In this document: piece by piece, positions 1 to 64,000 of the stretch
Layout: every line of letters begins with the position of its first letter
Position numbering within the stretch: the first letter of the stretch is position 1
Source: Cellulosimicrobium cellulans
GTDB lineage: Bacteria > Actinomycetota > Actinomycetes > Actinomycetales > Cellulomonadaceae
Direction of reading: 5' to 3'
DNA: 64,000 nucleotides
Assembly (NCBI RefSeq): GCF_016921195.1
Contig: NZ_JAFGYF010000002.1
Location: forward strand, 1 to 64,000
Notes under the pieces: generated by a model
Told to the model about the DNA's origin: nothing
Databases searched by the model: none
What the model saw: only the letters and a program-made list of their open reading frames with translations
Position numbers and translations under genes: made by a program

Positions 1-226
1 GTGCCGCGTCTACCATCCGCCGCTCGTTCCTCGCGGCTCCCGCCAGGCCCGCCACGACGCGGCACCACCACCCACCCCGCCCTACGTCGTCTCGCCCTGG
101 TCGTCGCACACCCCGGACGACCGCCCGCGGTGCCGGCCTCGCCGGCAGGCTTCCTCTGCCGCATCCGGTCGCCGCACGGCAGCGCCGCGCCGCCGGACCG
201 CCGCGCCGGCGCCGCTGCGCCGCGGC

Positions 227-247
227 CGTGGGTCGTGGGTCGTGGGT
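227..247. repeat. Three tandem copies of CGTGGGT
   Basis: The 7-mer CGTGGGT occurs three times without interruption (227-233, 234-240, 241-247). It is a short low-complexity repeat with no known function. Confidence 0.7.
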
Positions 248-529
248 CGCGTCACCGTCGCGACCCGACCCGGCCGTCCTGGAGGCCACGCCGAGTCGTC
301 GCGACGTCAGCCGAGCGGGTGGTCGGGCTGGGCCTGGGTGTCTGACGAGCCGTGGTCACCTGTTCGGCCCGCCGGGACCGCCTGGTCGGCCTGTCAGGCC
401 ATGGTGGGCCGACGGCCGAGCGGTGGGGGTGGGCTCGGAGGCGAAGGGGCGTCAGAGCGGCGCTCCACGAACCCACGGCCGAACGACCGAGGTGACGGCG
501 CCGCAGCCCCGAGCTCCGAGCCCACCCCC

Positions 530-690
530 GCCGCGGGCCTGACCCGCGGGTTTGAGGGCGAGCGCACGCCGCGGACCTGACCCGCGGGTTTGAGGGCGAG
601 CGCATGCCGCGGGCCTGACCCGCGGGTTTGAGGGCGAGCGCATGCCGCCGACCGACCCGCGGGATCGAGAGCGAGCGGGTGCCGCGCAGC
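530..690. repeat. 38-bp tandem repeat, about 4 copies
   Basis: Units start at 541, 579 and 617 (38-bp period). A fourth, diverged unit starts at 654 and a partial tail of a preceding unit lies at 530-540. Each unit begins GACCCGCGGGTTTGAGGGCG and continues with AGCGCATGCCGCGG plus a short linker. The first three copies differ at only a few positions. The period is not a multiple of three, so any translated frame gives a rotating peptide; I therefore read it as an intergenic repeat and not coding. There are no unique spacers, so it is not a CRISPR array. Confidence 0.85.
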
Positions 691-796
691 GATGACGCGG
701 GCCGGAGCTCGAGCGCGCGCTCGTGACCCAGCACCGGCCCGCGATCCGGCCTGTGGACAACGGCACGTCGGGGTCCTCCGTGCGGTGAGATGAGGT

Positions 797-2248
797 ATGC
801 CGTTGTCGACGTCGCGCCGTCTCCGACCGCCCGTGGAGACCGTCGGGGACCTGGTGCCGGTGCTGGGTGCCGCCGGGTGGTCGGTTCGGCGGGAGCCCGG
901 CGCGGCAGGCGGCGTGGTGGCGCACGACGACTCCGGGGCGGTGTGCGAGGTCGCGCGGCTGGACGTTCCCCAAGGACCGGGGGGCCGTGCCGCGCTCGTC
1001 GAGCACCTGCATGCTCTCTCCGAGCCCCATGAGCACCTCGTCGCGGTGCACGGCGTCCTAGAGGCGGGGGAGTCGTCGCTCGTGGTCCTCACCGACCACG
1101 TGGAGGGCCTACGACTCGACGAGCTCGCGGCGGCTCGGGAACCGTTCCGGGCCGCGGAGGCGATCACGGTGCTGGTCCCGGTGGCCCAGGGCCTGGCGGC
1201 GCTCCATCGCGACGGCCGGGTCCACGGGTGCCTGGACGCGGCGTCGGTCGTGGTCGCGTCGAGCGGTCGTGCGGTGCTGCGCGCGCCCTTGACGCCCTCG
1301 AGCGGTGCGCCGGCGGACGACGTGCGCGACCTGGCGCGGCTCGTGCTCGACCTCGTCCCGGCTCCGGCGTCGAGCCACCCGTCCTACCGGACGACCGTCG
1401 ACCCTGAGGAGGCGCGTGATCTCGCCGCGCTGCACGCCGAGCTCGCGGTCGCCCTGCGCGACGACCCTTCCGCGCGTCCTGCCGCGGGGACGTTCGCCGC
1501 CCGGTGCTACGACGCCGTCGAGCCGCGCCCGGTCGTGATGCCGGACGCCGCGCGTCTCGTCGCGGGGGCGTTCGGCGGTCGTCGGCCCGGTCGCCCCGGT
1601 GCCGGGACGGCCGGATCCGTGGGGGACGGCGCACGCGTCGGCACGAGAACACGTGCGCGTGGTGCCCGTGCCCGACGGCGGCGGGCCGTCCGGGCGGTCG
1701 CGACGAGCGGGGGGATCCTCGCCGGGTGCGCGGTGCTTGTGGTCCTGCTGGTCCTCCTCGGCTCGTCCCGCACGACGACGCCCGACGTCGGGGAGCCGGC
1801 GCCGAGCGGGGCCACGACCGCCGTCGAGCCGGTCGCGGACGCCGGCGCGGTGCTGGATCCGGACGACCCCGTCGGCGCGGCGCGCGCGCTCACCGTGCGC
1901 CGGCTCGCGCTGCTCACCGCCGGCGTGGGCGACCTGTCGTCCGTGGTGGTCGCGGGCTCGTCGGCGCAGGACCGGGACGCCGGGGTGCTCGCCGCGCTCG
2001 ACGGCGTGGACGTGCTCGACGCGCAGGCCGAGGTCTTCGACGCGCGGCTCGCCGAGGACCGGTCGCCGGTGCCGGACGGGACGGGAGCGTCGCCCGCCGA
2101 CGCGGTCGTCGAGGTCGACTACGCCGTCAGCGCGCACCGGCAGCGCACGGACGACGGCGAGCTGCAGGTGCCGGCGACGCCACGCACCACCGTCGTGCTC
2201 GTGCTCCGCTGGACCGACGACGGGTGGCGGGTCGCCGAGGTGCGATGA
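797..2248 (+). CDS. Membrane-anchored serine/threonine pseudokinase
   Basis: 483 aa. Residues ~15-240 have the spacing of an N-terminally reduced Hanks-type kinase fold, but the catalytic loop reads HGCLDAASV (143-151) where active kinases have HRDLKPENV. The catalytic Asp, Lys and Asn are all replaced, no DFG motif follows, and no VAxK lysine is obvious. A basic linker (~255-298) leads to one transmembrane helix (~301-322, AGCAVLVVLLVLLG) and an Ala/Asp-rich extracytoplasmic domain of ~160 aa. I infer a non-catalytic signalling or scaffold protein with an exported sensor part. The ATG at 797 is preceded by GGTGAGATGAGG, a usable ribosome site. It converges with the SDR gene 46 bp downstream. 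The fold assignment is moderately sure; loss of catalysis is clear from the sequence. Confidence 0.75.
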   Translation: MPLSTSRRLRPPVETVGDLVPVLGAAGWSVRREPGAAGGVVAHDDSGAVCEVARLDVPQGPGGRAALVEHLHALSEPHEHLVAVHGVLEAGESSLVVLTDHVEGLRLDELAAAREPFRAAEAITVLVPVAQGLAALHRDGRVHGCLDAASVVVASSGRAVLRAPLTPSSGAPADDVRDLARLVLDLVPAPASSHPSYRTTVDPEEARDLAALHAELAVALRDDPSARPAAGTFAARCYDAVEPRPVVMPDAARLVAGAFGGRRPGRPGAGTAGSVGDGARVGTRTRARGARARRRRAVRAVATSGGILAGCAVLVVLLVLLGSSRTTTPDVGEPAPSGATTAVEPVADAGAVLDPDDPVGAARALTVRRLALLTAGVGDLSSVVVAGSSAQDRDAGVLAALDGVDVLDAQAEVFDARLAEDRSPVPDGTGASPADAVVEVDYAVSAHRQRTDDGELQVPATPRTTVVLVLRWTDDGWRVAEVR

Positions 2249-2294
2249 CGGGGCGCGGTGCGCGGACGGTCGGTCGCGGCCGAGGCACAGCGCG

Positions 2295-3188
2295 TCAGCG
2301 ACGCTCCGCGACCCGGCGCGCGGCGTCCTGGAGGAGCGGGTCGGAGTAGGTGAAGCCGCTCGCCTCGAGGACGGTCGGGAGCGCCCGCTGGGAGCCGAGG
2401 ATGTCCGACGCCATCTCTCCCAGCACCACGCGCAGCGCGAAGGCGGGGACGGCCAGCGCGGCCGGGCGGTGCAGCTCCTGCGCGAGCGCACGCGTGATCT
2501 CCGCGTTCGTCGCCGGGTGCGGGGAGCACAGGTTGACCGGGCCGTGCACGGGCGCCGTGAGCAGGTGCCGCAGCGCGTCGACCTCGTCCCGCAGCGTGAT
2601 CCAGCTCCAGTACTGGGTTCCCGAGCCGAGCCGTCCACCGACGCCGAGCCGCAGCAGGGGCAGGAGCCTGCCGAGGGCGCCGCCCTCGGACGACAGCACG
2701 ATGCCCGTCCGCGCGTGCACGACGCGGACGCCCGCCTGCTCGGCCGGGGCCGTCGCGGCCTCCCACTCGCGCACCAGCCGGGCCAGGAACCCGTCGCCCG
2801 ACGCCGACGTCTCCGTGAGCACCTGCGCGCCCCGGTCGCCGTAGTAGCCGATGGCGGAGCCCTGGACCCAGACGGGCGGCGGCACGTCGAGACCGGCCAT
2901 GGTCCGGGCCAGGAGGCCCGTGGTCCGGGTCCGTGAGGTGACCAGGGTGCGCTTGTACTCCGTGGTCCAGCGGTGGTCGCCGATCCCGGCGCCGGCGAGG
3001 TTCACGACGGCGTCGGCGCCCTCGAGCGCGCGGGGGTCCAGGGTGCCCGCGTCGGGGTCCCACTCGTGCTCGTCGGACGTCTGCGGTGCACGACGGACGA
3101 GCCGACGCACGTGGTGGCCGTCCTCGCGCAGCCGCTCGAGCAGCTCGGCACCGATGAATCCGTGCGAGCCCGCCACGACGATGTCCAT
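2295..3188 (-). CDS. TIGR01777 family NAD(P)-binding epimerase-like protein
   Basis: 297 aa, a full-length member of the SDR subfamily typified by E. coli YfcH and M. tuberculosis Rv2216. The N-terminal nucleotide motif GSHGFIG is at residues ~8-14. NLAGAGIGDHRW (~68-79) and the C-terminal DUF1731-like region (LGEMASDILGSQRALP) are typical. The substrate of this family is not established. It lies downstream of sucB on the same strand, as Rv2216 follows Rv2215 in mycobacteria, but a terminator at 3278-3312 separates them. A TAGCGT hexamer (3195-3200) ends 6 nt before the ATG and there is no Shine-Dalgarno sequence, so a leaderless mRNA is likely. Confidence 0.9.
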   Translation of the reverse strand: MDIVVAGSHGFIGAELLERLREDGHHVRRLVRRAPQTSDEHEWDPDAGTLDPRALEGADAVVNLAGAGIGDHRWTTEYKRTLVTSRTRTTGLLARTMAGLDVPPPVWVQGSAIGYYGDRGAQVLTETSASGDGFLARLVREWEAATAPAEQAGVRVVHARTGIVLSSEGGALGRLLPLLRLGVGGRLGSGTQYWSWITLRDEVDALRHLLTAPVHGPVNLCSPHPATNAEITRALAQELHRPAALAVPAFALRVVLGEMASDILGSQRALPTVLEASGFTYSDPLLQDAARRVAERR

Positions 3189-3277
3189 GGGCTCACGCTA
3201 CGGGCCCAGGACCGTCCCGCGCACCCGTGGCCGGGAACCTCTCGCCGCTCGACGCCCGCACGGCTCGCGGGAGACGA

Positions 3278-3312
3278 CGAGAGGCCCCGACCGTGCTGGT
3301 CAGGGCCTCTCG
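3278..3312 (-). terminator. Terminator after sucB
   Basis: Perfect 10-bp arms CGAGAGGCCC (3278-3287) and GGGCCTCTCG (3303-3312), with a further GACC/GGTC pairing inside. It sits 26 bp downstream of the sucB stop. Confidence 0.8.
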
Positions 3313-3337
3313 GAGGAGCGTCAGGGAGCGCGGAGCG

Positions 3338-5137
3338 TCAGAGGCCGACCTCGGCCTCGAACGCGCCCTCCTCGATGCGGTTCTTGATCGTGGTGAGGAA
3401 GCGCGCGGCGTCCGCACCGTCGACCAGACGGTGGTCGTAGGACAGGAAGATGAAGCACGTCGAGCGGATGCCGATCGTGTCGTTCCCGTCCGCGTCCGTC
3501 ACGACGACCGGGCGCTTGGTGATCGTCCCCGTGCCGAGGATCGCGACCTGGCCGACCGGGACGATCGGCGTGTCGAAGACGGCGCCGCCCGAGCCGGTGT
3601 TGGTGATCGTGAACGTCGCGCCCGCGAGCTCGTCCGGCCCGACCTTGTTGGCACGCGTGCGCGCGCCGAGGTCGGCGATCTTGCGCGCGATGCCGGCGAG
3701 GTTGAGGTCGCCGGCGTCCTTGATCACCGGGACGACGAGGCCGCGCTCGGTGTCGACCGCGATGCCCACGTTCTCCTGGCCGTGGTAGGTGATCTCGTCC
3801 TCGCCGAAGGTCGCGTTGATCTTCGGGTAGGCCTTGAGCGCCTCGACCGCGGCGAGCGTGAAGAACGGCAGGAACGTGAGGTTGGCACCCTCGCGTGCCT
3901 TGAAGTCGGCCTTGGCGCGGTTGCGCAGGGCGGCGACGCGCGTGACGTCGACCTCGACGGCCGTCGTGAGCTGGGCCTGCGTGCTCAGCGCCTCGACCAT
4001 GCGGCTCGCGACGAGCTTGCGCAGGCGGCTCGTCTTCTCGGTCGTGCCGCGCAGCGGCGAGACCGCCGGGACCGACGCCTTCTTCGGGGCGCCACCGGCC
4101 GCGGGGGCGGCGGGTGCGGCAGCGGCGGGCGCTGCCTTGGCTTCCTCGGCCTTGCGCGCGGCCTCGAGCACGTCCTCCTTGCGGATGCGGCCGCCGACCC
4201 CCGTGCCGGTGAGGGTCGAGAGGTCGACACCCTTGTCCGCGGCGAGCTTGCGCACGAGCGGCGTGAGGTACGTGCCGCCGGTCTTGGCGGCCGGGGCCGG
4301 GGTCGCGCCCGGGGCCGACGGTGCGGCCGGCTTCTCGGCGGCGGGAGCGGGGGCGCTCGTCGCCGGGGCGGGCGTCTCCTCCTGCGCGGCCTGAGCGGGG
4401 ACGTCCGCCTCGCTCGCGGGCGTACGCGCCTCGGTCGGCGCCTCGGCCGGAGCGGACTCCTGCTTCGGGGCCTCCTGAGCGGGCTGCTCGGCCGGGGCCG
4501 CGGGGGCCGCGGCCGGGGCGGCGCCCGAGCCGACGATCGCGAGCACGGTGCCGACCTCGACCGTCTCGTCCTCCTGGACGAGGATCTGCTGGACGGTGCC
4601 GGCCACGGGGGAGGGGACCTCGGTGTCGACCTTGTCCGTCGAGACCTCGAGCAGCGGCTCGTCGACCTCGACGGTGTCGCCGACCGACTTGAGCCACCGG
4701 GTCACGGTGCCCTCGGTGACGGACTCGCCGAGCGCGGGCAGCTTGATCTCCTCGCCGTCCCCGGAGGACTGCGGCGCGGGAGCGGCCTGCTCGGCGGGGG
4801 CCTCCTGCGCGGCGGGCTGCGCCGGCTCGGGCTCGGGCGCGGCCTGGGGCGCGGGCTCCTCGGCCGCCGCGGGGGCGGGCGCGGCGTCGCCGCCGCCGGA
4901 ACCGTCGCCGATCACGGCGAGGTCGGTGCCGACCTCCACGGTCTCGTCCTCCTGGACGAGGATCTGCTCGAGCACGCCCGCGACGGGCGACGGGATCTCG
5001 GTGTCGACCTTGTCGGTCGAGACCTCGAGCAGCGGCTCGTCGACGGCGACGGTGTCGCCGATCGACTTGAGCCAACGGGTGACGGTGCCTTCGGTGACGG
5101 ACTCGCCGAGGGCCGGCATCTGCACGTTCTCAGACAT
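3338..5137 (-). CDS. sucB: Dihydrolipoamide acyltransferase, E2 of a 2-oxoacid dehydrogenase (SucB/DlaT type)
   Basis: 599 aa. It has two tandem lipoyl domains (~1-80 and ~130-205), each with the lipoylated lysine in [10 protein letters not shown]. Ala/Pro/Glu-rich linkers follow, then a peripheral-subunit-binding domain (~290-325, [12 protein letters not shown]...[11 protein letters not shown]), and the C-terminal catalytic domain ending with [15 protein letters not shown] (active-site His ~569). The protein transfers the succinyl or acetyl group from E1 to CoA and forms the complex core. It lies 30 bp downstream of lpdA (E3) in the same operon; no E1 gene is in this window. In mycobacteria the homologue (Rv2215) serves both PDH and a peroxidase system, so pyruvate versus 2-oxoglutarate cannot be decided here. 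The start ATG has AGGAGACC about 14 nt upstream. Confidence 0.95.
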
Positions 5138-5167
5138 GACCTGCCTGGTCTCCTTCGATCGTTGGGG

Positions 5168-6550
5168 TCAGTTGTGGGCGTGCAGAGGCTTGCCGGCCAG
5201 GGCCAGGTGCGCCTCTCCGAGTGCCTCGTTCTGGGTGGGGTGGGCGTGGACCAGGGCGGCGACGTCCTCGGGGTACGCCTCCCAGCCCACGATGAGCTGG
5301 CCCTCGCCGACGAGCTCGCCGACGCGGGCGCCGATCATGTGCACGCCGACGACGGGCCCGTCCTTGCGGCGCACGAGCTTGACGAAGCCGCTGGTCGCGA
5401 GGATCTTGCTCTTGCCGTTGCCGGCGAGGTTGTACTCGAGGGACTCGACCTGGTCGGCCCCCCACGTCTCGATCGCCGCGGCCTCCGTGACCCCGACGGA
5501 CGCGATCTCGGGCTCGCAGTAGGTGACGCGCGGGATCGACGACTCGACGATCGGCGTCGGGTCGAGCCCGGCGATCTGCTCCGCGAGGAAGATGCCCTGC
5601 GCGAACCCGCGGTGCGCGAGCTGGAGCCCGGGCACGATGTCGCCCGCGGCCCAGATGTTCCCGACGCCCGTGTGCAGGCGCTCGTCGACGACGACGAACC
5701 CGCGGTCGAGCGTGATGCCCTGCGCCTCGAACCCGAGGTCCGCGGTGCGCGGGCCGCGCCCCACGGCGACGAGCAGCAGCTCGGCCTCGAAGGTCTTGCC
5801 GGACTCGAGCGTGACGGTGACTCCCGAGTCGGTCTCCTTGACGCCGGCGAACCGGTCGCCGAGCGAGAACTTGATGCCGCGCTTGCGGAACGCGCGCTCG
5901 AGCGACTTCGAGAGCGCCACGTCCTCGTTGGGCACGAGGTGCGGGAGCGCCTCGACGATCTGGACGTCGGCGCCGAACGACTTCCACACGCTCGCGAACT
6001 CGACGCCGATCACCCCGCCGCCGAGCACGACGACCGACGTCGGGACGCGGTCGAGCCGCAGCGCCTGGTCGGACGTGATGACCCGACCGGCGATCTCCAG
6101 GCCCGGGAGCGAGCGCGAGGAGGAGCCCGTCGCGAGCACGACGTGGCGGCCGGTGTAGCGGGTGCCGTCGACCTCGACGGTGTCCTGCGACACGAGCCGG
6201 CCGTGGCCCTCGACGAACGTGATGCCGCGCGAGGAGACGAGCCCCTGCAGTCCCTTGTAGAGGCCGGCGACGACGCCGTCCTTGTAGCTGTTGACGCCCC
6301 CCATGTCGATGCCGTCGAACGTGCTGCGGACGCCGAACTTCACGCCCTCGCGGGCACCGTCGGCGAGCTCGGCCGCGTGGAGCAGCGCCTTGGTGGGGAT
6401 GCACCCGTTGTGCAGGCACGTACCCCCGAGCTTGCCCGACTCGACGAGCGCGACGGAGAGGCCGAGCTGGGCGGCGCGCAGCGCGGTGGCGTAGCCGGCG
6501 CTGCCTCCGCCCAGGACGACGACGTCGAATGGTGTGCCGGGTTCGGCCAC
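5168..6550 (-). CDS. lpdA: Dihydrolipoyl dehydrogenase (E3)
   Basis: 460 aa flavoprotein that reoxidises the dihydrolipoyl groups of E2 with NAD+. Visible are the FAD-binding GGGSAGYATALRAAQLG near the N-terminus, the redox-active disulfide in GGTCLHNGCIPTKA (~41-54), the NAD motif LGGGVIGVEFA, and the C-terminal HAHPTQNEAL with the catalytic His-Glu pair. The frame is open further upstream, but the GTG at 6550 is the correct start: AAGGAG precedes it by 6 nt and homology to the family begins there. sucB follows after 30 bp. A candidate promoter TACGGT (6731-6736, minus strand) would give a ~170-nt leader containing a perfect inverted repeat at 6649-6665. Confidence 0.95.
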   Translation of the reverse strand: MAEPGTPFDVVVLGGGSAGYATALRAAQLGLSVALVESGKLGGTCLHNGCIPTKALLHAAELADGAREGVKFGVRSTFDGIDMGGVNSYKDGVVAGLYKGLQGLVSSRGITFVEGHGRLVSQDTVEVDGTRYTGRHVVLATGSSSRSLPGLEIAGRVITSDQALRLDRVPTSVVVLGGGVIGVEFASVWKSFGADVQIVEALPHLVPNEDVALSKSLERAFRKRGIKFSLGDRFAGVKETDSGVTVTLESGKTFEAELLLVAVGRGPRTADLGFEAQGITLDRGFVVVDERLHTGVGNIWAAGDIVPGLQLAHRGFAQGIFLAEQIAGLDPTPIVESSIPRVTYCEPEIASVGVTEAAAIETWGADQVESLEYNLAGNGKSKILATSGFVKLVRRKDGPVVGVHMIGARVGELVGEGQLIVGWEAYPEDVAALVHAHPTQNEALGEAHLALAGKPLHAHN

Positions 6551-6648
6551 GTGCGACTCCTTCAGCGAGGGGAGAGCGAGGGTGGACGCGCACGGCACGT
6601 CGACGGGCCGGACGGAACCGCCGGCCCACGGTGCGTGAACGTTCTCCG

Positions 6649-6665
6649 GGTGCCATCTTGGCACC
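6649..6665. promoter_or_regulatory. Inverted repeat in the lpdA leader
   Basis: GGTGCC-ATCTT-GGCACC is a perfect 6-bp inverted repeat 99 bp upstream of the lpdA start. It could be a protein-binding site or an mRNA hairpin. The minus-strand core GTGCCAAGATG recurs on the plus strand at 41150-41160, upstream of the ctaE/receiver divergent region. No regulator is identified. Confidence 0.35.
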
Positions 6666-6765
6666 TCGGGCACGGGCTCCCCAATCGAAACCATGGCCTC
6701 TCGGCTGTGACGCTGGAGACAGCGGTGCCCACCGTATGACCAGGGTCACGCTGTACCCTGCCGCT

Positions 6766-7128
6766 GTGCCTCGGCTGCCCAAGCTGTCCAGCCTGTTCTC
6801 ACGCCGCCCCGCGACGACCACGTCCGCGACCGGCGGCTCCGCCGCGCCGTCGGACGCCCGCCGCGCGACGCTCGCCCACCTCCAGGACTTCGTGCGTACG
6901 CGCGTCGGGGTCGAGGCGTACGTCGAGCCGCCCACGCCGGACACGGGCGCGACGCTCCTGCTCATCGCGACGACGGGGGAGTGGACGCGGCGCCGCGTCC
7001 CGGACGAGAAGACGGCGTTCGACGTCGCCGGCTCGCTGGGCGTGCCGGTCTACAACGTCCGCTTCACCGGCTACCCGCAGCGCATGCGGGACTGGAACTC
7101 GCGCCAGCGGCAGCGCCGGAGCTCCTGA
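6766..7128 (+). CDS. Small conserved actinobacterial protein
   Basis: 120 aa from the GTG at 6766. I recognise it as a conserved actinobacterial protein of unknown function (C-terminal signature WTRRRVPDEKTAFDVA...YPQRMRDW). There is no signal peptide or membrane segment; the N-terminal ~35 residues are Ser/Thr/Ala-rich and probably disordered. A TACCCT hexamer (6754-6759) ends 6 nt before the GTG, so transcription should start at the initiation codon; an in-frame ATG at 6736 lies upstream of that -10 and is less likely. It is divergent from lpdA and converges on pepA across a bidirectional terminator. Confidence 0.8.
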   Translation: MPRLPKLSSLFSRRPATTTSATGGSAAPSDARRATLAHLQDFVRTRVGVEAYVEPPTPDTGATLLLIATTGEWTRRRVPDEKTAFDVAGSLGVPVYNVRFTGYPQRMRDWNSRQRQRRSS

Positions 7129-7154
7129 CCCCGACCAGGCGATCTGCCCGGGTC

Positions 7155-7209
7155 GAGCAGGGGTCCTGGTCCGCCCGGGCGACCGGACGGACCAGGACCC
7201 CCCCTGCTC
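7155..7209. terminator. Bidirectional terminator
   Basis: Long inverted repeat: left arm GAGCAGGGGTCCTGGTCCG (7155-7173), right arm from CGGACCAGGACCC (7188-7200) through CCCCTGCTC (7201-7209), with one or two unpaired C. It lies between the convergent gene at 6766 and pepA. Confidence 0.85.
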
Positions 7210-7221
7210 GGCGAGGCCGGG

Positions 7222-8727
7222 TCAGCGGCGGGCGCGGCCCTCGACCAGGCCGAGCAGGGTGCGGACGGCGACGCCCGTGCCGCCGACCGGCGTGTACCCG
7301 TGCGCGGAGCCCTCGTTGAACGCCGGGCCCGCGATGTCGAGGTGCGCCCACGGGGTCTCGCCGACGAACTCCTGGAGGAACAGACCAGCGACCAGCATCC
7401 CGCCGAACCGGTCGCCGATGTTCGCGAGGTCCGCGACCTTCGACTTCAGCGACGCGCCGAGCTCCTCGGGCAGCGGCATGGGCCAGAACTGCTCGCCCGC
7501 GGCGTCCGCCGCCGCGACGACCTCGGCGCGCACGTCGTCGGCGCCCATGACGGCGGAGACACGGTTGCCGAGCGCGACCATCTGGGCACCGGTGAGCGTC
7601 GCGACGTCGAGCACGACGTCCGGCTTCTCCTCGACCGCGGCGACGAGGCCGTCGGCCATGACGAGGCGGCCCTCGGCATCGGTGTTGAGCACCTCGACGG
7701 TCTTGCCGCCGCGGATCGTGATGACGTCGGACGGGCGCTGCGCGGTGCCCGACGGCATGTTCTCCGCGAGGCACAACCAGCCCGTCACGGCCACGGGGAG
7801 CCCGAGGCGCGCGGCGGCGACGACCGTCTGGAGCACGGCGGCGGCGCCGGCCATGTCGGACTTCATCGCCTCCATGCCCTTGGCGGGCTTGATCGAGATG
7901 CCGCCCGAGTCGAACGTGATGCCCTTGCCGACGAGCGCGACCTTCGCGGCGGGACGCGACGGGGCGTACGCGACCTTGACGAGACGTGGTCCGCGTGCCG
8001 AACCCTGCCCCACGCCGACCAGACCGCCGTAGCCGCCCGCGACGAGCGCCTTGTCGTCGAGCACCGTGACCTTGAGGCCCTTGGCGCCGGAGTCCTTGAC
8101 GGCCTGCTTCGCGACGTCGGCGAACGCGGCCGGGAAGAGGTCGTTGGGTGCCGCGTTGACGAGGTCGCGCGTCGCGTTGACGGCGGCGGCGACGACCTTC
8201 GCCCGCTCCACGGCGGCCTTGGCCGCGGAGCTGCGCGCGCTCGCGGCGAGGACCTCGACGGTCGCGGGCGGACGGCTCGCGGACGACGCCGCCGCCTCGC
8301 CCGTGCGGTAGCGCGCGAACGTGTAGGCGCCGAGGAGGGCGCCCTCGACGACCGCGCCGAGCTCGGCCTCGTCCTCGACAGGGAGCGCGACGGCGACCGA
8401 CGACGTGCCGGCGAGCGCGCGCAGCGCGGCACCGGCGGCGCGACGCAGCGCCTCGGCGCTGAACGTGCCGTCGGCGCGGCGGGCACCGAGGCCCACCAGC
8501 ACGAGCACCTGGGCCTTGAGCTCCGGCCCGGCGGGCACCTTGCGGACCTCGTCGGCCGCGCCCGTGATGCCGAGCGTGGGTGCGAGGTCCTCGAGGGCGG
8601 CGACCACCGGGCGGGGCAGGTCGCCCCCGACGATCGCGACGCCGTCGGACGTCGTGTGGGTGCCGACGACGAGCGCGTCGACCTTGGCACCGGCGGGATT
8701 CTTGCTGGAGACGGTCAGTTCAGCCAC
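7222..8727 (-). CDS. pepA: Leucyl aminopeptidase (M17 family)
   Basis: 501 aa, usual length for the family. The C-terminal catalytic domain contains GKGITFDSGGISIKPAKGM with the metal-binding Lys/Asp, the KSDMAGAAAVL helix, and the family signature NTDAEGRLVMADGL (~345-358) with two-metal ligands. The enzyme removes N-terminal residues from peptides in the cytoplasm and depends on Mn or Zn. The start is the GTG at 8727: TAGCAT (8734-8739) ends 6 nt upstream and no Shine-Dalgarno is present, so the mRNA is probably leaderless. It is divergent from the small membrane protein gene at 8831. Confidence 0.95.
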   Translation of the reverse strand: MAELTVSSKNPAGAKVDALVVGTHTTSDGVAIVGGDLPRPVVAALEDLAPTLGITGAADEVRKVPAGPELKAQVLVLVGLGARRADGTFSAEALRRAAGAALRALAGTSSVAVALPVEDEAELGAVVEGALLGAYTFARYRTGEAAASSASRPPATVEVLAASARSSAAKAAVERAKVVAAAVNATRDLVNAAPNDLFPAAFADVAKQAVKDSGAKGLKVTVLDDKALVAGGYGGLVGVGQGSARGPRLVKVAYAPSRPAAKVALVGKGITFDSGGISIKPAKGMEAMKSDMAGAAAVLQTVVAAARLGLPVAVTGWLCLAENMPSGTAQRPSDVITIRGGKTVEVLNTDAEGRLVMADGLVAAVEEKPDVVLDVATLTGAQMVALGNRVSAVMGADDVRAEVVAAADAAGEQFWPMPLPEELGASLKSKVADLANIGDRFGGMLVAGLFLQEFVGETPWAHLDIAGPAFNEGSAHGYTPVGGTGVAVRTLLGLVEGRARR

Positions 8728-8830
8728 CCCGCGATGCTATCTCCGGGCGCGCCGGCCGTGCCCCCGTGAGAGCGACGGGACCTGTGGACCGATTCCGTGG
8801 CCGCGGGCCGCCCCCGGTACGCTCGGCCGC

Positions 8831-9187
8831 GTGGTCCTTCCCCTCCTGCTGCTCGTGGTCGCGGCATGCGTCGCGCTCGCCGGGTGGGCGCTCGTGTTCG
8901 TCGCGCGCGACCGCGCGGTGATCCTGCGCCAGCTCTGGGGAGCGGCGGTGATCGAGGGGCTCATCGTCGTGCAGGCGGTGGTCCTGGGCGTGCTCGGCGC
9001 CACCGGGACCGCGCCGAGCGACCCCGTGCTGCTGTGGGGCTACCTCGTGACCGCCCTCTTCATCCTGCCCGTCGCCGCGCTGTGGGCCTTCGCGGAGCGT
9101 TCGCGCTGGAGCTCCGTCGTGCTCGCGGTCGCCGCGCTCACGGTCGCGTTCCTCGAGTGGCGCCTGTGGCAGATCTGGAACGCCTGA
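8831..9187 (+). CDS. Small integral membrane protein, first gene of the pyrD operon
   Basis: 118 aa with four predicted hydrophobic helices (~2-22, ~36-60, ~68-88, ~95-113). I do not recognise a characterised family; similar proteins lie upstream of pyrD in related actinobacteria as I recall. The GTG at 8831 is 7 nt downstream of TACGCT (8818-8823), which points to a leaderless message. The next gene starts 16 bp later with its own ribosome site. Confidence 0.8.
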   Translation: MVLPLLLLVVAACVALAGWALVFVARDRAVILRQLWGAAVIEGLIVVQAVVLGVLGATGTAPSDPVLLWGYLVTALFILPVAALWAFAERSRWSSVVLAVAALTVAFLEWRLWQIWNA

Positions 9188-9203
9188 CCTGGAGGTCCTC
9201 GCC

Positions 9204-9698
9204 ATGAGCGCACCTGCCGCCCCGGACGGGACGCCGCGCGCCCGTCGCACGAACACCGGCTTCGGCCGGGTCCTCGTCGCCGTGTACGGGATCTTCGCCC
9301 TCGCGGCCACGGCGCGTGCGGCCGTCCAGCTCCTGCGCGACTGGCACGAGGCGCCGCTCGCCTACGCGTTGTCGGCGCTCGCGGCGGCGGTGTACGTCGT
9401 CGCGACGATCGCGCTCGCGCGGGGAGGGGACGTCGCGCGCCGCGTGGCGTGGGTCGCGGTGGGCGTCGAGCTCGTCGGCGTGCTCGCCGTCGGCGCGTTC
9501 TCGCTCGCCGACCCCGAGGCCTTCCCGCGCGCGACCGTCTGGTCCGGCTTCGGTCAGGGCTACGGCTACGTGCCGCTCGTCCTGCCCTTCGTGGGGCTGT
9601 GGTGGCTCTGGCGCACCCGTCCGGGGACCCCTTCGCAGCCCGCGCCGAGCACCACCAGCACCCGTACCGCCACCGACGCCCCGGAGGACGCCGCATGA
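9204..9698 (+). CDS. Hypothetical four-helix membrane protein
   Basis: 164 aa. A basic N-terminal ~20 residues precedes four hydrophobic segments (~22-45, ~50-72, ~78-100, ~115-135) and a Thr/Pro-rich tail. GGAGG lies 10 nt before the ATG. The stop overlaps the pyrD start by 4 bp (ATGA), so translation is coupled to pyrD. The function is unknown; the position suggests a membrane partner of the same operon. Confidence 0.8.
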   Translation: MSAPAAPDGTPRARRTNTGFGRVLVAVYGIFALAATARAAVQLLRDWHEAPLAYALSALAAAVYVVATIALARGGDVARRVAWVAVGVELVGVLAVGAFSLADPEAFPRATVWSGFGQGYGYVPLVLPFVGLWWLWRTRPGTPSQPAPSTTSTRTATDAPEDAA

Positions 9699-10798
9699 CC
9701 CGCCGCCGACCGTTCCTGTACGGGCTGCTCTTCGACGCCGTCTTTCGCCGCATGGACCCCGAGCGCGCGCACCACGTCGCGTTCGACCTCATCGGCGCCG
9801 CCGGCCGCGTGCCCGTCCTGCGCGACGTCGTGCAGGGGGCGCTCGCCCCGTACCTGGGCCGTGGGGCCGGGGGCCGGGGCAGCGTCGAGGTGCTGGGCAA
9901 GGTCTTCCCCGCGCCCTTCGGCCTCGCGGGCGGGTTCGACAAGGACGCGCGCGCCGTGCGCGGGCTGACGATGCTCGGGTTCGCGTTCGTCGAGGTCGGC
10001 ACGGTCACGGCGCACGCGCAGCCGGGCAACGAGAAGCCGCGCCTGTGGCGCGAGCTCGACGTGCTGGGCGTGCGCAACCGCATGGGCTTCAACAACGAGG
10101 GCGCCGCGGCGGCCGCCCGTCGTCTCGCAGCGCTGCGCTCGACACGCGCGGGGCGTGCCGTGCTCGTGGGGGCGAACATCGGCAAGACGAAGGTCACGCC
10201 CGCGGAGGGGGCCGCGGCGGACTACGCCACGAGCGCGGGGCTGCTCGCACCGTACGCCGACTACCTCGTGGTCAACGTGTCCTCGCCCAACACCCCGGGT
10301 CTGCGCGACCTCCAGGAGGTCGAGTCGCTGCGCCCGATCCTCGTCGCGGTGCGCGAGGCCGCCGACGCGGCCGCGGGGGTCGCCCGGGTGCCGCTGCTCG
10401 TCAAGATCGCGCCCGACCTCGCGGACGAGGACGTGGACGCGGTCGCCGACCTCGTCGACGAGCTCGACCTGGACGGCGTCGTCGCCGTGAACACGACGAT
10501 CGGGCACGATCGCGGGCCCGGCGGGCTGTCCGGCCCGCCCGTCCGCGCCCGCGGCCTGGCCGTCGTCGCGCGGTTGCGCGAGCGCCTCGGCGCGCGCCGA
10601 GCGATCATCGGCGTCGGGGGCATCACGACCGCGCACGACGCCCGCGACTACCTGCACGCGGGGGCCGACCTCGTCCAGGGCTACACCGGGTTCCTCTACC
10701 AGGGCCCGCTCTGGGCGGCACGCATCAACCGGTCGCTCGTGCGCCACCCGGAGCCGGGCGAGCACGTGCGGGGCGCCGAGGCGAGGGAGGCACGATGA
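9695..10798 (+). CDS. pyrD: Dihydroorotate dehydrogenase (quinone), class 2
   Basis: 367 aa. It oxidises dihydroorotate to orotate in pyrimidine synthesis, passing electrons through FMN to membrane quinone. Class 2 is shown by the N-terminal membrane-associating extension (LFDAVFRRMDPERAHHVAF) and by GLAGGFDKDARAV, GTVTAHAQPGNEKPR, NRMGFNNEG and the FMN-binding VNTTIG / GVGGITT motifs. The ATG at 9695 overlaps the stop of the preceding gene; longer in-frame extensions upstream are antisense noise. The next small gene overlaps its stop by 4 bp (ATGA). Confidence 0.95.
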   Translation: MTRRRPFLYGLLFDAVFRRMDPERAHHVAFDLIGAAGRVPVLRDVVQGALAPYLGRGAGGRGSVEVLGKVFPAPFGLAGGFDKDARAVRGLTMLGFAFVEVGTVTAHAQPGNEKPRLWRELDVLGVRNRMGFNNEGAAAAARRLAALRSTRAGRAVLVGANIGKTKVTPAEGAAADYATSAGLLAPYADYLVVNVSSPNTPGLRDLQEVESLRPILVAVREAADAAAGVARVPLLVKIAPDLADEDVDAVADLVDELDLDGVVAVNTTIGHDRGPGGLSGPPVRARGLAVVARLRERLGARRAIIGVGGITTAHDARDYLHAGADLVQGYTGFLYQGPLWAARINRSLVRHPEPGEHVRGAEAREAR

Positions 10799-11004
10799 TC
10801 CGGCCGCAGTGGGTCTGGGAGCTCGACGACGCCGAGGGCCGCGTCCTCGCCGCGCCCGTCAGCCCCGTCTTCACGACGCAGTACGACGCCGAGCAGTGGC
10901 TCGGCGAGACGTGGCGAACCCTGGCCGCCGAGGGCGCTGCCGTCGCGCGGCTCCTGCACGACGGCGCGCAGGCGACCGCGCCCGTGGAGCTCCGCTCGCG
11001 CTGA
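10795..11004 (+). CDS. Small conserved protein coupled to pyrD
   Basis: 69 aa, cytoplasmic by composition, with MIRPQWVWELDDAEGR at the start and EQWLGETWRTLA in the middle. I believe similar short proteins follow pyrD in other Micrococcales, but I know of no function. The ATG overlaps the pyrD stop (ATGA), which supports a real, translationally coupled gene. It converges on the MocR gene. Confidence 0.75.
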   Translation: MIRPQWVWELDDAEGRVLAAPVSPVFTTQYDAEQWLGETWRTLAAEGAAVARLLHDGAQATAPVELRSR

Positions 11005-11037
11005 CGGTCCCCGTCGCCGCGGACGGACCGGGCGGCC

Positions 11038-12549
11038 TCAGCCCGCCACGCGGGCCCACGCGGCCGCGAGTCGGGGCACCGCCCGCTCCAGCTCCTCGGG
11101 CGGGCGCGAGAACGTGAGGCGCAACCGGTCCGCGGCACCGCCGTCGGGGGTGAACGTCGGGCCGGCGTTGACCAGGACCCCCTCCGCGGCGGCCGCGGCG
11201 GCGAACGCCTGGGCGACCGGCGCGCCGACGTCGACCCACAGGGACAGCCCGCCCTCCGGGACGTGCACGCGCCAGTCGGGGAGCGCCGCGCCCAGGAGCC
11301 CGCACAACAGGTCGCGCTGCGCGCGCAGCGTCCGGCGGCGCTCGGCGAGCACGCTGCCCGCGTCGTCGAGCAGCTCGACCACGGCGAGCTGCTCGAGCAC
11401 CGCGGTCGCGATGTCGGCGGACTGCCGCGTGCGCGCGAGGCGCGCGACGAGGTCCGGGTGGGCGCGGACCCACCCGACGCGCAGGCCTCCCCAGAAGGAC
11501 TTGGACGCCGAACCCACGGTGACCACGTACGGCGAGGTCCCGTCGCCGGCGAAGGGCTCGGCGACGGGTCCGACGGCATCCGGGTCGCCGTCGAGGTCGA
11601 GGTCCGTCAGGGTCTCGTCGCCGACCACGGTGACGCGTTGGCGCGCCGCGGCGTCGCGCACCCCGGCACGCTCTTCGGCCGTCAGCGTGTAGGCGGTCGG
11701 GTTGTGGAAGTCGGGCACGAGGTACACCAGCCGCGGCGAGACCTGGCGCAGCGTCGAGCCGAAGAGGTCGACGTCGAACCCGGGTGCGTCCCGGTCGCGG
11801 CCGGGCTGCGCCTCCCGGTCGCCGCGACCCACGGGGAGGGGCACGAGCCGTGCCCCGGCGCGCCGCAGCGCCTCCATCGCGTGGTAGTACGTGGGCGACT
11901 GCACCACGGCGCGGTCGCCGCCGCCGAGGAGCGTGCCCGCGAGCGTGGTGATCGCGTGCTGGGCGCCGGTCGTGACGAGGACCTCGTCGGGCGTCGTCGG
12001 CGTGCCGCGCCGCGTGTGGTGGTCGGCGATCGCCTCGCGGAGGACGCCGACCCCGTACGGCTCGTACCCGCCTCCCGACAGGTACTCGGGAAGGCGTTCG
12101 AGCGCGCGCGAGTACGCGCCGTGCAGCCCGCTCGGGGCGGCGGACGTCGCCTGGGAGAGGTCGGCGAGGTCGATCGGTGCGACGTGCGGGTCCCGTGCGG
12201 GCGGGGCGTCGCCCCCGTGCACCCGGGGTGCGGTCCGGGGCCGCGTCGCGCGGGGGAGCACGACGACGGTCCCCGACCCCGTGCGCGAGCGCGCGAAGCC
12301 CAGCTCGCGCAGCCGCCCGTAGGCGGCCGCCGTGGTGGTCCGGGAGACGCCGAGCGCGACGGCGAGGTCGCGCTCGGACGGGAGCCGCGTGTGCGGGGCG
12401 AGCGTGCCGGCGAGCACGGCGGCTCGCAGCGCGTCGGCCAGCGCGGTGTACGCGGGGCCGCCCGCGTGCCAGCGGCCCAGCAGCCGGGCCGCGGCGGCGG
12501 GCGAGAGGTGGCGGTGGACGACGACCGACCCGAGCGGGGCGAGGCTCAT
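11038..12549 (-). CDS. MocR-type regulator (GntR HTH fused to aminotransferase fold)
   Basis: 503 aa. A winged-helix GntR domain occupies ~30-100 (LPSERDLAVALGVSRTTTAAAYGRLRELG). A fold-type I aminotransferase domain fills ~135-500, including TGAQHAITTLAGTLL, PDFHNPTAYTLT and the PLP-lysine region SASKSFWGGLRVGW. Such proteins use PLP or an amine adduct as effector and usually control a divergent neighbour. Here the divergent gene encodes a YczE-like membrane protein, so that is the likely target. GAGAGT (12556-12561) ends 6 nt before the ATG, which fits a leaderless transcript. Confidence 0.92.
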   Translation of the reverse strand: MSLAPLGSVVVHRHLSPAAAARLLGRWHAGGPAYTALADALRAAVLAGTLAPHTRLPSERDLAVALGVSRTTTAAAYGRLRELGFARSRTGSGTVVVLPRATRPRTAPRVHGGDAPPARDPHVAPIDLADLSQATSAAPSGLHGAYSRALERLPEYLSGGGYEPYGVGVLREAIADHHTRRGTPTTPDEVLVTTGAQHAITTLAGTLLGGGDRAVVQSPTYYHAMEALRRAGARLVPLPVGRGDREAQPGRDRDAPGFDVDLFGSTLRQVSPRLVYLVPDFHNPTAYTLTAEERAGVRDAAARQRVTVVGDETLTDLDLDGDPDAVGPVAEPFAGDGTSPYVVTVGSASKSFWGGLRVGWVRAHPDLVARLARTRQSADIATAVLEQLAVVELLDDAGSVLAERRRTLRAQRDLLCGLLGAALPDWRVHVPEGGLSLWVDVGAPVAQAFAAAAAAEGVLVNAGPTFTPDGGAADRLRLTFSRPPEELERAVPRLAAAWARVAG

Positions 12550-12611
12550 GGGTCCACTCTCTCGAAATTGGCTATGGATGTCGATGCCACTTCGCCGTGA
12601 CGATGGCAGGC
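12550..12611. promoter_or_regulatory. Divergent MocR/YczE promoter and probable operator
   Basis: This 62-bp gap holds both promoters: GAGAGT (12556-12561, minus) and GACGAT (12599-12604, plus), each 6-7 nt from its start codon. Between them, TGGC (12569-12572) and GCCA (12586-12589) bracket TATGGATG/TCGATG repeats at 12573-12585, a plausible MocR binding site. The operator is inference. Confidence 0.45.
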
Positions 12612-13637
12612 ATGAGCGCCACCCGTCGCACCGTCCAGCTCCTCCTCGGCCTGCTCGCCTACGCGGTCTCGATGGCGATGCTCATCCACGCCGGGCAGGG
12701 CGGGATGCCGTGGGACGTGCTGCACCAGGGGGTCGTGCGCCGCACGGGGCTGCCGTTCGGCGTCGTCGTCGGATCGCTCAGCGTGCTCGCCCTGCTCGCG
12801 TGGATCCCGTTGCGGCAGCGCCCCGGGATCGGGACGATCGCGAACGTCGTCGTCATCACGGTGACCATCGACCCGGCGATCGCGCTCGTCACGCGGCTCG
12901 TGCCCGATCCGGGCGTGGCCGCGAGCGTCGCGCTCGCCGTCGGCGGGATCGTGCTCAACGGGCTCGCGACGTCGGCATACCTCGGGGTGCGCCTCGGCCC
13001 GGGACCGCGCGACGGGCTCATGACCGGCCTGGTCGCGCGCACGGGGTGGTCGGTGCGCCTCGTGCGCACGCTCATCGAGGTCGTCGTGGTGTCGCTGGGC
13101 TGGGCGCTCGGCGGCACGCTGGGCTGGGCGACGATCGCCTACGCGCTCGGTGTCGGGCCGATCGTCCAGCTCACCGCGCGCTGGTTCGCCCCGCGAGGGC
13201 TCGCGGCCCCGCGTCCCGCCCGGGCCCGGGTGCGCCGTCGGGCGCACGCCGGGAGGCGCCGCGGGATCCGGTCGCCGCGACCACAGGCTCCCGGCCGGGC
13301 GAGGGAGGCATGCCCGAGCCCGGCCGGTGAGGAGACGGCGACGGCCTCGGCGGAGCACCGCTGGGGCCGTCGCCGCGTGCGGGGACTCAGGCGACGCGCG
13401 TCTGCGGCGCGTTCTCCGCCGTCTTGCCCGGGTCCCGCTCGACGACGTCGCCCAGGACGTCGTCGATGCGCGCCAGGAGCTCGGCGGGGATCGTCACGCC
13501 GGACGCCTCGACGTTCTCCGCGACCTGCTCGGGCCGGGAGGCGCCGACGAGCGCCGCCGCGACGTTGTCGTTCTGCAGCACCCACGCGACGGCGAGCTGC
13601 GGCATGGTCAGGCCCAGCTCGTCCGCGACGGGCCTGA
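12612..13637 (+). CDS. YczE/YyaS/YitT-like membrane protein with stop-less C-terminal extension
   Basis: The first ~205 residues form a YczE-family membrane protein with five to six hydrophobic helices (start MSATRRTVQLLLGLLAY; GGMPWDVLHQGV; NGLATSAYLGVRLGPGPRDG). The family is of unknown function and is typically paired with a MocR-type regulator, as here. GACGAT (12599-12604) lies 7 nt before the ATG at 12612, favouring it over the ATG at 12603. The frame has no stop until 13637, adding ~136 Arg/Pro-rich residues that read through the hairpin at 13336-13375 and 251 bp antisense into the aldo-keto reductase. Family members end near residue 200-215, so the extension is suspect: a lost stop, a base error, or a real unusual tail. 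Confidence 0.7.
   Translation: MSATRRTVQLLLGLLAYAVSMAMLIHAGQGGMPWDVLHQGVVRRTGLPFGVVVGSLSVLALLAWIPLRQRPGIGTIANVVVITVTIDPAIALVTRLVPDPGVAASVALAVGGIVLNGLATSAYLGVRLGPGPRDGLMTGLVARTGWSVRLVRTLIEVVVVSLGWALGGTLGWATIAYALGVGPIVQLTARWFAPRGLAAPRPARARVRRRAHAGRRRGIRSPRPQAPGRAREACPSPAGEETATASAEHRWGRRRVRGLRRRASAARSPPSCPGPARRRRPGRRRCAPGARRGSSRRTPRRSPRPARAGRRRRAPPRRCRSAAPTRRRAAAWSGPARPRRA
13336..13375. terminator. Terminator between convergent genes
   Basis: Perfect 11-bp arms CGGCGACGGCC (13336-13346) and GGCCGTCGCCG (13365-13375). It lies 11 bp after the stop of the minus-strand aldo-keto reductase and inside the stop-less tail of the YczE-like frame. Confidence 0.75.
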
Positions 13638-14397
13638 GGCCCTGCACCCTCGTGAGGACGTCGTCGGTCATGAACTGCGAGATCCCGCCGCGGCCCGCCT
13701 TCTCGTCGGCCGCGCGCGAGCCCGCCGGGGCGGCCTGGCCGGGCAGGTACTTGCCCGAGAGCACGCCCTGGGCCATCGGCGACCAGACGATCTGCGACAG
13801 GCCCAGCTCGCGCGACGTCGGCACGACCTCCTCCTCGATGACGCGCCACAGCATCGAGTACTGCGGCTGGGAGGAGATGAGCTGGAAGCCCAGGTCCTTC
13901 GCGAGCGCGGCGCCGGCGCGGATCTGGTCGGCGGTCCACTCGGAGACGCCGATGTACAGAGCCTTGCCCTGCCGGACGATGTCCGCGAACGCCTGCATCG
14001 TCTCCTCGAGCGGCGTCCCCGTGTCGTACCGGTGGGCCTGGTAGAGGTCGACGTAGTCGGTGCCGAGGCGCTTCAGCGAGCCGTTGATCGACTCCATGAC
14101 GTGCTTGCGCGACAGGCCCGTGTCGTTGGGGCCGCCGGGGCCGGTCGGCCAGTAGACCTTCGTGAAGATCTCGAGCGACTCGCGACGCTGACCCTTCAGC
14201 GCGTCGCCGAGGACCTGCTCGGCCTTCGTGTTCGCGTAGACGTCCGCGGTGTCGAACGTCGAGATGCCGGCGTCGAGCGCGGCGTGCACGCACGCCGTCG
14301 CGACGTCGTTCTCGACCTGGGAGCCGTGGGTGAGCCAGTTGCCGTAGGTGATCTCGGAGATCTTGAGTCCGGAGTTGCCGAGGTATCGGTAGCGCAT
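13387..14397 (-). CDS. Aldo/keto reductase, Kv-beta-like
   Basis: 336 aa (beta/alpha)8 NADPH-dependent oxidoreductase. Start MRYRYLGNSGLKISEI, the TFDTADVYANTKAE segment with catalytic Asp and Tyr, KVYWPTGPGG, GTDYVDLYQAHR, and the NADP-binding GASRPEQVAEN place it with voltage-gated K-channel beta-subunit-like reductases. The substrate cannot be told. TAGGCT (14405-14410) ends 7 nt before the ATG at 14397, so the upstream in-frame ATG is rejected and a leaderless mRNA is likely. Confidence 0.92.
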   Translation of the reverse strand: MRYRYLGNSGLKISEITYGNWLTHGSQVENDVATACVHAALDAGISTFDTADVYANTKAEQVLGDALKGQRRESLEIFTKVYWPTGPGGPNDTGLSRKHVMESINGSLKRLGTDYVDLYQAHRYDTGTPLEETMQAFADIVRQGKALYIGVSEWTADQIRAGAALAKDLGFQLISSQPQYSMLWRVIEEEVVPTSRELGLSQIVWSPMAQGVLSGKYLPGQAAPAGSRAADEKAGRGGISQFMTDDVLTRVQGLRPVADELGLTMPQLAVAWVLQNDNVAAALVGASRPEQVAENVEASGVTIPAELLARIDDVLGDVVERDPGKTAENAPQTRVA

Positions 14398-14465
14398 GCT
14401 CGCGAGCCTACGGCGCACGGCGCCGGGCGCTCGTCGGCAGAGGTGGACGTGAGACGTGCACGAGC

Positions 14466-15872
14466 TCAGCCCTCGTCGTCGGTGGCCGTGGCGCGGACGG
14501 GCTTGCCGTCAGGACCGAGCGGCTCCACGAGCGTGAGGTCCTCGGTCTCCGGGTCGACCCAGCGCTGGTAGCCCGGGCCGGACTGCGCGGTCTCGAACCG
14601 CACCGCGACGCGACCGTCGTCGCCGATGCGCACGATCCACCCTCGACCGTCGGCCGGGGTCGCGACGTCCAGGCCCGGCGCGAGGAGAGCGCCCGTCGCC
14701 CGCACGGGGACGACCACCGACGGCGCGGGAGTCCGCTCGACGGCGTCCGGTGCGACCGCGCGCTCCTGCGCCTCGGTGCCGAGCGGCAGCATGAGCTGGG
14801 CGTGCTCGGACAGGGCATGGAACGCGACGCCGAGCAGGCGGACGGGTTCGGTGACGTCGGCGAGGCGGAGCGCTCGGTGCGCCGCGTCGCGCAGGGCTCC
14901 CTCGTCGGCCGTGGGACGCGGCAGCGTGACCGAGCGGGTGAGGGTCGTGAACGAGGCGAGGCGCACCTTGACGACGACCGTGCGCGCCGCGACGGCGTGC
15001 CGCTCGAGGCGGGCCAGCGCGGCGTCGACCACGGGGTCCAGCGCCGCGGCGACCGCGCCGCGGCCGTGCAGGTCCGTGTCGAAGGTGTGCTCGGCGCCCG
15101 CGGACTTGCGCTCACGCACCGGCGTCACGGGTCGGTCGTCCCAGCCGCGCGCGATCCGGTAGAGGTTGGTGCCGCCCGCCTCTCCGGCCACCATGAGCAG
15201 CGTGTCGAGCGGCTGGCGGCGCAGGTCTGCGACCGTGCGCACCCCGAGCTCGTCGAGGCGCGCGGCCGAGACCGGCCCCACGCCCCACAACGCCCGCACG
15301 GGCAGGTCGAGAAGGAACGCGTCCTCGTCGGCCGACTCGACGACCCGGACGCCGCCGGGCTTGGCGGACTCCGAGGCGAGCTTCGCGACGAGCTTGGACC
15401 GGCCGAGCCCGAGCGAGACCGGGAGCCCGCTCAGCTCGCGCGCCCGCTCCTGGATCCGCCGGGCGAGCAGGTCGAGGTCGGTCCTGGGCTCGACGGCCCC
15501 GGCGACGTCCGCGAACGCCTCGTCGATGCTCACCGGCTCCACGAGGTCGGTGACCTCGCGCAGAGCCGTCATGATCCGGACCGAGTAGGCGGAGTACGCG
15601 GCGAACCGCGGCACCACGACGACGGTCGAGGGCGGGCACAGCCGCCGCGCCTGCTCCATCGGCATCGCGGAGCGCGCGCCGTACTGCCGCGCCTCGTACG
15701 ACGCCGTCGCGACGACGCTGCGCGGGCCGACACCGCCGACGAGCACCGGGCGCCCCCGCAGCGACGGCCGCTGGTGCTGCTCGACCGCCGCGAAGAACGC
15801 GTCCGCGTCGAGGTGGACGATCGTGGGGCGCCCACGCAGCACCGGAGCGTGCGGCGCGCGGTCAGTGCTCAC
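14466..15872 (-). CDS. dinB: DNA polymerase IV (Y family)
   Basis: 468 aa. It has the Y-family palm motif HLDADAFFAAVEQ near residue 20, VSIDEAFADV with the second catalytic acidic pair, the HhH region (RLDELGVRTVADLRRQ) and the little-finger domain. The C-terminal ~75 residues form an acidic extension beyond the usual length. It is an error-prone translesion polymerase in SOS/stress mutagenesis. CAGAGT (15879-15884) lies 6 nt before the GTG at 15872. No LexA box of the actinobacterial type is obvious in the upstream 100 bp, so damage induction is not shown. Confidence 0.92.
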   Translation of the reverse strand: MSTDRAPHAPVLRGRPTIVHLDADAFFAAVEQHQRPSLRGRPVLVGGVGPRSVVATASYEARQYGARSAMPMEQARRLCPPSTVVVVPRFAAYSAYSVRIMTALREVTDLVEPVSIDEAFADVAGAVEPRTDLDLLARRIQERARELSGLPVSLGLGRSKLVAKLASESAKPGGVRVVESADEDAFLLDLPVRALWGVGPVSAARLDELGVRTVADLRRQPLDTLLMVAGEAGGTNLYRIARGWDDRPVTPVRERKSAGAEHTFDTDLHGRGAVAAALDPVVDAALARLERHAVAARTVVVKVRLASFTTLTRSVTLPRPTADEGALRDAAHRALRLADVTEPVRLLGVAFHALSEHAQLMLPLGTEAQERAVAPDAVERTPAPSVVVPVRATGALLAPGLDVATPADGRGWIVRIGDDGRVAVRFETAQSGPGYQRWVDPETEDLTLVEPLGPDGKPVRATATDDEG

Positions 15873-15916
15873 CGACCTACTCTGCCGTGTCCCGGCCGTT
15901 CGTTCCGCGACGTCCC

Positions 15917-17683
15917 TCAGGAGACGGCGGAGTCGGCGGTCGCCGCGGTCGGCACGGGCACCGTGACCGCTGGCGCCCTGGCAGGGCGTTGCGGGCCGGT
16001 GCGCAGCGCGACGAGGGCGACGTCGTCCTCCCCGTCGCCGGGGAGCATCCTGACGAGCGCGGTCCGGATGACGTCGTCGAGCGTCGCCTGGTGCGTGCCA
16101 CGCAGCGCCTCGGCGAGTGCGGCGATGTCGTCGCGGAGGCTGTGGCCCCGTCGTTCGACGAGCCCGTCGGTGTACAGGACGAGGGTGTCGTCGGCGCAGA
16201 GCTCGACGGTGTGGTCCCGGCGGGGAGCGTCGGGACGCAGTCCCAGGGGGAGGTCGTTGCGCACGGTCAGGACCTCGGCGGAGCCGTCGGCCCGGACGAG
16301 GATCGGGGGCAGGTGCCCCGCGCTGGACCATCGCACCGTGCGCACGCCACGCGCCCGCTCGTCCTCGCTCTGCTCGATGCGCGCGACGACCGCGGTCGCC
16401 GTCGCCTGGTGGCCCAGCGCGAGCCCTTCGATGGCGGCGTCGACCCGCTCGAGCAGTCGAGCCGGGGGGTGGTCGCTGTCGAAGCCGATCGCGCGCACGA
16501 GGCCGCGCAGCTGGCCCATGGTCGCGGCCGCGATGAGGTCGTGGCCGACGACGTCGCCCACGACGAGCGTCGTGGCCCCGCCGGGCGTCATGAACGCGTC
16601 GTACCAGTCGCCGCCGATGTCGCGGTCGAGGGCGGCAGGCTGGTAGTGCACCGCGACCTCGAGGTCGTCGGGCTGCGGCGGGTCCGTCATGACGGCCTGC
16701 TGCAGGACGAGAGCGAGCTCACGGGCCTGCGCGGTCTCCTCCTCGGAGCGCTCGGCGCGCTGGCGCAGGGTGTCCAGGGTGGCGCGGAGCCGTACCGCGT
16801 CGCGGAGCGCGGCGCCGGTCGTGGTCGCCAGGCCCGTCAGGTAGCGCGCGTAGTCGTCGTCCCAGGGCCGACCCGTGGCGGCCTTGAGGACCATGACGCC
16901 GGCGATGCGCCGGCGGCTGGTGTCTCGCAGGGGCTTGACGACGAGCCCGTCACCGACCTCGCGCTGCCCCGTCGCCGCGCCGCGCCGGACGGCGGCGATC
17001 TCCACCGCGTCGGGCGCCGCGCCGGTGTGGACCAGCACCCGAGGATGCGCGGTGCTGACGTCGTAGAACGCCGCCCGCGCCACGTCCGCGCTGCCGGCCA
17101 GCACCTCGACGAGGGGTTCGGCGAAGGCGCGCAGGGTGGTGAACGTGGTCGGCAGGGCGGCCTGCAGCTCCCCGATCGTGACCAGGCGCCGCTGGTTGAC
17201 GACCTCGTGGGTCGTCTCCGTCGCGATGTCGAGCACGCCCGCGATGTGACCCTCGTCGTCCCGCAGCGGGCTGTAGGAGAAGGTGAAGTAGGTCTCCTCG
17301 GCGAACCCCGACCGGTTCATCAGCAGGGGCAGGTCCTGGCTCCACGTCGCATTTCCGGTCGTCAGCACCGTGTCGAACAGCGGGCCGATGTCGTCCCAGA
17401 TCTCGGCCCAGACCTCCCGGACCGGCGCGCCGAGAGCCTTCGGGTGCTTGTCGGTGCCGAGCATGTCTCGATAGCCGTCGTTGTAGATCAGGGTCAGCTC
17501 CGGCCCCCAGACGAGCATCACCGGGAAGCGTGTCGAGAAGCACAGGCGCACCGCGTGCCGCAGCGCGTGCGGCCAGCCGCTCGGTGGCCCGAGCGGGGTG
17601 TCCTCCCACGCGAGCGAGCGTGCGAGCTGGCCGACGTCGCTGTGCGCCGTCGCCTCGACGAGCCAGTCCGGTTCTGCGTTCAC
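15917..17683 (-). CDS. PAS-GAF-PP2C (SpoIIE-type) phosphatase
   Basis: 588 aa. A PAS-like sensor (~35-155, RFPVMLVWGPELTLIYNDGY) is followed by a GAF domain (~170-330) and a SpoIIE-type PP2C phosphatase (~365-570). The phosphatase metal motifs are DIGGDWYDAF, VVGDVVGHDLIAAATMGQLR, LYTDGLVERRG and GEDDVALV, all intact. Such proteins dephosphorylate STAS anti-anti-sigma factors in general stress signalling; no RsbV/RsbW homologue is in this window. Two adjacent GTG codons (17686, 17683) are possible; TACGAT (17690-17695) sits 6 nt from the second, which I choose. Divergent from the small gene at 17880. Confidence 0.9.
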   Translation of the reverse strand: MNAEPDWLVEATAHSDVGQLARSLAWEDTPLGPPSGWPHALRHAVRLCFSTRFPVMLVWGPELTLIYNDGYRDMLGTDKHPKALGAPVREVWAEIWDDIGPLFDTVLTTGNATWSQDLPLLMNRSGFAEETYFTFSYSPLRDDEGHIAGVLDIATETTHEVVNQRRLVTIGELQAALPTTFTTLRAFAEPLVEVLAGSADVARAAFYDVSTAHPRVLVHTGAAPDAVEIAAVRRGAATGQREVGDGLVVKPLRDTSRRRIAGVMVLKAATGRPWDDDYARYLTGLATTTGAALRDAVRLRATLDTLRQRAERSEEETAQARELALVLQQAVMTDPPQPDDLEVAVHYQPAALDRDIGGDWYDAFMTPGGATTLVVGDVVGHDLIAAATMGQLRGLVRAIGFDSDHPPARLLERVDAAIEGLALGHQATATAVVARIEQSEDERARGVRTVRWSSAGHLPPILVRADGSAEVLTVRNDLPLGLRPDAPRRDHTVELCADDTLVLYTDGLVERRGHSLRDDIAALAEALRGTHQATLDDVIRTALVRMLPGDGEDDVALVALRTGPQRPARAPAVTVPVPTAATADSAVS

Positions 17684-17879
17684 CACCGAATCGTAGAGGT
17701 CTGCGGTCGATGTCCCGTTCCCGGTGCGTCCGTGGCTCCGGGACGAGGGCGGATCGGTCGCACCCGGTCGAAGCCACGAACCGGGGCGAGAGGTGCACCC
17801 GCCGCCAGATGCGACCGAGCGCGCGCGGTGTTCACGATGGGTGCCTTGGCCCGACCGGGCCACGGGATGGAGGTGCATC

Positions 17880-18062
17880 GTGGGTATCGACGACCTGAAG
17901 GGCAAGGCGTCCGACGCGCTGAGCAGCGACAAGGGCGAGAAGGCGTCCGACGCGGCGCTGGACAAGGGTGGTGACGCCGCGTCGAAGGCGACGGGCGGAA
18001 AGCACGACGACCAGATCGACAAGGGTGCGTCGAAGGCGGACGACGCGATCGGCACGGAGTAG
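17880..18062 (+). CDS. MT0933/Rv0909-like small protein (annotated antitoxin family)
   Basis: 60 aa, Lys/Asp/Ala-rich and helical, with the family pattern MGIDDLKGKASDAL...GGKHDDQIDKGASKADD. The family (Pfam MT0933_antitox, typified by Rv0909) is annotated as an antitoxin, but no toxin gene is adjacent, and its resemblance to CsbD-like stress proteins makes a stress role equally plausible. GGAGG lies ~8 nt before the GTG start. It lies between a PP2C phosphatase and a PAS-ANTAR regulator, which supports a stress-response context. Confidence 0.75.
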   Translation: MGIDDLKGKASDALSSDKGEKASDAALDKGGDAASKATGGKHDDQIDKGASKADDAIGTE

Positions 18063-18079
18063 TCCTCGTGCTGGACGGG

Positions 18080-18125
18080 CGAGCCCCCGTGGCCCGCTGC
18101 TGACGCGCGGGGGCCACGGGGCTCG
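18080..18125 (+). terminator. Terminator after the small MT0933-like gene
   Basis: Arms of ~15 bp: CGAGCCCCCGTGGCCC (18080-18095) and GGGCCACGGGGCTCG (18111-18125), with one bulged C. Confidence 0.75.
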
Positions 18126-18189
18126 GTCGTCGTGACGGCCCGCCGGGGCCACGGGGACGTGGCCCGACCGGGCTCCCGCGCTCGGTCGC

Positions 18190-18819
18190 TCAGCGCAGGA
18201 GCGCGTCGACGCGTTCCGCGCAGTCCGCACCGGAGCGCATCGCCTCGTCGACCACCACGCGCGCGAGGTCCCGGAGGCGGACGTTCTTGTCGTTCGAGGC
18301 GCGCTTGAGCAGCCCGAACGCCTCCTCCGGACAGATGCCGTAGGCGGTCACGAGGACGCCCTTGGCCTGCTCGATCGGGCCCCTGCCCGCGGCGGCCGCC
18401 GCGATGTCTCGGTGCGCCCTTTCCTCCCCGCCGGCCGCGACCGTGGCGGTGATGTCGACGAAGTAGCCCAGGAGCTCGACGACCTCGCCCGTGTCCGGGT
18501 CACGACGACCCTGGCCGACGATGACGAGGTAGCGCTCCTTGCCGTGGGCGTCCATGATGCGGTGCACGCTCGAGAAGGGTTCCCCGGTCGCACGGGCCTC
18601 GTCGAGTATCCGGCGCACCCGCTCGCGGTCGTCGGGGTGCTTGTGCGCGAGGACGAGCTCGGTGGTCGGCACCACCTCGCCCGGCTCGAAGCCGTGCACC
18701 CGGTACGTCTCGGAGGACCACCACCAGCTGCCGGTGGTGAGGTCCAGACGGTACTGACCGATCTGCTGGCTCGCACCGCGGGCCAGGGCGTGCTCGATGG
18801 CGTGGTCGTCCACGGACAT
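18190..18819 (-). CDS. PAS-ANTAR RNA-binding antiterminator
   Basis: 209 aa. A PAS domain (~25-125; GSWWWSSETYRVHGFEPGE, HPDDRERVRRIL, YFVDITA) is followed by an ANTAR domain (~145-200; GPIEQAKGVLVTAYGICPEEAFGLLKRASNDKNVRL). ANTAR domains bind paired RNA hairpins and prevent transcription termination; the PAS part is the likely sensor. GGAGAG precedes the ATG at 18819. The RNA targets are unknown; its upstream region and neighbouring hairpins are natural places to look. Confidence 0.9.
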   Translation of the reverse strand: MSVDDHAIEHALARGASQQIGQYRLDLTTGSWWWSSETYRVHGFEPGEVVPTTELVLAHKHPDDRERVRRILDEARATGEPFSSVHRIMDAHGKERYLVIVGQGRRDPDTGEVVELLGYFVDITATVAAGGEERAHRDIAAAAAGRGPIEQAKGVLVTAYGICPEEAFGLLKRASNDKNVRLRDLARVVVDEAMRSGADCAERVDALLR

Positions 18820-18961
18820 GTCGCTCTCCGTCTTCTTCAGAGGATGAGGAGCCAGGTCCAGACTCGACCCTTCGACCGTACTCCGGAACCGTCGAGCGCG
18901 ACAGGTGGCGTGCACCCGGAACCGGTTCTTATCGTGAGGTGCGGCCGAGGTGCCGCAGGGG

Positions 18962-18994
18962 GCACCGGTCAGTGAAGAAGCCCGCGACCGGTGC
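18962..18994 (-). terminator. Terminator after the epoxide hydrolase
   Basis: Perfect 9-bp arms GCACCGGTC (18962-18970) and GACCGGTGC (18986-18994), loop 15 nt, beginning 20 bp past the stop codon. Confidence 0.65.
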
Positions 18995-19014
18995 GCCTCT
19001 TGCCCGGCCGCTCC

Positions 19015-20187
19015 CTACAGCCGGTCGACGAACGACCGCAGCTCGTGGGCGTAGCTCTCCGGTTGCTCGAAGGGCGCGAAGTGGCCCCCGCGGGGCGGTT
19101 CGGCGGCGTACACGGTGTTCGCGACGCGGTCGAGCCAGGCCCGGGGAGGCCGCACGACGTCCCCGGCGAACACCGAGAAGCCGGACGGCACCTCGACGTA
19201 GCGAGCGAGCTGTTCGCGCGGGATCGCGGCGTTGGCGCGGTAGGCGCGGACCCCGGCCCCGACGTTGCCGGCCGCCCAGTGCTCGGTGAGGAGGGCGAGG
19301 ACCTCGTCGCGCGTGTACGCCGACTCGAGGTCGCCGTCGCAGTCGCTCCACGAGCGCAGCTTCTCGACGACCCAGGCAGCGAGCCCGGCGGGGGAGTCCG
19401 TGAGCCCGATCGCGAGGGTCTGCGGCTTGGTGCTCTGCACCGCCGCGTAGGCGCCCTCGGCAGCGCGCCACCGCGCGCTCTCCTCGAGCCAGTCGCGCTC
19501 CTCCGGCGTGAGCGAGGCGGGGTCGCCCGAGAACACCGGCAGCCCCGCGTCCGTACGGTGCACGGCGATCACGCGGTCGGGGAAGTCGAGCGCGAGGAAC
19601 CGGGCGACGTGGCTGCCCATGTCCCCGCCCGCCACGAGGAACCGGTCATAGCCGAGCGCGGTCATGAGCTCGGCCCAGAGGGCGGCCACCACGCGGTTGT
19701 CGGGCGTCGCGCCCGCGGGGACGTCGGAGAAGCCGAAGCCGGGCATGTCGGGGACGACGAGGTCGAAGGTACGGCGACCCGAGGCGTCCGGGGTCGTGCC
19801 GGCGCCCGGGGTGGTCAGGAGCGGCACGACCTTGCGGTATCGCCATGCGGAGTCCGGCCAGCCGTGGGCGAGCAGCAGCGGGAGCGGGGGAGCGTCGTTC
19901 GGCCGGGAGGTCGAGCGCGCGTGGAGGAAGTGGACGCGCGTCCCGTCGATCGTCGCGCGCCGGCTCGGGAGCGCGGCGAGCAGTGCCTGGTGCGCAGCGA
20001 AGTCGAAGCCGTCGGCCCAGTACGCCACCAGGTCGCGCAGGTACGCGACGTCGGTGCCGGCGGCCCACCCCAGGTCGCCCGGCGCGTCGAGCCACCGGGT
20101 CGCCCGCAGGCGCGAGCGCAGGTCGTCGACGACCGCGTCGGGGATCCGGGGCGTGAAGCTCTCGAGGTCGGTCACGGGCTGCGCCAT
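19015..20187 (-). CDS. Epoxide hydrolase family alpha/beta hydrolase
   Basis: 390 aa. The N-terminal EHN domain (~5-110, typical of microsomal-type epoxide hydrolases; RSRLRATRWLDAPGD) precedes the alpha/beta-hydrolase core. Visible are HGWPDSAWRY (oxyanion hole), the nucleophile elbow GGDMGSHVARF with the catalytic Asp, and the C-terminal RGGHFAPFEQPE with the catalytic His. It probably opens xenobiotic or lipid epoxides to diols. TAACCT (20195-20200) lies 7 nt before the ATG, consistent with leaderless transcription. Confidence 0.9.
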   Translation of the reverse strand: MAQPVTDLESFTPRIPDAVVDDLRSRLRATRWLDAPGDLGWAAGTDVAYLRDLVAYWADGFDFAAHQALLAALPSRRATIDGTRVHFLHARSTSRPNDAPPLPLLLAHGWPDSAWRYRKVVPLLTTPGAGTTPDASGRRTFDLVVPDMPGFGFSDVPAGATPDNRVVAALWAELMTALGYDRFLVAGGDMGSHVARFLALDFPDRVIAVHRTDAGLPVFSGDPASLTPEERDWLEESARWRAAEGAYAAVQSTKPQTLAIGLTDSPAGLAAWVVEKLRSWSDCDGDLESAYTRDEVLALLTEHWAAGNVGAGVRAYRANAAIPREQLARYVEVPSGFSVFAGDVVRPPRAWLDRVANTVYAAEPPRGGHFAPFEQPESYAHELRSFVDRL

Positions 20188-20226
20188 GACGTCGAGGTTA
20201 GCCGCACAGGGGCCGAGGGCCGGCGA

Positions 20227-20820
20227 CTACTCCGGGTAGACGCCGTGCTTCTTGTGCGTCGGCTTGGGCAGGCGCGCCCGGCGGAGCTGGAACGCGCGCA
20301 TCACGGCGTACATGGTCGTGCCCTTGGGGATCTCGCCGAACTTCGCGAGCAGCCGCTTGCGCAGGCGCCGCCACATGATGAAGCCGTCGACGACCGTGAG
20401 GAGCACGATGACGTAGAGCGTCATCACCGTGAGGAACGCGAGGTCCTGGTTCTGCGCGGTGAGGAACGAGAAGACGATGAACACCAGCGCGACGGGCAGG
20501 AAGAACTCGCCGAGGTTCCAGCGCGCGTCGACGTACTCGCGCACGTAGCGCTTGACCGGGCCCTTGTCGCGCGGCGGCAGGTAGCGCTCGTCGCCTGTCT
20601 GCATCGCCTGGTACTGCCGGTCACGCATCTCGCGCTGCTTCTCCCGCGCGGACTTGGCGGCGGCGCGACGGTCGTTCGGCACGAGGGGTCGCTTGTTCGC
20701 GGCCTCGGCCACCTTGCGCTTGGGCGTCGGACGGCCCTTGCCGGCCCGCTCGATCTCGGCGGCCTGCTCGACAGGGTCGGGGGCGGCGGGGGTCGCGGCA
20801 GGCTTGTTGCGGGAGAACAC
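20227..20820 (-). CDS. DUF3043 membrane protein
   Basis: 197 aa. A charged cytoplasmic N-terminus (KRKVAEAANKRPLVPNDRRAAAK, RYLPPRDKGPVKRYVREYVDAR) is followed by two transmembrane helices (~108-128 and ~133-150) and a basic C-terminus. This is the actinobacterial DUF3043 family, function unknown. GTG start at 20820 with TACGCT (20827-20832) 6 nt upstream. Confidence 0.88.
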   Translation of the reverse strand: MFSRNKPAATPAAPDPVEQAAEIERAGKGRPTPKRKVAEAANKRPLVPNDRRAAAKSAREKQREMRDRQYQAMQTGDERYLPPRDKGPVKRYVREYVDARWNLGEFFLPVALVFIVFSFLTAQNQDLAFLTVMTLYVIVLLTVVDGFIMWRRLRKRLLAKFGEIPKGTTMYAVMRAFQLRRARLPKPTHKKHGVYPE

Positions 20821-20901
20821 CCCTCCAGCGTAGTCGAGCCGGACGAGTGCCCGGCATCGAGGTCTTGCGGACAGGGGTGGCGCAGAGCACGGCCGTCCAG
20901 T

Positions 20902-20927
20902 AGCGTTACATGCTGAATCGTAATGCT
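20902..20927. promoter_or_regulatory. Candidate TetR operator over the MFS promoter
   Basis: AGCGTTAC (20902-20909) and GTAATGCT (20920-20927) form an inverted repeat (7 of 8 bp) with a 10-bp spacer. It overlaps the likely -10 (TAGCGT/TTACAT) of the MFS gene. The TetR gene two positions downstream is the likely binder, and its own leader contains CGTTACGAT. Confidence 0.55.
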
Positions 20928-20939
20928 CTGGAGGGGAAC

Positions 20940-22394
20940 ATGAGCCGCACCGCCGAGACCACCGCGACCACGACCGTCCGGGCAGGACCCCACGAGTGGG
21001 TGGGGCTGGTCCTGCTCGTGCTCCCGATGCTCATGGTCGCGACCGACCTCACCGTCCTGTTCTTCGCGCTGCCCTCGATCACCGCGGACCTGGACGCCTC
21101 GGCCACGCAGGCGCTCTGGATCTCGCACGTCTACGGGTTCCTCATCGCCGGGACGCTCGTCACCGCCGGGCGGCTCGCGGACCGCGTCGGGGCACGTCGC
21201 CTCCTGCTCGTCGGCGCGACGGCGTTCGCCGCCCTGTCCGTGGTCGCCGCGACCGCGACGAACGCGGGGACGCTGGTCCTCGCCCGGGCTCTGCTGGGGG
21301 TCGCAGGATCGACCCTCATGCCCGCGCTCTTCTCCCTCCTGCGCCAGATGTTCCGTGCCGATGCGCAGCGACGCCTCGCCATCGCGATCCTGTTCAGCGC
21401 CTTCTCGGTCGGTGCGGCGGTCGGGCCGGTCCTGGGCGGCGTCCTCCTCGAGCGGTTCTGGTGGGGTTCCGTCTTCCTCGTCAACGTGCCGCCGATGCTC
21501 CTGCTCGTGCTCCTGGGGCCATGGCTCCTGCCGACGGCACGCGGGACGGGCGGCGGAGGGCGGCTCGACCTGACGAGCGTCGCGCTGTCCGTCGCGGGCA
21601 TGCTGGGCGTCGTCTTCGGGCTCCAGGAGCTCGCGGCCGGTCCTTCCACGGGCCCGACGGCGGCGCGCGACGCGGCCGTCCTGGTCGCCGGAGCGATGCT
21701 GCTCTGGCTCTTCGTGCGACGCCAGCGCCGGCTCCCCGACCCGCTGCTCGACCTGCGCCTCGTGACCGCGCGCCGGCCGGCCGCCGCCCTCGGCACGCTG
21801 CTGCTCACCGGGATCGGCGTCGTCGGTGTGTACTACCTGTTCACCCAGCACCTGCAGCGCGCGTCGGGCCTCGATCCGCTCGAGGCGGGCCTGTGGACGC
21901 TGCCGTACGTCGCGGTGAACATCCTCGGCGCCCTGCTCGCTCCGGCCTTCGCCTCCCGGTTCCGTCCCGAGGCTGTCGTGGCCGTCAGTCTCGGGGTGGT
22001 CGTCGCCGGGGCCGTGCTGACGGGGTTCGTCGGCTGGGCGCACGTCCCCGTGCCGGCGCTCGCGGTGTCGGTCGCGGCGCTCGGCCTCGGTCACGGTGCC
22101 GCGGCAGCGCTCGTGAGCGACCTCGTCATCTCGTCGGCGCCCCCCGCGCAGACGGGCTCGGCGGCTGCCACGCAGGAGGTGTCGGCCGAGCTCGGCACGG
22201 CGCTCGGCATCGCGACGGCGGGGATCGTGGCCGTCGTCGTGCAGCGCTCGGCGCTCCGTGACGGCACGCCCCTCGCGGACGGCGGCGCGTCCGCCCAGGC
22301 GCTCCCGGCCTACGCGTGCGTCGCGGCGCTGCTCGTGGGTCTCGCGGCGACGCTCGTGGTCCGGGTCCTCGTGCGGCCGGACCGTCGCGGCTGA
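20940..22394 (+). CDS. MFS drug exporter, DHA2 (14-TM) type
   Basis: 484 aa. Fourteen hydrophobic helices can be traced; motif A appears as GRLADRVGARRLLL (~78-91). SmvA/QacA-like features include ATDLTVLFFALPSI in helix 1 (motif D1) and the motif C region GPVLGGVLLE. It is a proton-driven exporter, probably of lipophilic cations or antiseptics. GGAGGGG (20930-20936) places the start at the ATG at 20940. The TetR gene follows 24 bp later and the operator-like palindrome lies directly upstream. Confidence 0.9.
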   Translation: MSRTAETTATTTVRAGPHEWVGLVLLVLPMLMVATDLTVLFFALPSITADLDASATQALWISHVYGFLIAGTLVTAGRLADRVGARRLLLVGATAFAALSVVAATATNAGTLVLARALLGVAGSTLMPALFSLLRQMFRADAQRRLAIAILFSAFSVGAAVGPVLGGVLLERFWWGSVFLVNVPPMLLLVLLGPWLLPTARGTGGGGRLDLTSVALSVAGMLGVVFGLQELAAGPSTGPTAARDAAVLVAGAMLLWLFVRRQRRLPDPLLDLRLVTARRPAAALGTLLLTGIGVVGVYYLFTQHLQRASGLDPLEAGLWTLPYVAVNILGALLAPAFASRFRPEAVVAVSLGVVVAGAVLTGFVGWAHVPVPALAVSVAALGLGHGAAAALVSDLVISSAPPAQTGSAAATQEVSAELGTALGIATAGIVAVVVQRSALRDGTPLADGGASAQALPAYACVAALLVGLAATLVVRVLVRPDRRG

Positions 22395-22418
22395 CGGTCC
22401 GCCGTTACGATCACGACC

Positions 22419-23102
22419 ATGTCCAGCGCTTCCGGCACTCCGGCCCCCGGGGGCGGCGGTCGTCCGCGCGACCGCCAGATCGACCGCGCGGTGCTCGACG
22501 CGGCGTCCGAGCTCCTGGACTCGGGGGGTTATGCGCAGCTGACGCTCGAGAAGGTCGCGCGCCGTGCCGGGACCACGAGGCCGGCGATCTACCGCCGCTG
22601 GGCGGGCCGCGCCCCGCTGGCCCTCGCCGCGGTCGCGGCCCGACTGAGCGTGCCTGAGGCGCCGGACACCGGGTGCACCCTGTGCGACCTGGGCGAGAGC
22701 CTCGGAGTGTTCCTGGGCGCGTACCGTGCGACCCGGCCGGACGTGCTCGCCGCGCTGTACGCGGAGTGCGCGCCCGACCCGGCGCTGCGCGAGCGCTACC
22801 TCGCGGTGGTGGTGGAGCCGTCGCGGCGGGCCGTGGCCGCGACCCTGGCCCGGGCGGCGACCCGCGGCGACCTGCGCGAGGACGTCGACCAGGACCAGGT
22901 CGTGGACCTGTTCGCGTCGCTCGTCCAGTACCGCGCGCTCTTCGGCGACACGCACCTGAGCGACGCGGAGGCCGAGGACGCGATCGAGCTCGTCCTGCGC
23001 GGCCTCGCCGTCGACTACGACGCACTGCTCGCGCGCAGTGCGGCGCTCGAGCTCGAGCACCGGGGCGGGCCGGGCGCGCCGCACGTCCACCTCCCGGACT
23101 GA
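22419..23102 (+). CDS. TetR/AcrR family repressor
   Basis: 227 aa. The N-terminal HTH (~20-68; AVLDAASELLDSGGYAQLTLEKVARRAGTTRPAIYRRW) is typical; the C-terminal ligand domain is of the TetR_C type with an unusual CTLCDLG pair of cysteines (~86-89). It most likely represses the upstream MFS exporter and itself. TACGAT (22406-22411) ends 7 nt before the ATG, so it can be made from its own leaderless transcript as well as from the MFS message. Confidence 0.88.
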   Translation: MSSASGTPAPGGGGRPRDRQIDRAVLDAASELLDSGGYAQLTLEKVARRAGTTRPAIYRRWAGRAPLALAAVAARLSVPEAPDTGCTLCDLGESLGVFLGAYRATRPDVLAALYAECAPDPALRERYLAVVVEPSRRAVAATLARAATRGDLREDVDQDQVVDLFASLVQYRALFGDTHLSDAEAEDAIELVLRGLAVDYDALLARSAALELEHRGGPGAPHVHLPD

Positions 23103-23127
23103 GGCCCCCTGCGGGGGTACGGCCTCG
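23101..23127 (+). terminator. Terminator after the TetR gene
   Basis: Hairpin GAGGCC (23101-23106) with GGCCTC (23121-23126) and an inner CCCC/GGGG pairing, overlapping the end of the TetR stop codon. Confidence 0.6.
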
Positions 23128-23175
23128 GGGCGTCCCGGAGGTCCCGGCGGGTCTGGTTGTCGTACCGTGCTCGTC

Positions 23176-24594
23176 GTGACGAACTCACCCGAACCCTCCG
23201 CCCCCGCCCCCGGCCCCGACCTCGCGACGACTCTCCGTGAGACCGTCGCCCGCCTGTTCCCCGCGCTGCGCGCGGACCTCGAGTCCCTGGTGCGCGTGCC
23301 GAGCGTCTCGAACGCCGCGTTCGACCAGGCGCACGTCGACGCGAGCGCGGACGCCGTGGCCGCGCTCCTGCGCGACGCCGGCCTGCCGGAGGTCCAGGTG
23401 CTGCGCGCCCGGACCGCCGACGGCACCGAGGGCGCGCCCGCCGTCGTCGCACGCCGTCCCGCGCCCGACGGCGCCCCGACCGTCCTGCTGTACGCGCACC
23501 ACGACGTGCAGCCCCCGGGCGACGCCGCCGCGTGGGAGACCGACCCGTTCGAGCCGACCGAGCGCGACGGGCGGCTCTACGGCCGCGGCGCGGCCGACGA
23601 CAAGGCGGGTGTCGTGGCGCACCTGGGGGCCCTGCGCGCCCTCACCGAGAGCGGACGGCTGGGCGACCTGCCCGTCGGCGTGACGGTCTTCGTGGAGGGG
23701 GAGGAGGAGATCGGCTCGCCGACGTTCCTGCCGTTCCTCACGCAGTACCGCGACCTGCTCGCGGCCGACGTCATCGTCGTGGCGGACTCGTCGAACTGGA
23801 AGATCGGCGTCCCCGCGCTCACGACGTCGCTGCGGGGCCTCGTCGACTGCGAGGTCGAGGTCGCGGTGCTCGACCACGCGGTGCACTCGGGCATGTTCGG
23901 CGGCCCGGTGCTCGACGCGGTGACCCTGCTCGCGCGCTTGATCGCGACGCTGCACGACGACGCGGGCAACGTCGCCGTCCCCGGGCTGGTCACGGCCGCC
24001 GAGCCGACGGTCGACTACGCCGAGGCGGACTTCCGCGCCGACTCCTCGCTGCTCGACGGCACCGTGCTCGCGGGGGAGGGGAGCATCGCCGGGCGGCTGT
24101 GGACCAAGCCCGCGATCGCCGTCATCGGCCTCGACGCGCCGAGCGTGGCGCACGCGTCCAACACCCTCGCCCCGCGCGCGACCGCGAAGCTCTCGGTGCG
24201 GCTCGCGCCCGGGCAGGACCCGGCCGCCGCGATGGCGGCCCTGCGCACCCACCTGGAGTCGAGCGCGCCGTTCGGCGCGCGCGTCACCGTGCGCGACGGC
24301 GAGCAGGGCAAGCCGTTCCTCGCGCCCGGCGACTCGGAGGCCATGCGCGCGGCGCGGTGGGCGTTCGCGACGTCGTGGGGCACCGACCCGGTCGACATCG
24401 GCGTGGGCGGGTCGATCCCGTTCATCGCCGACCTGCTCGAGGTGTTCCCCGACGCCGCGATCCTCGTGACGGGCGTGGAGGACCCGGACTCGCGCGCGCA
24501 CGGCGCGAACGAGTCGGTGCACCTCGGCGAGCTCGAGAAGGTCGTGCTCGCCGAGGCGCTCCTGCTCGCCCGGCTCGGTGGCGCGGTCGCCTGA
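23176..24594 (+). CDS. M20 family metallopeptidase (dipeptidase)
   Basis: 472 aa, full length. The di-zinc site is visible: YAHHDVQPPGD (His, Asp), GRGAADDKAGVV (bridging Asp) and EGEEEIGS (catalytic and ligand Glu). The lid domain contains DHAVHSGMFGG, and GANESVHLGE holds the last His. It probably cleaves dipeptides or related amides, as carnosinase-like M20 enzymes do. TACCGT (23163-23168) lies 7 nt before the GTG at 23176, which fixes the start. Confidence 0.92.
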   Translation: MTNSPEPSAPAPGPDLATTLRETVARLFPALRADLESLVRVPSVSNAAFDQAHVDASADAVAALLRDAGLPEVQVLRARTADGTEGAPAVVARRPAPDGAPTVLLYAHHDVQPPGDAAAWETDPFEPTERDGRLYGRGAADDKAGVVAHLGALRALTESGRLGDLPVGVTVFVEGEEEIGSPTFLPFLTQYRDLLAADVIVVADSSNWKIGVPALTTSLRGLVDCEVEVAVLDHAVHSGMFGGPVLDAVTLLARLIATLHDDAGNVAVPGLVTAAEPTVDYAEADFRADSSLLDGTVLAGEGSIAGRLWTKPAIAVIGLDAPSVAHASNTLAPRATAKLSVRLAPGQDPAAAMAALRTHLESSAPFGARVTVRDGEQGKPFLAPGDSEAMRAARWAFATSWGTDPVDIGVGGSIPFIADLLEVFPDAAILVTGVEDPDSRAHGANESVHLGELEKVVLAEALLLARLGGAVA

Positions 24595-24623
24595 CCGAGC
24601 GCGCGGCGGCGCTCGCCCGGTCA
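24592..24623. terminator. Overlapping terminator of convergent genes
   Basis: TGACCG-AGCGC (24592-24602) pairs with GCGCT...CGGTCA (to 24623). The stop codons of both convergent genes lie within the hairpin. Confidence 0.55.
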
Positions 24624-25433
24624 GTCGGTGAGCGCCGCCCGCAGGTCGGCCGCCTCGGCGAGCGTCGGCCCGACGGCGTCCCGCACGGCGGTGTCGAGCG
24701 CGCCCGTCAGCGCCTCGAGGTCGTCGAGCAGCGTGCGTGCCGCGTCCGTGTCGCCCGTGCGGACCGCGAGCTCGGCGAGATACGCGAGCGCGCGCACACG
24801 GTCGGCCGCGTCGACGTCGTCCCCGGCGCGCCGCAGCGCGCCCGTGAGGATCTTGCGCGCCTGCACGGGGTCGCCGTGCGAGTCCGCCTGCACGACGGCG
24901 TCGTCCAGCGACCGGGCGAGCCGCCCCTCGGGGCGGGCGGCGTACGCATCGACGGCGGACGCCCCGGCGGCGTCCGTGGCCGGCGCCGCCGCGGCGGGAG
25001 ACCGGCGCATCACGCGCACCCAGTTTCCTGCGGGGTCCACGAGGCTGAAGCCCGTCGTCCCACCCGCGTTCGCGCGCCGCCGGGGTCGGGTGATCCGGGG
25101 GAAGCCCGTGAGCGGCAGCCGCCCGTAGCGGGCGCGCAGGCCCGCCGCGAACGCCTCGAAGACCGGAGCCGTGTCCTCGACGACGACGATGCACGTGCTG
25201 TAGCTGTCCTGCGGCTCGATCCCGTCGAGCCCGAAGTAGTGGATGTCGACGCCGCCGCGACGGACCGCGAGGTACGGGTTGGGGCGGAGCTGCCGGTACG
25301 TCACGTCGAACCCGAGCGCGGTCCAGAAGTCCCGCAGCTCGTCGATGTCCTGGCAGGGCAGGGCCGGGACCATGGTCGCGTCGAACGGGTCGGGGGCGGG
25401 GTCGTCAGGCGAAGGCGCTCGGTCGGCGGTCAT
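24621..25433 (-). CDS. VOC-domain protein with C-terminal helical repeat region
   Basis: 270 aa. Residues ~20-140 form a glyoxalase/bleomycin-resistance (VOC) module (MVPALPCQDIDELRDFWTALGFDVTY...FSLVDPAGNWVRVM). Residues ~165-265 form an added helical region (ARSLDDAVVQADSHGDPVQA..., ALAYLAELAVRTGDTDAARTLL) that resembles TPR-like helices. The VOC-plus-helical layout is less common than stand-alone VOC proteins. The substrate is unknown. TTCGAT (25440-25445) lies 6 nt upstream of the ATG, a weak -10. Confidence 0.8.
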   Translation of the reverse strand: MTADRAPSPDDPAPDPFDATMVPALPCQDIDELRDFWTALGFDVTYRQLRPNPYLAVRRGGVDIHYFGLDGIEPQDSYSTCIVVVEDTAPVFEAFAAGLRARYGRLPLTGFPRITRPRRRANAGGTTGFSLVDPAGNWVRVMRRSPAAAAPATDAAGASAVDAYAARPEGRLARSLDDAVVQADSHGDPVQARKILTGALRRAGDDVDAADRVRALAYLAELAVRTGDTDAARTLLDDLEALTGALDTAVRDAVGPTLAEAADLRAALTD

Positions 25434-25481
25434 CGAACCATCGAAGCACCCGACCCTCGCCGCGACCAGGGCGCCGGGCGG

Positions 25482-26012
25482 TCAGCCGCGGTGCGCGACG
25501 TCGACCGCGCGGGACCACCGGGCGACGTCGTCGGGGAGCTCGGGCGAGGTGACGTCGCCGCCCAGCAGCCCGACGACGTCGGGCGCCGCGATCCGGTCAC
25601 CGGACCCGCGGGCGAGGAACCGGCCCGCGACGAGGCCGCGTGCGCACAGGTCGCCGCGGCGCGAGAACACCTGCTCCAGGTAGACGATGCGCTCGTCCCA
25701 CCCGACGACGCGCGTCGTGATCTCGAAGCGGTCCCAGAGCTGGAGCGAACGGCGGTACTTCATGGTCGACGCCGCGACGACGGGGTACCAGCCCTTGCCC
25801 TTGAGCAGGGGGAACCCCCCGAGGTCGGCGATGAAGTTGCTGCGCGCGACGTCCATCATCTGCAGGTACACGCCGTTGTTGACGTGCAGGTAGAAGTCGA
25901 GGTCGCCCGGGTGCACGCGCATCCGGGTGACGGACGGCTCGAGGACGCCGCGGCCCGGCACGGCCTTGCGCGGCATCGTGCTGGCGACGAGGAGCTGGAT
26001 CTGGCGGGTCAC
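25482..26012 (-). CDS. Acyl-CoA thioesterase, 4HBT hot-dog fold
   Basis: 176 aa. The hot-dog signature HPGDLDFYLHVNNGVYLQMMDVARSNF (~33-59) contains the catalytic region of the 4HBT/YbgC type. It probably hydrolyses acyl- or aryl-CoA thioesters. GTG start at 26012 with TAGCCT (26019-26024) 6 nt upstream. It is divergent from the DUF3817 gene across a 95-bp gap. Confidence 0.85.
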   Translation of the reverse strand: MTRQIQLLVASTMPRKAVPGRGVLEPSVTRMRVHPGDLDFYLHVNNGVYLQMMDVARSNFIADLGGFPLLKGKGWYPVVAASTMKYRRSLQLWDRFEITTRVVGWDERIVYLEQVFSRRGDLCARGLVAGRFLARGSGDRIAAPDVVGLLGGDVTSPELPDDVARWSRAVDVAHRG

Positions 26013-26107
26013 CCGGGCAGGCTACTACCCCGCACCAGCGGTATCGGGTACTTCTCGCCGTCGACGGCTGGGAAGGCCTGTCATCTCCGTGTGCGAGGAT
26101 GCGCGCC

Positions 26108-26497
26108 GTGACGACGACGAGCCCCGCCCCTCGCCCCACCGCCACCGCCGGGTCGCCCACCCCGGCGCACCCGTGGCAGGTCCGCGCCTTCCGGGCGGTC
26201 GCGATCGCCGAGGCGTTCTCCTGGGCCGGGCTGCTCGTCGGCATGTACCTCAAGTGGGTCGCCGGCACGACCGAGCGCGGCGTGGAGATCTTCGGACCGA
26301 TCCACGGCGCCCTCGTGCTGGTCTACGTGGCGCTGGCCGTGCTCGTCGCCGTGCGCGTCCGCTGGTCGCTCTGGACGACGTTCCTCGCGCTCGCCGCGAC
26401 GGTCCCGCCGTTCTGCACCGTCGCCCTCGACCTCTGGGCGCACCGGACCGGCCGCTACGCGGCCTCGGCCCGCAGGGCCACCGCCGCCGGCGCCTGA
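26108..26497 (+). CDS. DUF3817 membrane protein
   Basis: 129 aa. Three hydrophobic segments (~28-48, ~62-80, ~87-108) carry the DUF3817 pattern FRAVAIAEAFSWAGLLVGMYLKW...GPIHGALVLVYV. The function is unknown. GAGGAT (26095-26100) ends 7 nt before the GTG at 26108, making this start more likely than an ATG nine bases upstream. Confidence 0.85.
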   Translation: MTTTSPAPRPTATAGSPTPAHPWQVRAFRAVAIAEAFSWAGLLVGMYLKWVAGTTERGVEIFGPIHGALVLVYVALAVLVAVRVRWSLWTTFLALAATVPPFCTVALDLWAHRTGRYAASARRATAAGA

Positions 26498-26525
26498 GGT
26501 CGCGCGTCGGGCCGTCGTCCGCGCG

Positions 26526-27125
26526 TCAGACCGGCGGGGCAGGGTCGTACTGGATGCCGCGGCGCACGGCGCGCGCGACGTCGTCGCTCTCCAGGCGCGC
26601 CACGAGGTGCAGCGCCATGTCGATCCCCGCGGACACGCCCGCGGACGTGACGACGTCGCCGTCGTCGACGAACCGCGCCTCGGTGTCGACCACGACGCTC
26701 GGGTCGATCTCCGCGAGCTCGTCGTAGTGCTCCCAGTGCGTGGTCGCGGGCCTCCCCGAGAGCAGCCCCGCCGCCGCGAGCACGAGCGAGCCCGTGCACA
26801 CGCTCGCGATGACCGGGGTCTGGGCGCGCATCGCGCGCAGCCACTCGAGATGCACGCGGTCGGCGAGGAGCGAGCGCGTACCCCACCCGCCGGGGTAGAC
26901 CAGCAGGTGCAGCGGGCCGACGTCGTCCGCCGAGCGGTCCGGGAGCAGGCGCAACCCCTTGGCGAGCCGCACGCCGCCGCCGTCCCACGAGAACGTGGAC
27001 ACGTGCGGCTTGAGCGCGGAGTGCTCGGCCCAGGCGGACAGCACCTCGAACGGCCCGGCGACGTCGAGCTCCTCCGCCTCGTCGAAGACGAAGATCCCGA
27101 CGTTCATCCCGTTCCCGGTGCTCAT
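26526..27125 (-). CDS. DJ-1/PfpI family protein, isonitrile hydratase-like
   Basis: 199 aa class I glutamine amidotransferase-like fold. The nucleophile elbow is ASVCTGSLVLAAAGLL (Cys ~106) and is followed by GRPATTHW; DEAEELDVAGPFEVL at the N-terminus and GVSAGIDMALHL at the C-terminus are typical of the isonitrile hydratase/AraC-sensor subgroup. No HTH domain is present. GGAGG precedes the ATG at 27125. It lies 57 bp downstream of nadA on the same strand and may be co-transcribed. Confidence 0.88.
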   Translation of the reverse strand: MSTGNGMNVGIFVFDEAEELDVAGPFEVLSAWAEHSALKPHVSTFSWDGGGVRLAKGLRLLPDRSADDVGPLHLLVYPGGWGTRSLLADRVHLEWLRAMRAQTPVIASVCTGSLVLAAAGLLSGRPATTHWEHYDELAEIDPSVVVDTEARFVDDGDVVTSAGVSAGIDMALHLVARLESDDVARAVRRGIQYDPAPPV

Positions 27126-27182
27126 GCCTACCTCCGCGTGCCCCGGCGTCTCGAGGCTCTCGTCGGCTCCTGCCTCCGAGCC

Positions 27183-28421
27183 CTAGATGCCCGGCAGGGC
27201 GAGCATCTGGTCGAGCGCGACGCGCGCCCAGTGCGCGTCGTCGGCGTCCACGACGATCCGGTTCACCACGCGACCCGCGACGAGCGACTCCATCGCCCAC
27301 ACGAGGTGCGGCAGGTCGATCCGGTTCATCGTCGAGCAGAAGCACACCGTCGAGTCGAGGTAGTGCACCTGCTTGTCCGGGTGCGCCCGCGCGACGCGGC
27401 GCACCAGGTTGAGCTCGGTCCCGATGGCCCACGACGAGCCCGGCTCGGCGGCGTCGAGCATCGTGATGATGTACTCCGTCGACCCGACGAAGTCGGCGGC
27501 GGTGACGACCTCGTGCTTGCACTCCGGGTGCACGAGCACGTTGACGTCCGGCACCGCGGCGCGGATGTCGCTCACGTTCTTCGCGGAGAACCGCCCGTGC
27601 ACCGAGCAGTGCCCGCGCCACAGGATCATGCGCGCGTCGCGCAGCTCGGCGTCCGTGAGGCCGCCGTTCGGCTTGCGCGGGTCGAACACCACGCAGTTGT
27701 CGAGCGACATCGCGAGCTTGAGCACCGCGGTGTTGCGGCCCAGGTGCTGGTCCGGGAGGAAGAGGACCTTGCCCGTGCCGTCGACGCCGCCCACCTGGTC
27801 GAACGCCCAGCGCAGCGCGACCTCCGCGTTGGACGACGTGCACACCGTGCCGCCGTGGCGACCGGTGAACGCCTTGATCGCGGCGGAGGAGTTCATGTAC
27901 GTCACGGGGATCGTCGAGTCGGCGATGCCGGCCTCCTCGAGCACGTCCCACGCGTCCTCGACCTGGTCGATCGCCGCCATGTCCGCCATCGAGCAGCCGG
28001 CCGCCAGATCCGGCAGCACGACCTGCTGCGCGTCCGACGTGAGGATGTCGGCGCTCTCGGCCATGAAGTGCACCCCGCAGAACAGGATGAACTCCGCCTC
28101 GGGCCGTGCCGCGGCCTCGCGCGCGAGCTTGAACGAGTCGCCCGTCACGTCGGCGAAGTCGATGACCTCGTCGCGCTGGTAGTGGTGCCCCAGGACGAAC
28201 GCGCGCTCGCCCAGCGCGGCGCGCGCCACCCGGGCGCGCTCCACGAGGTCGGGGTCGCTCGGCGCGGGCAGGTCGCCCACGCACTCGACCCCGCGCTCGG
28301 ACGCGAGGTCACGGCCCTGGCCCAGCAGGAGCAGGGCGGAAGGACTGGGTTCGACGAACCCGCCCTGGCGCGAGGTGTTCGGTCCGCTCACGGACGACAG
28401 CAAGGTGCTACCGGTGCTCAC
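27183..28421 (-). CDS. nadA: Quinolinate synthase
   Basis: 412 aa. It condenses iminoaspartate with dihydroxyacetone phosphate to quinolinate in NAD synthesis and carries a [4Fe-4S] cluster. The three ligand cysteines are visible in FCGVHFMAE, HPECKHEV and VCFCSTMNR; GHHYQRDEVIDFADVTGDS and YMNSSAAIKAF are family motifs. nadB and nadC are not in this window. GACGAT (28428-28433) lies 6 nt before the GTG at 28421, so the long open frame upstream is not part of the gene. As an Fe-S enzyme it fits the nearby erpA. Confidence 0.95.
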   Translation of the reverse strand: MSTGSTLLSSVSGPNTSRQGGFVEPSPSALLLLGQGRDLASERGVECVGDLPAPSDPDLVERARVARAALGERAFVLGHHYQRDEVIDFADVTGDSFKLAREAAARPEAEFILFCGVHFMAESADILTSDAQQVVLPDLAAGCSMADMAAIDQVEDAWDVLEEAGIADSTIPVTYMNSSAAIKAFTGRHGGTVCTSSNAEVALRWAFDQVGGVDGTGKVLFLPDQHLGRNTAVLKLAMSLDNCVVFDPRKPNGGLTDAELRDARMILWRGHCSVHGRFSAKNVSDIRAAVPDVNVLVHPECKHEVVTAADFVGSTEYIITMLDAAEPGSSWAIGTELNLVRRVARAHPDKQVHYLDSTVCFCSTMNRIDLPHLVWAMESLVAGRVVNRIVVDADDAHWARVALDQMLALPGI

Positions 28422-28505
28422 GGGACCATCGTCGCACAGCGCCGCCGGGGTCGAGCGGGCGTCCCGCGGAGACCGGACGGGCCTGTGCCCTGGCACAATC
28501 CGGGC

Positions 28506-29726
28506 ATGCGCGTGCTGCTCACCGGGTCCGCCTCCCGGCCCCTGCCCGACGGCGCCTGGCCGGCCGGGGAGACCTCGTCGCCACCCGCGCTCGCCGGGCC
28601 GACGCTCGCCGACGTCGCGGGCTGGTGGTCGCCGTACGCCATGGTCGAGACCGTGGCGCTCGCGGCGTCCGGGCCGGCGTTCCTCGACGCGGTCGCGCCC
28701 GTCGCGCCCGAGGTCCTCGCCGGGGTGGTCCCGGGACCGGGCGGGGGCGACGTCCCCGTCGCGGTCCGCCGCCGGGCACCGGTCGACGACGCCGCGGGCG
28801 GGCGACGGACCGTCTACGTCGACGCCTCCCAGGTGCCTGCGACCGGCGCGGTCGAGGTGCTCGAGCTCGACGCGGGGCCCGTCGCCGTACCTGCCCGGTC
28901 CTCGTCCGCCGTCGGGCACCTCCTGGCGCTCGCCACCGACGCCGCGCAGGGAACGGACGGGGCGCCCGGGCGCGTCGTCCTCGGCACCGGTGGCAGCACG
29001 AGCCACGACGGCGGGCTCGGCGCGCTCCTGGCGCTAGCAGGGGCGCCGGAGCACGGTGGAGACCTCCCGGGCGCCGTCACGGCCGACGTCGTGCGCGCCG
29101 CACGGGCCGCGCTGGGCGGCACCGACCTCGTGGCAGCCGTCGCGTCCGACGTCCCGCTGCTCGGCCTGCACGGGGCGAGCGCGGCGCTCGACGCCCGCGG
29201 CGTGGACCCTGCGGCGGCCCAGCACCTCGAGCGTGCGCTCGGCGCGGTCGCGCACGACGTGTCGTCCGCCGTCGACCGCGTGGCGGGGGACGACAGGGAG
29301 CCCGGGGGTGCGCTCGCCGGACGGGACCTCCTCGCCGCGTCGACGGCCGGCCGTCGCCTGGCAGCCCTGCCGGGGGCCGGGAGCGGGGGTGGGCTCGCCC
29401 ACGCCGTCGTGGCGCTGGGCGGCCGGCTCGTGCCCGCGCTGCGCGTCGTCGCCGACGACCTCGGGTTCGACGCTCGCCTCCCCGGGGTAGACGTCGTCGT
29501 CGTGCTCGCGGACGAGCTCGGGGCGCACGAGCTGGGGGAGGGGACGGTCCACGAGGTCGCGGCCCGGGCCGCCCGGCACGCGCTCCCGGTGGTCGTGGTG
29601 GCGCGCACCGTCGTCGCCGGCCGCCGCGAGCAGGCCGCGGCGGGGCTCAGCGGCACGTACGCGTGGGGCGACGGCGACCCGCGCGCCCTCGTGGAGCGCG
29701 TCGCCCGCACGTGGTCGCGCGGATGA
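28506..29726 (+). CDS. Glycerate kinase
   Basis: 406 aa, type II glycerate kinase family (GckA/GarK-like, orthologous position to Rv2205c). Visible are GTGGSTSHDGGLG (~159-171, nucleotide/substrate loop), SDVPLLGLHGA, PGAGSGGGLAHAVVALGG and the C-terminal DGDPRALVERVA. It phosphorylates D-glycerate into glycolysis. CACAAT (28494-28499) ends 6 nt before the ATG at 28506; the much longer open frame upstream is antisense to nadA. It is divergent from nadA over 84 bp, and both genes look leaderless. Confidence 0.88.
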   Translation: MRVLLTGSASRPLPDGAWPAGETSSPPALAGPTLADVAGWWSPYAMVETVALAASGPAFLDAVAPVAPEVLAGVVPGPGGGDVPVAVRRRAPVDDAAGGRRTVYVDASQVPATGAVEVLELDAGPVAVPARSSSAVGHLLALATDAAQGTDGAPGRVVLGTGGSTSHDGGLGALLALAGAPEHGGDLPGAVTADVVRAARAALGGTDLVAAVASDVPLLGLHGASAALDARGVDPAAAQHLERALGAVAHDVSSAVDRVAGDDREPGGALAGRDLLAASTAGRRLAALPGAGSGGGLAHAVVALGGRLVPALRVVADDLGFDARLPGVDVVVVLADELGAHELGEGTVHEVAARAARHALPVVVVARTVVAGRREQAAAGLSGTYAWGDGDPRALVERVARTWSRG

Positions 29727-29739
29727 CGCGCGGGTCGCC

Positions 29740-30168
29740 TCAGCCGAGATCGACCGTCCCGTCCGCACGGACGGACCAGGCCGGGTTGTGCGCGACCTCC
29801 CACACCAGGCCGTTGGGGTCGGCGACGTGGGCGTGGAAGACGCCGCCGAACTCGCCCTCCTGCGGCTCCTTGCGGACGGTCCCGCCTGCGGCGACCATCG
29901 CGTGCACGAGCTCGACGACCGCGGACCGGGACCCCACGTTGTGGGACAGCGTGAGGCCCGTCGTGGCCGGCGTGGCGTCCGGGGTGCCGGCGTCGCGCGT
30001 GAAGGCCGACTCCTCGAAGAAGCCGAGGAGCTGGCCCGCCGCGGAGCGGTAGAAGACGATCTCGCCGGGCACGTCGAGCTGCGCGGTCCAGCCGAGGGCC
30101 CCGTAGAAGCTCCGCGCGGCGTCCAGGTCGCGCGTCGCGACCGTGACGAAGTGCAACACCTGGTCCAT
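29740..30168 (-). CDS. VOC family protein
   Basis: 142 aa single glyoxalase/bleomycin-resistance-like module (VLHFVTVATRDLDAARSFYGALGW ... HVADPNGLVWEVAHNP). Metal ligands and substrate cannot be assigned. GGGAG lies ~5 nt before the ATG at 30168. It converges with the glycerate kinase gene, leaving 13 bp. Confidence 0.85.
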   Translation of the reverse strand: MDQVLHFVTVATRDLDAARSFYGALGWTAQLDVPGEIVFYRSAAGQLLGFFEESAFTRDAGTPDATPATTGLTLSHNVGSRSAVVELVHAMVAAGGTVRKEPQEGEFGGVFHAHVADPNGLVWEVAHNPAWSVRADGTVDLG

Positions 30169-30240
30169 GCGTCTCCCGTCGGCGGGCCGCGCCACCGGTG
30201 CGGCGCGGGCTCCGTTCGACCGTACGCCGCCCGGTGGTCG

Positions 30241-30359
30241 TAGACTCGGGAACACGACCGGCACGAGTGGTGTTGAGGACCTGACGGGATCTCTCTCGAG
30301 AGGTCCGTAGAAGCCGGCCACCACCGGGGCAGCACTGCCCCCGACAGCGCGGAGACGAG
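30241..30359 (+). promoter_or_regulatory. erpA promoter and structured leader
   Basis: TAGACT (30241-30246) is a likely -10, giving a leader of ~105 nt. The leader contains GGACCT (30277-30282) paired with AGGTCC (30301-30306), enclosing CTCTCGAG, and a compact hairpin GGGGCAG-CA-CTGCCCC (30326-30341). Most genes in this window are leaderless or have short leaders, so this one may carry post-transcriptional control. Confidence 0.45.
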
Positions 30360-30710
30360 ATGAGCGAGACCACCGACATTGCCACGCACGGCGTCAACCT
30401 GACCGACGAGGCCGCGGACAAGGTCCGCACGCTCCTCGAGCAGGAGGGTCGCGACGACCTGCGCCTGCGTGTCGCGGTGCAGCCCGGCGGCTGCTCCGGC
30501 CTGATCTACCAGCTCTACTTCGACGAGCGCGTGCTCGACGGCGACGCGCTGCGCGACTACGACGGCGTCGAGGTCGTGGTCGACAAGATGAGCGTCCCCT
30601 ACCTCGAGGGCGCGACGATCGACTTCGCCGACACGATCGAGAAGCAGGGCTTCACGATCGACAACCCCAACGCAGGCAGCGCCTGCGCGTGCGGCGGCTC
30701 CTTCAGCTGA
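30360..30710 (+). CDS. erpA: Iron-sulfur cluster insertion protein ErpA
   Basis: 116 aa A-type (HesB/IscA) carrier. The three cluster cysteines are in QPGGCSGLIY (~44) and SACACGGSF (~109, ~111). It inserts Fe-S clusters into apoproteins; nearby candidate clients are the Rieske protein QcrA and NadA. A weak GGAG-containing ribosome site precedes the ATG. It corresponds in position to Rv2204c. It converges with the TusA gene across a strong terminator. Confidence 0.95.
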   Translation: MSETTDIATHGVNLTDEAADKVRTLLEQEGRDDLRLRVAVQPGGCSGLIYQLYFDERVLDGDALRDYDGVEVVVDKMSVPYLEGATIDFADTIEKQGFTIDNPNAGSACACGGSFS

Positions 30711-30750
30711 CCCGCCCGGCGTGCCGCGCGCACGCCGACCACGACCGCAC

Positions 30751-30785
30751 GAGCCCGGTCGCCCGCGCCGCGGGCGGCCGGGCTC
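30751..30785. terminator. Terminator between erpA and the TusA gene
   Basis: GAGCCCGG (30751-30758) with CCGGGCTC (30778-30785), continued inward by CGCCCGC/GCGGGCG (30760-30766/30770-30776). Confidence 0.85.
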
Positions 30786-30811
30786 GCGTCGTCGGGCGGG
30801 CCACCGGCAGG

Positions 30812-31063
30812 TCAGGCGCCGAGCTCGACCGTGATGGCCCAGGCGTCGGTGCCTTCGGTGCCGGGGAGCGGCTCCTCCGCGACGACCGTGTGACCGCGCA
30901 TCCGGGCCCAGGCCGGGACGTCGAGCCGCGCGGCCGGGTCCGTCGACCACACCGTGAGGCGTGTGCCCGGGTCGTGGTCGCGCGCGGCGGCAGCGATCCT
31001 GATCACCGGGAGCGGGCAGCGCAGCCCGCGCGCGTCGACGACCTCGGGTGCGTCCCCCGTCAC
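30812..31063 (-). CDS. TusA/SirA-like sulfur carrier
   Basis: 83 aa. The TusA signature DARGLRCPLPVIRI (Cys ~16 in CPLP) and the Trp/Ser-Thr-Asp strand pattern (RLTVWSTDPAA) are intact. TusA proteins accept a persulfide on the CPxP cysteine and relay sulfur to acceptors. The GTG start at 31063 overlaps the TGA of the desulfurase homologue by 4 bp (GTGA), so the two proteins are made together and probably interact. The acceptor is unknown. Confidence 0.88.
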   Translation of the reverse strand: MTGDAPEVVDARGLRCPLPVIRIAAAARDHDPGTRLTVWSTDPAARLDVPAWARMRGHTVVAEEPLPGTEGTDAWAITVELGA

Positions 31064-32205
31064 AGGCCCTGCACCCCCAGCGTGGCGCGCACGCGCGCGA
31101 CCGCCCCGGGCAGCGCGGCGAGCAGGCGATCGACGTCGGCCTCGGTCGTCGACCGGTCGAGCGCGACGCGCACGTTGCCGTGCGTCAGGACGCCCATCGC
31201 GGCCAGGACGTGCGACGGCTCGAGCGAGCTCGACGTGCAGGCGGACCCCGACCCGACGGCGATGCCCTCGCGGTCGAGGTCCGTGAGCAGCGCCTCGCCG
31301 TCGACGTAGAGGAACGAGAACGTCACCACGTGGGGCAGGCGGTCGATCGGGTCGCCCACCACCTCGACGTCCGGGATCTCGGCGACGCGCGCGCGGACCC
31401 GGTCGACGAGCGCGCGGCGGCGCGCGTCCTCGGCCTCACGGTCCGCCAGCACCGCCTGGAGCGCGACGGCGGCCGCGAACGCCGCGGGCACGGACACCCC
31501 GCCGGGGGCCCACGGCTCCGGGTCCTCGGGGAACGGGCTGCGACGTCGTACGCGGGACCGGACCGCCAGGACCCCGACGCCGGGACCTCCGCCCCAGTCG
31601 GCAGGGTCGGCGGCGAGCGCGTCCCACGCCGCCGGGACCGTGTCGTGGCCGACGCTCGCCCCCGCGTCGACGAGGAGGGGGACGCCGACGGCACGCGCGG
31701 CCTCGTGCACGGCCGCGACGGGCTGGCGCGTGCCCACCTCGCCGTTGGCGAGCTGGAGCGCGGCGAGTGCGACGCCCGGGCGTGCGACGGCGTCGGACAT
31801 CGCCGCCGCGTCGACGCGGCCCGAACGGTCCACGCCCACGACCTCGCGCTCGAGCCCGCCGTGCTCGGCGGCGTGCAGCACCGCGGCGCGCTCGACCGCA
31901 CCGACCACGACCCGGCGTCCGACGCGCGCACGGCCTCCGGCGAGCGCCGCGACGCCGGTGTGCAGGGACGCCGTGTGGTTCGCGGTGAAGACCACCTCCT
32001 CCGTCCGCGCGCCGAGCGCGGCGGCGACGGCCTCGCGCGCGCCGTCGAGCAGCGCGGCGGCGCGGCGGCCCTCCGCGTGCAGGCGGCGCGGGTCGGCCCA
32101 GCCGTCGTCGAGCGCGCGGTCGAAGGCCTCGCGCGCGAGCGGGTGCCAGGGAGCGCGCCCGCCGTTGTCGAGGCGGGCCCGGCGATCGGGGGTGGTGTGT
32201 GTCAC
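31060..32205 (-). CDS. Cysteine desulfurase homologue lacking the PLP lysine
   Basis: 381 aa, fold-type I aminotransferase class V, clearly aligned with NifS/IscS over its length. The mobile-loop cysteine is kept in GSGSACTSSSLEPSHVL, and DGEALLTDLDREGI and RVALDRSTTEADVDRLL match IscS. However, the SGHK segment that carries the Schiff-base lysine is replaced by DPADWGGGPGVGV; the stacking His (EHKAVL in IscS) is an Arg (ERAAVL); the PLP-contacting Gln (DATQS) is Ala (DAGAS). It therefore should not bind PLP in the usual way. GGAGG is 5 nt before the GTG at 32205. Translationally coupled to the TusA gene; it lies next to erpA and the cytochrome oxidase operon. Databases usually call such genes cysteine desulfurase; I regard the activity as doubtful. 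Confidence 0.85.
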   Translation of the reverse strand: MTHTTPDRRARLDNGGRAPWHPLAREAFDRALDDGWADPRRLHAEGRRAAALLDGAREAVAAALGARTEEVVFTANHTASLHTGVAALAGGRARVGRRVVVGAVERAAVLHAAEHGGLEREVVGVDRSGRVDAAAMSDAVARPGVALAALQLANGEVGTRQPVAAVHEAARAVGVPLLVDAGASVGHDTVPAAWDALAADPADWGGGPGVGVLAVRSRVRRRSPFPEDPEPWAPGGVSVPAAFAAAVALQAVLADREAEDARRRALVDRVRARVAEIPDVEVVGDPIDRLPHVVTFSFLYVDGEALLTDLDREGIAVGSGSACTSSSLEPSHVLAAMGVLTHGNVRVALDRSTTEADVDRLLAALPGAVARVRATLGVQGL

Positions 32206-32605
32206 ATGGCCTCCAGGGCGCTGACGGTCGGGTCGCGGGGCGCGGCGCGGGCCCGGGGAGCCGGTCGGCCGCGCCCGGGTGGGCGCGTCGGGGCCTCTCG
32301 CGGGGCGTCGGATCGTTGCGCTCGCGCGGACCGCGACAGGGTGTCGGCACGCGTCCCGACGCTCCACCGGCACGGTACCGCTCCGCCGGGAGGAGCGTCG
32401 GTGTGGCAAGGATCTGACAGACGCGGCGCCGGTGTGGTGAACCCACCGTGACCGGCCAGGACGTGTGCCGCATCTCGCCCGTCCGCAGGGCGTTCCGGGC
32501 CACGAAGGGCGGAATCCCGCGCTAGGCTTCGTGTGTCGAGGACGAAGGTCCTGTGCTGGGCTCGTAAAGGCGAGCTCGGGCAGGACGTGACGTGAAAGGC
32601 CCCCC
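32206..32605. other. Intergenic region upstream of ctaC
   Basis: 400 bp between the divergent desulfurase homologue and ctaC, with no gene that I can support. TAGGCT (32523-32528) is a plausible ctaC -10, giving a ~70-nt leader that contains a GCTCG...CGAGC hairpin (32560-32577). The remainder is GC-rich sequence with no clear repeat. Confidence 0.5.
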
Positions 32606-33526
32606 TTGCACTCGCAACCCCCTAGCCGCACACGGCGCACCATCCTGCGGGCGACGGCCCTCGCCGTCGCCGTCGCTGCGGTGGCGTCCGGCTGCGCCAG
32701 CGACACGGTCCAGCGCGGGTTCCTGCCCGGTTACGAGGACGGGGAGGTGACCAACCAGACCGCCCGGATCACGTCGCTGTGGACCGGCTCGTGGATCGCC
32801 GCCCTCATCGTCGGCGTCATCACGTGGGGCCTCATGCTGTGGTGCGTCGCCGCCTACCGCAAGCGCAAGGACGACCACCAGCTCCCGGTCCAGACGCGGT
32901 ACCACCTGCCGCTCGAGATCATGTACACGGCCGTGCCGATCATCATGGTCCTCGTCCTGTTCTTCTACACGGACCGCGACATGAGCGCCATCGTGGACAA
33001 GGACGTGGAGGCCGAGATGACCGTCCAGGTCATCGGCAAGCAGTGGAGCTGGGACTTCAACTACGTGGACGAGGACGTCTACGAGTCCGGCCAGCACCTC
33101 GCCGACGTCGGCGGCACCATGACGGAGGGCGCGGAGATCGACGGCGCCCCGGGCACGTCCGAGGCGCTCCCGACCCTGTACCTGCCCGCGGGCGAGAGCA
33201 TCCGCTTCGTCCTGGACTCGCGCGACGTCATCCACTCCTTCTGGATCCCCGCGTTCCTCTACAAGCTGGACATGATCCCGCACCGCACCAACGAGTTCGT
33301 GGTCACCCCGCAGCGCGAGGGCGTCTACGCCGGCAAGTGCGCCGAGCTCTGCGGCGAGCACCACTCCGGGATGCTCTTCAACGTCGAGGTCGTGGACCGC
33401 GCCGAGTTCGACGCGCAGATGGAGGCGCTCCGCGAGAAGGGGCAGGAGGGCCAGATCCCGGTGGAGGGCTTCAGCCGCCTCCAGGACCCGAACCCCGTCA
33501 CTGCTAGCACGGAGGGTGAGCACTGA
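32606..33526 (+). CDS. ctaC: Cytochrome c oxidase subunit II (lipoprotein form)
   Basis: 306 aa. The signal peptide [21 protein letters not shown] ends in a lipobox, so the mature protein is lipid-anchored at Cys ~28. Two transmembrane helices (~58-80, ~105-122) precede the periplasmic cupredoxin domain with an intact CuA site, [12 protein letters not shown] (two Cys, Glu, His, Met). It receives electrons from cytochrome cc (QcrC) and passes them to subunit I. The start is an unusual TTG at 32606 with AAAGG about 8 nt upstream; no other upstream start in frame has a better site. The stop overlaps the ctaD ATG by one base. Confidence 0.93.
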
Positions 33527-35349
33527 TGGTCGCGCAGGCCGAAGTCATCCCCGGTCTCGCCCCTCGGCGTCAGACCCTCGGTCGGACCGTGATCAAGTGG
33601 GTCACGTCCACCGACCACAAGACGATCGGGTACATGTACCTGATCACGTCGTTCATCTTCTTCTGCATCGGCGGCCTCATGGCCCTCGTGATCCGTGCGG
33701 AGCTCTTCGAGCCCGGGATCCAGATCGTGCAGAGCAAGGAGCAGTACAACCAGCTCTTCACGATGCACGGCACGATCATGCTGCTGCTGTTCGCGACGCC
33801 GCTGTTCGCCGGGTTCGCCAACGTCATCATGCCGCTGCAGATCGGTGCGCCGGACGTCGCGTTCCCGCGACTGAACATGTTCGCGTACTGGCTCTACCTC
33901 TTCGGCGGGCTCATCGCCTCGGCCGGGTTCTTCACCCCGCAGGGCGCGGCCTCGTTCGGGTGGTTCGCGTACGCGCCGCTGTCGAACACGACGTTCAGTC
34001 CGGGCCTCGGGGGAGACCTGTGGGTGTTCGGCCTCGCGCTCGCCGGCTTCGGCACCATCCTCGGTGCCGTCAACTTCATCACGACGATCATCACGATGCG
34101 CGCGCCCGGCATGACGATGTTCCGCATGCCGATCTTCACGTGGAACACCCTCGTGACGAGCCTGCTCGTGCTGATGGCGTTCCCGCCCCTCGCCGCCGCG
34201 CTCTTCGCGCTCGGGGCGGACCGGCGCCTCGGTGCCCAGATCTTCAACCCCGAGAACGGGGGCGCGATCCTGTGGCAGCACCTCTTCTGGTTCTTCGGCC
34301 ACCCCGAGGTGTACATCATCGCGCTGCCGTTCTTCGGCATCGTCACGGAGATCCTGCCGGTCTTCAGCCGCAAGCCGATCTTCGGCTACAAGGGCCTCGT
34401 GTACGCGACGATCGCGATCGCGGCCCTCTCCGTGACGGTGTGGGCGCACCACATGTACGTCACCGGTGCGGTCCTGCTGCCGTTCTTCGCCTTCATGACG
34501 ATGCTCATCGCCGTCCCGACGGGCGTGAAGTTCTTCAACTGGATCGGGACGATGTGGCGCGGCAAGCTCACGTTCGAGACACCGATGCTGTGGTCGATCG
34601 GCTTCCTCGTGACGTTCCTCTTCGGTGGCCTGACCGGCATCATCCTGTCGAGCCCGGCGCTGGACTTCCACCTGTCCGACTCGTACTTCGTCGTGGCGCA
34701 CTTCCACTACGTCGTGTTCGGCACCGTGGTGTTCGCGATGTTCGCGGGCTTCTACTTCTGGTGGCCCAAGTTCACCGGCCGGATGCTCAACGAGCGCCTC
34801 GGCAAGCTGCACTTCTGGCTGCTGTTCATCGGTTTCCACACCACGTTCCTCATCCAGCACTGGCTGGGCGTCGAGGGCATGCCGCGTCGCTACGCGGACT
34901 ACGCGCCGTCGGACGGCTTCACGTGGGAGAACCAGGTCTCGACGGTCGGGGCGTTCATCCTCGCCGCGTCGACGCTGCCGTTCCTCTGGAACGTCTACAC
35001 GACCTGGCGCAACGCGCCCAAGGTCGCGGTCGACGACCCGTGGGGCTACGGGCGCTCGCTCGAGTGGGCGACCTCCTGCCCGCCGCCGCGCCACAACTTC
35101 ACGTCGCTGCCTCGTATCCGTTCCGAGTCGCCCGCGTTCGACCTGCACCACCCCGAGGTCGCGGCGATGGACCACGCCGAGCCGAACCCGAACGTGCTCG
35201 AGCAGGTGTACGGCGAGGCCGACCGCCGGGGTGAGAAGAGCGTCGCGCTCGACCGCCTGAGCGGTACGGAGGGCGGCAGCGACTCCACGACGACCACCAT
35301 CGTCGACGAACCGCGCACGGGCACGACGGACGAGGAGGCCGGGAAGTGA
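33526..35349 (+). CDS. ctaD: Cytochrome c oxidase subunit I
   Basis: 607 aa, twelve transmembrane helices, catalytic subunit of aa3 oxidase. The heme a ligand is in MHGTIMLLL, the CuB/Tyr crosslink motif in [10 protein letters not shown], the CuB histidines in AHHMYVTG, and the heme ligands in [10 protein letters not shown]. The ~75-residue C-terminal tail is acidic and Thr-rich. ATG overlaps the ctaC stop; the stop overlaps the ctaF GTG by 4 bp, so the three subunits are translationally coupled. Confidence 0.97.
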
Positions 35350-35744
35350 AGGTCGAGTACAAGCTGTTCCTCTACGGGACGCCGTTCTTCATCGCCGCGG
35401 GGATCGTCTACGGCTTCTGGAGCCACTGGGAGCCCGTCGGATCGGTCGCCATCCTCCTGACCGGTGGACTGGTCGCGATGATCGGCGCCTACCTCATGCT
35501 CACGGCGAAGCGCATCGACGCCCGCCCCGAGGACGACCCCGAGGGCCTGATCGAGCAGGGTGCCGGCGACCAGGGCGTCTACGCCCCGTGGAGCTGGTGG
35601 CCGCTCGCGATCGCCGGCTCGGCCGCGATCGTGTTCCTGGGTCTCGCCGTCGGCTGGTGGCTCGTCTACGTGGGGATCGCGCTCGCCGCGGTCGCCCTCG
35701 TCGGCTGGGTCTTCGAGTTCTCTCGCGGCCAGCACGCCCACTGA
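35346..35744 (+). CDS. ctaF: Cytochrome c oxidase subunit IV
   Basis: 132 aa actinobacterial subunit IV with four transmembrane helices (~7-28, ~33-52, ~82-100, ~103-122); the start [17 protein letters not shown] is characteristic. It stabilises the aa3 part of the bcc-aa3 supercomplex. GTG start overlaps the ctaD stop (GTGA). A perfect 15-bp hairpin terminator follows. Confidence 0.93.
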
Positions 35745-35769
35745 TCGACCGGGCGTCCTCGCCACGTCC

Positions 35770-35805
35770 GGACGGCCCGGTCCCCGCCAGGGGACCGGGC
35801 CGTCC
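35770..35805 (+). terminator. Terminator of the ctaCDF operon
   Basis: Perfect 15-bp arms GGACGGCCCGGTCCC (35770-35784) and GGGACCGGGCCGTCC (35791-35805), loop of 6 nt. Confidence 0.92.
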
Positions 35806-35891
35806 GTCGTTCATCAGTCGGGTCGGACGACGTCGCGCGCCACCTCTTCGTGACCGCGGACTGACGGCGGGCGCCTGGTAGAGCGCCGAGA

Positions 35892-35936
35892 ACGAGGTCG
35901 GTCCCGTCATCCACCGGATGACGGGACCGACCTCGT
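35892..35936 (-). terminator. Terminator left behind after the SOD remnant
   Basis: Perfect 21-bp arms (35892-35912 and 35916-35936) with a 3-nt loop; the arm starts ACGAGGTCGGTCCC. It lies 55 bp past the stop of the minus-strand superoxide dismutase remnant. Confidence 0.9.
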
Positions 35937-35990
35937 CGTGGTGGGGGAGCGGGTTCGCGCTCGCCCGGGAGTGTCGTGCTGCGGAGTTCG

Positions 35991-36467
35991 TCAGGCGGGG
36001 ACGATGAGCCCGGCGGTCTGGGTCTTGGCGCGCTGGAGGCGGGCCTCGGCGTCGGACCAGTTGACGAGGTTCCACCAGGCGGTGACGTAGTCGGCGCGCA
36101 CGTTCTGGTAGTCGAGGTAGTAGGCGTGCTCCCAGACGTCGAGCAGGACGATCGGGGTCAGGCCGAGGGTGAGGTTGCCCTGCTGGTCGTAGAGCTGGAC
36201 GGTGACGAGCTTGGAGCCGATGGAGTCCCAGGCGAGGATGGCCCAGCCCGAGCCCTGGACGCCGGCGGCGACGGCGGCGAACTGCTTCTTGAAGGCGTCG
36301 AAGGAGCCGAAGTGCTCGTCGATCGCGGCGCCGATCTCGCCGGTGGGCTCGCCGCCGCCCTCGGGGGAGAGGTTGGTCCAGAAGGCGGAGTGGTTGACGT
36401 GGCCGCCGAGGTTGAACGCGAGGTTCTTCTCGTGCAGGTTGATCGCGGCGAAGTCGCCGCTCGCCCG
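35991..36467 (-). pseudogene. 5'-truncated Mn/Fe superoxide dismutase remnant
   Basis: The frame encodes the C-terminal ~158 residues of a Mn/Fe SOD, from SGDFAAINLHEKNLAFNLGG to the end, with three metal ligands in place (NHSAFW; DVWEHAYY Asp and His). The N-terminal ~50-55 residues, including the HHDKHH-type segment that holds the first His ligand and part of the active-site channel, are missing. Homology stops near 36461-36467. Upstream in the same frame there is only unrelated sequence running into the qcrB terminator hairpin; no start codon with a ribosome site exists. The frame is otherwise intact, so the loss looks recent. A complete SOD gene is expected elsewhere in the genome. Confidence 0.85.
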
Positions 36468-36534
36468 CTGGAGAGTGACCTGACGGAGTCTCAGGCCCTC
36501 ACGGGCGCGACTGCCTGCGCCCGGCGCCGAGACG

Positions 36535-36587
36535 ACGATGACCCGCGACCAGCCCCTCATCGAGGGTGGCAGGTCGCGGGTCATCGT
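36535..36587 (-). terminator. Terminator of the ctaE-qcrCAB operon
   Basis: Perfect 16-bp arms ACGATGACCCGCGACC (36535-36550) and GGTCGCGGGTCATCGT (36572-36587) with a 21-nt loop, 18 bp past the qcrB stop. Confidence 0.9.
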
Positions 36588-36604
36588 CCTACTGTGCGGG
36601 AACC

Positions 36605-38368
36605 TCAGCGTCGACGCTCGTCGGCGCCCTTCTCCGGCTCGACGAGGTCGCGCCCGCCACCGACGGTGGCGGCTCCGGCCTCGATCTGCGCGTGGCTCTC
36701 GCTCTCGAGCGCGTCGTGCTCGCCGTGCGAGTGCGCGGCCGCGAGCTCGGCGGGCGTCACGGGCTCGATCCGGTCCTCGTAGAAGAACCGCGACAGGCGC
36801 TGGAGGCGCTTGTCCTTCTTGTAGCCCTTGCGCCGCACGCCGCGCGAGTCCGTCGCCGGCTCGATCTCGAGGGGCGCGTGAGCCTGGTAGTTGACCCGCA
36901 GCCAGCGCTCCTGCTCGTCGAGCGGGCGGTGGACCTCGATGTACTCGCCGTGCGCGAACCGCACGATCCGGCCCGTCTCGTGGCCGTGGAGCACGAGCTC
37001 GCGGTCCTTGCGCTGCAGCCCGAGGCAGATGCGCTTGGTGATCCAGAACGCGAACCACGGGCCGACGAAGAACAGGATCCGGAACGCCCACGTGATCGTG
37101 TTGATCGACATGTGGAAGTGCGTCGCGATGAGGTCGTTCGACCCGGCGAGCGCCAGGATGATGAACGCCGTGAGGAACGCGACGCCCAGGCCGGTGCGGA
37201 CGGGCACGTTGCGAGGGCGGTCCAGGACGTGGTGCTCACGCTTGTCCTTCGTCACCGCGGCCTCGAGGAACGGGTAGACGAAGAGGAACGTGAAGAGCAG
37301 ACCCGGTACCACGACTGCCGGGATGAGCACGTTCAGCGGCACCGTGTAGTCGCCCCAGGTGACGAACTCCGCTCCGCCGGGCATGAGTCGTAGCGAACCC
37401 TCGAGGAACAGCATGTACCAGTCGGGTTGGGCTCCCGCGGACACCGGTGACGGGTCGTACGGGCCGTAGTTCCACACGTTGTTGATGGCCATGGTCCCGC
37501 CCATGAGGGCGAGGATGCCGAACACGACGAAGAAGAAGCCGCCGGCCTTGGCCACGTACACCGGGAACAGCGGGTAGCCGACCACGTTCGTGTCCGTGCG
37601 GCCGCCACCGGGGTACTGCGTGTGCTTGTGCAGCACGACGAAGAACAGGTGGAGCGCGACGAGCGCGAGGATCAGGCCGGGCACGAGCAGGATGTGCACG
37701 GTGAAGAGCCTCGGGATGATGTGCTCGCCCGGGAACTCGCCGCCGAAGATGAAGTACGAGAGGTACGACCCGATGAGCGGGATCGACTTCACGACACCGT
37801 CGGTGATGCGCAGGCCGTTGCCGGAGAGGACGTCGTCCGGGAGGGAGTAGCCCGAGAAGCCGGCGGCGAGGCCCATGATCATGAGCAGCATGCCGACGAG
37901 CCAGTTGATCTCGCGCGGCTTGCGGAACGCGCCCGTGAAGAACACGCGCATCATGTGCGTGACGATCGCCGCGAGGAAGATCAGCGCCGCCCAGTGGTGG
38001 ATCTGCCGCATGAGCAGACCGCCGCGCACCTCGAACGACATGTGCAGCGTCGAGGCGAACGCGTCGGACATGAGCACGCCGTTCATCGAGGCGGGCTCGC
38101 CGTGGTAGGTGACGAGCGACATGCTCGGTACGAAGAACATCGTCAGGAAGATCCCCGTGAGGATCAGGACGACGAACGAGTACAGCGCGATCTCGCCCAG
38201 GAGGAACGACCAGTGGTCGGGGAAGACCTTGCGCGCGAACTCCTTGACGGCGACGCCGATGCTCGTGCGCTGGTCCAGGTAGTCGGCGGCCTTGCCGGCG
38301 GGGGTCGTCGGTGCGGCGGCCTTCGGTGCGGACGCCTTGGAGGAGGCGGATCCGGTGCTGGTGGTCAC
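36605..38368 (-). CDS. qcrB: Cytochrome bc1 complex cytochrome b subunit
   Basis: 587 aa with eight to nine transmembrane helices and a ~150-residue charged C-terminal extension typical of actinobacterial QcrB. Heme b histidines lie in HMSFEVRGGLLMRQIHHWAA and FTVHILLVPG/VALHLFFVVLHKH; the Qo-site loop is PDWYM rather than PEWY, as is usual in this group. It oxidises menaquinol and is the target site of Q203-type inhibitors. The GTG start overlaps the qcrA stop by 4 bp. Last gene of ctaE-qcrC-qcrA-qcrB. Confidence 0.96.
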   Translation of the reverse strand: MTTSTGSASSKASAPKAAAPTTPAGKAADYLDQRTSIGVAVKEFARKVFPDHWSFLLGEIALYSFVVLILTGIFLTMFFVPSMSLVTYHGEPASMNGVLMSDAFASTLHMSFEVRGGLLMRQIHHWAALIFLAAIVTHMMRVFFTGAFRKPREINWLVGMLLMIMGLAAGFSGYSLPDDVLSGNGLRITDGVVKSIPLIGSYLSYFIFGGEFPGEHIIPRLFTVHILLVPGLILALVALHLFFVVLHKHTQYPGGGRTDTNVVGYPLFPVYVAKAGGFFFVVFGILALMGGTMAINNVWNYGPYDPSPVSAGAQPDWYMLFLEGSLRLMPGGAEFVTWGDYTVPLNVLIPAVVVPGLLFTFLFVYPFLEAAVTKDKREHHVLDRPRNVPVRTGLGVAFLTAFIILALAGSNDLIATHFHMSINTITWAFRILFFVGPWFAFWITKRICLGLQRKDRELVLHGHETGRIVRFAHGEYIEVHRPLDEQERWLRVNYQAHAPLEIEPATDSRGVRRKGYKKDKRLQRLSRFFYEDRIEPVTPAELAAAHSHGEHDALESESHAQIEAGAATVGGGRDLVEPEKGADERRR

Positions 38369-39426
38369 TTGAGACGCTCCCAGAAGCTCGGGCCGATGGG
38401 CTCGTGGAAGTCGCTCTGGGCGACCAGGTAGCCCTCGTCATCAACGGTGATCGGCAGCTGCGGCAGGGGGCGCTTCGCGGGCCCGAAGACCACCTTCGCG
38501 CTGTCGGCCACGTCGAACGTCGACTGGTGGCACGGGCAGAGCAGGTGGTGCGTCTGCTGCTCGTAGAGCGCCACGGGGCAGCCGACGTGCGTGCAGATCT
38601 TGGAGAACGCGACGATGCCGTCGTACGACCAGGTCTCACCCTCGGGGGCCTGCTCGGACACGATGTCGCGCGGGTCGAGACGGACCAGCAGGACGACGGC
38701 CTTGGCCTTCTCCGTGATCCACTCGTGGGACTGCATCTCCTCCTGGGAGGCCTCGGGGATGACGTGCACGACCGAGCCGATCGTGACGTCCGCCGCCTTG
38801 ATGGGTCGACCGGACGGATCGATCGCCAGGCGGGTGCCGTTCTTCCAGAGGGTGTGCTTGAACTTCGAGACGTTCCAGTCGCCACCGACGCTGCCGACGA
38901 GCGGGACGGCGATGGTGAGGGGGAACAGCGCGAGCGCGGAGATGACCGCGCCCTTGAGGACGCCGCGGCGGGCGATCCCCGAGTCCTTGGCGCCGGCCTC
39001 GAGCTCGGCGATCGCGTCGGCGCGCGTCTCGGCGTCGCTCGCGACGGGGTGGCGCTCGTCGACCTTCTCGTGGTCGGACATGAGGACCTTCGCCCAGTGC
39101 ACGGCGCCGAGGCCGATACCGAGCAGCGCGAACGCGATGGCCACGCCGAGCGAGAGGGTCGACAGGCGCACGCCTGCGGTCGTCCCGTCCGGCGGGATGA
39201 CGAAGTACACGACGAGGGCGGCGATCGTGCCGATCACCGAGATGCCGAAGAGCGTGGCGACCTGGCGCTCGGCACGCTTCGCGGCCTTCGGGTCGCGGTC
39301 GGCCATGCGGCTCTTGTGCTCGGGCAGCCCCGGGTCCGGGAACGTGTCGAGGGTGCCGTGCTCCTCACGGTGCCCGACCTCGCGGTGCGAGGACTCGGGC
39401 GACCGGGGGTTCTGGTAGTCGCTCAC
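38365..39426 (-). CDS. qcrA: Cytochrome bc1 complex Rieske iron-sulfur subunit
   Basis: 353 aa. Three N-terminal transmembrane helices (~57-80, ~90-110, ~165-185), the actinobacterial arrangement, precede the Rieske domain with CTHVGC and CPCHQSTFD binding the [2Fe-2S] cluster. The GTG at 39426 overlaps the qcrC stop (GTGA) and its own stop overlaps the qcrB start, so translation is coupled. Cluster insertion could depend on the nearby erpA product (inference). Confidence 0.96.
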   Translation of the reverse strand: MSDYQNPRSPESSHREVGHREEHGTLDTFPDPGLPEHKSRMADRDPKAAKRAERQVATLFGISVIGTIAALVVYFVIPPDGTTAGVRLSTLSLGVAIAFALLGIGLGAVHWAKVLMSDHEKVDERHPVASDAETRADAIAELEAGAKDSGIARRGVLKGAVISALALFPLTIAVPLVGSVGGDWNVSKFKHTLWKNGTRLAIDPSGRPIKAADVTIGSVVHVIPEASQEEMQSHEWITEKAKAVVLLVRLDPRDIVSEQAPEGETWSYDGIVAFSKICTHVGCPVALYEQQTHHLLCPCHQSTFDVADSAKVVFGPAKRPLPQLPITVDDEGYLVAQSDFHEPIGPSFWERLK

Positions 39427-40202
39427 GAGGACTTCGCTCCGATCCACACTGCGGCCCCGATGAGGAGGCCCATTCCGACGATCCAGGCCCACAGACCCTC
39501 GCTGACCGGGCCGAGGGAGCCGAGCGACAGGCCACCGGCCGAGCCCTCGCGCTGGTCGACGAGGAAGGCGATGACGTCGCGCTTCTCGTCGGGCGTGATG
39601 GTCGCGTCGTTGAACACGGGCATCGACTGCGGTCCGGTGAGCATCGCCTGGTAGATGTTGCGCTCCGACGTGTCCCACAGCGGCGGCGCGAACTTGCCCT
39701 CGGAGAGGGCGCCTCCCGCGCCGACGGCGTTGTGGCACATCGCGCAGTTGGTCCGGAAGATCGCGGCCCCGTTCGCGACGTCACCGAGCGAGGCGTCGAC
39801 CTGCTCGTCGGTCGGGATCGCCGGGCCGGCGCCCAGGGAGGCGACGTAGGCGGCGAGTTGCGCCGTCTGCTCCTCGTCGAACTGACGAGGCTTCTGGATG
39901 GCCTGCGGACCGTCCATCTGCATGGGCATGCGGCCGGTGGACACCTGGAAGTCGACCGACGCGGCACCGACACCGACGAGCGACGGAGCCGTGCTCGTGC
40001 CCTCGGCGTTCGGGCCGTGGCACGTGGCGCAGTTGGCCTGGAACAGCTTCTGGCCGGTCTCGATGTCCTCGGTGCTGGCGGTCTCGGCGTTGGCCGGATT
40101 CGGTGCAAAGGCGGCGTAGACGCCGCCGGTGACCAGCAGCGCCAGCAGCAGCAGCACGACCGGCGCGAGGCGGTGGTGTCTGCGGGCGGCGAGTGCCTTC
40201 AC
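39423..40202 (-). CDS. qcrC: Cytochrome bc1 complex diheme cytochrome c subunit
   Basis: 259 aa. An N-terminal signal-anchor helix (~12-32), two c-type heme sites CATCH (~58) and CAMCH (~153), and a C-terminal transmembrane helix (~236-256). This cytochrome cc replaces soluble cytochrome c and wires the bc1 part directly to the CuA site of CtaC. GTG start at 40202; ctaE ends 73 bp upstream. Confidence 0.96.
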   Translation of the reverse strand: MKALAARRHHRLAPVVLLLLALLVTGGVYAAFAPNPANAETASTEDIETGQKLFQANCATCHGPNAEGTSTAPSLVGVGAASVDFQVSTGRMPMQMDGPQAIQKPRQFDEEQTAQLAAYVASLGAGPAIPTDEQVDASLGDVANGAAIFRTNCAMCHNAVGAGGALSEGKFAPPLWDTSERNIYQAMLTGPQSMPVFNDATITPDEKRDVIAFLVDQREGSAGGLSLGSLGPVSEGLWAWIVGMGLLIGAAVWIGAKSS

Positions 40203-40275
40203 GAAATGATCCTCGTCTCGCAGGTGGGGGAGCAGGGGGCGGGTGGGCGGGCCGGGGCGGACCCCGGGAGCGTCG

Positions 40276-40926
40276 TCAGCGCAAGATGTAGATCACGAAG
40301 AACAGCGCGATCCACACGACGTCGACGAAGTGCCAGTAGTAGGACGTCACGATGGCCGTCGTGGCCTCGTGGTGCCCGAAGTTCTTGGCCGAGAACGAGC
40401 GGCCGAGAAGGAACAGGAAGGCGATCAGGCCACCGACGACGTGGAGGCCGTGGAAGCCGGTCGTGATGTAGAAGACGGAGCCGTAGGGCGTCGAGGAGAT
40501 CGAGACGCCGTGCTCGACGAGCTCCGCGTACTCGAAGATCTGACCACCGATGAAGAACGCACCCATGAGGAACGTGAGGGTCATCCACTCGTTCATCCCC
40601 CAGCGGTTCACCTGGAAGATCGAGCCGGTGCGCACGGGCTGGAAGCGCTCGGCGGCCCACACGCCCATCTGGCACGTCACCGACGACAGCACCAGGACGG
40701 TCGTGTTGATCGCCGCGAAGGTCAGGTTGAGCTTGTCCGCTTCGAGCGCCCACTCGTCGGCGGGCATCACGGCGCGGACCGTGAAGTACATGGCGAAGAG
40801 GCCGGCGAAGAACATGAGCTCGCTGGCCAGCCACACGATCGTCCCGACCGAGACGGGGTTCGGTCGGTTGACGCTCACGTGCTGATGGGCGTGGGGGGCA
40901 GCCGTTGCGGTCGACACAGGAGCCAT
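40276..40926 (-). CDS. ctaE: Cytochrome c oxidase subunit III
   Basis: 216 aa with five transmembrane helices of the short actinobacterial type ([53 protein letters not shown]). It supports proton uptake and stability of aa3 oxidase. The ATG at 40926 is chosen because homology begins there; no good ribosome site precedes it and the upstream promoter is unclear. First gene of ctaE-qcrCAB, a layout shared with mycobacteria. Confidence 0.95.
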
Positions 40927-41236
40927 TATGGCCGACGAACGGCGCCTCCGCGGCACGCAGACGGCCGCCCCGAGGCGGTGAATCTCACAATGTCTCCAGA
41001 TCTTCCGGCGGAGACCTGCACTTGGTGACGGATCGCTGCCAAGTGCCATGAAACCGGCGGGGTCCCGGGCCCCGCCAGGGCCCTTGGTCCCAGGTCCCGC
41101 GCCGGTCGGCGGGGACGCCCCGTGAGGGGGTGCTGCGAGCCCCCCCGACGTGCCAAGATGCCAGTCGGGACGCGCGCACCCCAGGTGCTGGGGGCGCGCC
41201 CGCCCGGGCCCACCCGAGGGAACGACGAAGGCGACG
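40927..41236. promoter_or_regulatory. Divergent ctaE / receiver-protein control region
   Basis: 310 bp without a gene. It holds a perfect 8-bp inverted repeat GCACTTGG (41018-41025) / CCAAGTGC (41039-41046); a hairpin GGCGGGG (41056-41062) / CCCCGCC (41070-41076); and two related direct motifs TGCCAAGTGCCA (41037-41048) and TGCCAAGATGCCA (41151-41163). These look like binding sites or leader structures for the respiratory operon, but no regulator is identified. Confidence 0.4.
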
Positions 41237-41683
41237 GTGACGACGATGACGACGACCGTGACGACGACGCACGGGGACACGAGCGTGTCCGCGCGCGCGC
41301 CGCGCATCCTCCTCTACAGCGACGACGTGACGGTGCGCGAGCAGGTGCGGCTCGCGGTCGGGCGACGCCTGGGTGCGGGTCAGCCGGACATCGAGTGGCT
41401 CGAGGTCGCGACCCCGGCGGCCGTCGTGACCGCCGCGGACGCGGGCGGCTGGGACCTGCTCGTCCTCGACGGGGAGGCCGACAAGGCCGGGGGCATGGGC
41501 CTGTGCCGCCAGCTCAAGAACGAGGTCTACCGCTGCCCGCCGGTCCTGGTCCTCACCGGCAGGCCGCAGGACGGTTGGCTAGCATCGTGGTCGCTCGCCG
41601 ACGACGCGGTGCCCCGGCCGTTCGACGCGGTCGCCCTCCAGCGCGCCGTCGCCGACCTGCTGCGTGCCGCCGGCGCGCGGTAG
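41237..41683 (+). CDS. Degenerate response-regulator receiver protein
   Basis: 148 aa from the GTG at 41237 (GAAGG 5 nt upstream). A Thr-rich N-terminus leads into a CheY-like fold: [14 protein letters not shown] (acidic pair), [15 protein letters not shown] (phospho-acceptor Asp), VLVLTGR and PRPF in place of the invariant K-P-F. There is no output domain and no histidine kinase nearby. Loss of the conserved Lys suggests phosphorylation-independent or altered signalling. It lies between the ctaE promoter region and trpD, 33 bp upstream of trpD, so probably co-transcribed with it. Confidence 0.75.
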
Positions 41684-41716
41684 CCGACAGGAGACCGACC
41701 AGCCGAAGGGCCACCC

Positions 41717-42814
41717 GTGACCGCGACCCCGCACCCCGCCGCCTCGACCACGAGCGACACGACGGGCACGGGGCTCACGTGGCCCGGCCTGCTGACGGAG
41801 CTCGTCGCGGGCCACGACCTGGACGCCGACGCCACCGCGTGGGCGATGGACCAGGTGATGTCCGGCGAGGTGTCGCCCGTGCGGCTCGCGAGCTTCCTCG
41901 TGGCGCTGCGCGCGAAGGGCGAGACCGTCGCGGAGCTCACCGGGCTCGCCGACGCGATGCTCGCCCACGCGAGCCGGTTCACGGTCGACGGACCGGCGGT
42001 CGACATCGTGGGCACGGGCGGGGACCGTGCGCACACGGTCAACATCTCGACGATGGCCTCGCTCGTCATCGCGGGTGCAGGCGTGCGCGTGGTCAAGCAC
42101 GGCAACCGGGCCGCGACCTCGTCCTCGGGCGCCGCGGACGTGCTCGAGGAGCTGGGCATCCGGCTCGACCACGGGCCCGAGCGTGTCGCTCGGATCGTGC
42201 AGGAGGCGGGCATCACGTTCTGCTTCGCCATGGTCTTCCACCCGTCCATGCGCCACGCGGGCGTCGCACGCAAGGAGCTCGGCATCCCGACGGCGTTCAA
42301 CGTCCTCGGCCCGCTGACGAACCCCGCCCAGCCGCGCGCCGCCGCGATCGGTGTCGCGGACGCGCGCATGGCGCCGCTCATCGCCGGGGTGCTCGCCGGA
42401 CGGGGCACCTCGGCGCTCGTGTTCCGCGGCGACGACGGGCTCGACGAGCTCGCGGCGACGGGCGGGGCGACGGTGTGGGAGGTGCGCGACGGCGTCGTCA
42501 CCGAGCACCGGCTCGACCCGGTCGCCGACCTGGGTCTCGCGCCGGTGACGGTCGCCGACCTGCGGGGCGGGGAGGCCGTGCACAACGCCGAGGTGGCGCG
42601 CCGGTTCCTCGCGGGCGAGACCGGCCCGGTGCGCGAGACGGTGCTGCTCAACGCGGCGGCCGGGCTCGTCGCCGACGGCACGCTGCCCGGGACGTCGGAC
42701 GGCTCGCTCGTCGAGCGGCTCCGGGCCGCCTACGACCTCGCCGCCCGCAGCGTGGACACGGGTGCCGCGCGCGACGCCCTCGCGCGCTGGGCCGAGGCCT
42801 CGGGGCGGGACTGA
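41717..42814 (+). CDS. trpD: Anthranilate phosphoribosyltransferase
   Basis: 365 aa. It transfers the phosphoribosyl group from PRPP to anthranilate, second step of tryptophan synthesis. Motifs: [17 protein letters not shown] (PRPP loop), [34 protein letters not shown] and [10 protein letters not shown]. No other trp genes are here; the isolated trpD next to oxidase genes matches Rv2192c. GTG start with weak GAAGGG upstream. Confidence 0.95.
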
Positions 42815-42815
42815 A

Positions 42816-42831
42816 CCGTCCGCGAGGACGG
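42816..42831. terminator. Short hairpin after trpD
   Basis: CCGTCC (42816-42821) and GGACGG (42826-42831), loop of 4 nt, directly after the trpD stop and before the convergent RAM-domain gene. Confidence 0.5.
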
Positions 42832-42854
42832 GCCGCCCGACGTGGGCCGGTCCG

Positions 42855-43136
42855 TCAGTCATCGAGGCCGAGCGCGAACGCCTGCTCGAGGTCGACGTTG
42901 GAGTAGGCCCGGAACGCGATGAACGTCTCGGTGCGCACGACTCCCGGGACCTTGCTGATGCGGTCCGCGATGACGTCGGCGAGCTGGTCGTGCTCCTGGA
43001 CCCTGACCATGGCGACCAGGTCCGCCTTGCCCGTGACCGAGTAGACCTCGCTGACGCCCTTGAGGTCCGCGACCTCGGACGCGACCTCGGGGATGCGGGC
43101 GGGGTCGGTGTCGATCAGGACGATGGCGGTCAGCAT
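42855..43136 (-). CDS. Stand-alone Lrp/AsnC ligand-binding (RAM) domain protein
   Basis: 93 aa consisting only of the RAM effector fold (TAIVLIDTDPARIPEVASEVADLKGVSEVYSVTGKADL...FIAFRAYSN); the DNA-binding HTH of Lrp is absent. Stand-alone RAM proteins form amino-acid-binding oligomers and can modulate full-length Lrp proteins. GGAGG precedes the ATG at 43136. The start overlaps the stop of the DEDD exonuclease gene by 7 bp, so the two are translationally coupled. Confidence 0.88.
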   Translation of the reverse strand: MLTAIVLIDTDPARIPEVASEVADLKGVSEVYSVTGKADLVAMVRVQEHDQLADVIADRISKVPGVVRTETFIAFRAYSNVDLEQAFALGLDD

Positions 43137-44974
43137 GGTTCCTCCGGGGTCGGGTCGTCGACTGGCGACCACTCTACGGTCACCCCGGGCGGAGCGTGCG
43201 TCGGGTCGAGGCCCTCGTGGGGGCCCGCGCGGCGCGCGACGTCGCGGGCCGTGGCCGCGAGGTCCACGTGCGACCCGGCCGAGCGGACGGGGCACGCCCA
43301 CGGGTCGGTGACGTCGACGATCCGCACTCCCGGCTCCTGGAGCCAGGACAGCAGGATCTCGGCCTCGTGAGGGTGGCTCGCCGGCGCGGGCGGCACGGGC
43401 GGGGGGACGGTCTCCGCCGTCGCGACGAGCGCGTCCACGAGGGGCCACGGGTCCGCGCCGGGGTCGCTCACCCCGGTCGCGGCCAGGCGCGCGTGGCGCA
43501 CCACGACGATCTCCCATCCGCCCGCGTCCGTCGGGCGGGCGGCGACGAGCTCGGCGCACGCGGCGAGCGGGCTGAGGCGCTGGGCGCGTGCAGCACCCGT
43601 GAGGAATGCCCGCAGCCGGTGCGTGAGCTCGCCGGCCTGCTCGAACCGCTCGTCGCGCGAGAGCGCGCGGATCCGGCGCCCGAGCTCCGCGACGACGTGC
43701 GACGGGTCGCCCTCGAACGCCTGGCGGACGTCGTCGGCGACGGCCCCGTACCCCAGGTCGCGCTCCGTCGTCGTGCAGGGGGCCGAGCATCGTCCCATCT
43801 CGGCGAGGACGCACGCCGTGGCCCCGGGGGAGGCGACCACCGGCAGGCGTCGTGTGCACTGGCGCAGGGGGAAGGCGTCGTGGAGCGCGTCGACGGCGGC
43901 CTGGGCCTGCTGCTTGGACGGGAAGGGCCCGATGTGCGACGCGGACGCTCGCACGTCCCGCACGACGGACAGGCGGGGGTAGGTCTCGTCCGTGAGCCGG
44001 ACCCACGTCATGCGCTCGGGGTGGCGCGACCGCCGGTTGTAGCGCGGCGCGTGCTCCGCGATGAGGCGCAGCTCGCGCACCTGCGCCTCCAGCGGCGTCG
44101 CGCACACGACCGGGGTGACGGCGTGCGCGATGCGTACCATCTCGGTGATCCGGCTGCGCTTCTCGGAGCGGGTGAAGTAGGAGCGGACGCGGCGCCGGAT
44201 GGACGTCGACGTGCCGACGTAGAGGACCTCGTCGCCGGGCCCGCGGAAGAGGTAGACGCCCGGGGCGTCCGGGAGGCCGTCCGCGAGGTGCCGCTTGCGC
44301 CGCACGTCCTGCGGGACCGGGTCCGTCGCGCCGGCGAGGTCCTCGAGGTGCGTGACGCCGAGGGGCCCGAGCCGGGCGAGCAGTGCGTGCAGGACGTCGA
44401 CGGTGGCGCGCGCGTCGGCGAGCGCCCGGTGCTCCGGCGTCACGGTCGCGCGGAACAGGGCGGCGAGGGTCGAGAGCTTGTGGTTCGGCGCCTCGTCCCG
44501 GGTGACGACGCGGCGTGCGAGCGGGACGGTGTCGAGGACCTGGTTCCCGGGCCACTCGTAGTCCGCGGCCCGGCACGCGGCCTTGAGGAACGAGATGTCG
44601 AAGGGCGCGTTGTGCGCGACGAGCACGGCACCGCGCGCGAACTCCAGGAAGCTCGGCAGCACGGCCTCGATGCGCGGGGCCGTGGCGACCATGGACGAGG
44701 TGATCCCCGTCAGGCGGGCCACGAAGGCGGGGACCGGGACTCCGGGGTCGACGAGCGTCTGGAACTCCCCGAGCACCTCGCCGCCGCGCACCTTCACGGC
44801 GCCGATCTCGGTGATCCCGGCCCCCGCGGGCGACCCGCCCGTCGTCTCCAGGTCGACGACGACGAACGTCACGTCACGCAGCGGGGTCCCGAGGTCGTCG
44901 AGCGTGCCCTGGACGGGCGCACCCCGTGGCGCGGACCCCTCGCGCGGGGAGGCGAGGAGTGGTCCGGACGGCAT
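43130..44974 (-). CDS. DEDDh exonuclease fused to a UvrC-like GIY-YIG domain
   Basis: 614 aa. An N-terminal DnaQ-like 3'-5' exonuclease (~35-200; VDLETTGG with Asp41/Glu43, AHNAPFDISFL, HRALADARATVDVL) is followed by a GIY-YIG nuclease as in UvrC/Cho (~235-320; PGVYLFRGPGDEVLYVGTSTSIRRRVRSYF, EHAPRYNRRS). A UvrC-like middle region holds Cys residues (RRLPVVASPGATACVLAEMGRCSAPC). The UvrC HhH and endonuclease V-like parts are missing. It is probably a repair nuclease for lesion-containing DNA; same architecture as Rv2191 as I recall. TAGCCT (44982-44987) lies 7 nt before the ATG at 44974, which I choose over the ATG 30 bp upstream. Confidence 0.9.
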   Translation of the reverse strand: MPSGPLLASPREGSAPRGAPVQGTLDDLGTPLRDVTFVVVDLETTGGSPAGAGITEIGAVKVRGGEVLGEFQTLVDPGVPVPAFVARLTGITSSMVATAPRIEAVLPSFLEFARGAVLVAHNAPFDISFLKAACRAADYEWPGNQVLDTVPLARRVVTRDEAPNHKLSTLAALFRATVTPEHRALADARATVDVLHALLARLGPLGVTHLEDLAGATDPVPQDVRRKRHLADGLPDAPGVYLFRGPGDEVLYVGTSTSIRRRVRSYFTRSEKRSRITEMVRIAHAVTPVVCATPLEAQVRELRLIAEHAPRYNRRSRHPERMTWVRLTDETYPRLSVVRDVRASASHIGPFPSKQQAQAAVDALHDAFPLRQCTRRLPVVASPGATACVLAEMGRCSAPCTTTERDLGYGAVADDVRQAFEGDPSHVVAELGRRIRALSRDERFEQAGELTHRLRAFLTGAARAQRLSPLAACAELVAARPTDAGGWEIVVVRHARLAATGVSDPGADPWPLVDALVATAETVPPPVPPAPASHPHEAEILLSWLQEPGVRIVDVTDPWACPVRSAGSHVDLAATARDVARRAGPHEGLDPTHAPPGVTVEWSPVDDPTPEEPC

Positions 44975-45138
44975 GGCGGCGAGGCTAGCGACGGCCACCG
45001 ACACGGCCGCGGCAGGGCGCGGCGACGTCCTCGGTGGGGCACGGGCACGGCATAGGGTGGTGACCGGGGAATCGGGACGATCGGGGACGAAGCTCCTGGC
45101 GGCACTCCCGACAGCAGAGACGCAGGAGGGGTCAGCGG

Positions 45139-46542
45139 ATGGTGGCCGAGAGGTCGGACGAGGACGGGCCCGCGGGCAGCGTCCCGCCCGCGGTGCGCGC
45201 GCTCCTCGTCGACGCAGCCGCGGACGTGCTCGGCACGCTCGACCCGCTCCTCGTCCCCGCCGCCCTGCAACGGGTCAAGGCGTTCGCACCCCGCAGGCGA
45301 GCGTCGGCGGGCGCGGCGCCGCTGTGGCGTGCGCTGGTCGACGACGCCGGGTTCCGCCACGCCGTCGGCGCCGCCTGGTCGCGTGAGCACGCGACAGCGG
45401 CGGGTGCGTCACCGGACCCCTCGGTCCCGGCCGGCCAGGGGCTGCCCGACGACCGCACGGCGGCGCCGCGAGACAAGAGCGTGACGGAACCGGGCGCCGA
45501 GGAGCCCGCCACGCCCGCTCTCGTCCGCGAGCACGCCGCCGGTGCCTTCCTGCTGCGCCCGGACGGTTGGGAAGCGGTCGTGGAGCGCGCTCGTGCGCTC
45601 GACGCGACGCTGCGTACCGAACGCTCGGAGCGCGGCGAGGTCGCCCGCCTGCGTCGTGAGCGCGACAGGCTGGCCGAGCAGGTCGAGGAGCTGAGGGCGC
45701 AGGTGAGCGACGCCGTCGCCCGTGCGGACGCCGCGACGGCGGAGCTCGCGGGCGCGCGTCGCGCCGAGCGGCGGCTGCGGGCCGACGCCGACCGGGCGCG
45801 GGCCGAGGCCCGAGCGGTCCTCGAGGCGGCGTCGGCCGAGCGGGCGGAGGCAGAGGGGGTACTGCGCGACGCGCGCGAGGAGCGCCGCGCCGCGGGCGTC
45901 GAGCTCGCCCGGGCGCGTGCGGAGCGGGACGAGGCGCGCCGCGCGCGGACCTCGGCGACCGACGTCGCGACCGCACGTGCGCGGCTCCTGCTCGACACGG
46001 TGGTCGACGCGGCCACCGGGCTGCGGCGCGAGCTCGCGCTCGGGCCCGCCACGACGACACCGGCGGACGACGTCGCCGCGGCCCTGCCGGCCGCGGTCGC
46101 GCGACCGCGGCCCGGGTCGCGCGGGCGCGCGGCGGACGACCCCGCGCTGCTCGGCGACCTTCTCTCCGTCCCGCGCACCCATCTCGTCGTCGACGGCTAC
46201 AACGTCACCAAGACCGGCTTCGGGGACCTCACGCTCGCCGAGCAGCGCGACCGGCTCCTCAACGGACTCCTGCGCGTCGCGGCGGGAGGCACCGAGGTCA
46301 CGGTGTGCTTCGACGGCGCGGACGTCGCTGCCCGACCGGTGCACGCCCCGCGCGGCGTGCGCGTGCTCTTCTCGTCGGGGGAGATCGCCGACGACCTCAT
46401 CCGCCGCCTGGTCGCCGCCGAGCCCGCGGGCCGACCGGTCGTCGTGGTGACGAGCGACCGTGCGGTGTCGGACGACGTGCAGGCCATGGGCGCGGTGTGC
46501 GTCCCGGCGCAGGCGCTCCTGGCGCGGCTCGCGCGCCGCTGA
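45139..46542 (+). CDS. NYN-domain RNase-like protein with long coiled coil
   Basis: 467 aa. The N-terminal ~120 residues form a conserved helical region of unknown role. A long Arg/Glu/Ala coiled coil spans ~150-280. The C-terminal ~150 residues are a YacP/NYN PIN-like nuclease domain (LVVDGYNVTKTGFGDLTLAEQRDRLL, VCFDGADVAARP, SSGEIADDLIRRLV, VVTSDRAVSDDVQAMGA), whose acidic residues could bind metal. It probably cleaves or processes RNA in a larger assembly. AGGAGGGG is ~8 nt before the ATG. TAGGGT (45053-45058) is a candidate -10, giving a ~70-nt leader. Confidence 0.85.
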   Translation: MVAERSDEDGPAGSVPPAVRALLVDAAADVLGTLDPLLVPAALQRVKAFAPRRRASAGAAPLWRALVDDAGFRHAVGAAWSREHATAAGASPDPSVPAGQGLPDDRTAAPRDKSVTEPGAEEPATPALVREHAAGAFLLRPDGWEAVVERARALDATLRTERSERGEVARLRRERDRLAEQVEELRAQVSDAVARADAATAELAGARRAERRLRADADRARAEARAVLEAASAERAEAEGVLRDAREERRAAGVELARARAERDEARRARTSATDVATARARLLLDTVVDAATGLRRELALGPATTTPADDVAAALPAAVARPRPGSRGRAADDPALLGDLLSVPRTHLVVDGYNVTKTGFGDLTLAEQRDRLLNGLLRVAAGGTEVTVCFDGADVAARPVHAPRGVRVLFSSGEIADDLIRRLVAAEPAGRPVVVVTSDRAVSDDVQAMGAVCVPAQALLARLARR

Positions 46543-46550
46543 ACGCCGGC

Positions 46551-46580
46551 GGCCCTCCCCGGCGGGTGCCGTGGAGGGCC
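46551..46580. terminator. Terminator between the NYN gene and fadD
   Basis: GGCCCTCC (46551-46558) and GGAGGGCC (46573-46580), 8-bp perfect arms. Confidence 0.75.
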
Positions 46581-46609
46581 GTCCGGGCGTCGTCGACGAC
46601 CGTCGCGCG

Positions 46610-48427
46610 TCAGCGGACCGGGGCGGGACCGTCCACGTAGATCGCCTCCACGTCGGCCGCGAAGTCCTTGAGCACCTCGCTGCGCTTCACCTTGAGCGAC
46701 GGCGTGAGGTACCCGTTCTCGACCGTGAAGTCGGTGGTGAGCACGGTGAACTTGCGGATGGACTCGGCCCGCGACACGGCCTGGTTGGCGCGCGTCACGG
46801 CGGCGTCGAGGGCGGCGAGGACGTCGGGGTCCTTGGCCGCGTCCTCGATCGACATCGGCTCCTTGCCGTGCATGCTCGCCCAGCCCGGCAGACCCTCGGG
46901 GTCGAGCGTGACGAGCGCGCCGATGAACGGCTTCTGGTCGCCGACGACGACGCACTGCGACACGAGCGCGTGGGCACGGATGCGGTCCTCGAGGACGGCG
47001 GGGGCGACGTTCTTGCCGCCCGCGGTCACGATGATCTCCTTCTTGCGCCCGGTGATGCGCAGGAACCCGTCCTCGTCGAGCGAGCCGAGGTCGCCCGTGC
47101 GGAACCAGCCGTCGACGAACGCGTCGGCCGTGGCCTGCTCGTTGTTGTGGTAGCCGCGGAAGATGTGGTCGCCCTTGAGCAGGATCTCGCCGTCCTCGGC
47201 GATGCGCGCCGCGCAGCCCGGTAGCTGCTCGCCGACCGTACCGATCTTGGTGGTCGCGGGCCGGTTGACGCACGTCGGCGCCGTGGACTCGGTGAGCCCG
47301 TAGCCCTCGAGGATGCGCACGCCGATGCCGCGGTAGAAGTGCCCCAGCCGCTCGCCGAGCGGCGCGCCGCCGGAGACCGCGTACCTCGCGCGGCCGCCGA
47401 GCGCGTGGCGCAGCTTCTTGAACACGAGGGCGTCCGCGACCTTGTGCTGCAGACGCAGCCCGATGCCGGGGCCGGACGGCTCGTCGAGCGCGCGGGAGTA
47501 CGCGATCGCCGTGGCCGCCGCCCAGTGGAAGATCTTGAGCTTGCCGCCCGCGGCGGCCTTCTGCTCGGACGAGTTGTAGACCTTCTCGAACACGCGCGGC
47601 ACCGAGAGGATGTACGTCGGCTTGAAGGTGCCGAGGTCGTCGAGCAGCGTCTTGGTGTCGGGCGTGTGCCCCAGCACCGTGCCGCCGGCGACGACGAGCA
47701 CGCCGATGAAGCGCGCGAACACGTGCGCGAGCGGCATGAACAGCAGCGTGCGACCGCCGGGCTCGCCGAACACCTCGGGCACCGCCTTCACGGCGTTGAC
47801 CGTGAGCGAGTAGAAGTTCTCGTGCGTGAGCTCCGCGCCCTTGGGGCGCCCGGTCGTGCCCGAGGTGTAGATGATCGTGGCCACGTCGGCGAGGTTCGCC
47901 AGGCCGCGCCGACGCGCGATCTCGGCGTCGTCCACCTCGGCACCGTCGGCGGTGAGGGTCGCGATCGCGCCCGAGTCGATGGCGAGGACGTCGCCGAGCG
48001 CGGGGACCTGGTCGCGCACCTCGCCGACGGTCGCCGCGTGCGCCTCGGTCTCGACGACCAGGAGCCGGACGTCGGCGTCCGACAGGATCCACTGCACCTG
48101 CTCCGCGCTGGAGGTCTCGTACAGGGGCACCGGCACCGCGCCGGCCGCCCACGTGGCCCAGTCGAGGAGCGTCCACTCGTAGCGCGTGCGCGACATGATG
48201 CCGACGTGGTCGCCGGGCTGGATGCCGCGCGCGACGAGGCCCTTCGCCACGGCGACGACCTGGGCGTCGAACTCGCGGGCGCTGAGCGCCTGCCACGCGC
48301 CGTCGCTGCCGGTGCGGCGCTCGACCATCGGCGCGGTCGGGTCGGCAGCGACGCGGCTCGCGAGCAGGTCGTTGAGGTTCTTCGAGGGATCGACTTCGAC
48401 GATCCGTGGGGCGCTGATCTCGTCCAT
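46610..48427 (-). CDS. Long-chain fatty acid--CoA ligase (FadD15-like)
   Basis: 605 aa AMP-forming ligase. The adenylate motif IIYTSGTTGRPKGAELTHEN (~187-206), the substrate-binding YGLTESTAPTCVN, GWFRTGDLGSLDEDGFL and the C-terminal GRKKEIIVTAGGKNVAP are intact. It activates fatty acids for lipid synthesis or degradation. CTGGAG lies 6 nt before the ATG. The homologue in the same conserved block of mycobacteria is fadD15 (Rv2187). Confidence 0.93.
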   Translation of the reverse strand: MDEISAPRIVEVDPSKNLNDLLASRVAADPTAPMVERRTGSDGAWQALSAREFDAQVVAVAKGLVARGIQPGDHVGIMSRTRYEWTLLDWATWAAGAVPVPLYETSSAEQVQWILSDADVRLLVVETEAHAATVGEVRDQVPALGDVLAIDSGAIATLTADGAEVDDAEIARRRGLANLADVATIIYTSGTTGRPKGAELTHENFYSLTVNAVKAVPEVFGEPGGRTLLFMPLAHVFARFIGVLVVAGGTVLGHTPDTKTLLDDLGTFKPTYILSVPRVFEKVYNSSEQKAAAGGKLKIFHWAAATAIAYSRALDEPSGPGIGLRLQHKVADALVFKKLRHALGGRARYAVSGGAPLGERLGHFYRGIGVRILEGYGLTESTAPTCVNRPATTKIGTVGEQLPGCAARIAEDGEILLKGDHIFRGYHNNEQATADAFVDGWFRTGDLGSLDEDGFLRITGRKKEIIVTAGGKNVAPAVLEDRIRAHALVSQCVVVGDQKPFIGALVTLDPEGLPGWASMHGKEPMSIEDAAKDPDVLAALDAAVTRANQAVSRAESIRKFTVLTTDFTVENGYLTPSLKVKRSEVLKDFAADVEAIYVDGPAPVR

Positions 48428-48687
48428 TCTGGCTCCAGTGGCAGTAGTCGACGGTGGGAGAACCCTACCCAGTGGCGGTGTGTGCCCGGGACCTGCCGAT
48501 GTCGGTAGGCTTCAGGTGCTGTGCGCTGCTTGCGCAACGTTTCGCGCGGGCGCGGAGTTCCGGCGGGACGACCCGGGCGCGGGGTCGCGAGCCGTCGTCG
48601 TGCGTGGCCCGTGCGCGGGCAGCACCCGCAGCGTGAGGCATCCAGCCAGCGGTTAGTCAGCGGTTACCGAGCGAGTGAGGACGGGAC
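48428..48687. other. Divergent fadD / glucokinase intergenic region
   Basis: 260 bp. TAGGCT (48507-48512) could be a glucokinase -10 with a long leader. Nearer the gene, CAGCGGTTA occurs twice in direct repeat (48646-48654, 48658-48666; 12-bp period) just upstream of the ribosome site GTGAGGACGGG. The role is unknown. Confidence 0.35.
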
Positions 48688-49635
48688 ATGCACGCCATCG
48701 GTGTGGACATCGGCGGGACGAAGATCGCGGCCGGCGTCGTCGACGAGAAGGGCGAGATCCTCGTCCAGACCCGCCGCGACACCGAGCCCGACGACGTCGC
48801 GAGCATCGACCGTGCCATCGCCGACGTGTACGCCGAGCTGACGGCCGAGCACGAGGTGGGCGCGATGGGCCTGGCCGCGGCCGGCTTCGTCAGCCCCGAC
48901 CGCACCTCGGTGCTCTTCGCCCCGAACATCGCCTGGCGCGAGTACCCGCTCGCCCGCAACGTGCGCGAGCTCATCGGCGACACCGACGTGCCGATCGTCG
49001 TCGAGAACGACGCGAACGCCGCAGGCTGGGCCGAGTTCCAGTTCGGTGTCGGGCGCGACGCGACCGACATGCTCATGCTCACGGTCGGGACCGGCCTCGG
49101 CGGCGCGATCGTCGTCGACCGCGAGCTCGTGCGCGGCAAGTGGGGCGTCGCCGCCGAGGTGGGGCACATGCGCGTCGTCCCGGGCGGGCACTACTGCGGC
49201 TGCGGCCACGAGGGCTGCTGGGAGCAGTACGCGTCCGGGCGCGCGCTGGTGCGCGACGGGCAGAACGCGCTCATCGCCCAGCCCGACCGCGCGACGCGCC
49301 TCCTGGAGATCTGCGGCGGCGACCCGGACAAGCTCAACGGCCCGCAGATCACGCAGGCCGCGCAGGAGGGCGACGACCTCGCGGTCGAGCTGCTCGCGAA
49401 CCTCGGCCGCTGGATCGGCGAGGGCGCGGCCTCCGTGACGGCGCTGCTCGACCCGGAGCTCATCGTCATCGGCGGCGGCGTCGGCGCGGCCGGCGACCTG
49501 CTGCTCCAGCCGGTGCGCCGCGCGTTCGCGGACCAGCTCTCCGCGCGCGGGCACCGGCCCGAGGCGCGGATCGAGCTCGCCGAGCACGGCAACGAGGCCG
49601 GGATCGTCGGCGCGGCCGACCTCGCCCGCCGCTGA
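48688..49635 (+). CDS. ROK family glucokinase
   Basis: 315 aa. Phosphate-binding DIGGTKIAAGVVD at the N-terminus, ENDANAAGWAEFQFG with the catalytic Asp, TVGTGLGGAI, the ROK zinc site CGCGHEGCWEQYASG, and GGGVGAAGDLLL at the C-terminus. There is no HTH, so it is a kinase rather than a ROK repressor. It probably phosphorylates glucose for the PPi-PFK-based glycolysis encoded 1.6 kb downstream; polyphosphate use, as in PpgK, cannot be excluded. Confidence 0.92.
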   Translation: MHAIGVDIGGTKIAAGVVDEKGEILVQTRRDTEPDDVASIDRAIADVYAELTAEHEVGAMGLAAAGFVSPDRTSVLFAPNIAWREYPLARNVRELIGDTDVPIVVENDANAAGWAEFQFGVGRDATDMLMLTVGTGLGGAIVVDRELVRGKWGVAAEVGHMRVVPGGHYCGCGHEGCWEQYASGRALVRDGQNALIAQPDRATRLLEICGGDPDKLNGPQITQAAQEGDDLAVELLANLGRWIGEGAASVTALLDPELIVIGGGVGAAGDLLLQPVRRAFADQLSARGHRPEARIELAEHGNEAGIVGAADLARR

Positions 49636-49653
49636 CGACCCGCGCACGGGCGG

Positions 49654-49674
49654 GGACCGGCGAGCGACCGGTCC
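49654..49674. terminator. Hairpin after glucokinase
   Basis: GGACCGG (49654-49660) and CCGGTCC (49668-49674), loop 7 nt, between convergent genes. Confidence 0.6.
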
Positions 49675-49689
49675 GGACGGGCCCGGGTG

Positions 49690-50307
49690 TCAGACGACGG
49701 CGCCCGGGCCCTCGTCGTCGTCGTCGCGGCGGTGGGGCATGCGCCACAGCAGGATCGCGAGCCCGGCGAGGAACGCGCCGCCGCCCACCTGCGCGACGAT
49801 CACCGGGTACGGGCGCACCACGACGAGCACGACCAGCAGCAGGATCGGCACGCCGACGACCAAGGCCCACGCCATGGTGAGGAGCGGGTCGCGGCCGAGC
49901 ACGAGCGGCGGGTCCGGCGGCACGAAGTGGCTCTCGGCCTCCTCGAGGTCCTCCACCTCCGGCGTCGTCGGCCAGTCGCGGGGACCGCTGGCGCGGACCC
50001 ACGGCGCGACCGGCACGGACCCGAGCACGTCGCGTCCGTCGCGCGGCGCGGGCGAGGGCCCGTCGGCGCCGCCCGGAGCGGCCTCGGGGCCGCGCGCGGC
50101 GTCGCGCTCGAGGTCGGACAGCTCGGCCACGATGCCGGCCCACTGCGCCTCGACGTCGAGCGCCGGCTCGCCCGGCGCGTCGTCCTGCCGCGCACCGTCG
50201 TCGTCGTCGGGACCGGGGTCCTCGGGGCCTCGCGACGCGTCGTCGGGCGTGGGCTCGGGGGCGTCGTCGGGCTGCGGGGAGTCCGGCTGGGCGTTCGGTG
50301 CGGCCAT
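49690..50307 (-). CDS. Acidic membrane protein of unknown function
   Basis: 205 aa. The first ~130 residues are Asp/Pro/Ala-rich and probably disordered; two transmembrane helices follow (~143-165 and ~172-190), ending in an acidic tail. No domain recognised. TAGAGT (50315-50320) ends 7 nt before the ATG, so the mRNA is probably leaderless. Divergent from the acyltransferase with a shared palindromic -10. Confidence 0.75.
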   Translation of the reverse strand: MAAPNAQPDSPQPDDAPEPTPDDASRGPEDPGPDDDDGARQDDAPGEPALDVEAQWAGIVAELSDLERDAARGPEAAPGGADGPSPAPRDGRDVLGSVPVAPWVRASGPRDWPTTPEVEDLEEAESHFVPPDPPLVLGRDPLLTMAWALVVGVPILLLVVLVVVRPYPVIVAQVGGGAFLAGLAILLWRMPHRRDDDDEGPGAVV

Positions 50308-50314
50308 AGGAATC

Positions 50315-50324
50315 ACTCTAGAGT
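50315..50324. promoter_or_regulatory. Palindromic bidirectional -10 element
   Basis: ACTCTAGAGT is a perfect palindrome that presents TAGAGT on both strands (minus 50315-50320, plus 50319-50324). One element can therefore serve as -10 for the membrane protein gene and for the acyltransferase. Confidence 0.6.
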
Positions 50325-50364
50325 CGGATGCACGTCCCGCGCCGGGACCCCGCGAGGAGGAACG

Positions 50365-51150
50365 TTGTTCTACTGGTTCATGAAGCAGGTGATGGTCGGC
50401 CCGATCCTGCGGGTCCTGTACCGTCCCTGGACGCGGGGCGTCGAGCACGTGCCGGCCGAGGGCGGCGCGATCCTCGCGAGCAACCACCTCGCCGTGATCG
50501 ACTCGTTCATCCTGCCGCTCGTGCTCGACCGCAAGGTCCAGTTCCTCGGCAAGTCCGACTACTTCACGGGCACGGGGGTCAAGGGGCGCCTGACGGCCGG
50601 CTTCATGCGCGGGGTCGGCACGATCCCCGTCGACCGGGCCGGCGGGAAGGCGAGCGAGGCCGCGCTCGAGACGGGTCTGCGCGTGCTGCGCGAGGGGGAC
50701 CTGTTCGGCATCTATCCCGAGGGCACGCGCAGCCCGGACGGGCGGCTGTACCGCGGCAAGACGGGCGTCGCGCGCCTCGCGCTCGAGTCGGGCGCTCCCG
50801 TGGTCCCGGTGGCGATGGTGGGCACCAACATCGCCCAGCCGATCGGCAAGGTCATCCCCAAGCCCATGCGCATCGGGGTCGTCATCGGCGAGCCGCTCGA
50901 CTTCACGCGGTACCGCGGCATGGAGAACGACCGCTTCATCCTGCGCGCGGTCGCGGACGAGATCCAGTACGCGATCATGCGGCTCTCCGGCCAGGAGTAC
51001 GTCGACATCTACGCCGCGACGGCCAAGGCGCGCCTCGCCGCGGGGCACACCGAGACCGAGGAGGCGGGCGGGGCGCCCGGCGGCCGCCCGGCCCCCGACG
51101 TCCAGGTCCCGGAACCCCCGCCGGAGCCCGGCGCGGCGTCAGTAGACTGA
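50365..51150 (+). CDS. 1-acyl-sn-glycerol-3-phosphate acyltransferase (PlsC-like)
   Basis: 261 aa. The acyltransferase boxes are ILASNHLAVIDSF (NHxxxxD, ~41-53), PVDRAGGKASE, GDLFGIYPEGTRSPDG and VPVAMVGT. It acylates lysophosphatidate in membrane phospholipid synthesis. The C-terminal ~40 residues are Pro/Glu-rich. AGGAGG (50354-50359) is 5 nt upstream of a TTG at 50365, which I take as start; the ATG at 50380 is the alternative. Confidence 0.9.
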   Translation: MFYWFMKQVMVGPILRVLYRPWTRGVEHVPAEGGAILASNHLAVIDSFILPLVLDRKVQFLGKSDYFTGTGVKGRLTAGFMRGVGTIPVDRAGGKASEAALETGLRVLREGDLFGIYPEGTRSPDGRLYRGKTGVARLALESGAPVVPVAMVGTNIAQPIGKVIPKPMRIGVVIGEPLDFTRYRGMENDRFILRAVADEIQYAIMRLSGQEYVDIYAATAKARLAAGHTETEEAGGAPGGRPAPDVQVPEPPPEPGAASVD

Positions 51151-51275
51151 GCGACGGCCGGCCGCGCGGTGCTCCCGGTGCCCTCCGTGGGGCACGCGCC
51201 CGTCGCCGTCGCCGCCACCCCGCCGGACCCCGTCCGTCCGGCCAGGATCCGTCCTACGAGAGGTTCTGAGTTCAC

Positions 51276-52502
51276 ATGTCGGTTCGTCGCGTCGCCCTCC
51301 TCACCGCGGGCGGTTTCGCCCCGTGCCTGTCCTCCGCGGTCGGGGGTCTCATCGAGCGGTACACGGAGCTCGACCCGGAGATCGAGATCATCGCCTACCA
51401 GTACGGCTACCACGGCCTGCTGACGGGCACGAAGATCGTCGTGGACTCCGAGGGCCGCAAGCAGGCCGGCATCCTGCACCGCTTCGGCGGCTCGCCGATC
51501 GGCAACTCGCGCGTCAAGCTGACCAACGCGGCCGACTGCGTCAAGCGCGGCCTGGTCCAGGAGGGACAGAACCCCCTGGAGGTCGCGGCCGAGCAGCTCA
51601 AGGCCGACGGCGTCGACGTGCTGCACACCATCGGCGGGGACGACACCAACACGACCGCGGCCGACCTGGCGGCGTACCTGCACGACAACGGCTACGAGCT
51701 CACCGTCGTGGGCCTGCCGAAGACGATCGACAACGACGTGATCCCGATCCGTCAGTCGCTCGGCGCCTGGACCGCGGCCGAGGAGGCCGCCGGCTTCGCG
51801 GCGAACGTCATCGGCGAGCACCGCTCGGGCCCGCGCATGCTCATCGTGCACGAGGTCATGGGCCGTCACTGCGGGTGGCTCACCGCCGCGTCCGCGGCCG
51901 AGTACCGCAAGTGGCTCGACGCGCAGGAGTGGGCCCCGGCCCTCGGCCTGACGCGCGAGCGCTGGGACGTGCACGCGGTGTTCCTGCCGGAGCTCGCGCT
52001 CGACATCGACGCCGAGGCCGAGCGTCTCAAGGCGATCATGGACGAGCAGGGGAACGTCAACATCTTCCTGTCCGAGGGCGCCGGCATGCACGAGATCGTC
52101 GCGCAGCTCGAGGCGGCCGGCGAGGAGGTCCAGCGCGACCCGTTCGGCCACGTGAAGCTCGACACCGTCAACCCCGGCCAGTGGTTCGCCAAGCAGTTCG
52201 CCGAGAAGCTCGGCGCCGAGAAGGTCATGGTCCAGAAGTCCGGCTACTTCTCGCGCGCCGCGGCAGCGAACGCCGAGGACCTGCGCCTCATCAAGTCGAT
52301 GACCGACCTCGCGGTCGAGTGCGCGCTGCGCGGCGAGTCCGGCGTCATCGGGCACGACGAGGAGAACGGTGACCGCCTGCGCGCGATCGAGTTCCCGCGC
52401 ATCGCCGGTGGCAAGGCGTTCGACGTCACGCAGCAGTGGTTCGGCGAGCTCCTCGAGGGCATCGGCCAGCCGCTCGTCGCCGCTGCACCCGCCGCGCACT
52501 GA
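51276..52502 (+). CDS. Pyrophosphate-dependent phosphofructokinase
   Basis: 408 aa. GGDDTNTTA (second Asp instead of the Gly of ATP enzymes) and PKTIDNDV (Lys in place of Gly) are the two substitutions that mark PPi-dependent PFKs. It interconverts fructose 6-phosphate and fructose 1,6-bisphosphate reversibly. MGRHCGWL and the substrate-binding region DAEAERLKAIMDEQGN are present. A 125-bp leader region separates it from the acyltransferase, with TACGAG as a possible -10 near 51254. The DAHP synthase gene follows after 13 bp. Confidence 0.92.
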   Translation: MSVRRVALLTAGGFAPCLSSAVGGLIERYTELDPEIEIIAYQYGYHGLLTGTKIVVDSEGRKQAGILHRFGGSPIGNSRVKLTNAADCVKRGLVQEGQNPLEVAAEQLKADGVDVLHTIGGDDTNTTAADLAAYLHDNGYELTVVGLPKTIDNDVIPIRQSLGAWTAAEEAAGFAANVIGEHRSGPRMLIVHEVMGRHCGWLTAASAAEYRKWLDAQEWAPALGLTRERWDVHAVFLPELALDIDAEAERLKAIMDEQGNVNIFLSEGAGMHEIVAQLEAAGEEVQRDPFGHVKLDTVNPGQWFAKQFAEKLGAEKVMVQKSGYFSRAAAANAEDLRLIKSMTDLAVECALRGESGVIGHDEENGDRLRAIEFPRIAGGKAFDVTQQWFGELLEGIGQPLVAAAPAAH

Positions 52503-52515
52503 TCCGGGCAGCGGG

Positions 52516-53865
52516 ATGACCACCACGAGCGAGCCGGGGACCGACGCCGGGCTCGACCACTTCCGCACGCTCGTCGCGCTCCAGCAGCCGACGTGGCCGG
52601 ACGAGGCGGCGCTCGACGCCGTCCGGGACCGGCTGGCGGCCTCCGCGCCGCTCGTGGTGCCCGCCGCCGCCGACACGCTGCGCTCCCGCCTGGCGGCGGC
52701 GGGGCGGGGCGAGGCGTTCCTCCTCCAGGGGGGAGACTGCGCGGAGACGTTCGCCGAGGCGAACGCCGACCGCATCCGCAACAAGATCCGCACCATCCTC
52801 CAGATGGCGGTCATCCTCACGCACGGTGCGAGCATGCCCGTCGTGAAGATGGGCCGGATGGCCGGGCAGTACGCCAAGCCGCGCAGCTCCGACTCGGAGA
52901 CGCGCGACGGCGTGACGCTGCCCGCGTACCGCGGTGACATGATCAACGGCCACGCGTTCACACCCGAGGCGCGCGTGCCCGACCCGGAGCGCCTCGTCCA
53001 GGCGTACCAGATCTCGGCGGCCACGTGGAACGTCGTGCGGGCCTTCACGACGGGCGGTTTCGCCGACCTGCGCCAGGTCCACGAGTGGAACCGGGGCTTC
53101 ATGCGCAACCCCGCCTACGCGCGCTACGAGCGGACGGCGTCGGAGATCGACCGCGCGATCCGCTTCATGGACGCGTGCGGCGCCGACTTCGACGCCCTGC
53201 GCACGGTCGAGTTCTTCGTCAGCCACGAGGCGCTCGTCCTGGACTACGAGCGCGCGCTCACACGGCGCGACACCCGTACGGGCGACGCGTACGACACCTC
53301 GGCGCACTTCCTCTGGATCGGCGAGCGCACGCGCCAGCTCGACGGCGCGCACGTCGACTTCCTGTCGCGCGTGGCGAACCCGATCGGCGTGAAGCTCGGC
53401 CCGACCACGACGCCCGACGTCGCGCTCGAGCTCGCGCGCCGGCTCAACCCCGACGACGTCGAGGGTCGCCTGACGTTCATCACGCGCATGGGGGCCGGGC
53501 ACGTCCGCGACGCGCTGCCCCCGCTCGTGGAGGCCGTCGCACGCGCGGGCGTGCCCGTCACGTGGGTCACCGACCCCATGCACGGGAACACCATCACGTC
53601 CGCGAGCGGCTACAAGACGCGCCGCTTCGACGACGTGCTCGACGAGGTCCGCGGGTTCTTCGAGGTGCACCGCGCGGCCGGCACCGTCCCCGGCGGGCTG
53701 CACGTCGAGCTCACGGGCGACGACGTCACCGAGGTGCTGGGTGGCAGCGAGGAGATCGACGACGCGGGCCTGGCCCTGCGCTACGAGACCCTGGTCGACC
53801 CGCGACTCAACCACCAGCAGTCGCTGGAGATGGCGTTCCAGGTCGCGGAGATGCTGCGCCGCTGA
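52516..53865 (+). CDS. aroG: 3-deoxy-7-phosphoheptulonate synthase, class II
   Basis: 449 aa class II (plant-like) DAHP synthase that condenses PEP with erythrose 4-phosphate to start the shikimate pathway. Typical motifs: FLLQGGDCAETFAEA (metal Cys), KMGRMAGQYAKPRS, RGDMINGHAF, WIGERTRQLDGAHVDF, PMHGNT and HVELTGDDVTECxGG-like VELTGDDVTEVLGG. The last motif has Val where many members have Cys. It lies 13 bp after the PFK stop, so the two are probably co-transcribed; corresponds to Rv2178c. Confidence 0.93.
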   Translation: MTTTSEPGTDAGLDHFRTLVALQQPTWPDEAALDAVRDRLAASAPLVVPAAADTLRSRLAAAGRGEAFLLQGGDCAETFAEANADRIRNKIRTILQMAVILTHGASMPVVKMGRMAGQYAKPRSSDSETRDGVTLPAYRGDMINGHAFTPEARVPDPERLVQAYQISAATWNVVRAFTTGGFADLRQVHEWNRGFMRNPAYARYERTASEIDRAIRFMDACGADFDALRTVEFFVSHEALVLDYERALTRRDTRTGDAYDTSAHFLWIGERTRQLDGAHVDFLSRVANPIGVKLGPTTTPDVALELARRLNPDDVEGRLTFITRMGAGHVRDALPPLVEAVARAGVPVTWVTDPMHGNTITSASGYKTRRFDDVLDEVRGFFEVHRAAGTVPGGLHVELTGDDVTEVLGGSEEIDDAGLALRYETLVDPRLNHQQSLEMAFQVAEMLRR

Positions 53866-53889
53866 CCGCAGCAGACGGTCTCCGTCGCG

Positions 53890-55917
53890 TCAGAAGACGT
53901 TGATGACGATCGTCGAGCCCTTGGGTGCGGTCCGGCCCTCACCGCCCGGCGGGTCCTGGGCGTAGACGATGTTGAGCGGGCTGATGCCCTGCGGGTGCCG
54001 GACCTCGACCTCGAAGCCCGCGTCGCGCAGGGCCTTCTCGGCCGCCTTGACGTTGGTGCCGTAGGTGTTGGGCACCTCGACGAGCGGAGGGCCGAGGGAC
54101 ACGACGACGTTCACCGTGTCGGTCCGGTGCGCGTCGCTGCCCTGCTCGGGGTCCTGACGGATCACGAGGCCCGCGGCGACGGACTCGGAGTACTCCTCGG
54201 TGACCGCGGGGACGAGGCCCTGGTCCTCCAGCGCCTTGACCGCGGCGTCCTTCGTGGACCCGGTGACCTGCGGGACGACGACGGGCGCCGGGCCGGACGA
54301 GACCGTGAGCACGACGGGGAGGTCGTGCCGGATCGTGGCGCCCTCCTCGATCGCGTTGCCGTCGGGGTCCTTCACCGCCATGACCTGGCCGGACGGCACC
54401 TCGTCGTGCGCCTCGGCGACGGGGTCGCCCAGCGTGAGGTCGGCGCCCTCGAGCGCGGCCGTCGCCTCCTCCTGCGTGGCGCCCACGAGACCGGTCGGCA
54501 CCGTGAGCATGCGCACGCCCTTGGACACGACGAGCTGGACGCTGCCGTCCTTGCGCACGTCCTCTCCGGACGCCGGGTCGGTCGCCACGACGGCTCCCTC
54601 GGGCACGGTGTCGTCGTAGCGCTCCTCGACGGTGTGGTCGAGGCCCGCGCCGTCGAGGATCGCGACGGCCTCCGGACGCGACGCCTCCACGAGGCCGTCC
54701 GGGACCTGGGTGTACGCGCCCGGCCCGGAGGAGAACCACCACGCGGCGCCGCCGCCGACGCCCGCGAGGACGAGGAGGACGACGAGCGACCAGACGACCA
54801 CCCGGCCGTGGCCGCGCCGCCGTGCCGTGGCCGGAGGAGCCGGGGGCGGCGGGCCGGGCCGCGTCGTCGGCGCGACGACGTGCCCGACCGCGAGCGGCTC
54901 GGTGAGGCCGGCGGCCTCGCGGTCGCGGAGGCTGAGCGCCGCGAGGGAAGCGGTCGCGGCGACGGACGGGTCGTCCGGCTCGGCACGGGAGCCCGGGCCC
55001 GGCGGCGGCACGACGGCGGTCGCCCCCGCGGGCGGGTCGACGCGCCGCTCGAGGTCGGCCGGGTCGAGCGCGGCGCGGGTCGAGCGCACGAGCGCGAGCG
55101 CGGCACCCGCGTCGGCCGGGCGGTCGGCGGGGTCGCGCGCGGCGAGCGCGCACAGGAGGTCGTCGACCTCGGGCGGGATCCACGGCGCGACGTCCGACGG
55201 CGGGGGGACGTCGTTGTTGACGTGCTGGAACGCGACCTGGATGGGGGTCGTGCCGGTGTGCGGGACGGTGCCCAGCAGCATCTCGTAGGCGAGGATCCCC
55301 ACGGCGTAGACGTCGGTGCGCGCGTCGCACGTGCCCGTCGCGATGAGCTCGGGGGAGAGGTAGGCCACGGTCCCGAGGATCGTGCCCGTCGTCGTCGCCG
55401 TGACCTCGTTGACGGCGCGCGCCAGCCCGAAGTCGGTGACCTTGAGCCGTCCCTCGGTGTCCACGAGCACGTTCTCCGGCTTGATGTCGCGGTGCACGAG
55501 CCCGGCCCGGTGGGCGGTGGCGAGCGCGTCGAGGACGTCCTCGAGGACGTCGAGCGTGCGGCCGAGCGGCAGCGTGCGCTCGGTGAGCATCGTGCGGCGC
55601 AGGTTCGAGCCCGCCACGTACTCCATCGTGAGGTAGCTCGTGTCGCCGTCGAGCCCCTGGTCGTACACGGCGACGAGACCGGGGTGCGTGAGCCGGGCCG
55701 CCGCGCGCGCCTCGCGGCGGAAGCGCGAGACGAAGTCCGCGCCGGAGGCGCCCTCGGCGAGGTGGGCGTGCATGACCTTGAGCGCGACCTCGCGCTCGAG
55801 CCGGCGGTCGACGGCCAGGTAGACCGTCGCCATGCCGCCTCGCGCGATGCGCGAGACGACCTCGTACCGCCCGTCGACCAGGCGGCCGACGAGGGGATCG
55901 GTCGTCACGGTGGCCAC
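53890..55917 (-). CDS. pknL: PASTA-domain serine/threonine kinase (PknL-like)
   Basis: 675 aa. Kinase domain ~17-275 with all catalytic residues: ARGGMATVY loop, Lys47 (VALKVM), HRDIKPEN (Asp144), DFG 162-164 and a Thr-rich activation loop (TATTTGTI). A Pro-rich juxtamembrane linker, one transmembrane helix (~373-395) and four extracellular PASTA repeats (~401-675) follow. PASTA repeats sense peptidoglycan fragments or lipid II. By position (aroG / kinase / Rv2175c-like gene) it is the PknL counterpart, although I recall mycobacterial PknL as lacking PASTA repeats. TAGACT (55924-55929) is 6 nt before the GTG. Confidence 0.92.
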   Translation of the reverse strand: MATVTTDPLVGRLVDGRYEVVSRIARGGMATVYLAVDRRLEREVALKVMHAHLAEGASGADFVSRFRREARAAARLTHPGLVAVYDQGLDGDTSYLTMEYVAGSNLRRTMLTERTLPLGRTLDVLEDVLDALATAHRAGLVHRDIKPENVLVDTEGRLKVTDFGLARAVNEVTATTTGTILGTVAYLSPELIATGTCDARTDVYAVGILAYEMLLGTVPHTGTTPIQVAFQHVNNDVPPPSDVAPWIPPEVDDLLCALAARDPADRPADAGAALALVRSTRAALDPADLERRVDPPAGATAVVPPPGPGSRAEPDDPSVAATASLAALSLRDREAAGLTEPLAVGHVVAPTTRPGPPPPAPPATARRRGHGRVVVWSLVVLLVLAGVGGGAAWWFSSGPGAYTQVPDGLVEASRPEAVAILDGAGLDHTVEERYDDTVPEGAVVATDPASGEDVRKDGSVQLVVSKGVRMLTVPTGLVGATQEEATAALEGADLTLGDPVAEAHDEVPSGQVMAVKDPDGNAIEEGATIRHDLPVVLTVSSGPAPVVVPQVTGSTKDAAVKALEDQGLVPAVTEEYSESVAAGLVIRQDPEQGSDAHRTDTVNVVVSLGPPLVEVPNTYGTNVKAAEKALRDAGFEVEVRHPQGISPLNIVYAQDPPGGEGRTAPKGSTIVINVF

Positions 55918-56009
55918 GGGGAGAGTCTAGGTGGCCGGGTGTCGCGATCCGGTGAGCGCGCGCACGCACGGCGTGGGTGTCGTGTGGAGGCACGCCGTAG
56001 GCTTGCCCG

Positions 56010-56435
56010 GTGACCGACCGTGACCCCAGCACCCGCCCGACCCTCGACGACCTGGTCGGCGAGTGGCTGACCCTTCCCGACGTCGCCGAGGCGCTCGGCA
56101 CCGACGTCGGCAAGGTGCGCCGGATCGTCCAGGAGCGCCGCGTCGTCGGCGTGAAGCGCGGCGAGCGCACGACGTTCCAGATCCCGGCCCGGTTCCTCGT
56201 GCCGTTGCACCTCGTCGACCCGGCGAACGCCGGTCGCCCGGACGAGAGCGGCCGCGTGGGCGTCCTGTCGAGCCTCCAGGGCACGATCGTCGTGCTCACC
56301 GACGCCGGCTTCGACGACGCCGAGATCCTCGAGTGGCTGTTCAGCCCGCACGACGAGCTGGGCGAGCCCCCGTTCGACACGCTGCTCAGCGGCCACAAGG
56401 CGCGCGTGCGTCGCGTCGCGCAGTCCGAGCTCTGA
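56010..56435 (+). CDS. Rv2175c-like DNA-binding protein
   Basis: 141 aa. The N-terminal winged-helix region (EWLTLPDVAEALGTDVGKVRRIVQERRVVGVKRGERTTFQIP) and the C-terminal conserved block (GTIVVLTDAGFDDAEILEWLFSPHDELGEPPFDTLLSGHKARVRRVAQ) match Rv2175c, a DNA-binding protein phosphorylated by PknL in mycobacteria. Here it is divergent from the kinase gene over 92 bp, so the regulator-kinase pairing is kept. A candidate phospho-acceptor Thr lies in the short N-terminal arm. TAGGCT (55998-56003) is 6 nt before the GTG. Confidence 0.9.
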   Translation: MTDRDPSTRPTLDDLVGEWLTLPDVAEALGTDVGKVRRIVQERRVVGVKRGERTTFQIPARFLVPLHLVDPANAGRPDESGRVGVLSSLQGTIVVLTDAGFDDAEILEWLFSPHDELGEPPFDTLLSGHKARVRRVAQSEL

Positions 56436-56477
56436 CGCCCGGCTGACCCGGCCGTCTAGCCCGAGCCTCGCTCTGCG

Positions 56478-57656
56478 TCAGGCGGTGCGCTCCACGGCGG
56501 CCCGCGCGAGCAGCCCGAGCATCGCGGACCCGGGCTCGGCGAGCCCGGCGCGGGTGAGCGCCGCCGACGCGCGGTCGGTGAGCTCGGCGATGAGCGCCTC
56601 CACCGCGTCGCGCGCCCCGGTCTCGACGAGCACGGCGCGCAGCTGCTCGACCGTGCGTGCGTCGAGGTCGGGGTCGCCCAGGTGCGTGAGCAGGAGGTCG
56701 CGCTGCGCGGGCGTCGCCGCGGCGAGCGCGCGCACGACGAGCACCGTGCGCTTGCCCTCGCGCAGGTCGTCGCCGGCGGGCTTGCCGGTGACCTGCGCGT
56801 CGCCGAACACGCCGAGCACGTCGTCACGCAGCTGGAACGCCTCGCCCACGGGCAGCCCGAACGCGCTCGTCGCGGCGACCGCGGCGTCGTCCGCCCCGGC
56901 GAGCGCGGCCCCGAGCGCGATGGGGTGCTCGACGCTGTAGCGCGCGGACTTCGACCGGATCACGGCCCGCGCGCGCTCCTCGTCGGCCGCGGGGTCGTCG
57001 CCCCACGGCAGCACCTGCGCCTGCACGTCGAGGTACTGGCCGACGATCACCTCGGTCTGCATGCGCCCGAACACGACGCGCGACCGCGTCGCGACGTCGG
57101 CGGGAAGGGCGTCGAGCGCCTCGCCCAGCTCACGGTGGCTCGCGATGAGCGCGAGATCGCCGAGCAGGATCGCCGTGTTCTCGCCGTACCGGTCGGCGTC
57201 GCCCGACCAGCCGAGCGCGCGGTGCCGCGCGCCGAACGCACGGTGCGCGGTCGGGTGCCCGCGCCGCGTGTCGGAGGAGTCCATGACGTCGTCGTGGAAG
57301 AGCGCCGCGGCCTGGAACAGCTCGAGCGCCGCACCCGCGCGGAGCACGACGTCCCGGTGCGGCCCGTCCGGGTCGCCGCCGTGCGCACGCCAGGACCAGT
57401 AGCAGAACGCGGCGCGCAGGCGCTTGCCCCCGGCGACCAGCTCGTCCGTCGCGTCGGCGAGCGGGTCGGCGTCGGGGTGCGTGGCGGAGAGCTCGTCACG
57501 CAGCGCGGCGGTCGAGACGTGCAGGGCCTCGTCGACCCCGGCGCGTACGCCCTCCCGGTCGACGAGCGCGCCCGGGCTCGGGTCGGTGGCGCTCCGGGCG
57601 GCCTGCGGGTCGAGGGGCTCGGGCGAGGAGGAGGTCGGCGGCGACGGGTTCGGCAC
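56478..57656 (-). CDS. Polyprenyl diphosphate synthase
   Basis: 392 aa all-helical trans-prenyltransferase. First Asp-rich motif FHDDVMDSSDTRRG (~118-131) and second LRDDVLGVFGD are intact; GGKRLRAAFCYW binds the allylic diphosphate. It makes geranylgeranyl or longer diphosphates for quinones, carotenoids or lipid carriers. The product length cannot be decided. Position matches idsA2 (Rv2173). TAGGCT (57663-57668) is 6 nt before the GTG at 57656. Confidence 0.9.
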   Translation of the reverse strand: MPNPSPPTSSSPEPLDPQAARSATDPSPGALVDREGVRAGVDEALHVSTAALRDELSATHPDADPLADATDELVAGGKRLRAAFCYWSWRAHGGDPDGPHRDVVLRAGAALELFQAAALFHDDVMDSSDTRRGHPTAHRAFGARHRALGWSGDADRYGENTAILLGDLALIASHRELGEALDALPADVATRSRVVFGRMQTEVIVGQYLDVQAQVLPWGDDPAADEERARAVIRSKSARYSVEHPIALGAALAGADDAAVAATSAFGLPVGEAFQLRDDVLGVFGDAQVTGKPAGDDLREGKRTVLVVRALAAATPAQRDLLLTHLGDPDLDARTVEQLRAVLVETGARDAVEALIAELTDRASAALTRAGLAEPGSAMLGLLARAAVERTA

Positions 57657-57711
57657 GGGGGCAGCCTATGCGGTGCGGCCGCCCCGGGGCGTCGTACCAC
57701 GGTCGGACGGC

Positions 57712-58284
57712 TCAGCCGGCCGCGACCTGCCCGCTGATCGTCACCAGCCGCTCGGTCTCGTCGTCGAACACGCCGACGGCCAGCGACTCGGTGGGGGACT
57801 CGGGGGCCGGCGTCCGCACGAACGTCGTGAGGGACGTGAGCGCGCTCGGGACGCTCGAGGGCGACACCTCGAACCCGGCGGCGCCGAGCGTGTCGGTGTA
57901 GTAGGTGGTGAGAGCGTCCACGGGCTCGTCCGAGCGCAGGTTGAGGGTGACGTCGACGAGCGTGCCGTCCTCGGACGGTCGGGCCGAGCTCGCGAGCACC
58001 TGGGCGCCCGGGGGGACCGTGACGAGCTCCGCCGGGAAGCCCTCCACGAGGTCGCCGACCGCCGACGCGGCGTCGTAGTCGGGCAGCGGCGTGCTCGGGG
58101 CTCCGGCCGCCTCCGCCGTGGGGGATCCCTGCGCGCCTCGGGGGCCGGCCGCCCCCTGGACGTCGTCCGGGTCGGACCGGCAGCCCGCGAGCGTCGTGCC
58201 GACCAGCGCCACGACGAGGACGAGGGCGGCAGCGTGGGCGGACGGGTCCGCTCGCCGCGCGCGGGCTCGGGTTCGGGGTGGCAC
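57712..58284 (-). CDS. Putative lipoprotein
   Basis: 190 aa. A basic start, a hydrophobic stretch and the lipobox TTLAGC (Cys ~34) indicate export and lipid anchoring. The mature part has an Ala/Pro/Ser linker and an alpha/beta domain (DYDAASAVGDLVEGFPAELV..., TYYTDTLGAAGFEVS) that I cannot name. TACGGT (58291-58296) is 6 nt before the GTG at 58284, favouring it over the GTG six bases upstream. Confidence 0.8.
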   Translation of the reverse strand: MPPRTRARARRADPSAHAAALVLVVALVGTTLAGCRSDPDDVQGAAGPRGAQGSPTAEAAGAPSTPLPDYDAASAVGDLVEGFPAELVTVPPGAQVLASSARPSEDGTLVDVTLNLRSDEPVDALTTYYTDTLGAAGFEVSPSSVPSALTSLTTFVRTPAPESPTESLAVGVFDDETERLVTISGQVAAG

Positions 58285-58435
58285 GCGCACACCGTAGTCA
58301 TCGAGACGTCCGCGAGCCACCACCGGCCCCGACGGTGGACCACAGGGCGCGTTCCGGGGCGGCGCCCGACGCGGGGCGTCCACAGACGTCCGCCCGCTCT
58401 CCCCGCGCGACCCCCGGACGGGCTGGGATGGGCGC

Positions 58436-59617
58436 ATGACCACCCTGATACGGGCCCAGGGCCCGCGCGAGCTGCTCGCCTACGTCCCCTACAGGCTCGG
58501 CTACCGGCCGCAGGACAGCGTCGTCCTCGTCGGGCTGCGCCCGCCGCGCGGTCGGATCGGCCTCGTCGTCCGGGTCGACGTCCCCGACGTCGCGGACCTC
58601 GAGCACGGTCCGCAGCTCGCGCGGTCCGTCGTCGGGCACCTCGCCGCGGACGGCGCCGAACGTGTCGTCCTCGTGGTCTACACCGACGCCCCGCTGCGGT
58701 CCGGCGGCGTCGGGGCCGCGGTCGCGAGGGCTGCCGTCGAGCACTGCCGGGAGGCCGTCGAGCCGCACCACGGCCCGGTGGAGGTCTGGGTGGTCGCGCC
58801 GAGCGGCTGGTACGCGCTCGACTGCGCCGAGGACGAGTGCTGCCCGCCGGGCGGGCGCCCGCTACGCGAGCTGGAGTCGAGCGAGGTGGGAGCGCACATG
58901 GTCCTCGCGGGGGCCGCGCTCGCGGACTCACGCGAGGAGGCCCTACGGATACCGCGCGCGAGTGCGGACGAACGCCGTCGCGCGGCGCGCGCCGCGCGGC
59001 GGGTACGCGACCGCGCCCGCGGGGGTGGCGCGGCCGACCGCCGGGCCGACCCGGAGGCCGTCGCCGTCGCGTGCCGGATCGAGAGCCTGGCCGAATGGCG
59101 CACGGCGGTCGCCCGAGTGGCCCAGGACGAGCGGGACCGCACGGGGGACGAGGCGCTCGACGCGCGGACCGCGGCGCGCCTGCCTCCGGCCACGGTCCTG
59201 GGCCGGCTCGCGGCCGGGCTCGAGGCGGTCCCGGTGCGCGACGCCGTGCTCGTCTCGCTCGTGCCCGGGACGGGCGACCTCCCGGACCGCACGGTGCGCG
59301 GCGGTGACGTCGACGCGGGGACGGCGCGCGCGATCGCGTCGATCGTCGACCCGGCGGCGGGACTGGCGCCCGACCCGGTCGTCACGGGTCCGGCCCGCAC
59401 CGTGCTGGAGGCGGTCGTGGCACACGCGCCGCGCGGGAGCACCGCGCCGGCGCTCACGCTCCTGGCGCTGGTCGCGTGGTGGCACGGGGACGGCGGCCGG
59501 GCGGGACGCCGCCTCGACGAGGCGCTCGCGGAGGACCCGACGTACCGGCTCGCGCTCCTCCTGTCGAGCGCGCTCGATGCCGGGGTGCCGCCGGGCTGGA
59601 TCCGCGCCGACGTGTGA
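58436..59617 (+). CDS. DUF4192 family protein
   Basis: 393 aa. The N-terminus (RAQGPRELLAYVPYRLGYRPQDSVVLVGLRPPRGRIGLVVRVD) is the hallmark of actinobacterial DUF4192; the C-terminus resembles the repeat region ALVAWWHGDGGRAGRRLDEALAEDPTYRLALLL. No enzymatic role is known. TGGGAT (58424-58429) is 6 nt before the ATG. Divergent from the lipoprotein gene. Confidence 0.88.
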   Translation: MTTLIRAQGPRELLAYVPYRLGYRPQDSVVLVGLRPPRGRIGLVVRVDVPDVADLEHGPQLARSVVGHLAADGAERVVLVVYTDAPLRSGGVGAAVARAAVEHCREAVEPHHGPVEVWVVAPSGWYALDCAEDECCPPGGRPLRELESSEVGAHMVLAGAALADSREEALRIPRASADERRRAARAARRVRDRARGGGAADRRADPEAVAVACRIESLAEWRTAVARVAQDERDRTGDEALDARTAARLPPATVLGRLAAGLEAVPVRDAVLVSLVPGTGDLPDRTVRGGDVDAGTARAIASIVDPAAGLAPDPVVTGPARTVLEAVVAHAPRGSTAPALTLLALVAWWHGDGGRAGRRLDEALAEDPTYRLALLLSSALDAGVPPGWIRADV

Positions 59618-59712
59618 GCCGTGGCGTGCGGGTTCGGGTAGGTTCGACGGCAACACGACCTGCGGTCGCCGCCCACGGCCGGCCGCGCCCACGAGCTGTT
59701 CCCGGAGGACAC

Positions 59713-60114
59713 ATGAGCGTCGTCGTCGCGCACCTGAGCACGCCCGAGGGTCGCGAGGCTCTCGACAGCGCGGCCACCGAGGCCGTCCGCCGCGGCACCG
59801 AGCTCGTGGTCGTGGTCACGGAGGGCTCGACGTCGACGCCCGAGCTGGTCGCCGCGCACGAGGACGACCTGCGCCGGGTCGAGGAGCGGCTCGAGGGGAC
59901 GGGGACGACGCTGCGGCGCGAGCAGGGGACGTCCGACCTCGCCGACGACCTCGTGAGCGCGGCCGAGCGCGCCTCGGCGGACCTCATCGTCATCGGTCTG
60001 CGCCGCCGCAGCCCGGTGGGCAAGCTCATCCTCGGGTCGAACGCGCAGCGCATCCTGCTCGACGCGCCCTGCCCGGTGCTCGCCGTCAAGCCCGAGCGCC
60101 CCGCGGGGGCCTGA
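59713..60114 (+). CDS. Universal stress protein, UspA family
   Basis: 133 aa single Usp domain. The start SVVVAHLSTPEGREAL and the ATP-binding signature LIVIGLRRRSPVGKLILGSNAQRILLDAPCPVLAV (G2xG9xGS type) are clear, so it probably binds ATP. GGAGG is 7 nt before the ATG. TAGGTT (59638-59643) is a possible -10. Confidence 0.9.
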   Translation: MSVVVAHLSTPEGREALDSAATEAVRRGTELVVVVTEGSTSTPELVAAHEDDLRRVEERLEGTGTTLRREQGTSDLADDLVSAAERASADLIVIGLRRRSPVGKLILGSNAQRILLDAPCPVLAVKPERPAGA

Positions 60115-60190
60115 GCAGGGAATCTTCGCGGGTGCCCGGCCGTTGTACAGGCCAGGACCCGGTGACGGACGTCGCCGAGACTGGTGTGCG

Positions 60191-60210
60191 GGACCGCCGA
60201 GCGGCGGTCC
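60191..60210 (+). terminator. Terminator after the Usp gene
   Basis: GGACCGCC (60191-60198) and GGCGGTCC (60203-60210), loop GAGC, upstream of the sigma factor promoter. Confidence 0.75.
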
Positions 60211-60257
60211 GGTCCGACATCACCTCGTGTCGCGGCGTCCGGTGCACGGATCGCCGG

Positions 60258-60263
60258 TACAAT
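60258..60263 (+). promoter_or_regulatory. sigA: Probable sigA promoter -10
   Basis: TACAAT (60258-60263), followed at once by TATAGG, is the most AT-rich -10 in the window. It would give a leader of ~115 nt before the sigma factor start. The leader contains no obvious hairpin near the ribosome site. Confidence 0.6.
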
Positions 60264-60383
60264 ATAGGTATCCGCTAGAGCCCGACGACTCACCGTGAGA
60301 GTCCACGAGAAGCCCGCACTTCACGGTTCACGTCCCCGCTCCGGCGGCCCTACCGCCCCCCATGATTGCCGAAAGGTCGGTTT

Positions 60384-61952
60384 GTGGCGCCCTCAACCCC
60401 GATTTCCGCACTCCCGCGAGAGTTCGAGCACCCCGCCCTGCAGGAGCTCCTGCGGCGCGGCAGCGCGAACGGTCGCGTCGACGCCGAGAGCTTCCGCACC
60501 GCGTGCGAGCAGGCCGCCGTCAACGACGCCAAGCGGCTGAAGGCGGTCTTCCGCGCGCTCGCGGGCGCCGGCGTCGAGGTCGACATCCCGACCACGACGA
60601 AGGTCGCGGCGGCGGCGTCGCCGCGCAGCACGACGACGGCGCGCACCAAGACCGCGGCGGCCAAGACGACGTCGACGACGAAGCGCACGACCACGAAGGC
60701 CGCTCCCGCGCCCGAGAGCGACCCGGCCGAGGCGTCGCCGTCCACGGGTCCCGCGAAGCCCGCTGCCCGCAAGACCGCGGCGAAGGCCCCGGCCAAGGCG
60801 AAGGCGGCCCCGGCGCGTGCCAAGAAGAAGGACGACGACGAGGACGACGCCGAGGTCGAGATCGAGGACCTCGAGATCGACGTGACCGAGGACGAGCCGG
60901 AGGACGACGCGGCCGCGGAGGCGGGCGCCAAGAAGTCCGCTGCCGGTGCCGCGGCCACCGACGAGCCCGAGGAGACGGGCTTCGTCGTGTCGGACGCCGA
61001 CGAGGACGACGCTCCGGTGCAGCAGGTCGTGACCGCGGGCGCGACGGCCGACCCGGTCAAGGACTATCTCAAGCAGATCGGCAAGGTCGCGCTGCTGAAC
61101 GCGGAGCAGGAGGTCGAGCTCGCGAAGCGGATCGAGGCCGGTCTGTTCGCGGAGGAGAAGCTCGCGGCCGAGGGCGACGACCTGGACCGCAAGCTCAAGC
61201 GTGAGCTGCAGTGGATCGCGCACGACGGCAAGCGGGCGAAGAACCACCTGCTGGAGGCGAACCTGCGTCTGGTGGTGTCGCTGGCCAAGCGGTACACGGG
61301 TCGCGGCATGCTGTTCCTGGACCTCATCCAGGAGGGCAACCTCGGTCTGATCCGTGCGGTCGAGAAGTTCGACTACACCAAGGGCTACAAGTTCTCGACG
61401 TACGCGACGTGGTGGATCCGTCAGGCGATCACGCGCGCGATGGCCGACCAGGCGCGCACCATCCGTATCCCGGTGCACATGGTCGAGGTCATCAACAAGC
61501 TCGCGCGCGTGCAGCGCCAGATGCTGCAGGACCTGGGTCGTGAGCCCACCCCGGAGGAGCTCGCCAAGGAGCTCGACATGACCCCGGAGAAGGTCGTCGA
61601 GGTCCAGAAGTACGGCCGCGAGCCCATCTCGCTGCACACGCCCCTCGGCGAGGACGGCGACAGCGAGTTCGGCGACCTCATCGAGGACTCCGAGGCGATC
61701 GTCCCGGCCGACGCGGTGAGCTTCACCCTCCTCCAGGAGCAGCTGCACCAGGTGCTCGACACGCTCAGCGAGCGCGAGGCGGGCGTCGTCTCGATGCGGT
61801 TCGGCCTGTCCGACGGGCAGCCGAAGACGCTCGACGAGATCGGCAAGGTCTACGGCGTGACGCGCGAGCGCATCCGGCAGATCGAGTCGAAGACCATGTC
61901 GAAGCTGCGCCACCCGAGCCGCTCGCAGGTCCTGCGCGACTACCTGGACTGA
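60384..61952 (+). CDS. sigA: Primary RNA polymerase sigma factor (RpoD/SigA)
   Basis: 522 aa. The N-terminal ~220 residues are low-complexity: a Lys/Ala/Thr-rich stretch followed by an acidic stretch ([18 protein letters not shown]), then region 1.2 ([31 protein letters not shown]), region 2 ([46 protein letters not shown]), region 3, and region 4 ([30 protein letters not shown]). It directs housekeeping transcription. GAAAGG 7 nt before the GTG at 60384 makes this start better than the TTG at 60366. A perfect palindromic terminator follows. Confidence 0.96.
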
Positions 61953-62010
61953 CGCGGAGGGCGGGCGTCCACGGAGCGCCCGCCCCGTCCCGCGACGTCG
62001 GCCACGACGC

Positions 62011-62046
62011 ACGAAGGCCCCGAGGAGATCTCCTCGGGGCCTTCGT
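62011..62046. terminator. sigA terminator
   Basis: Perfect palindrome of 18-bp arms (62011-62028 / 62029-62046), ACGAAGGCCCCGAGGAGA and its complement, ending TTCGT. It can also end the minus-strand DUF7455 transcript. Confidence 0.9.
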
Positions 62047-62132
62047 CGTGTCCTGGTCGGTTCTGCCGCCGTTCCGGGCGGTGGAGCCGGTCCGGCGGTC
62101 TCGCGCCCTGGGGCGCGTGGGCGGGCGGCGCG

Positions 62133-62345
62133 TCAGCGCGCGCCGTGCTCCGCGAGCAGCTTGTCGGTCTCGTCCTGGATGGACGTCGCGAGGTCGGTGT
62201 AGGCATCCGCGTGCGCCCGCGCGTGGTGGCCGCAGAACAGCAGCTCGCCGCTCGGCAGGACCACACGGACGTACGCCTGGGCCCCGCAGCGGTCGCAGCG
62301 GTCGGCCGCGGTCAGCGGTTCGGTGGTGGTCGTCGTAGCAGTCAC
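62133..62345 (-). CDS. DUF7455-like small zinc-ribbon protein
   Basis: 70 aa. A Thr-rich start is followed by CDRCGAQAYVRV and LLFCGHHARAH, a CxxC plus CxHH arrangement that could bind zinc. Similar small proteins lie next to sigA or parE in many actinobacteria as I recall; the function is unknown. GTG start at 62345; TTTGAT (62352-62357) 6 nt upstream is a weak -10. Confidence 0.8.
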   Translation of the reverse strand: MTATTTTTEPLTAADRCDRCGAQAYVRVVLPSGELLFCGHHARAHADAYTDLATSIQDETDKLLAEHGAR

Positions 62346-62515
62346 GTGAACATCAAACCACCTGCTCCCCAGGATTCGTCCCGCGGGGGCCGCGGGTTCG
62401 CTACCCGCGAAGCGCCGCGAGCCGGTGCCGGCGCGTGCCGGGCTCGCTCCGGGGCCGGCGCCGCCCGCGGCGGGGGAGCGCAACGGTGTGGGCGCGCTCG
62501 TCTAGGCTTGCCGCC

Positions 62516-64000
<1,485 letters not shown>

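Follow-up and report, generated by a model that had tools for sequence, protein, structure and literature searches.

Our analysis revealed that a gene of Cellulosimicrobium cellulans encodes a cysteine desulfurase homologue that has lost the Schiff-base lysine while retaining the mobile-loop cysteine, two traits shared by its relatives read in the order. Since this homologue is strongly constrained, keeps an invariant sulfur loop and has no means of forming a Schiff base, it is best read as a pseudo-cysteine-desulfurase. We propose, with a probability of roughly 40%, that it works together with TusA, whose gene overlaps its own, and relays persulfide or offers a docking platform without PLP. 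The relevant features, all located in the analyzed stretch of 64,000 nucleotides (hereafter, the window), are the following:

30360..30710, plus strand: erpA-like gene, convergent with the TusA gene (NCBIfam ErpA model above cut-off)
30812..31063, minus strand: TusA-family sulfur carrier, 83 aa, 4-base overlap with the desulfurase homologue (Pfam TusA, 3.7e-18)
31016..31018, minus strand: codon of TusA Cys16, in the CPLP motif (sequence)
31060..32205, minus strand: lysine-less cysteine desulfurase homologue, 381 aa, GTG start
31168..31170, minus strand: codon of Arg346, site of IscS Arg354, retained (164/164 in the order)
31237..31239, minus strand: codon of Cys323, the mobile-loop (persulfide) cysteine and sole Cys of the protein (164/164 in the order)
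31597..31599, minus strand: codon of Asp203, Schiff-base lysine site (alignment)
31606..31608, minus strand: codon of Asp200, site of a Ser in lysine-bearing relatives (Asp/Asn in 157/165 sequences of the order, Ser in 77/77 lysine-bearing sequences of the class)
31657..31659, minus strand: codon of Ala183, site of the PLP-contacting Gln183 (alignment)
31888..31890, minus strand: codon of Arg106, site of the PLP-stacking His104 (alignment)
32606..33526, plus strand: ctaC, cytochrome c oxidase subunit II, divergent neighbour, frame start as listed (Pfam COX2)

Alignment of the window protein with Escherichia coli IscS confirms what the initial annotation had described, i.e. the loss of the Schiff-base lysine (Lys206 to Asp203) together with that of the histidine (His104 to Arg106), the glutamine (Gln183 to Ala183) and the RSGT loop (APGG), and the retention of the loop cysteine (Cys323). 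In addition, the Ser of the SGHK motif is replaced by Asp200. The 381 residues include a single cysteine and no lysine; therefore, no Schiff base could come from another segment of the protein or, in a homodimer, from the other subunit, and the stand-in pocket lysine that would have contradicted the initial annotation does not exist. According to PMC9978102, the substitutions H104Q, Q183E and K206A each abolish the desulfurase activity of E. coli IscS. Since these three essential sites are changed and no lysine can substitute, PLP-based desulfuration is not expected, as previously proposed, and the window protein is very probably devoid of desulfurase activity on free cysteine. The structure model of this protein predicts an intact, IscS-like fold of type I, in which the mobile loop (residues 322-328, including Cys323) has a pLDDT <50. 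On the window protein, the 15 listed NCBIfam models all stay below their cut-offs, as they do on the lysine-bearing IscS of the same genome, so that these cut-offs do not tell the two apart. The closest named relative (83%) is found in Cellulosimicrobium marinum. A search of a plasmid collection for the gene at E 1e-40 gave no match, and no tRNA gene was found in the 64,000 nucleotides of the window.

A restriction of these losses to a single genome, which the initial annotation had put forward as a possible refutation, is ruled out. At E <= 1e-50, matches were obtained in 86 of the 101 genomes of the family and, with four candidates scored per genome, in 103 of the 396 genomes searched in the order. 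The order set, which gathers all matched genomes, includes 165 sequences from 164 genomes (95 from the family itself and 69 others; one genome has two copies). Position 203 is a Lys in none of these 165 sequences but an Asp (n = 123), Ser (n = 23), Ala (n = 8), Thr (n = 6), Glu (n = 4) or Gly (n = 1), whereas Cys323 is found in 164 of 164 sequences, the remaining contig stopping short of the site. The sulfur-carrying loop is thus under constraint, as had been claimed from the window protein, whereas the pocket varies: Gln is never found at position 183 (0/165) and His is found at position 106 in 25 of the 165 sequences. Moreover, 108 of these proteins are devoid of lysine over their whole length. 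No match was found in 293 of the 396 genomes of the order under the same threshold and number of candidates; therefore, the role of this gene is dispensable.

Outside the order, the 90 sequences sampled in the class all have the cysteine, 77 of them with the lysine and 13 without; the class also comprises at least 19 other genomes matched at E <= 1e-50, besides many weaker matches in which the desulfurase-TusA family is mixed with ordinary IscS. In the other classes of the phylum, the lysine is present in 19 of 19 sequences and the cysteine in 16 of 19, these sequences being the best matches of 19 of the 113 matched genomes and possibly including paralogues. Part of the relatives read and 80 named loci, after removal of rows that were >98.5% identical or shorter than 220 aa, were split into 88 lysine-bearing and 175 lysine-less rows. 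Cys323, Gly320, Glu156 and Arg346 are among the positions fully conserved in the latter, and 112 of these 175 proteins have no lysine at all. Several peculiar copies were also observed. In another class of the phylum, L330, L331 and L335 have the PLP lysine and the His while their loop cysteine is replaced by Arg or Ser (GSPRSGR, GSPSSGR). A genome of 1.9 Mb (G429) harbors two diverged lysine-less copies (L159 and L160), one loop having extra cysteines (GCGCTCG). Nocardioides sp. AX2bis (L218) shows a lone change of Lys to His (SSHHW) amid lysine-bearing Nocardioides relatives. Lastly, a contig of a MAG labelled Acidobacteria (L200) carries an actinomycete-like lysine-bearing copy, which reflects contamination or transfer.

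In a careful IQ-TREE phylogeny of 61 rows from which the motif columns were left out, the 21 rows of the order form a single clade (100/93) nested within lysine-bearing rows, and the lysine state changes at least six times. This topology makes a single loss at the base of the order probable, with probably about five other losses elsewhere. In a FastTree phylogeny of 269 rows, the rows of the order do not form one clade and five state changes are counted; given this disagreement, the number of independent losses is rough. Five long branches (L258, L263, L265, L272 and f30) are poorly placed in the trees. In the line of the order, the His was probably lost later than the Lys, since several families with Ser or Ala at position 203 still have the His. 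The Arg106-Asp203 pair is the mark of one later branch.

The association with TusA is an argument in favor of a relay. The neighbour TusA of the window scores 65.6 bits against a Pfam cut-off of 28.6 and has the CPxP cysteine (RCPLP). A TusA gene directly downstream (tblastn, E <= 0.01) or a TusA fusion was found in 135 of the 175 lysine-less rows (134 adjacent, one fused; 39 absent, one undetermined) and in 86 of the 88 lysine-bearing rows (70 adjacent, 16 fused; two absent). The TusA cysteine is retained in 134 of the 135 TusA proteins associated with a lysine-less homologue and in all 86 associated with a lysine-bearing one; ctaC is present at 258 of the 263 loci. The lysine-less fusion (L141, family code f52) has both cysteines. 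In Streptomyces, Kitasatospora and Actinospica, desulfurase and TusA are fused in proteins of about 460-520 aa (L210, L211, L216, L219, L233, L235, L243, L246, L250 and L252); both domains are visible in the model of the lysine-bearing fusion L210 (pLDDT 79.5, pTM 0.71, 10 sequences). The persistent link with TusA and the existence of a lysine-less fusion favor a relay or a dock for TusA. The IscS-fold protein, unable to hold PLP as a Schiff base, would take no sulfur from free cysteine. The relay is conjectural, as are the direction of transfer and the proteins involved: (i) Cys323, whose retention suggests that it still carries something, would be loaded with persulfide by a genuine sulfur donor of the cell (IscS, SufS or TusA itself), and (ii) this persulfide would then be handed on.

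However, the cysteine also persists in the 39 lysine-less rows without adjacent TusA, and TusA is therefore not the whole story. The Pfam TusA model was run on 23 genomes, including 20 picked for their missing adjacent TusA: four of these 20 have no match, 11 have weak matches only and five have a strong match inside a long open frame located elsewhere. The CPxP motif is missing from the matched stretch in the two weak matches examined (L302 and L303), while CPGP is present in the two strong matches examined. In the genomes of L295 and L297, which lack the adjacent TusA, TusA domains lie within long open frames (about 850 aa) that may encode sulfurtransferase fusions with several domains.

The loss of the lysine with retention of the cysteine has precedents in archaea. 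According to PMC7585200, the IscS of Archaeoglobus fulgidus has an Asp instead of the Lys, hence no desulfurase activity, and donates a Cys ligand to the cluster of IscU (primary papers: Marinoni 2012, Yamanaka 2013, Pagnier 2014/2015, cited in PMC7585200 and PMC8617193); PMC7585200 also describes IscS1 of Methanosarcina acetivorans as missing the catalytic lysine, clustered with IscU1, forming inclusion bodies on expression and having possibly an A. fulgidus IscS-like role. The chains of A. fulgidus IscS (PDB 4eb5, 4hvk; D199K mutant, 4r5f) are the top phmmer matches of the window protein and, like it, have the loop Cys, a replaced Lys and an Ala at the Gln183 site. They nevertheless share only 32% identity with it, and have the His and an RSGS loop, which the window protein lacks. 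Furthermore, the loss described here arose within Actinomycetota and is therefore independent of the archaeal one. The first of the rival readings, which we consider unlikely, transposes this archaeal model: Cys323 would ligate a nascent [2Fe-2S] cluster on a SufU/IscU-type scaffold and give no sulfur. Beyond the A. fulgidus precedent, this role would account for the members without TusA, and ErpA is encoded just past TusA in most loci examined from the family of the window. However, erpA and the TusA gene converge and thus do not belong to the same operon, which makes this link weak; the partner of the archaeal protein is IscU, whereas the neighbours of the window gene are the TusA, ErpA and ctaC genes, with TusA as linked partner and no linked IscU gene. 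In addition, the sole NifU_N match of the genome (C12:612554) adjoins another class-V aminotransferase gene, located elsewhere than the window gene, the two presumably encoding a SufS-SufU pair.

The genome also encodes an IscS with Lys and Cys, next to mnmA, that is 41% identical to the window protein. This lysine-bearing IscS and the presumed SufS-SufU pair probably cover the ordinary sulfur needs of the cell. They are also candidate partners in the second rival reading, somewhat less likely than the cluster-ligand role, according to which the window protein would be a pseudo-subunit or regulator that pairs with IscS or SufS, either to modulate this enzyme or to direct it to TusA. Lysine-less LCB1 plays such a part in serine palmitoyltransferase, and the predicted fold of the window protein is intact. 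However, a pure regulator would not need an invariant loop Cys, and the gene is linked to neither IscS nor SufS.

The residues retained in the pocket are an argument against a relay. Asp180 and Glu156 (each in 165/165 sequences of the order), Arg346 and, in nearly all sequences, Asn154 are residues of the IscS cofactor/substrate pocket that have been retained, and may thus still allow a ligand to bind there. The third rival reading, which we place slightly below the pseudo-subunit, is a thiol enzyme with another ligand, e.g. a cysteine-like or persulfide substrate, that would be bound in a pocket rebuilt from Arg106, Asp203, Asp200, Asp180 and Arg346. Asp200 and often the Arg106-Asp203 pair (118 of the 263 rows) are both new and conserved. 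However, His-Ser and other pairs are also found among the lysine-less rows, and the retained residues may be structural. As for the phosphate side of the pocket, Ser203, His205 and Thr76 of IscS contact the PLP phosphate (phosphate cup), and Thr78 belongs to this cup in the window family; a Thr occupies the Thr76 site in 80 of the 165 sequences of the order and Thr78 is retained in 52% of the 175 lysine-less rows. With the Asp or Asn at position 200, the Thr76 site shows that the old pocket has drifted or been remodelled, which speaks for the PLP-free reading. A non-covalently bound PLP with some activity left is very improbable. Although Asp180 is invariant in the order, the His, the Gln and the phosphate-side Ser (now Asp) and His are changed too. 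PMC9978102 indicates that E. coli K206A still binds some PLP but is inactive; it also reports R354K as fully active, so that the retention of Arg346 proves little.

The lysine-less homologue is under strong purifying selection: dN/dS (Nei-Gojobori) ranges from 0.08 to 0.21 in the 16 computable pairs out of 17, compared to 0.14-0.18 in four lysine-bearing pairs. A pseudogene is thus ruled out by these low values and by the loop invariant in 164 of 164 sequences. A decaying gene retained by chance is very improbable: the lack of a match in most genomes of the order would fit it, as would the dN/dS of the computable TusA-less pairs, which is about 0.2 in three of them and 0.11 in the fourth, but all values are far below 1 and the frame is open in the window copy.

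We thus retain the PLP-free relay or dock as the best explanation. Its extension to an order-wide module is more tentative: a desulfurase would have turned into a dedicated PLP-free persulfide carrier or dock. Arg and acidic residues would make up its rebuilt active site, and sulfur would be shuttled by the loop cysteine to or from TusA or, where TusA is missing, another partner. E. coli IscS, seen in complex with TusA in PDB 3lvj, is an active PLP enzyme and has the Lys, His and Gln that are missing from the window protein. The lysine-bearing actinomycete orthologues with adjacent or fused TusA (Microbispora, Micromonospora, Streptomyces) are the same gene, as indicated by ctaC, and share the TusA partner and the loop; they differ by their Lys and His and, in 49 of the 77 lysine-bearing sequences of the class, by their Gln, and probably still make persulfide with PLP. 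Titles and beginnings of abstracts in the open-licence part of PMC, which excludes most subscription papers, revealed no paper on the TusA-linked actinomycete family, lysine-less or lysine-bearing. As far as these searches show, the novelty lies in the scale and recurrence of the loss, the partnership with TusA, the additional loss of His and Gln and the total absence of lysine.

Desulfurase-like genes are usually taken for PLP enzymes, to which a large and well-conserved bacterial group is very probably an exception, the sulfur-bearing loop being among the most constrained parts of the lysine-less homologue. With their lysine-bearing sisters from Streptomyces and Micromonospora as controls, these proteins offer a clean natural experiment on the roles of the desulfurase scaffold other than persulfide production, which also bears on the job of the TusA pair adjoining the cytochrome oxidase genes. 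If our reading is true, the repeated independent losses of the lysine would mean that what is conserved in the desulfurase-TusA pair is its function as a relay and not its PLP chemistry.
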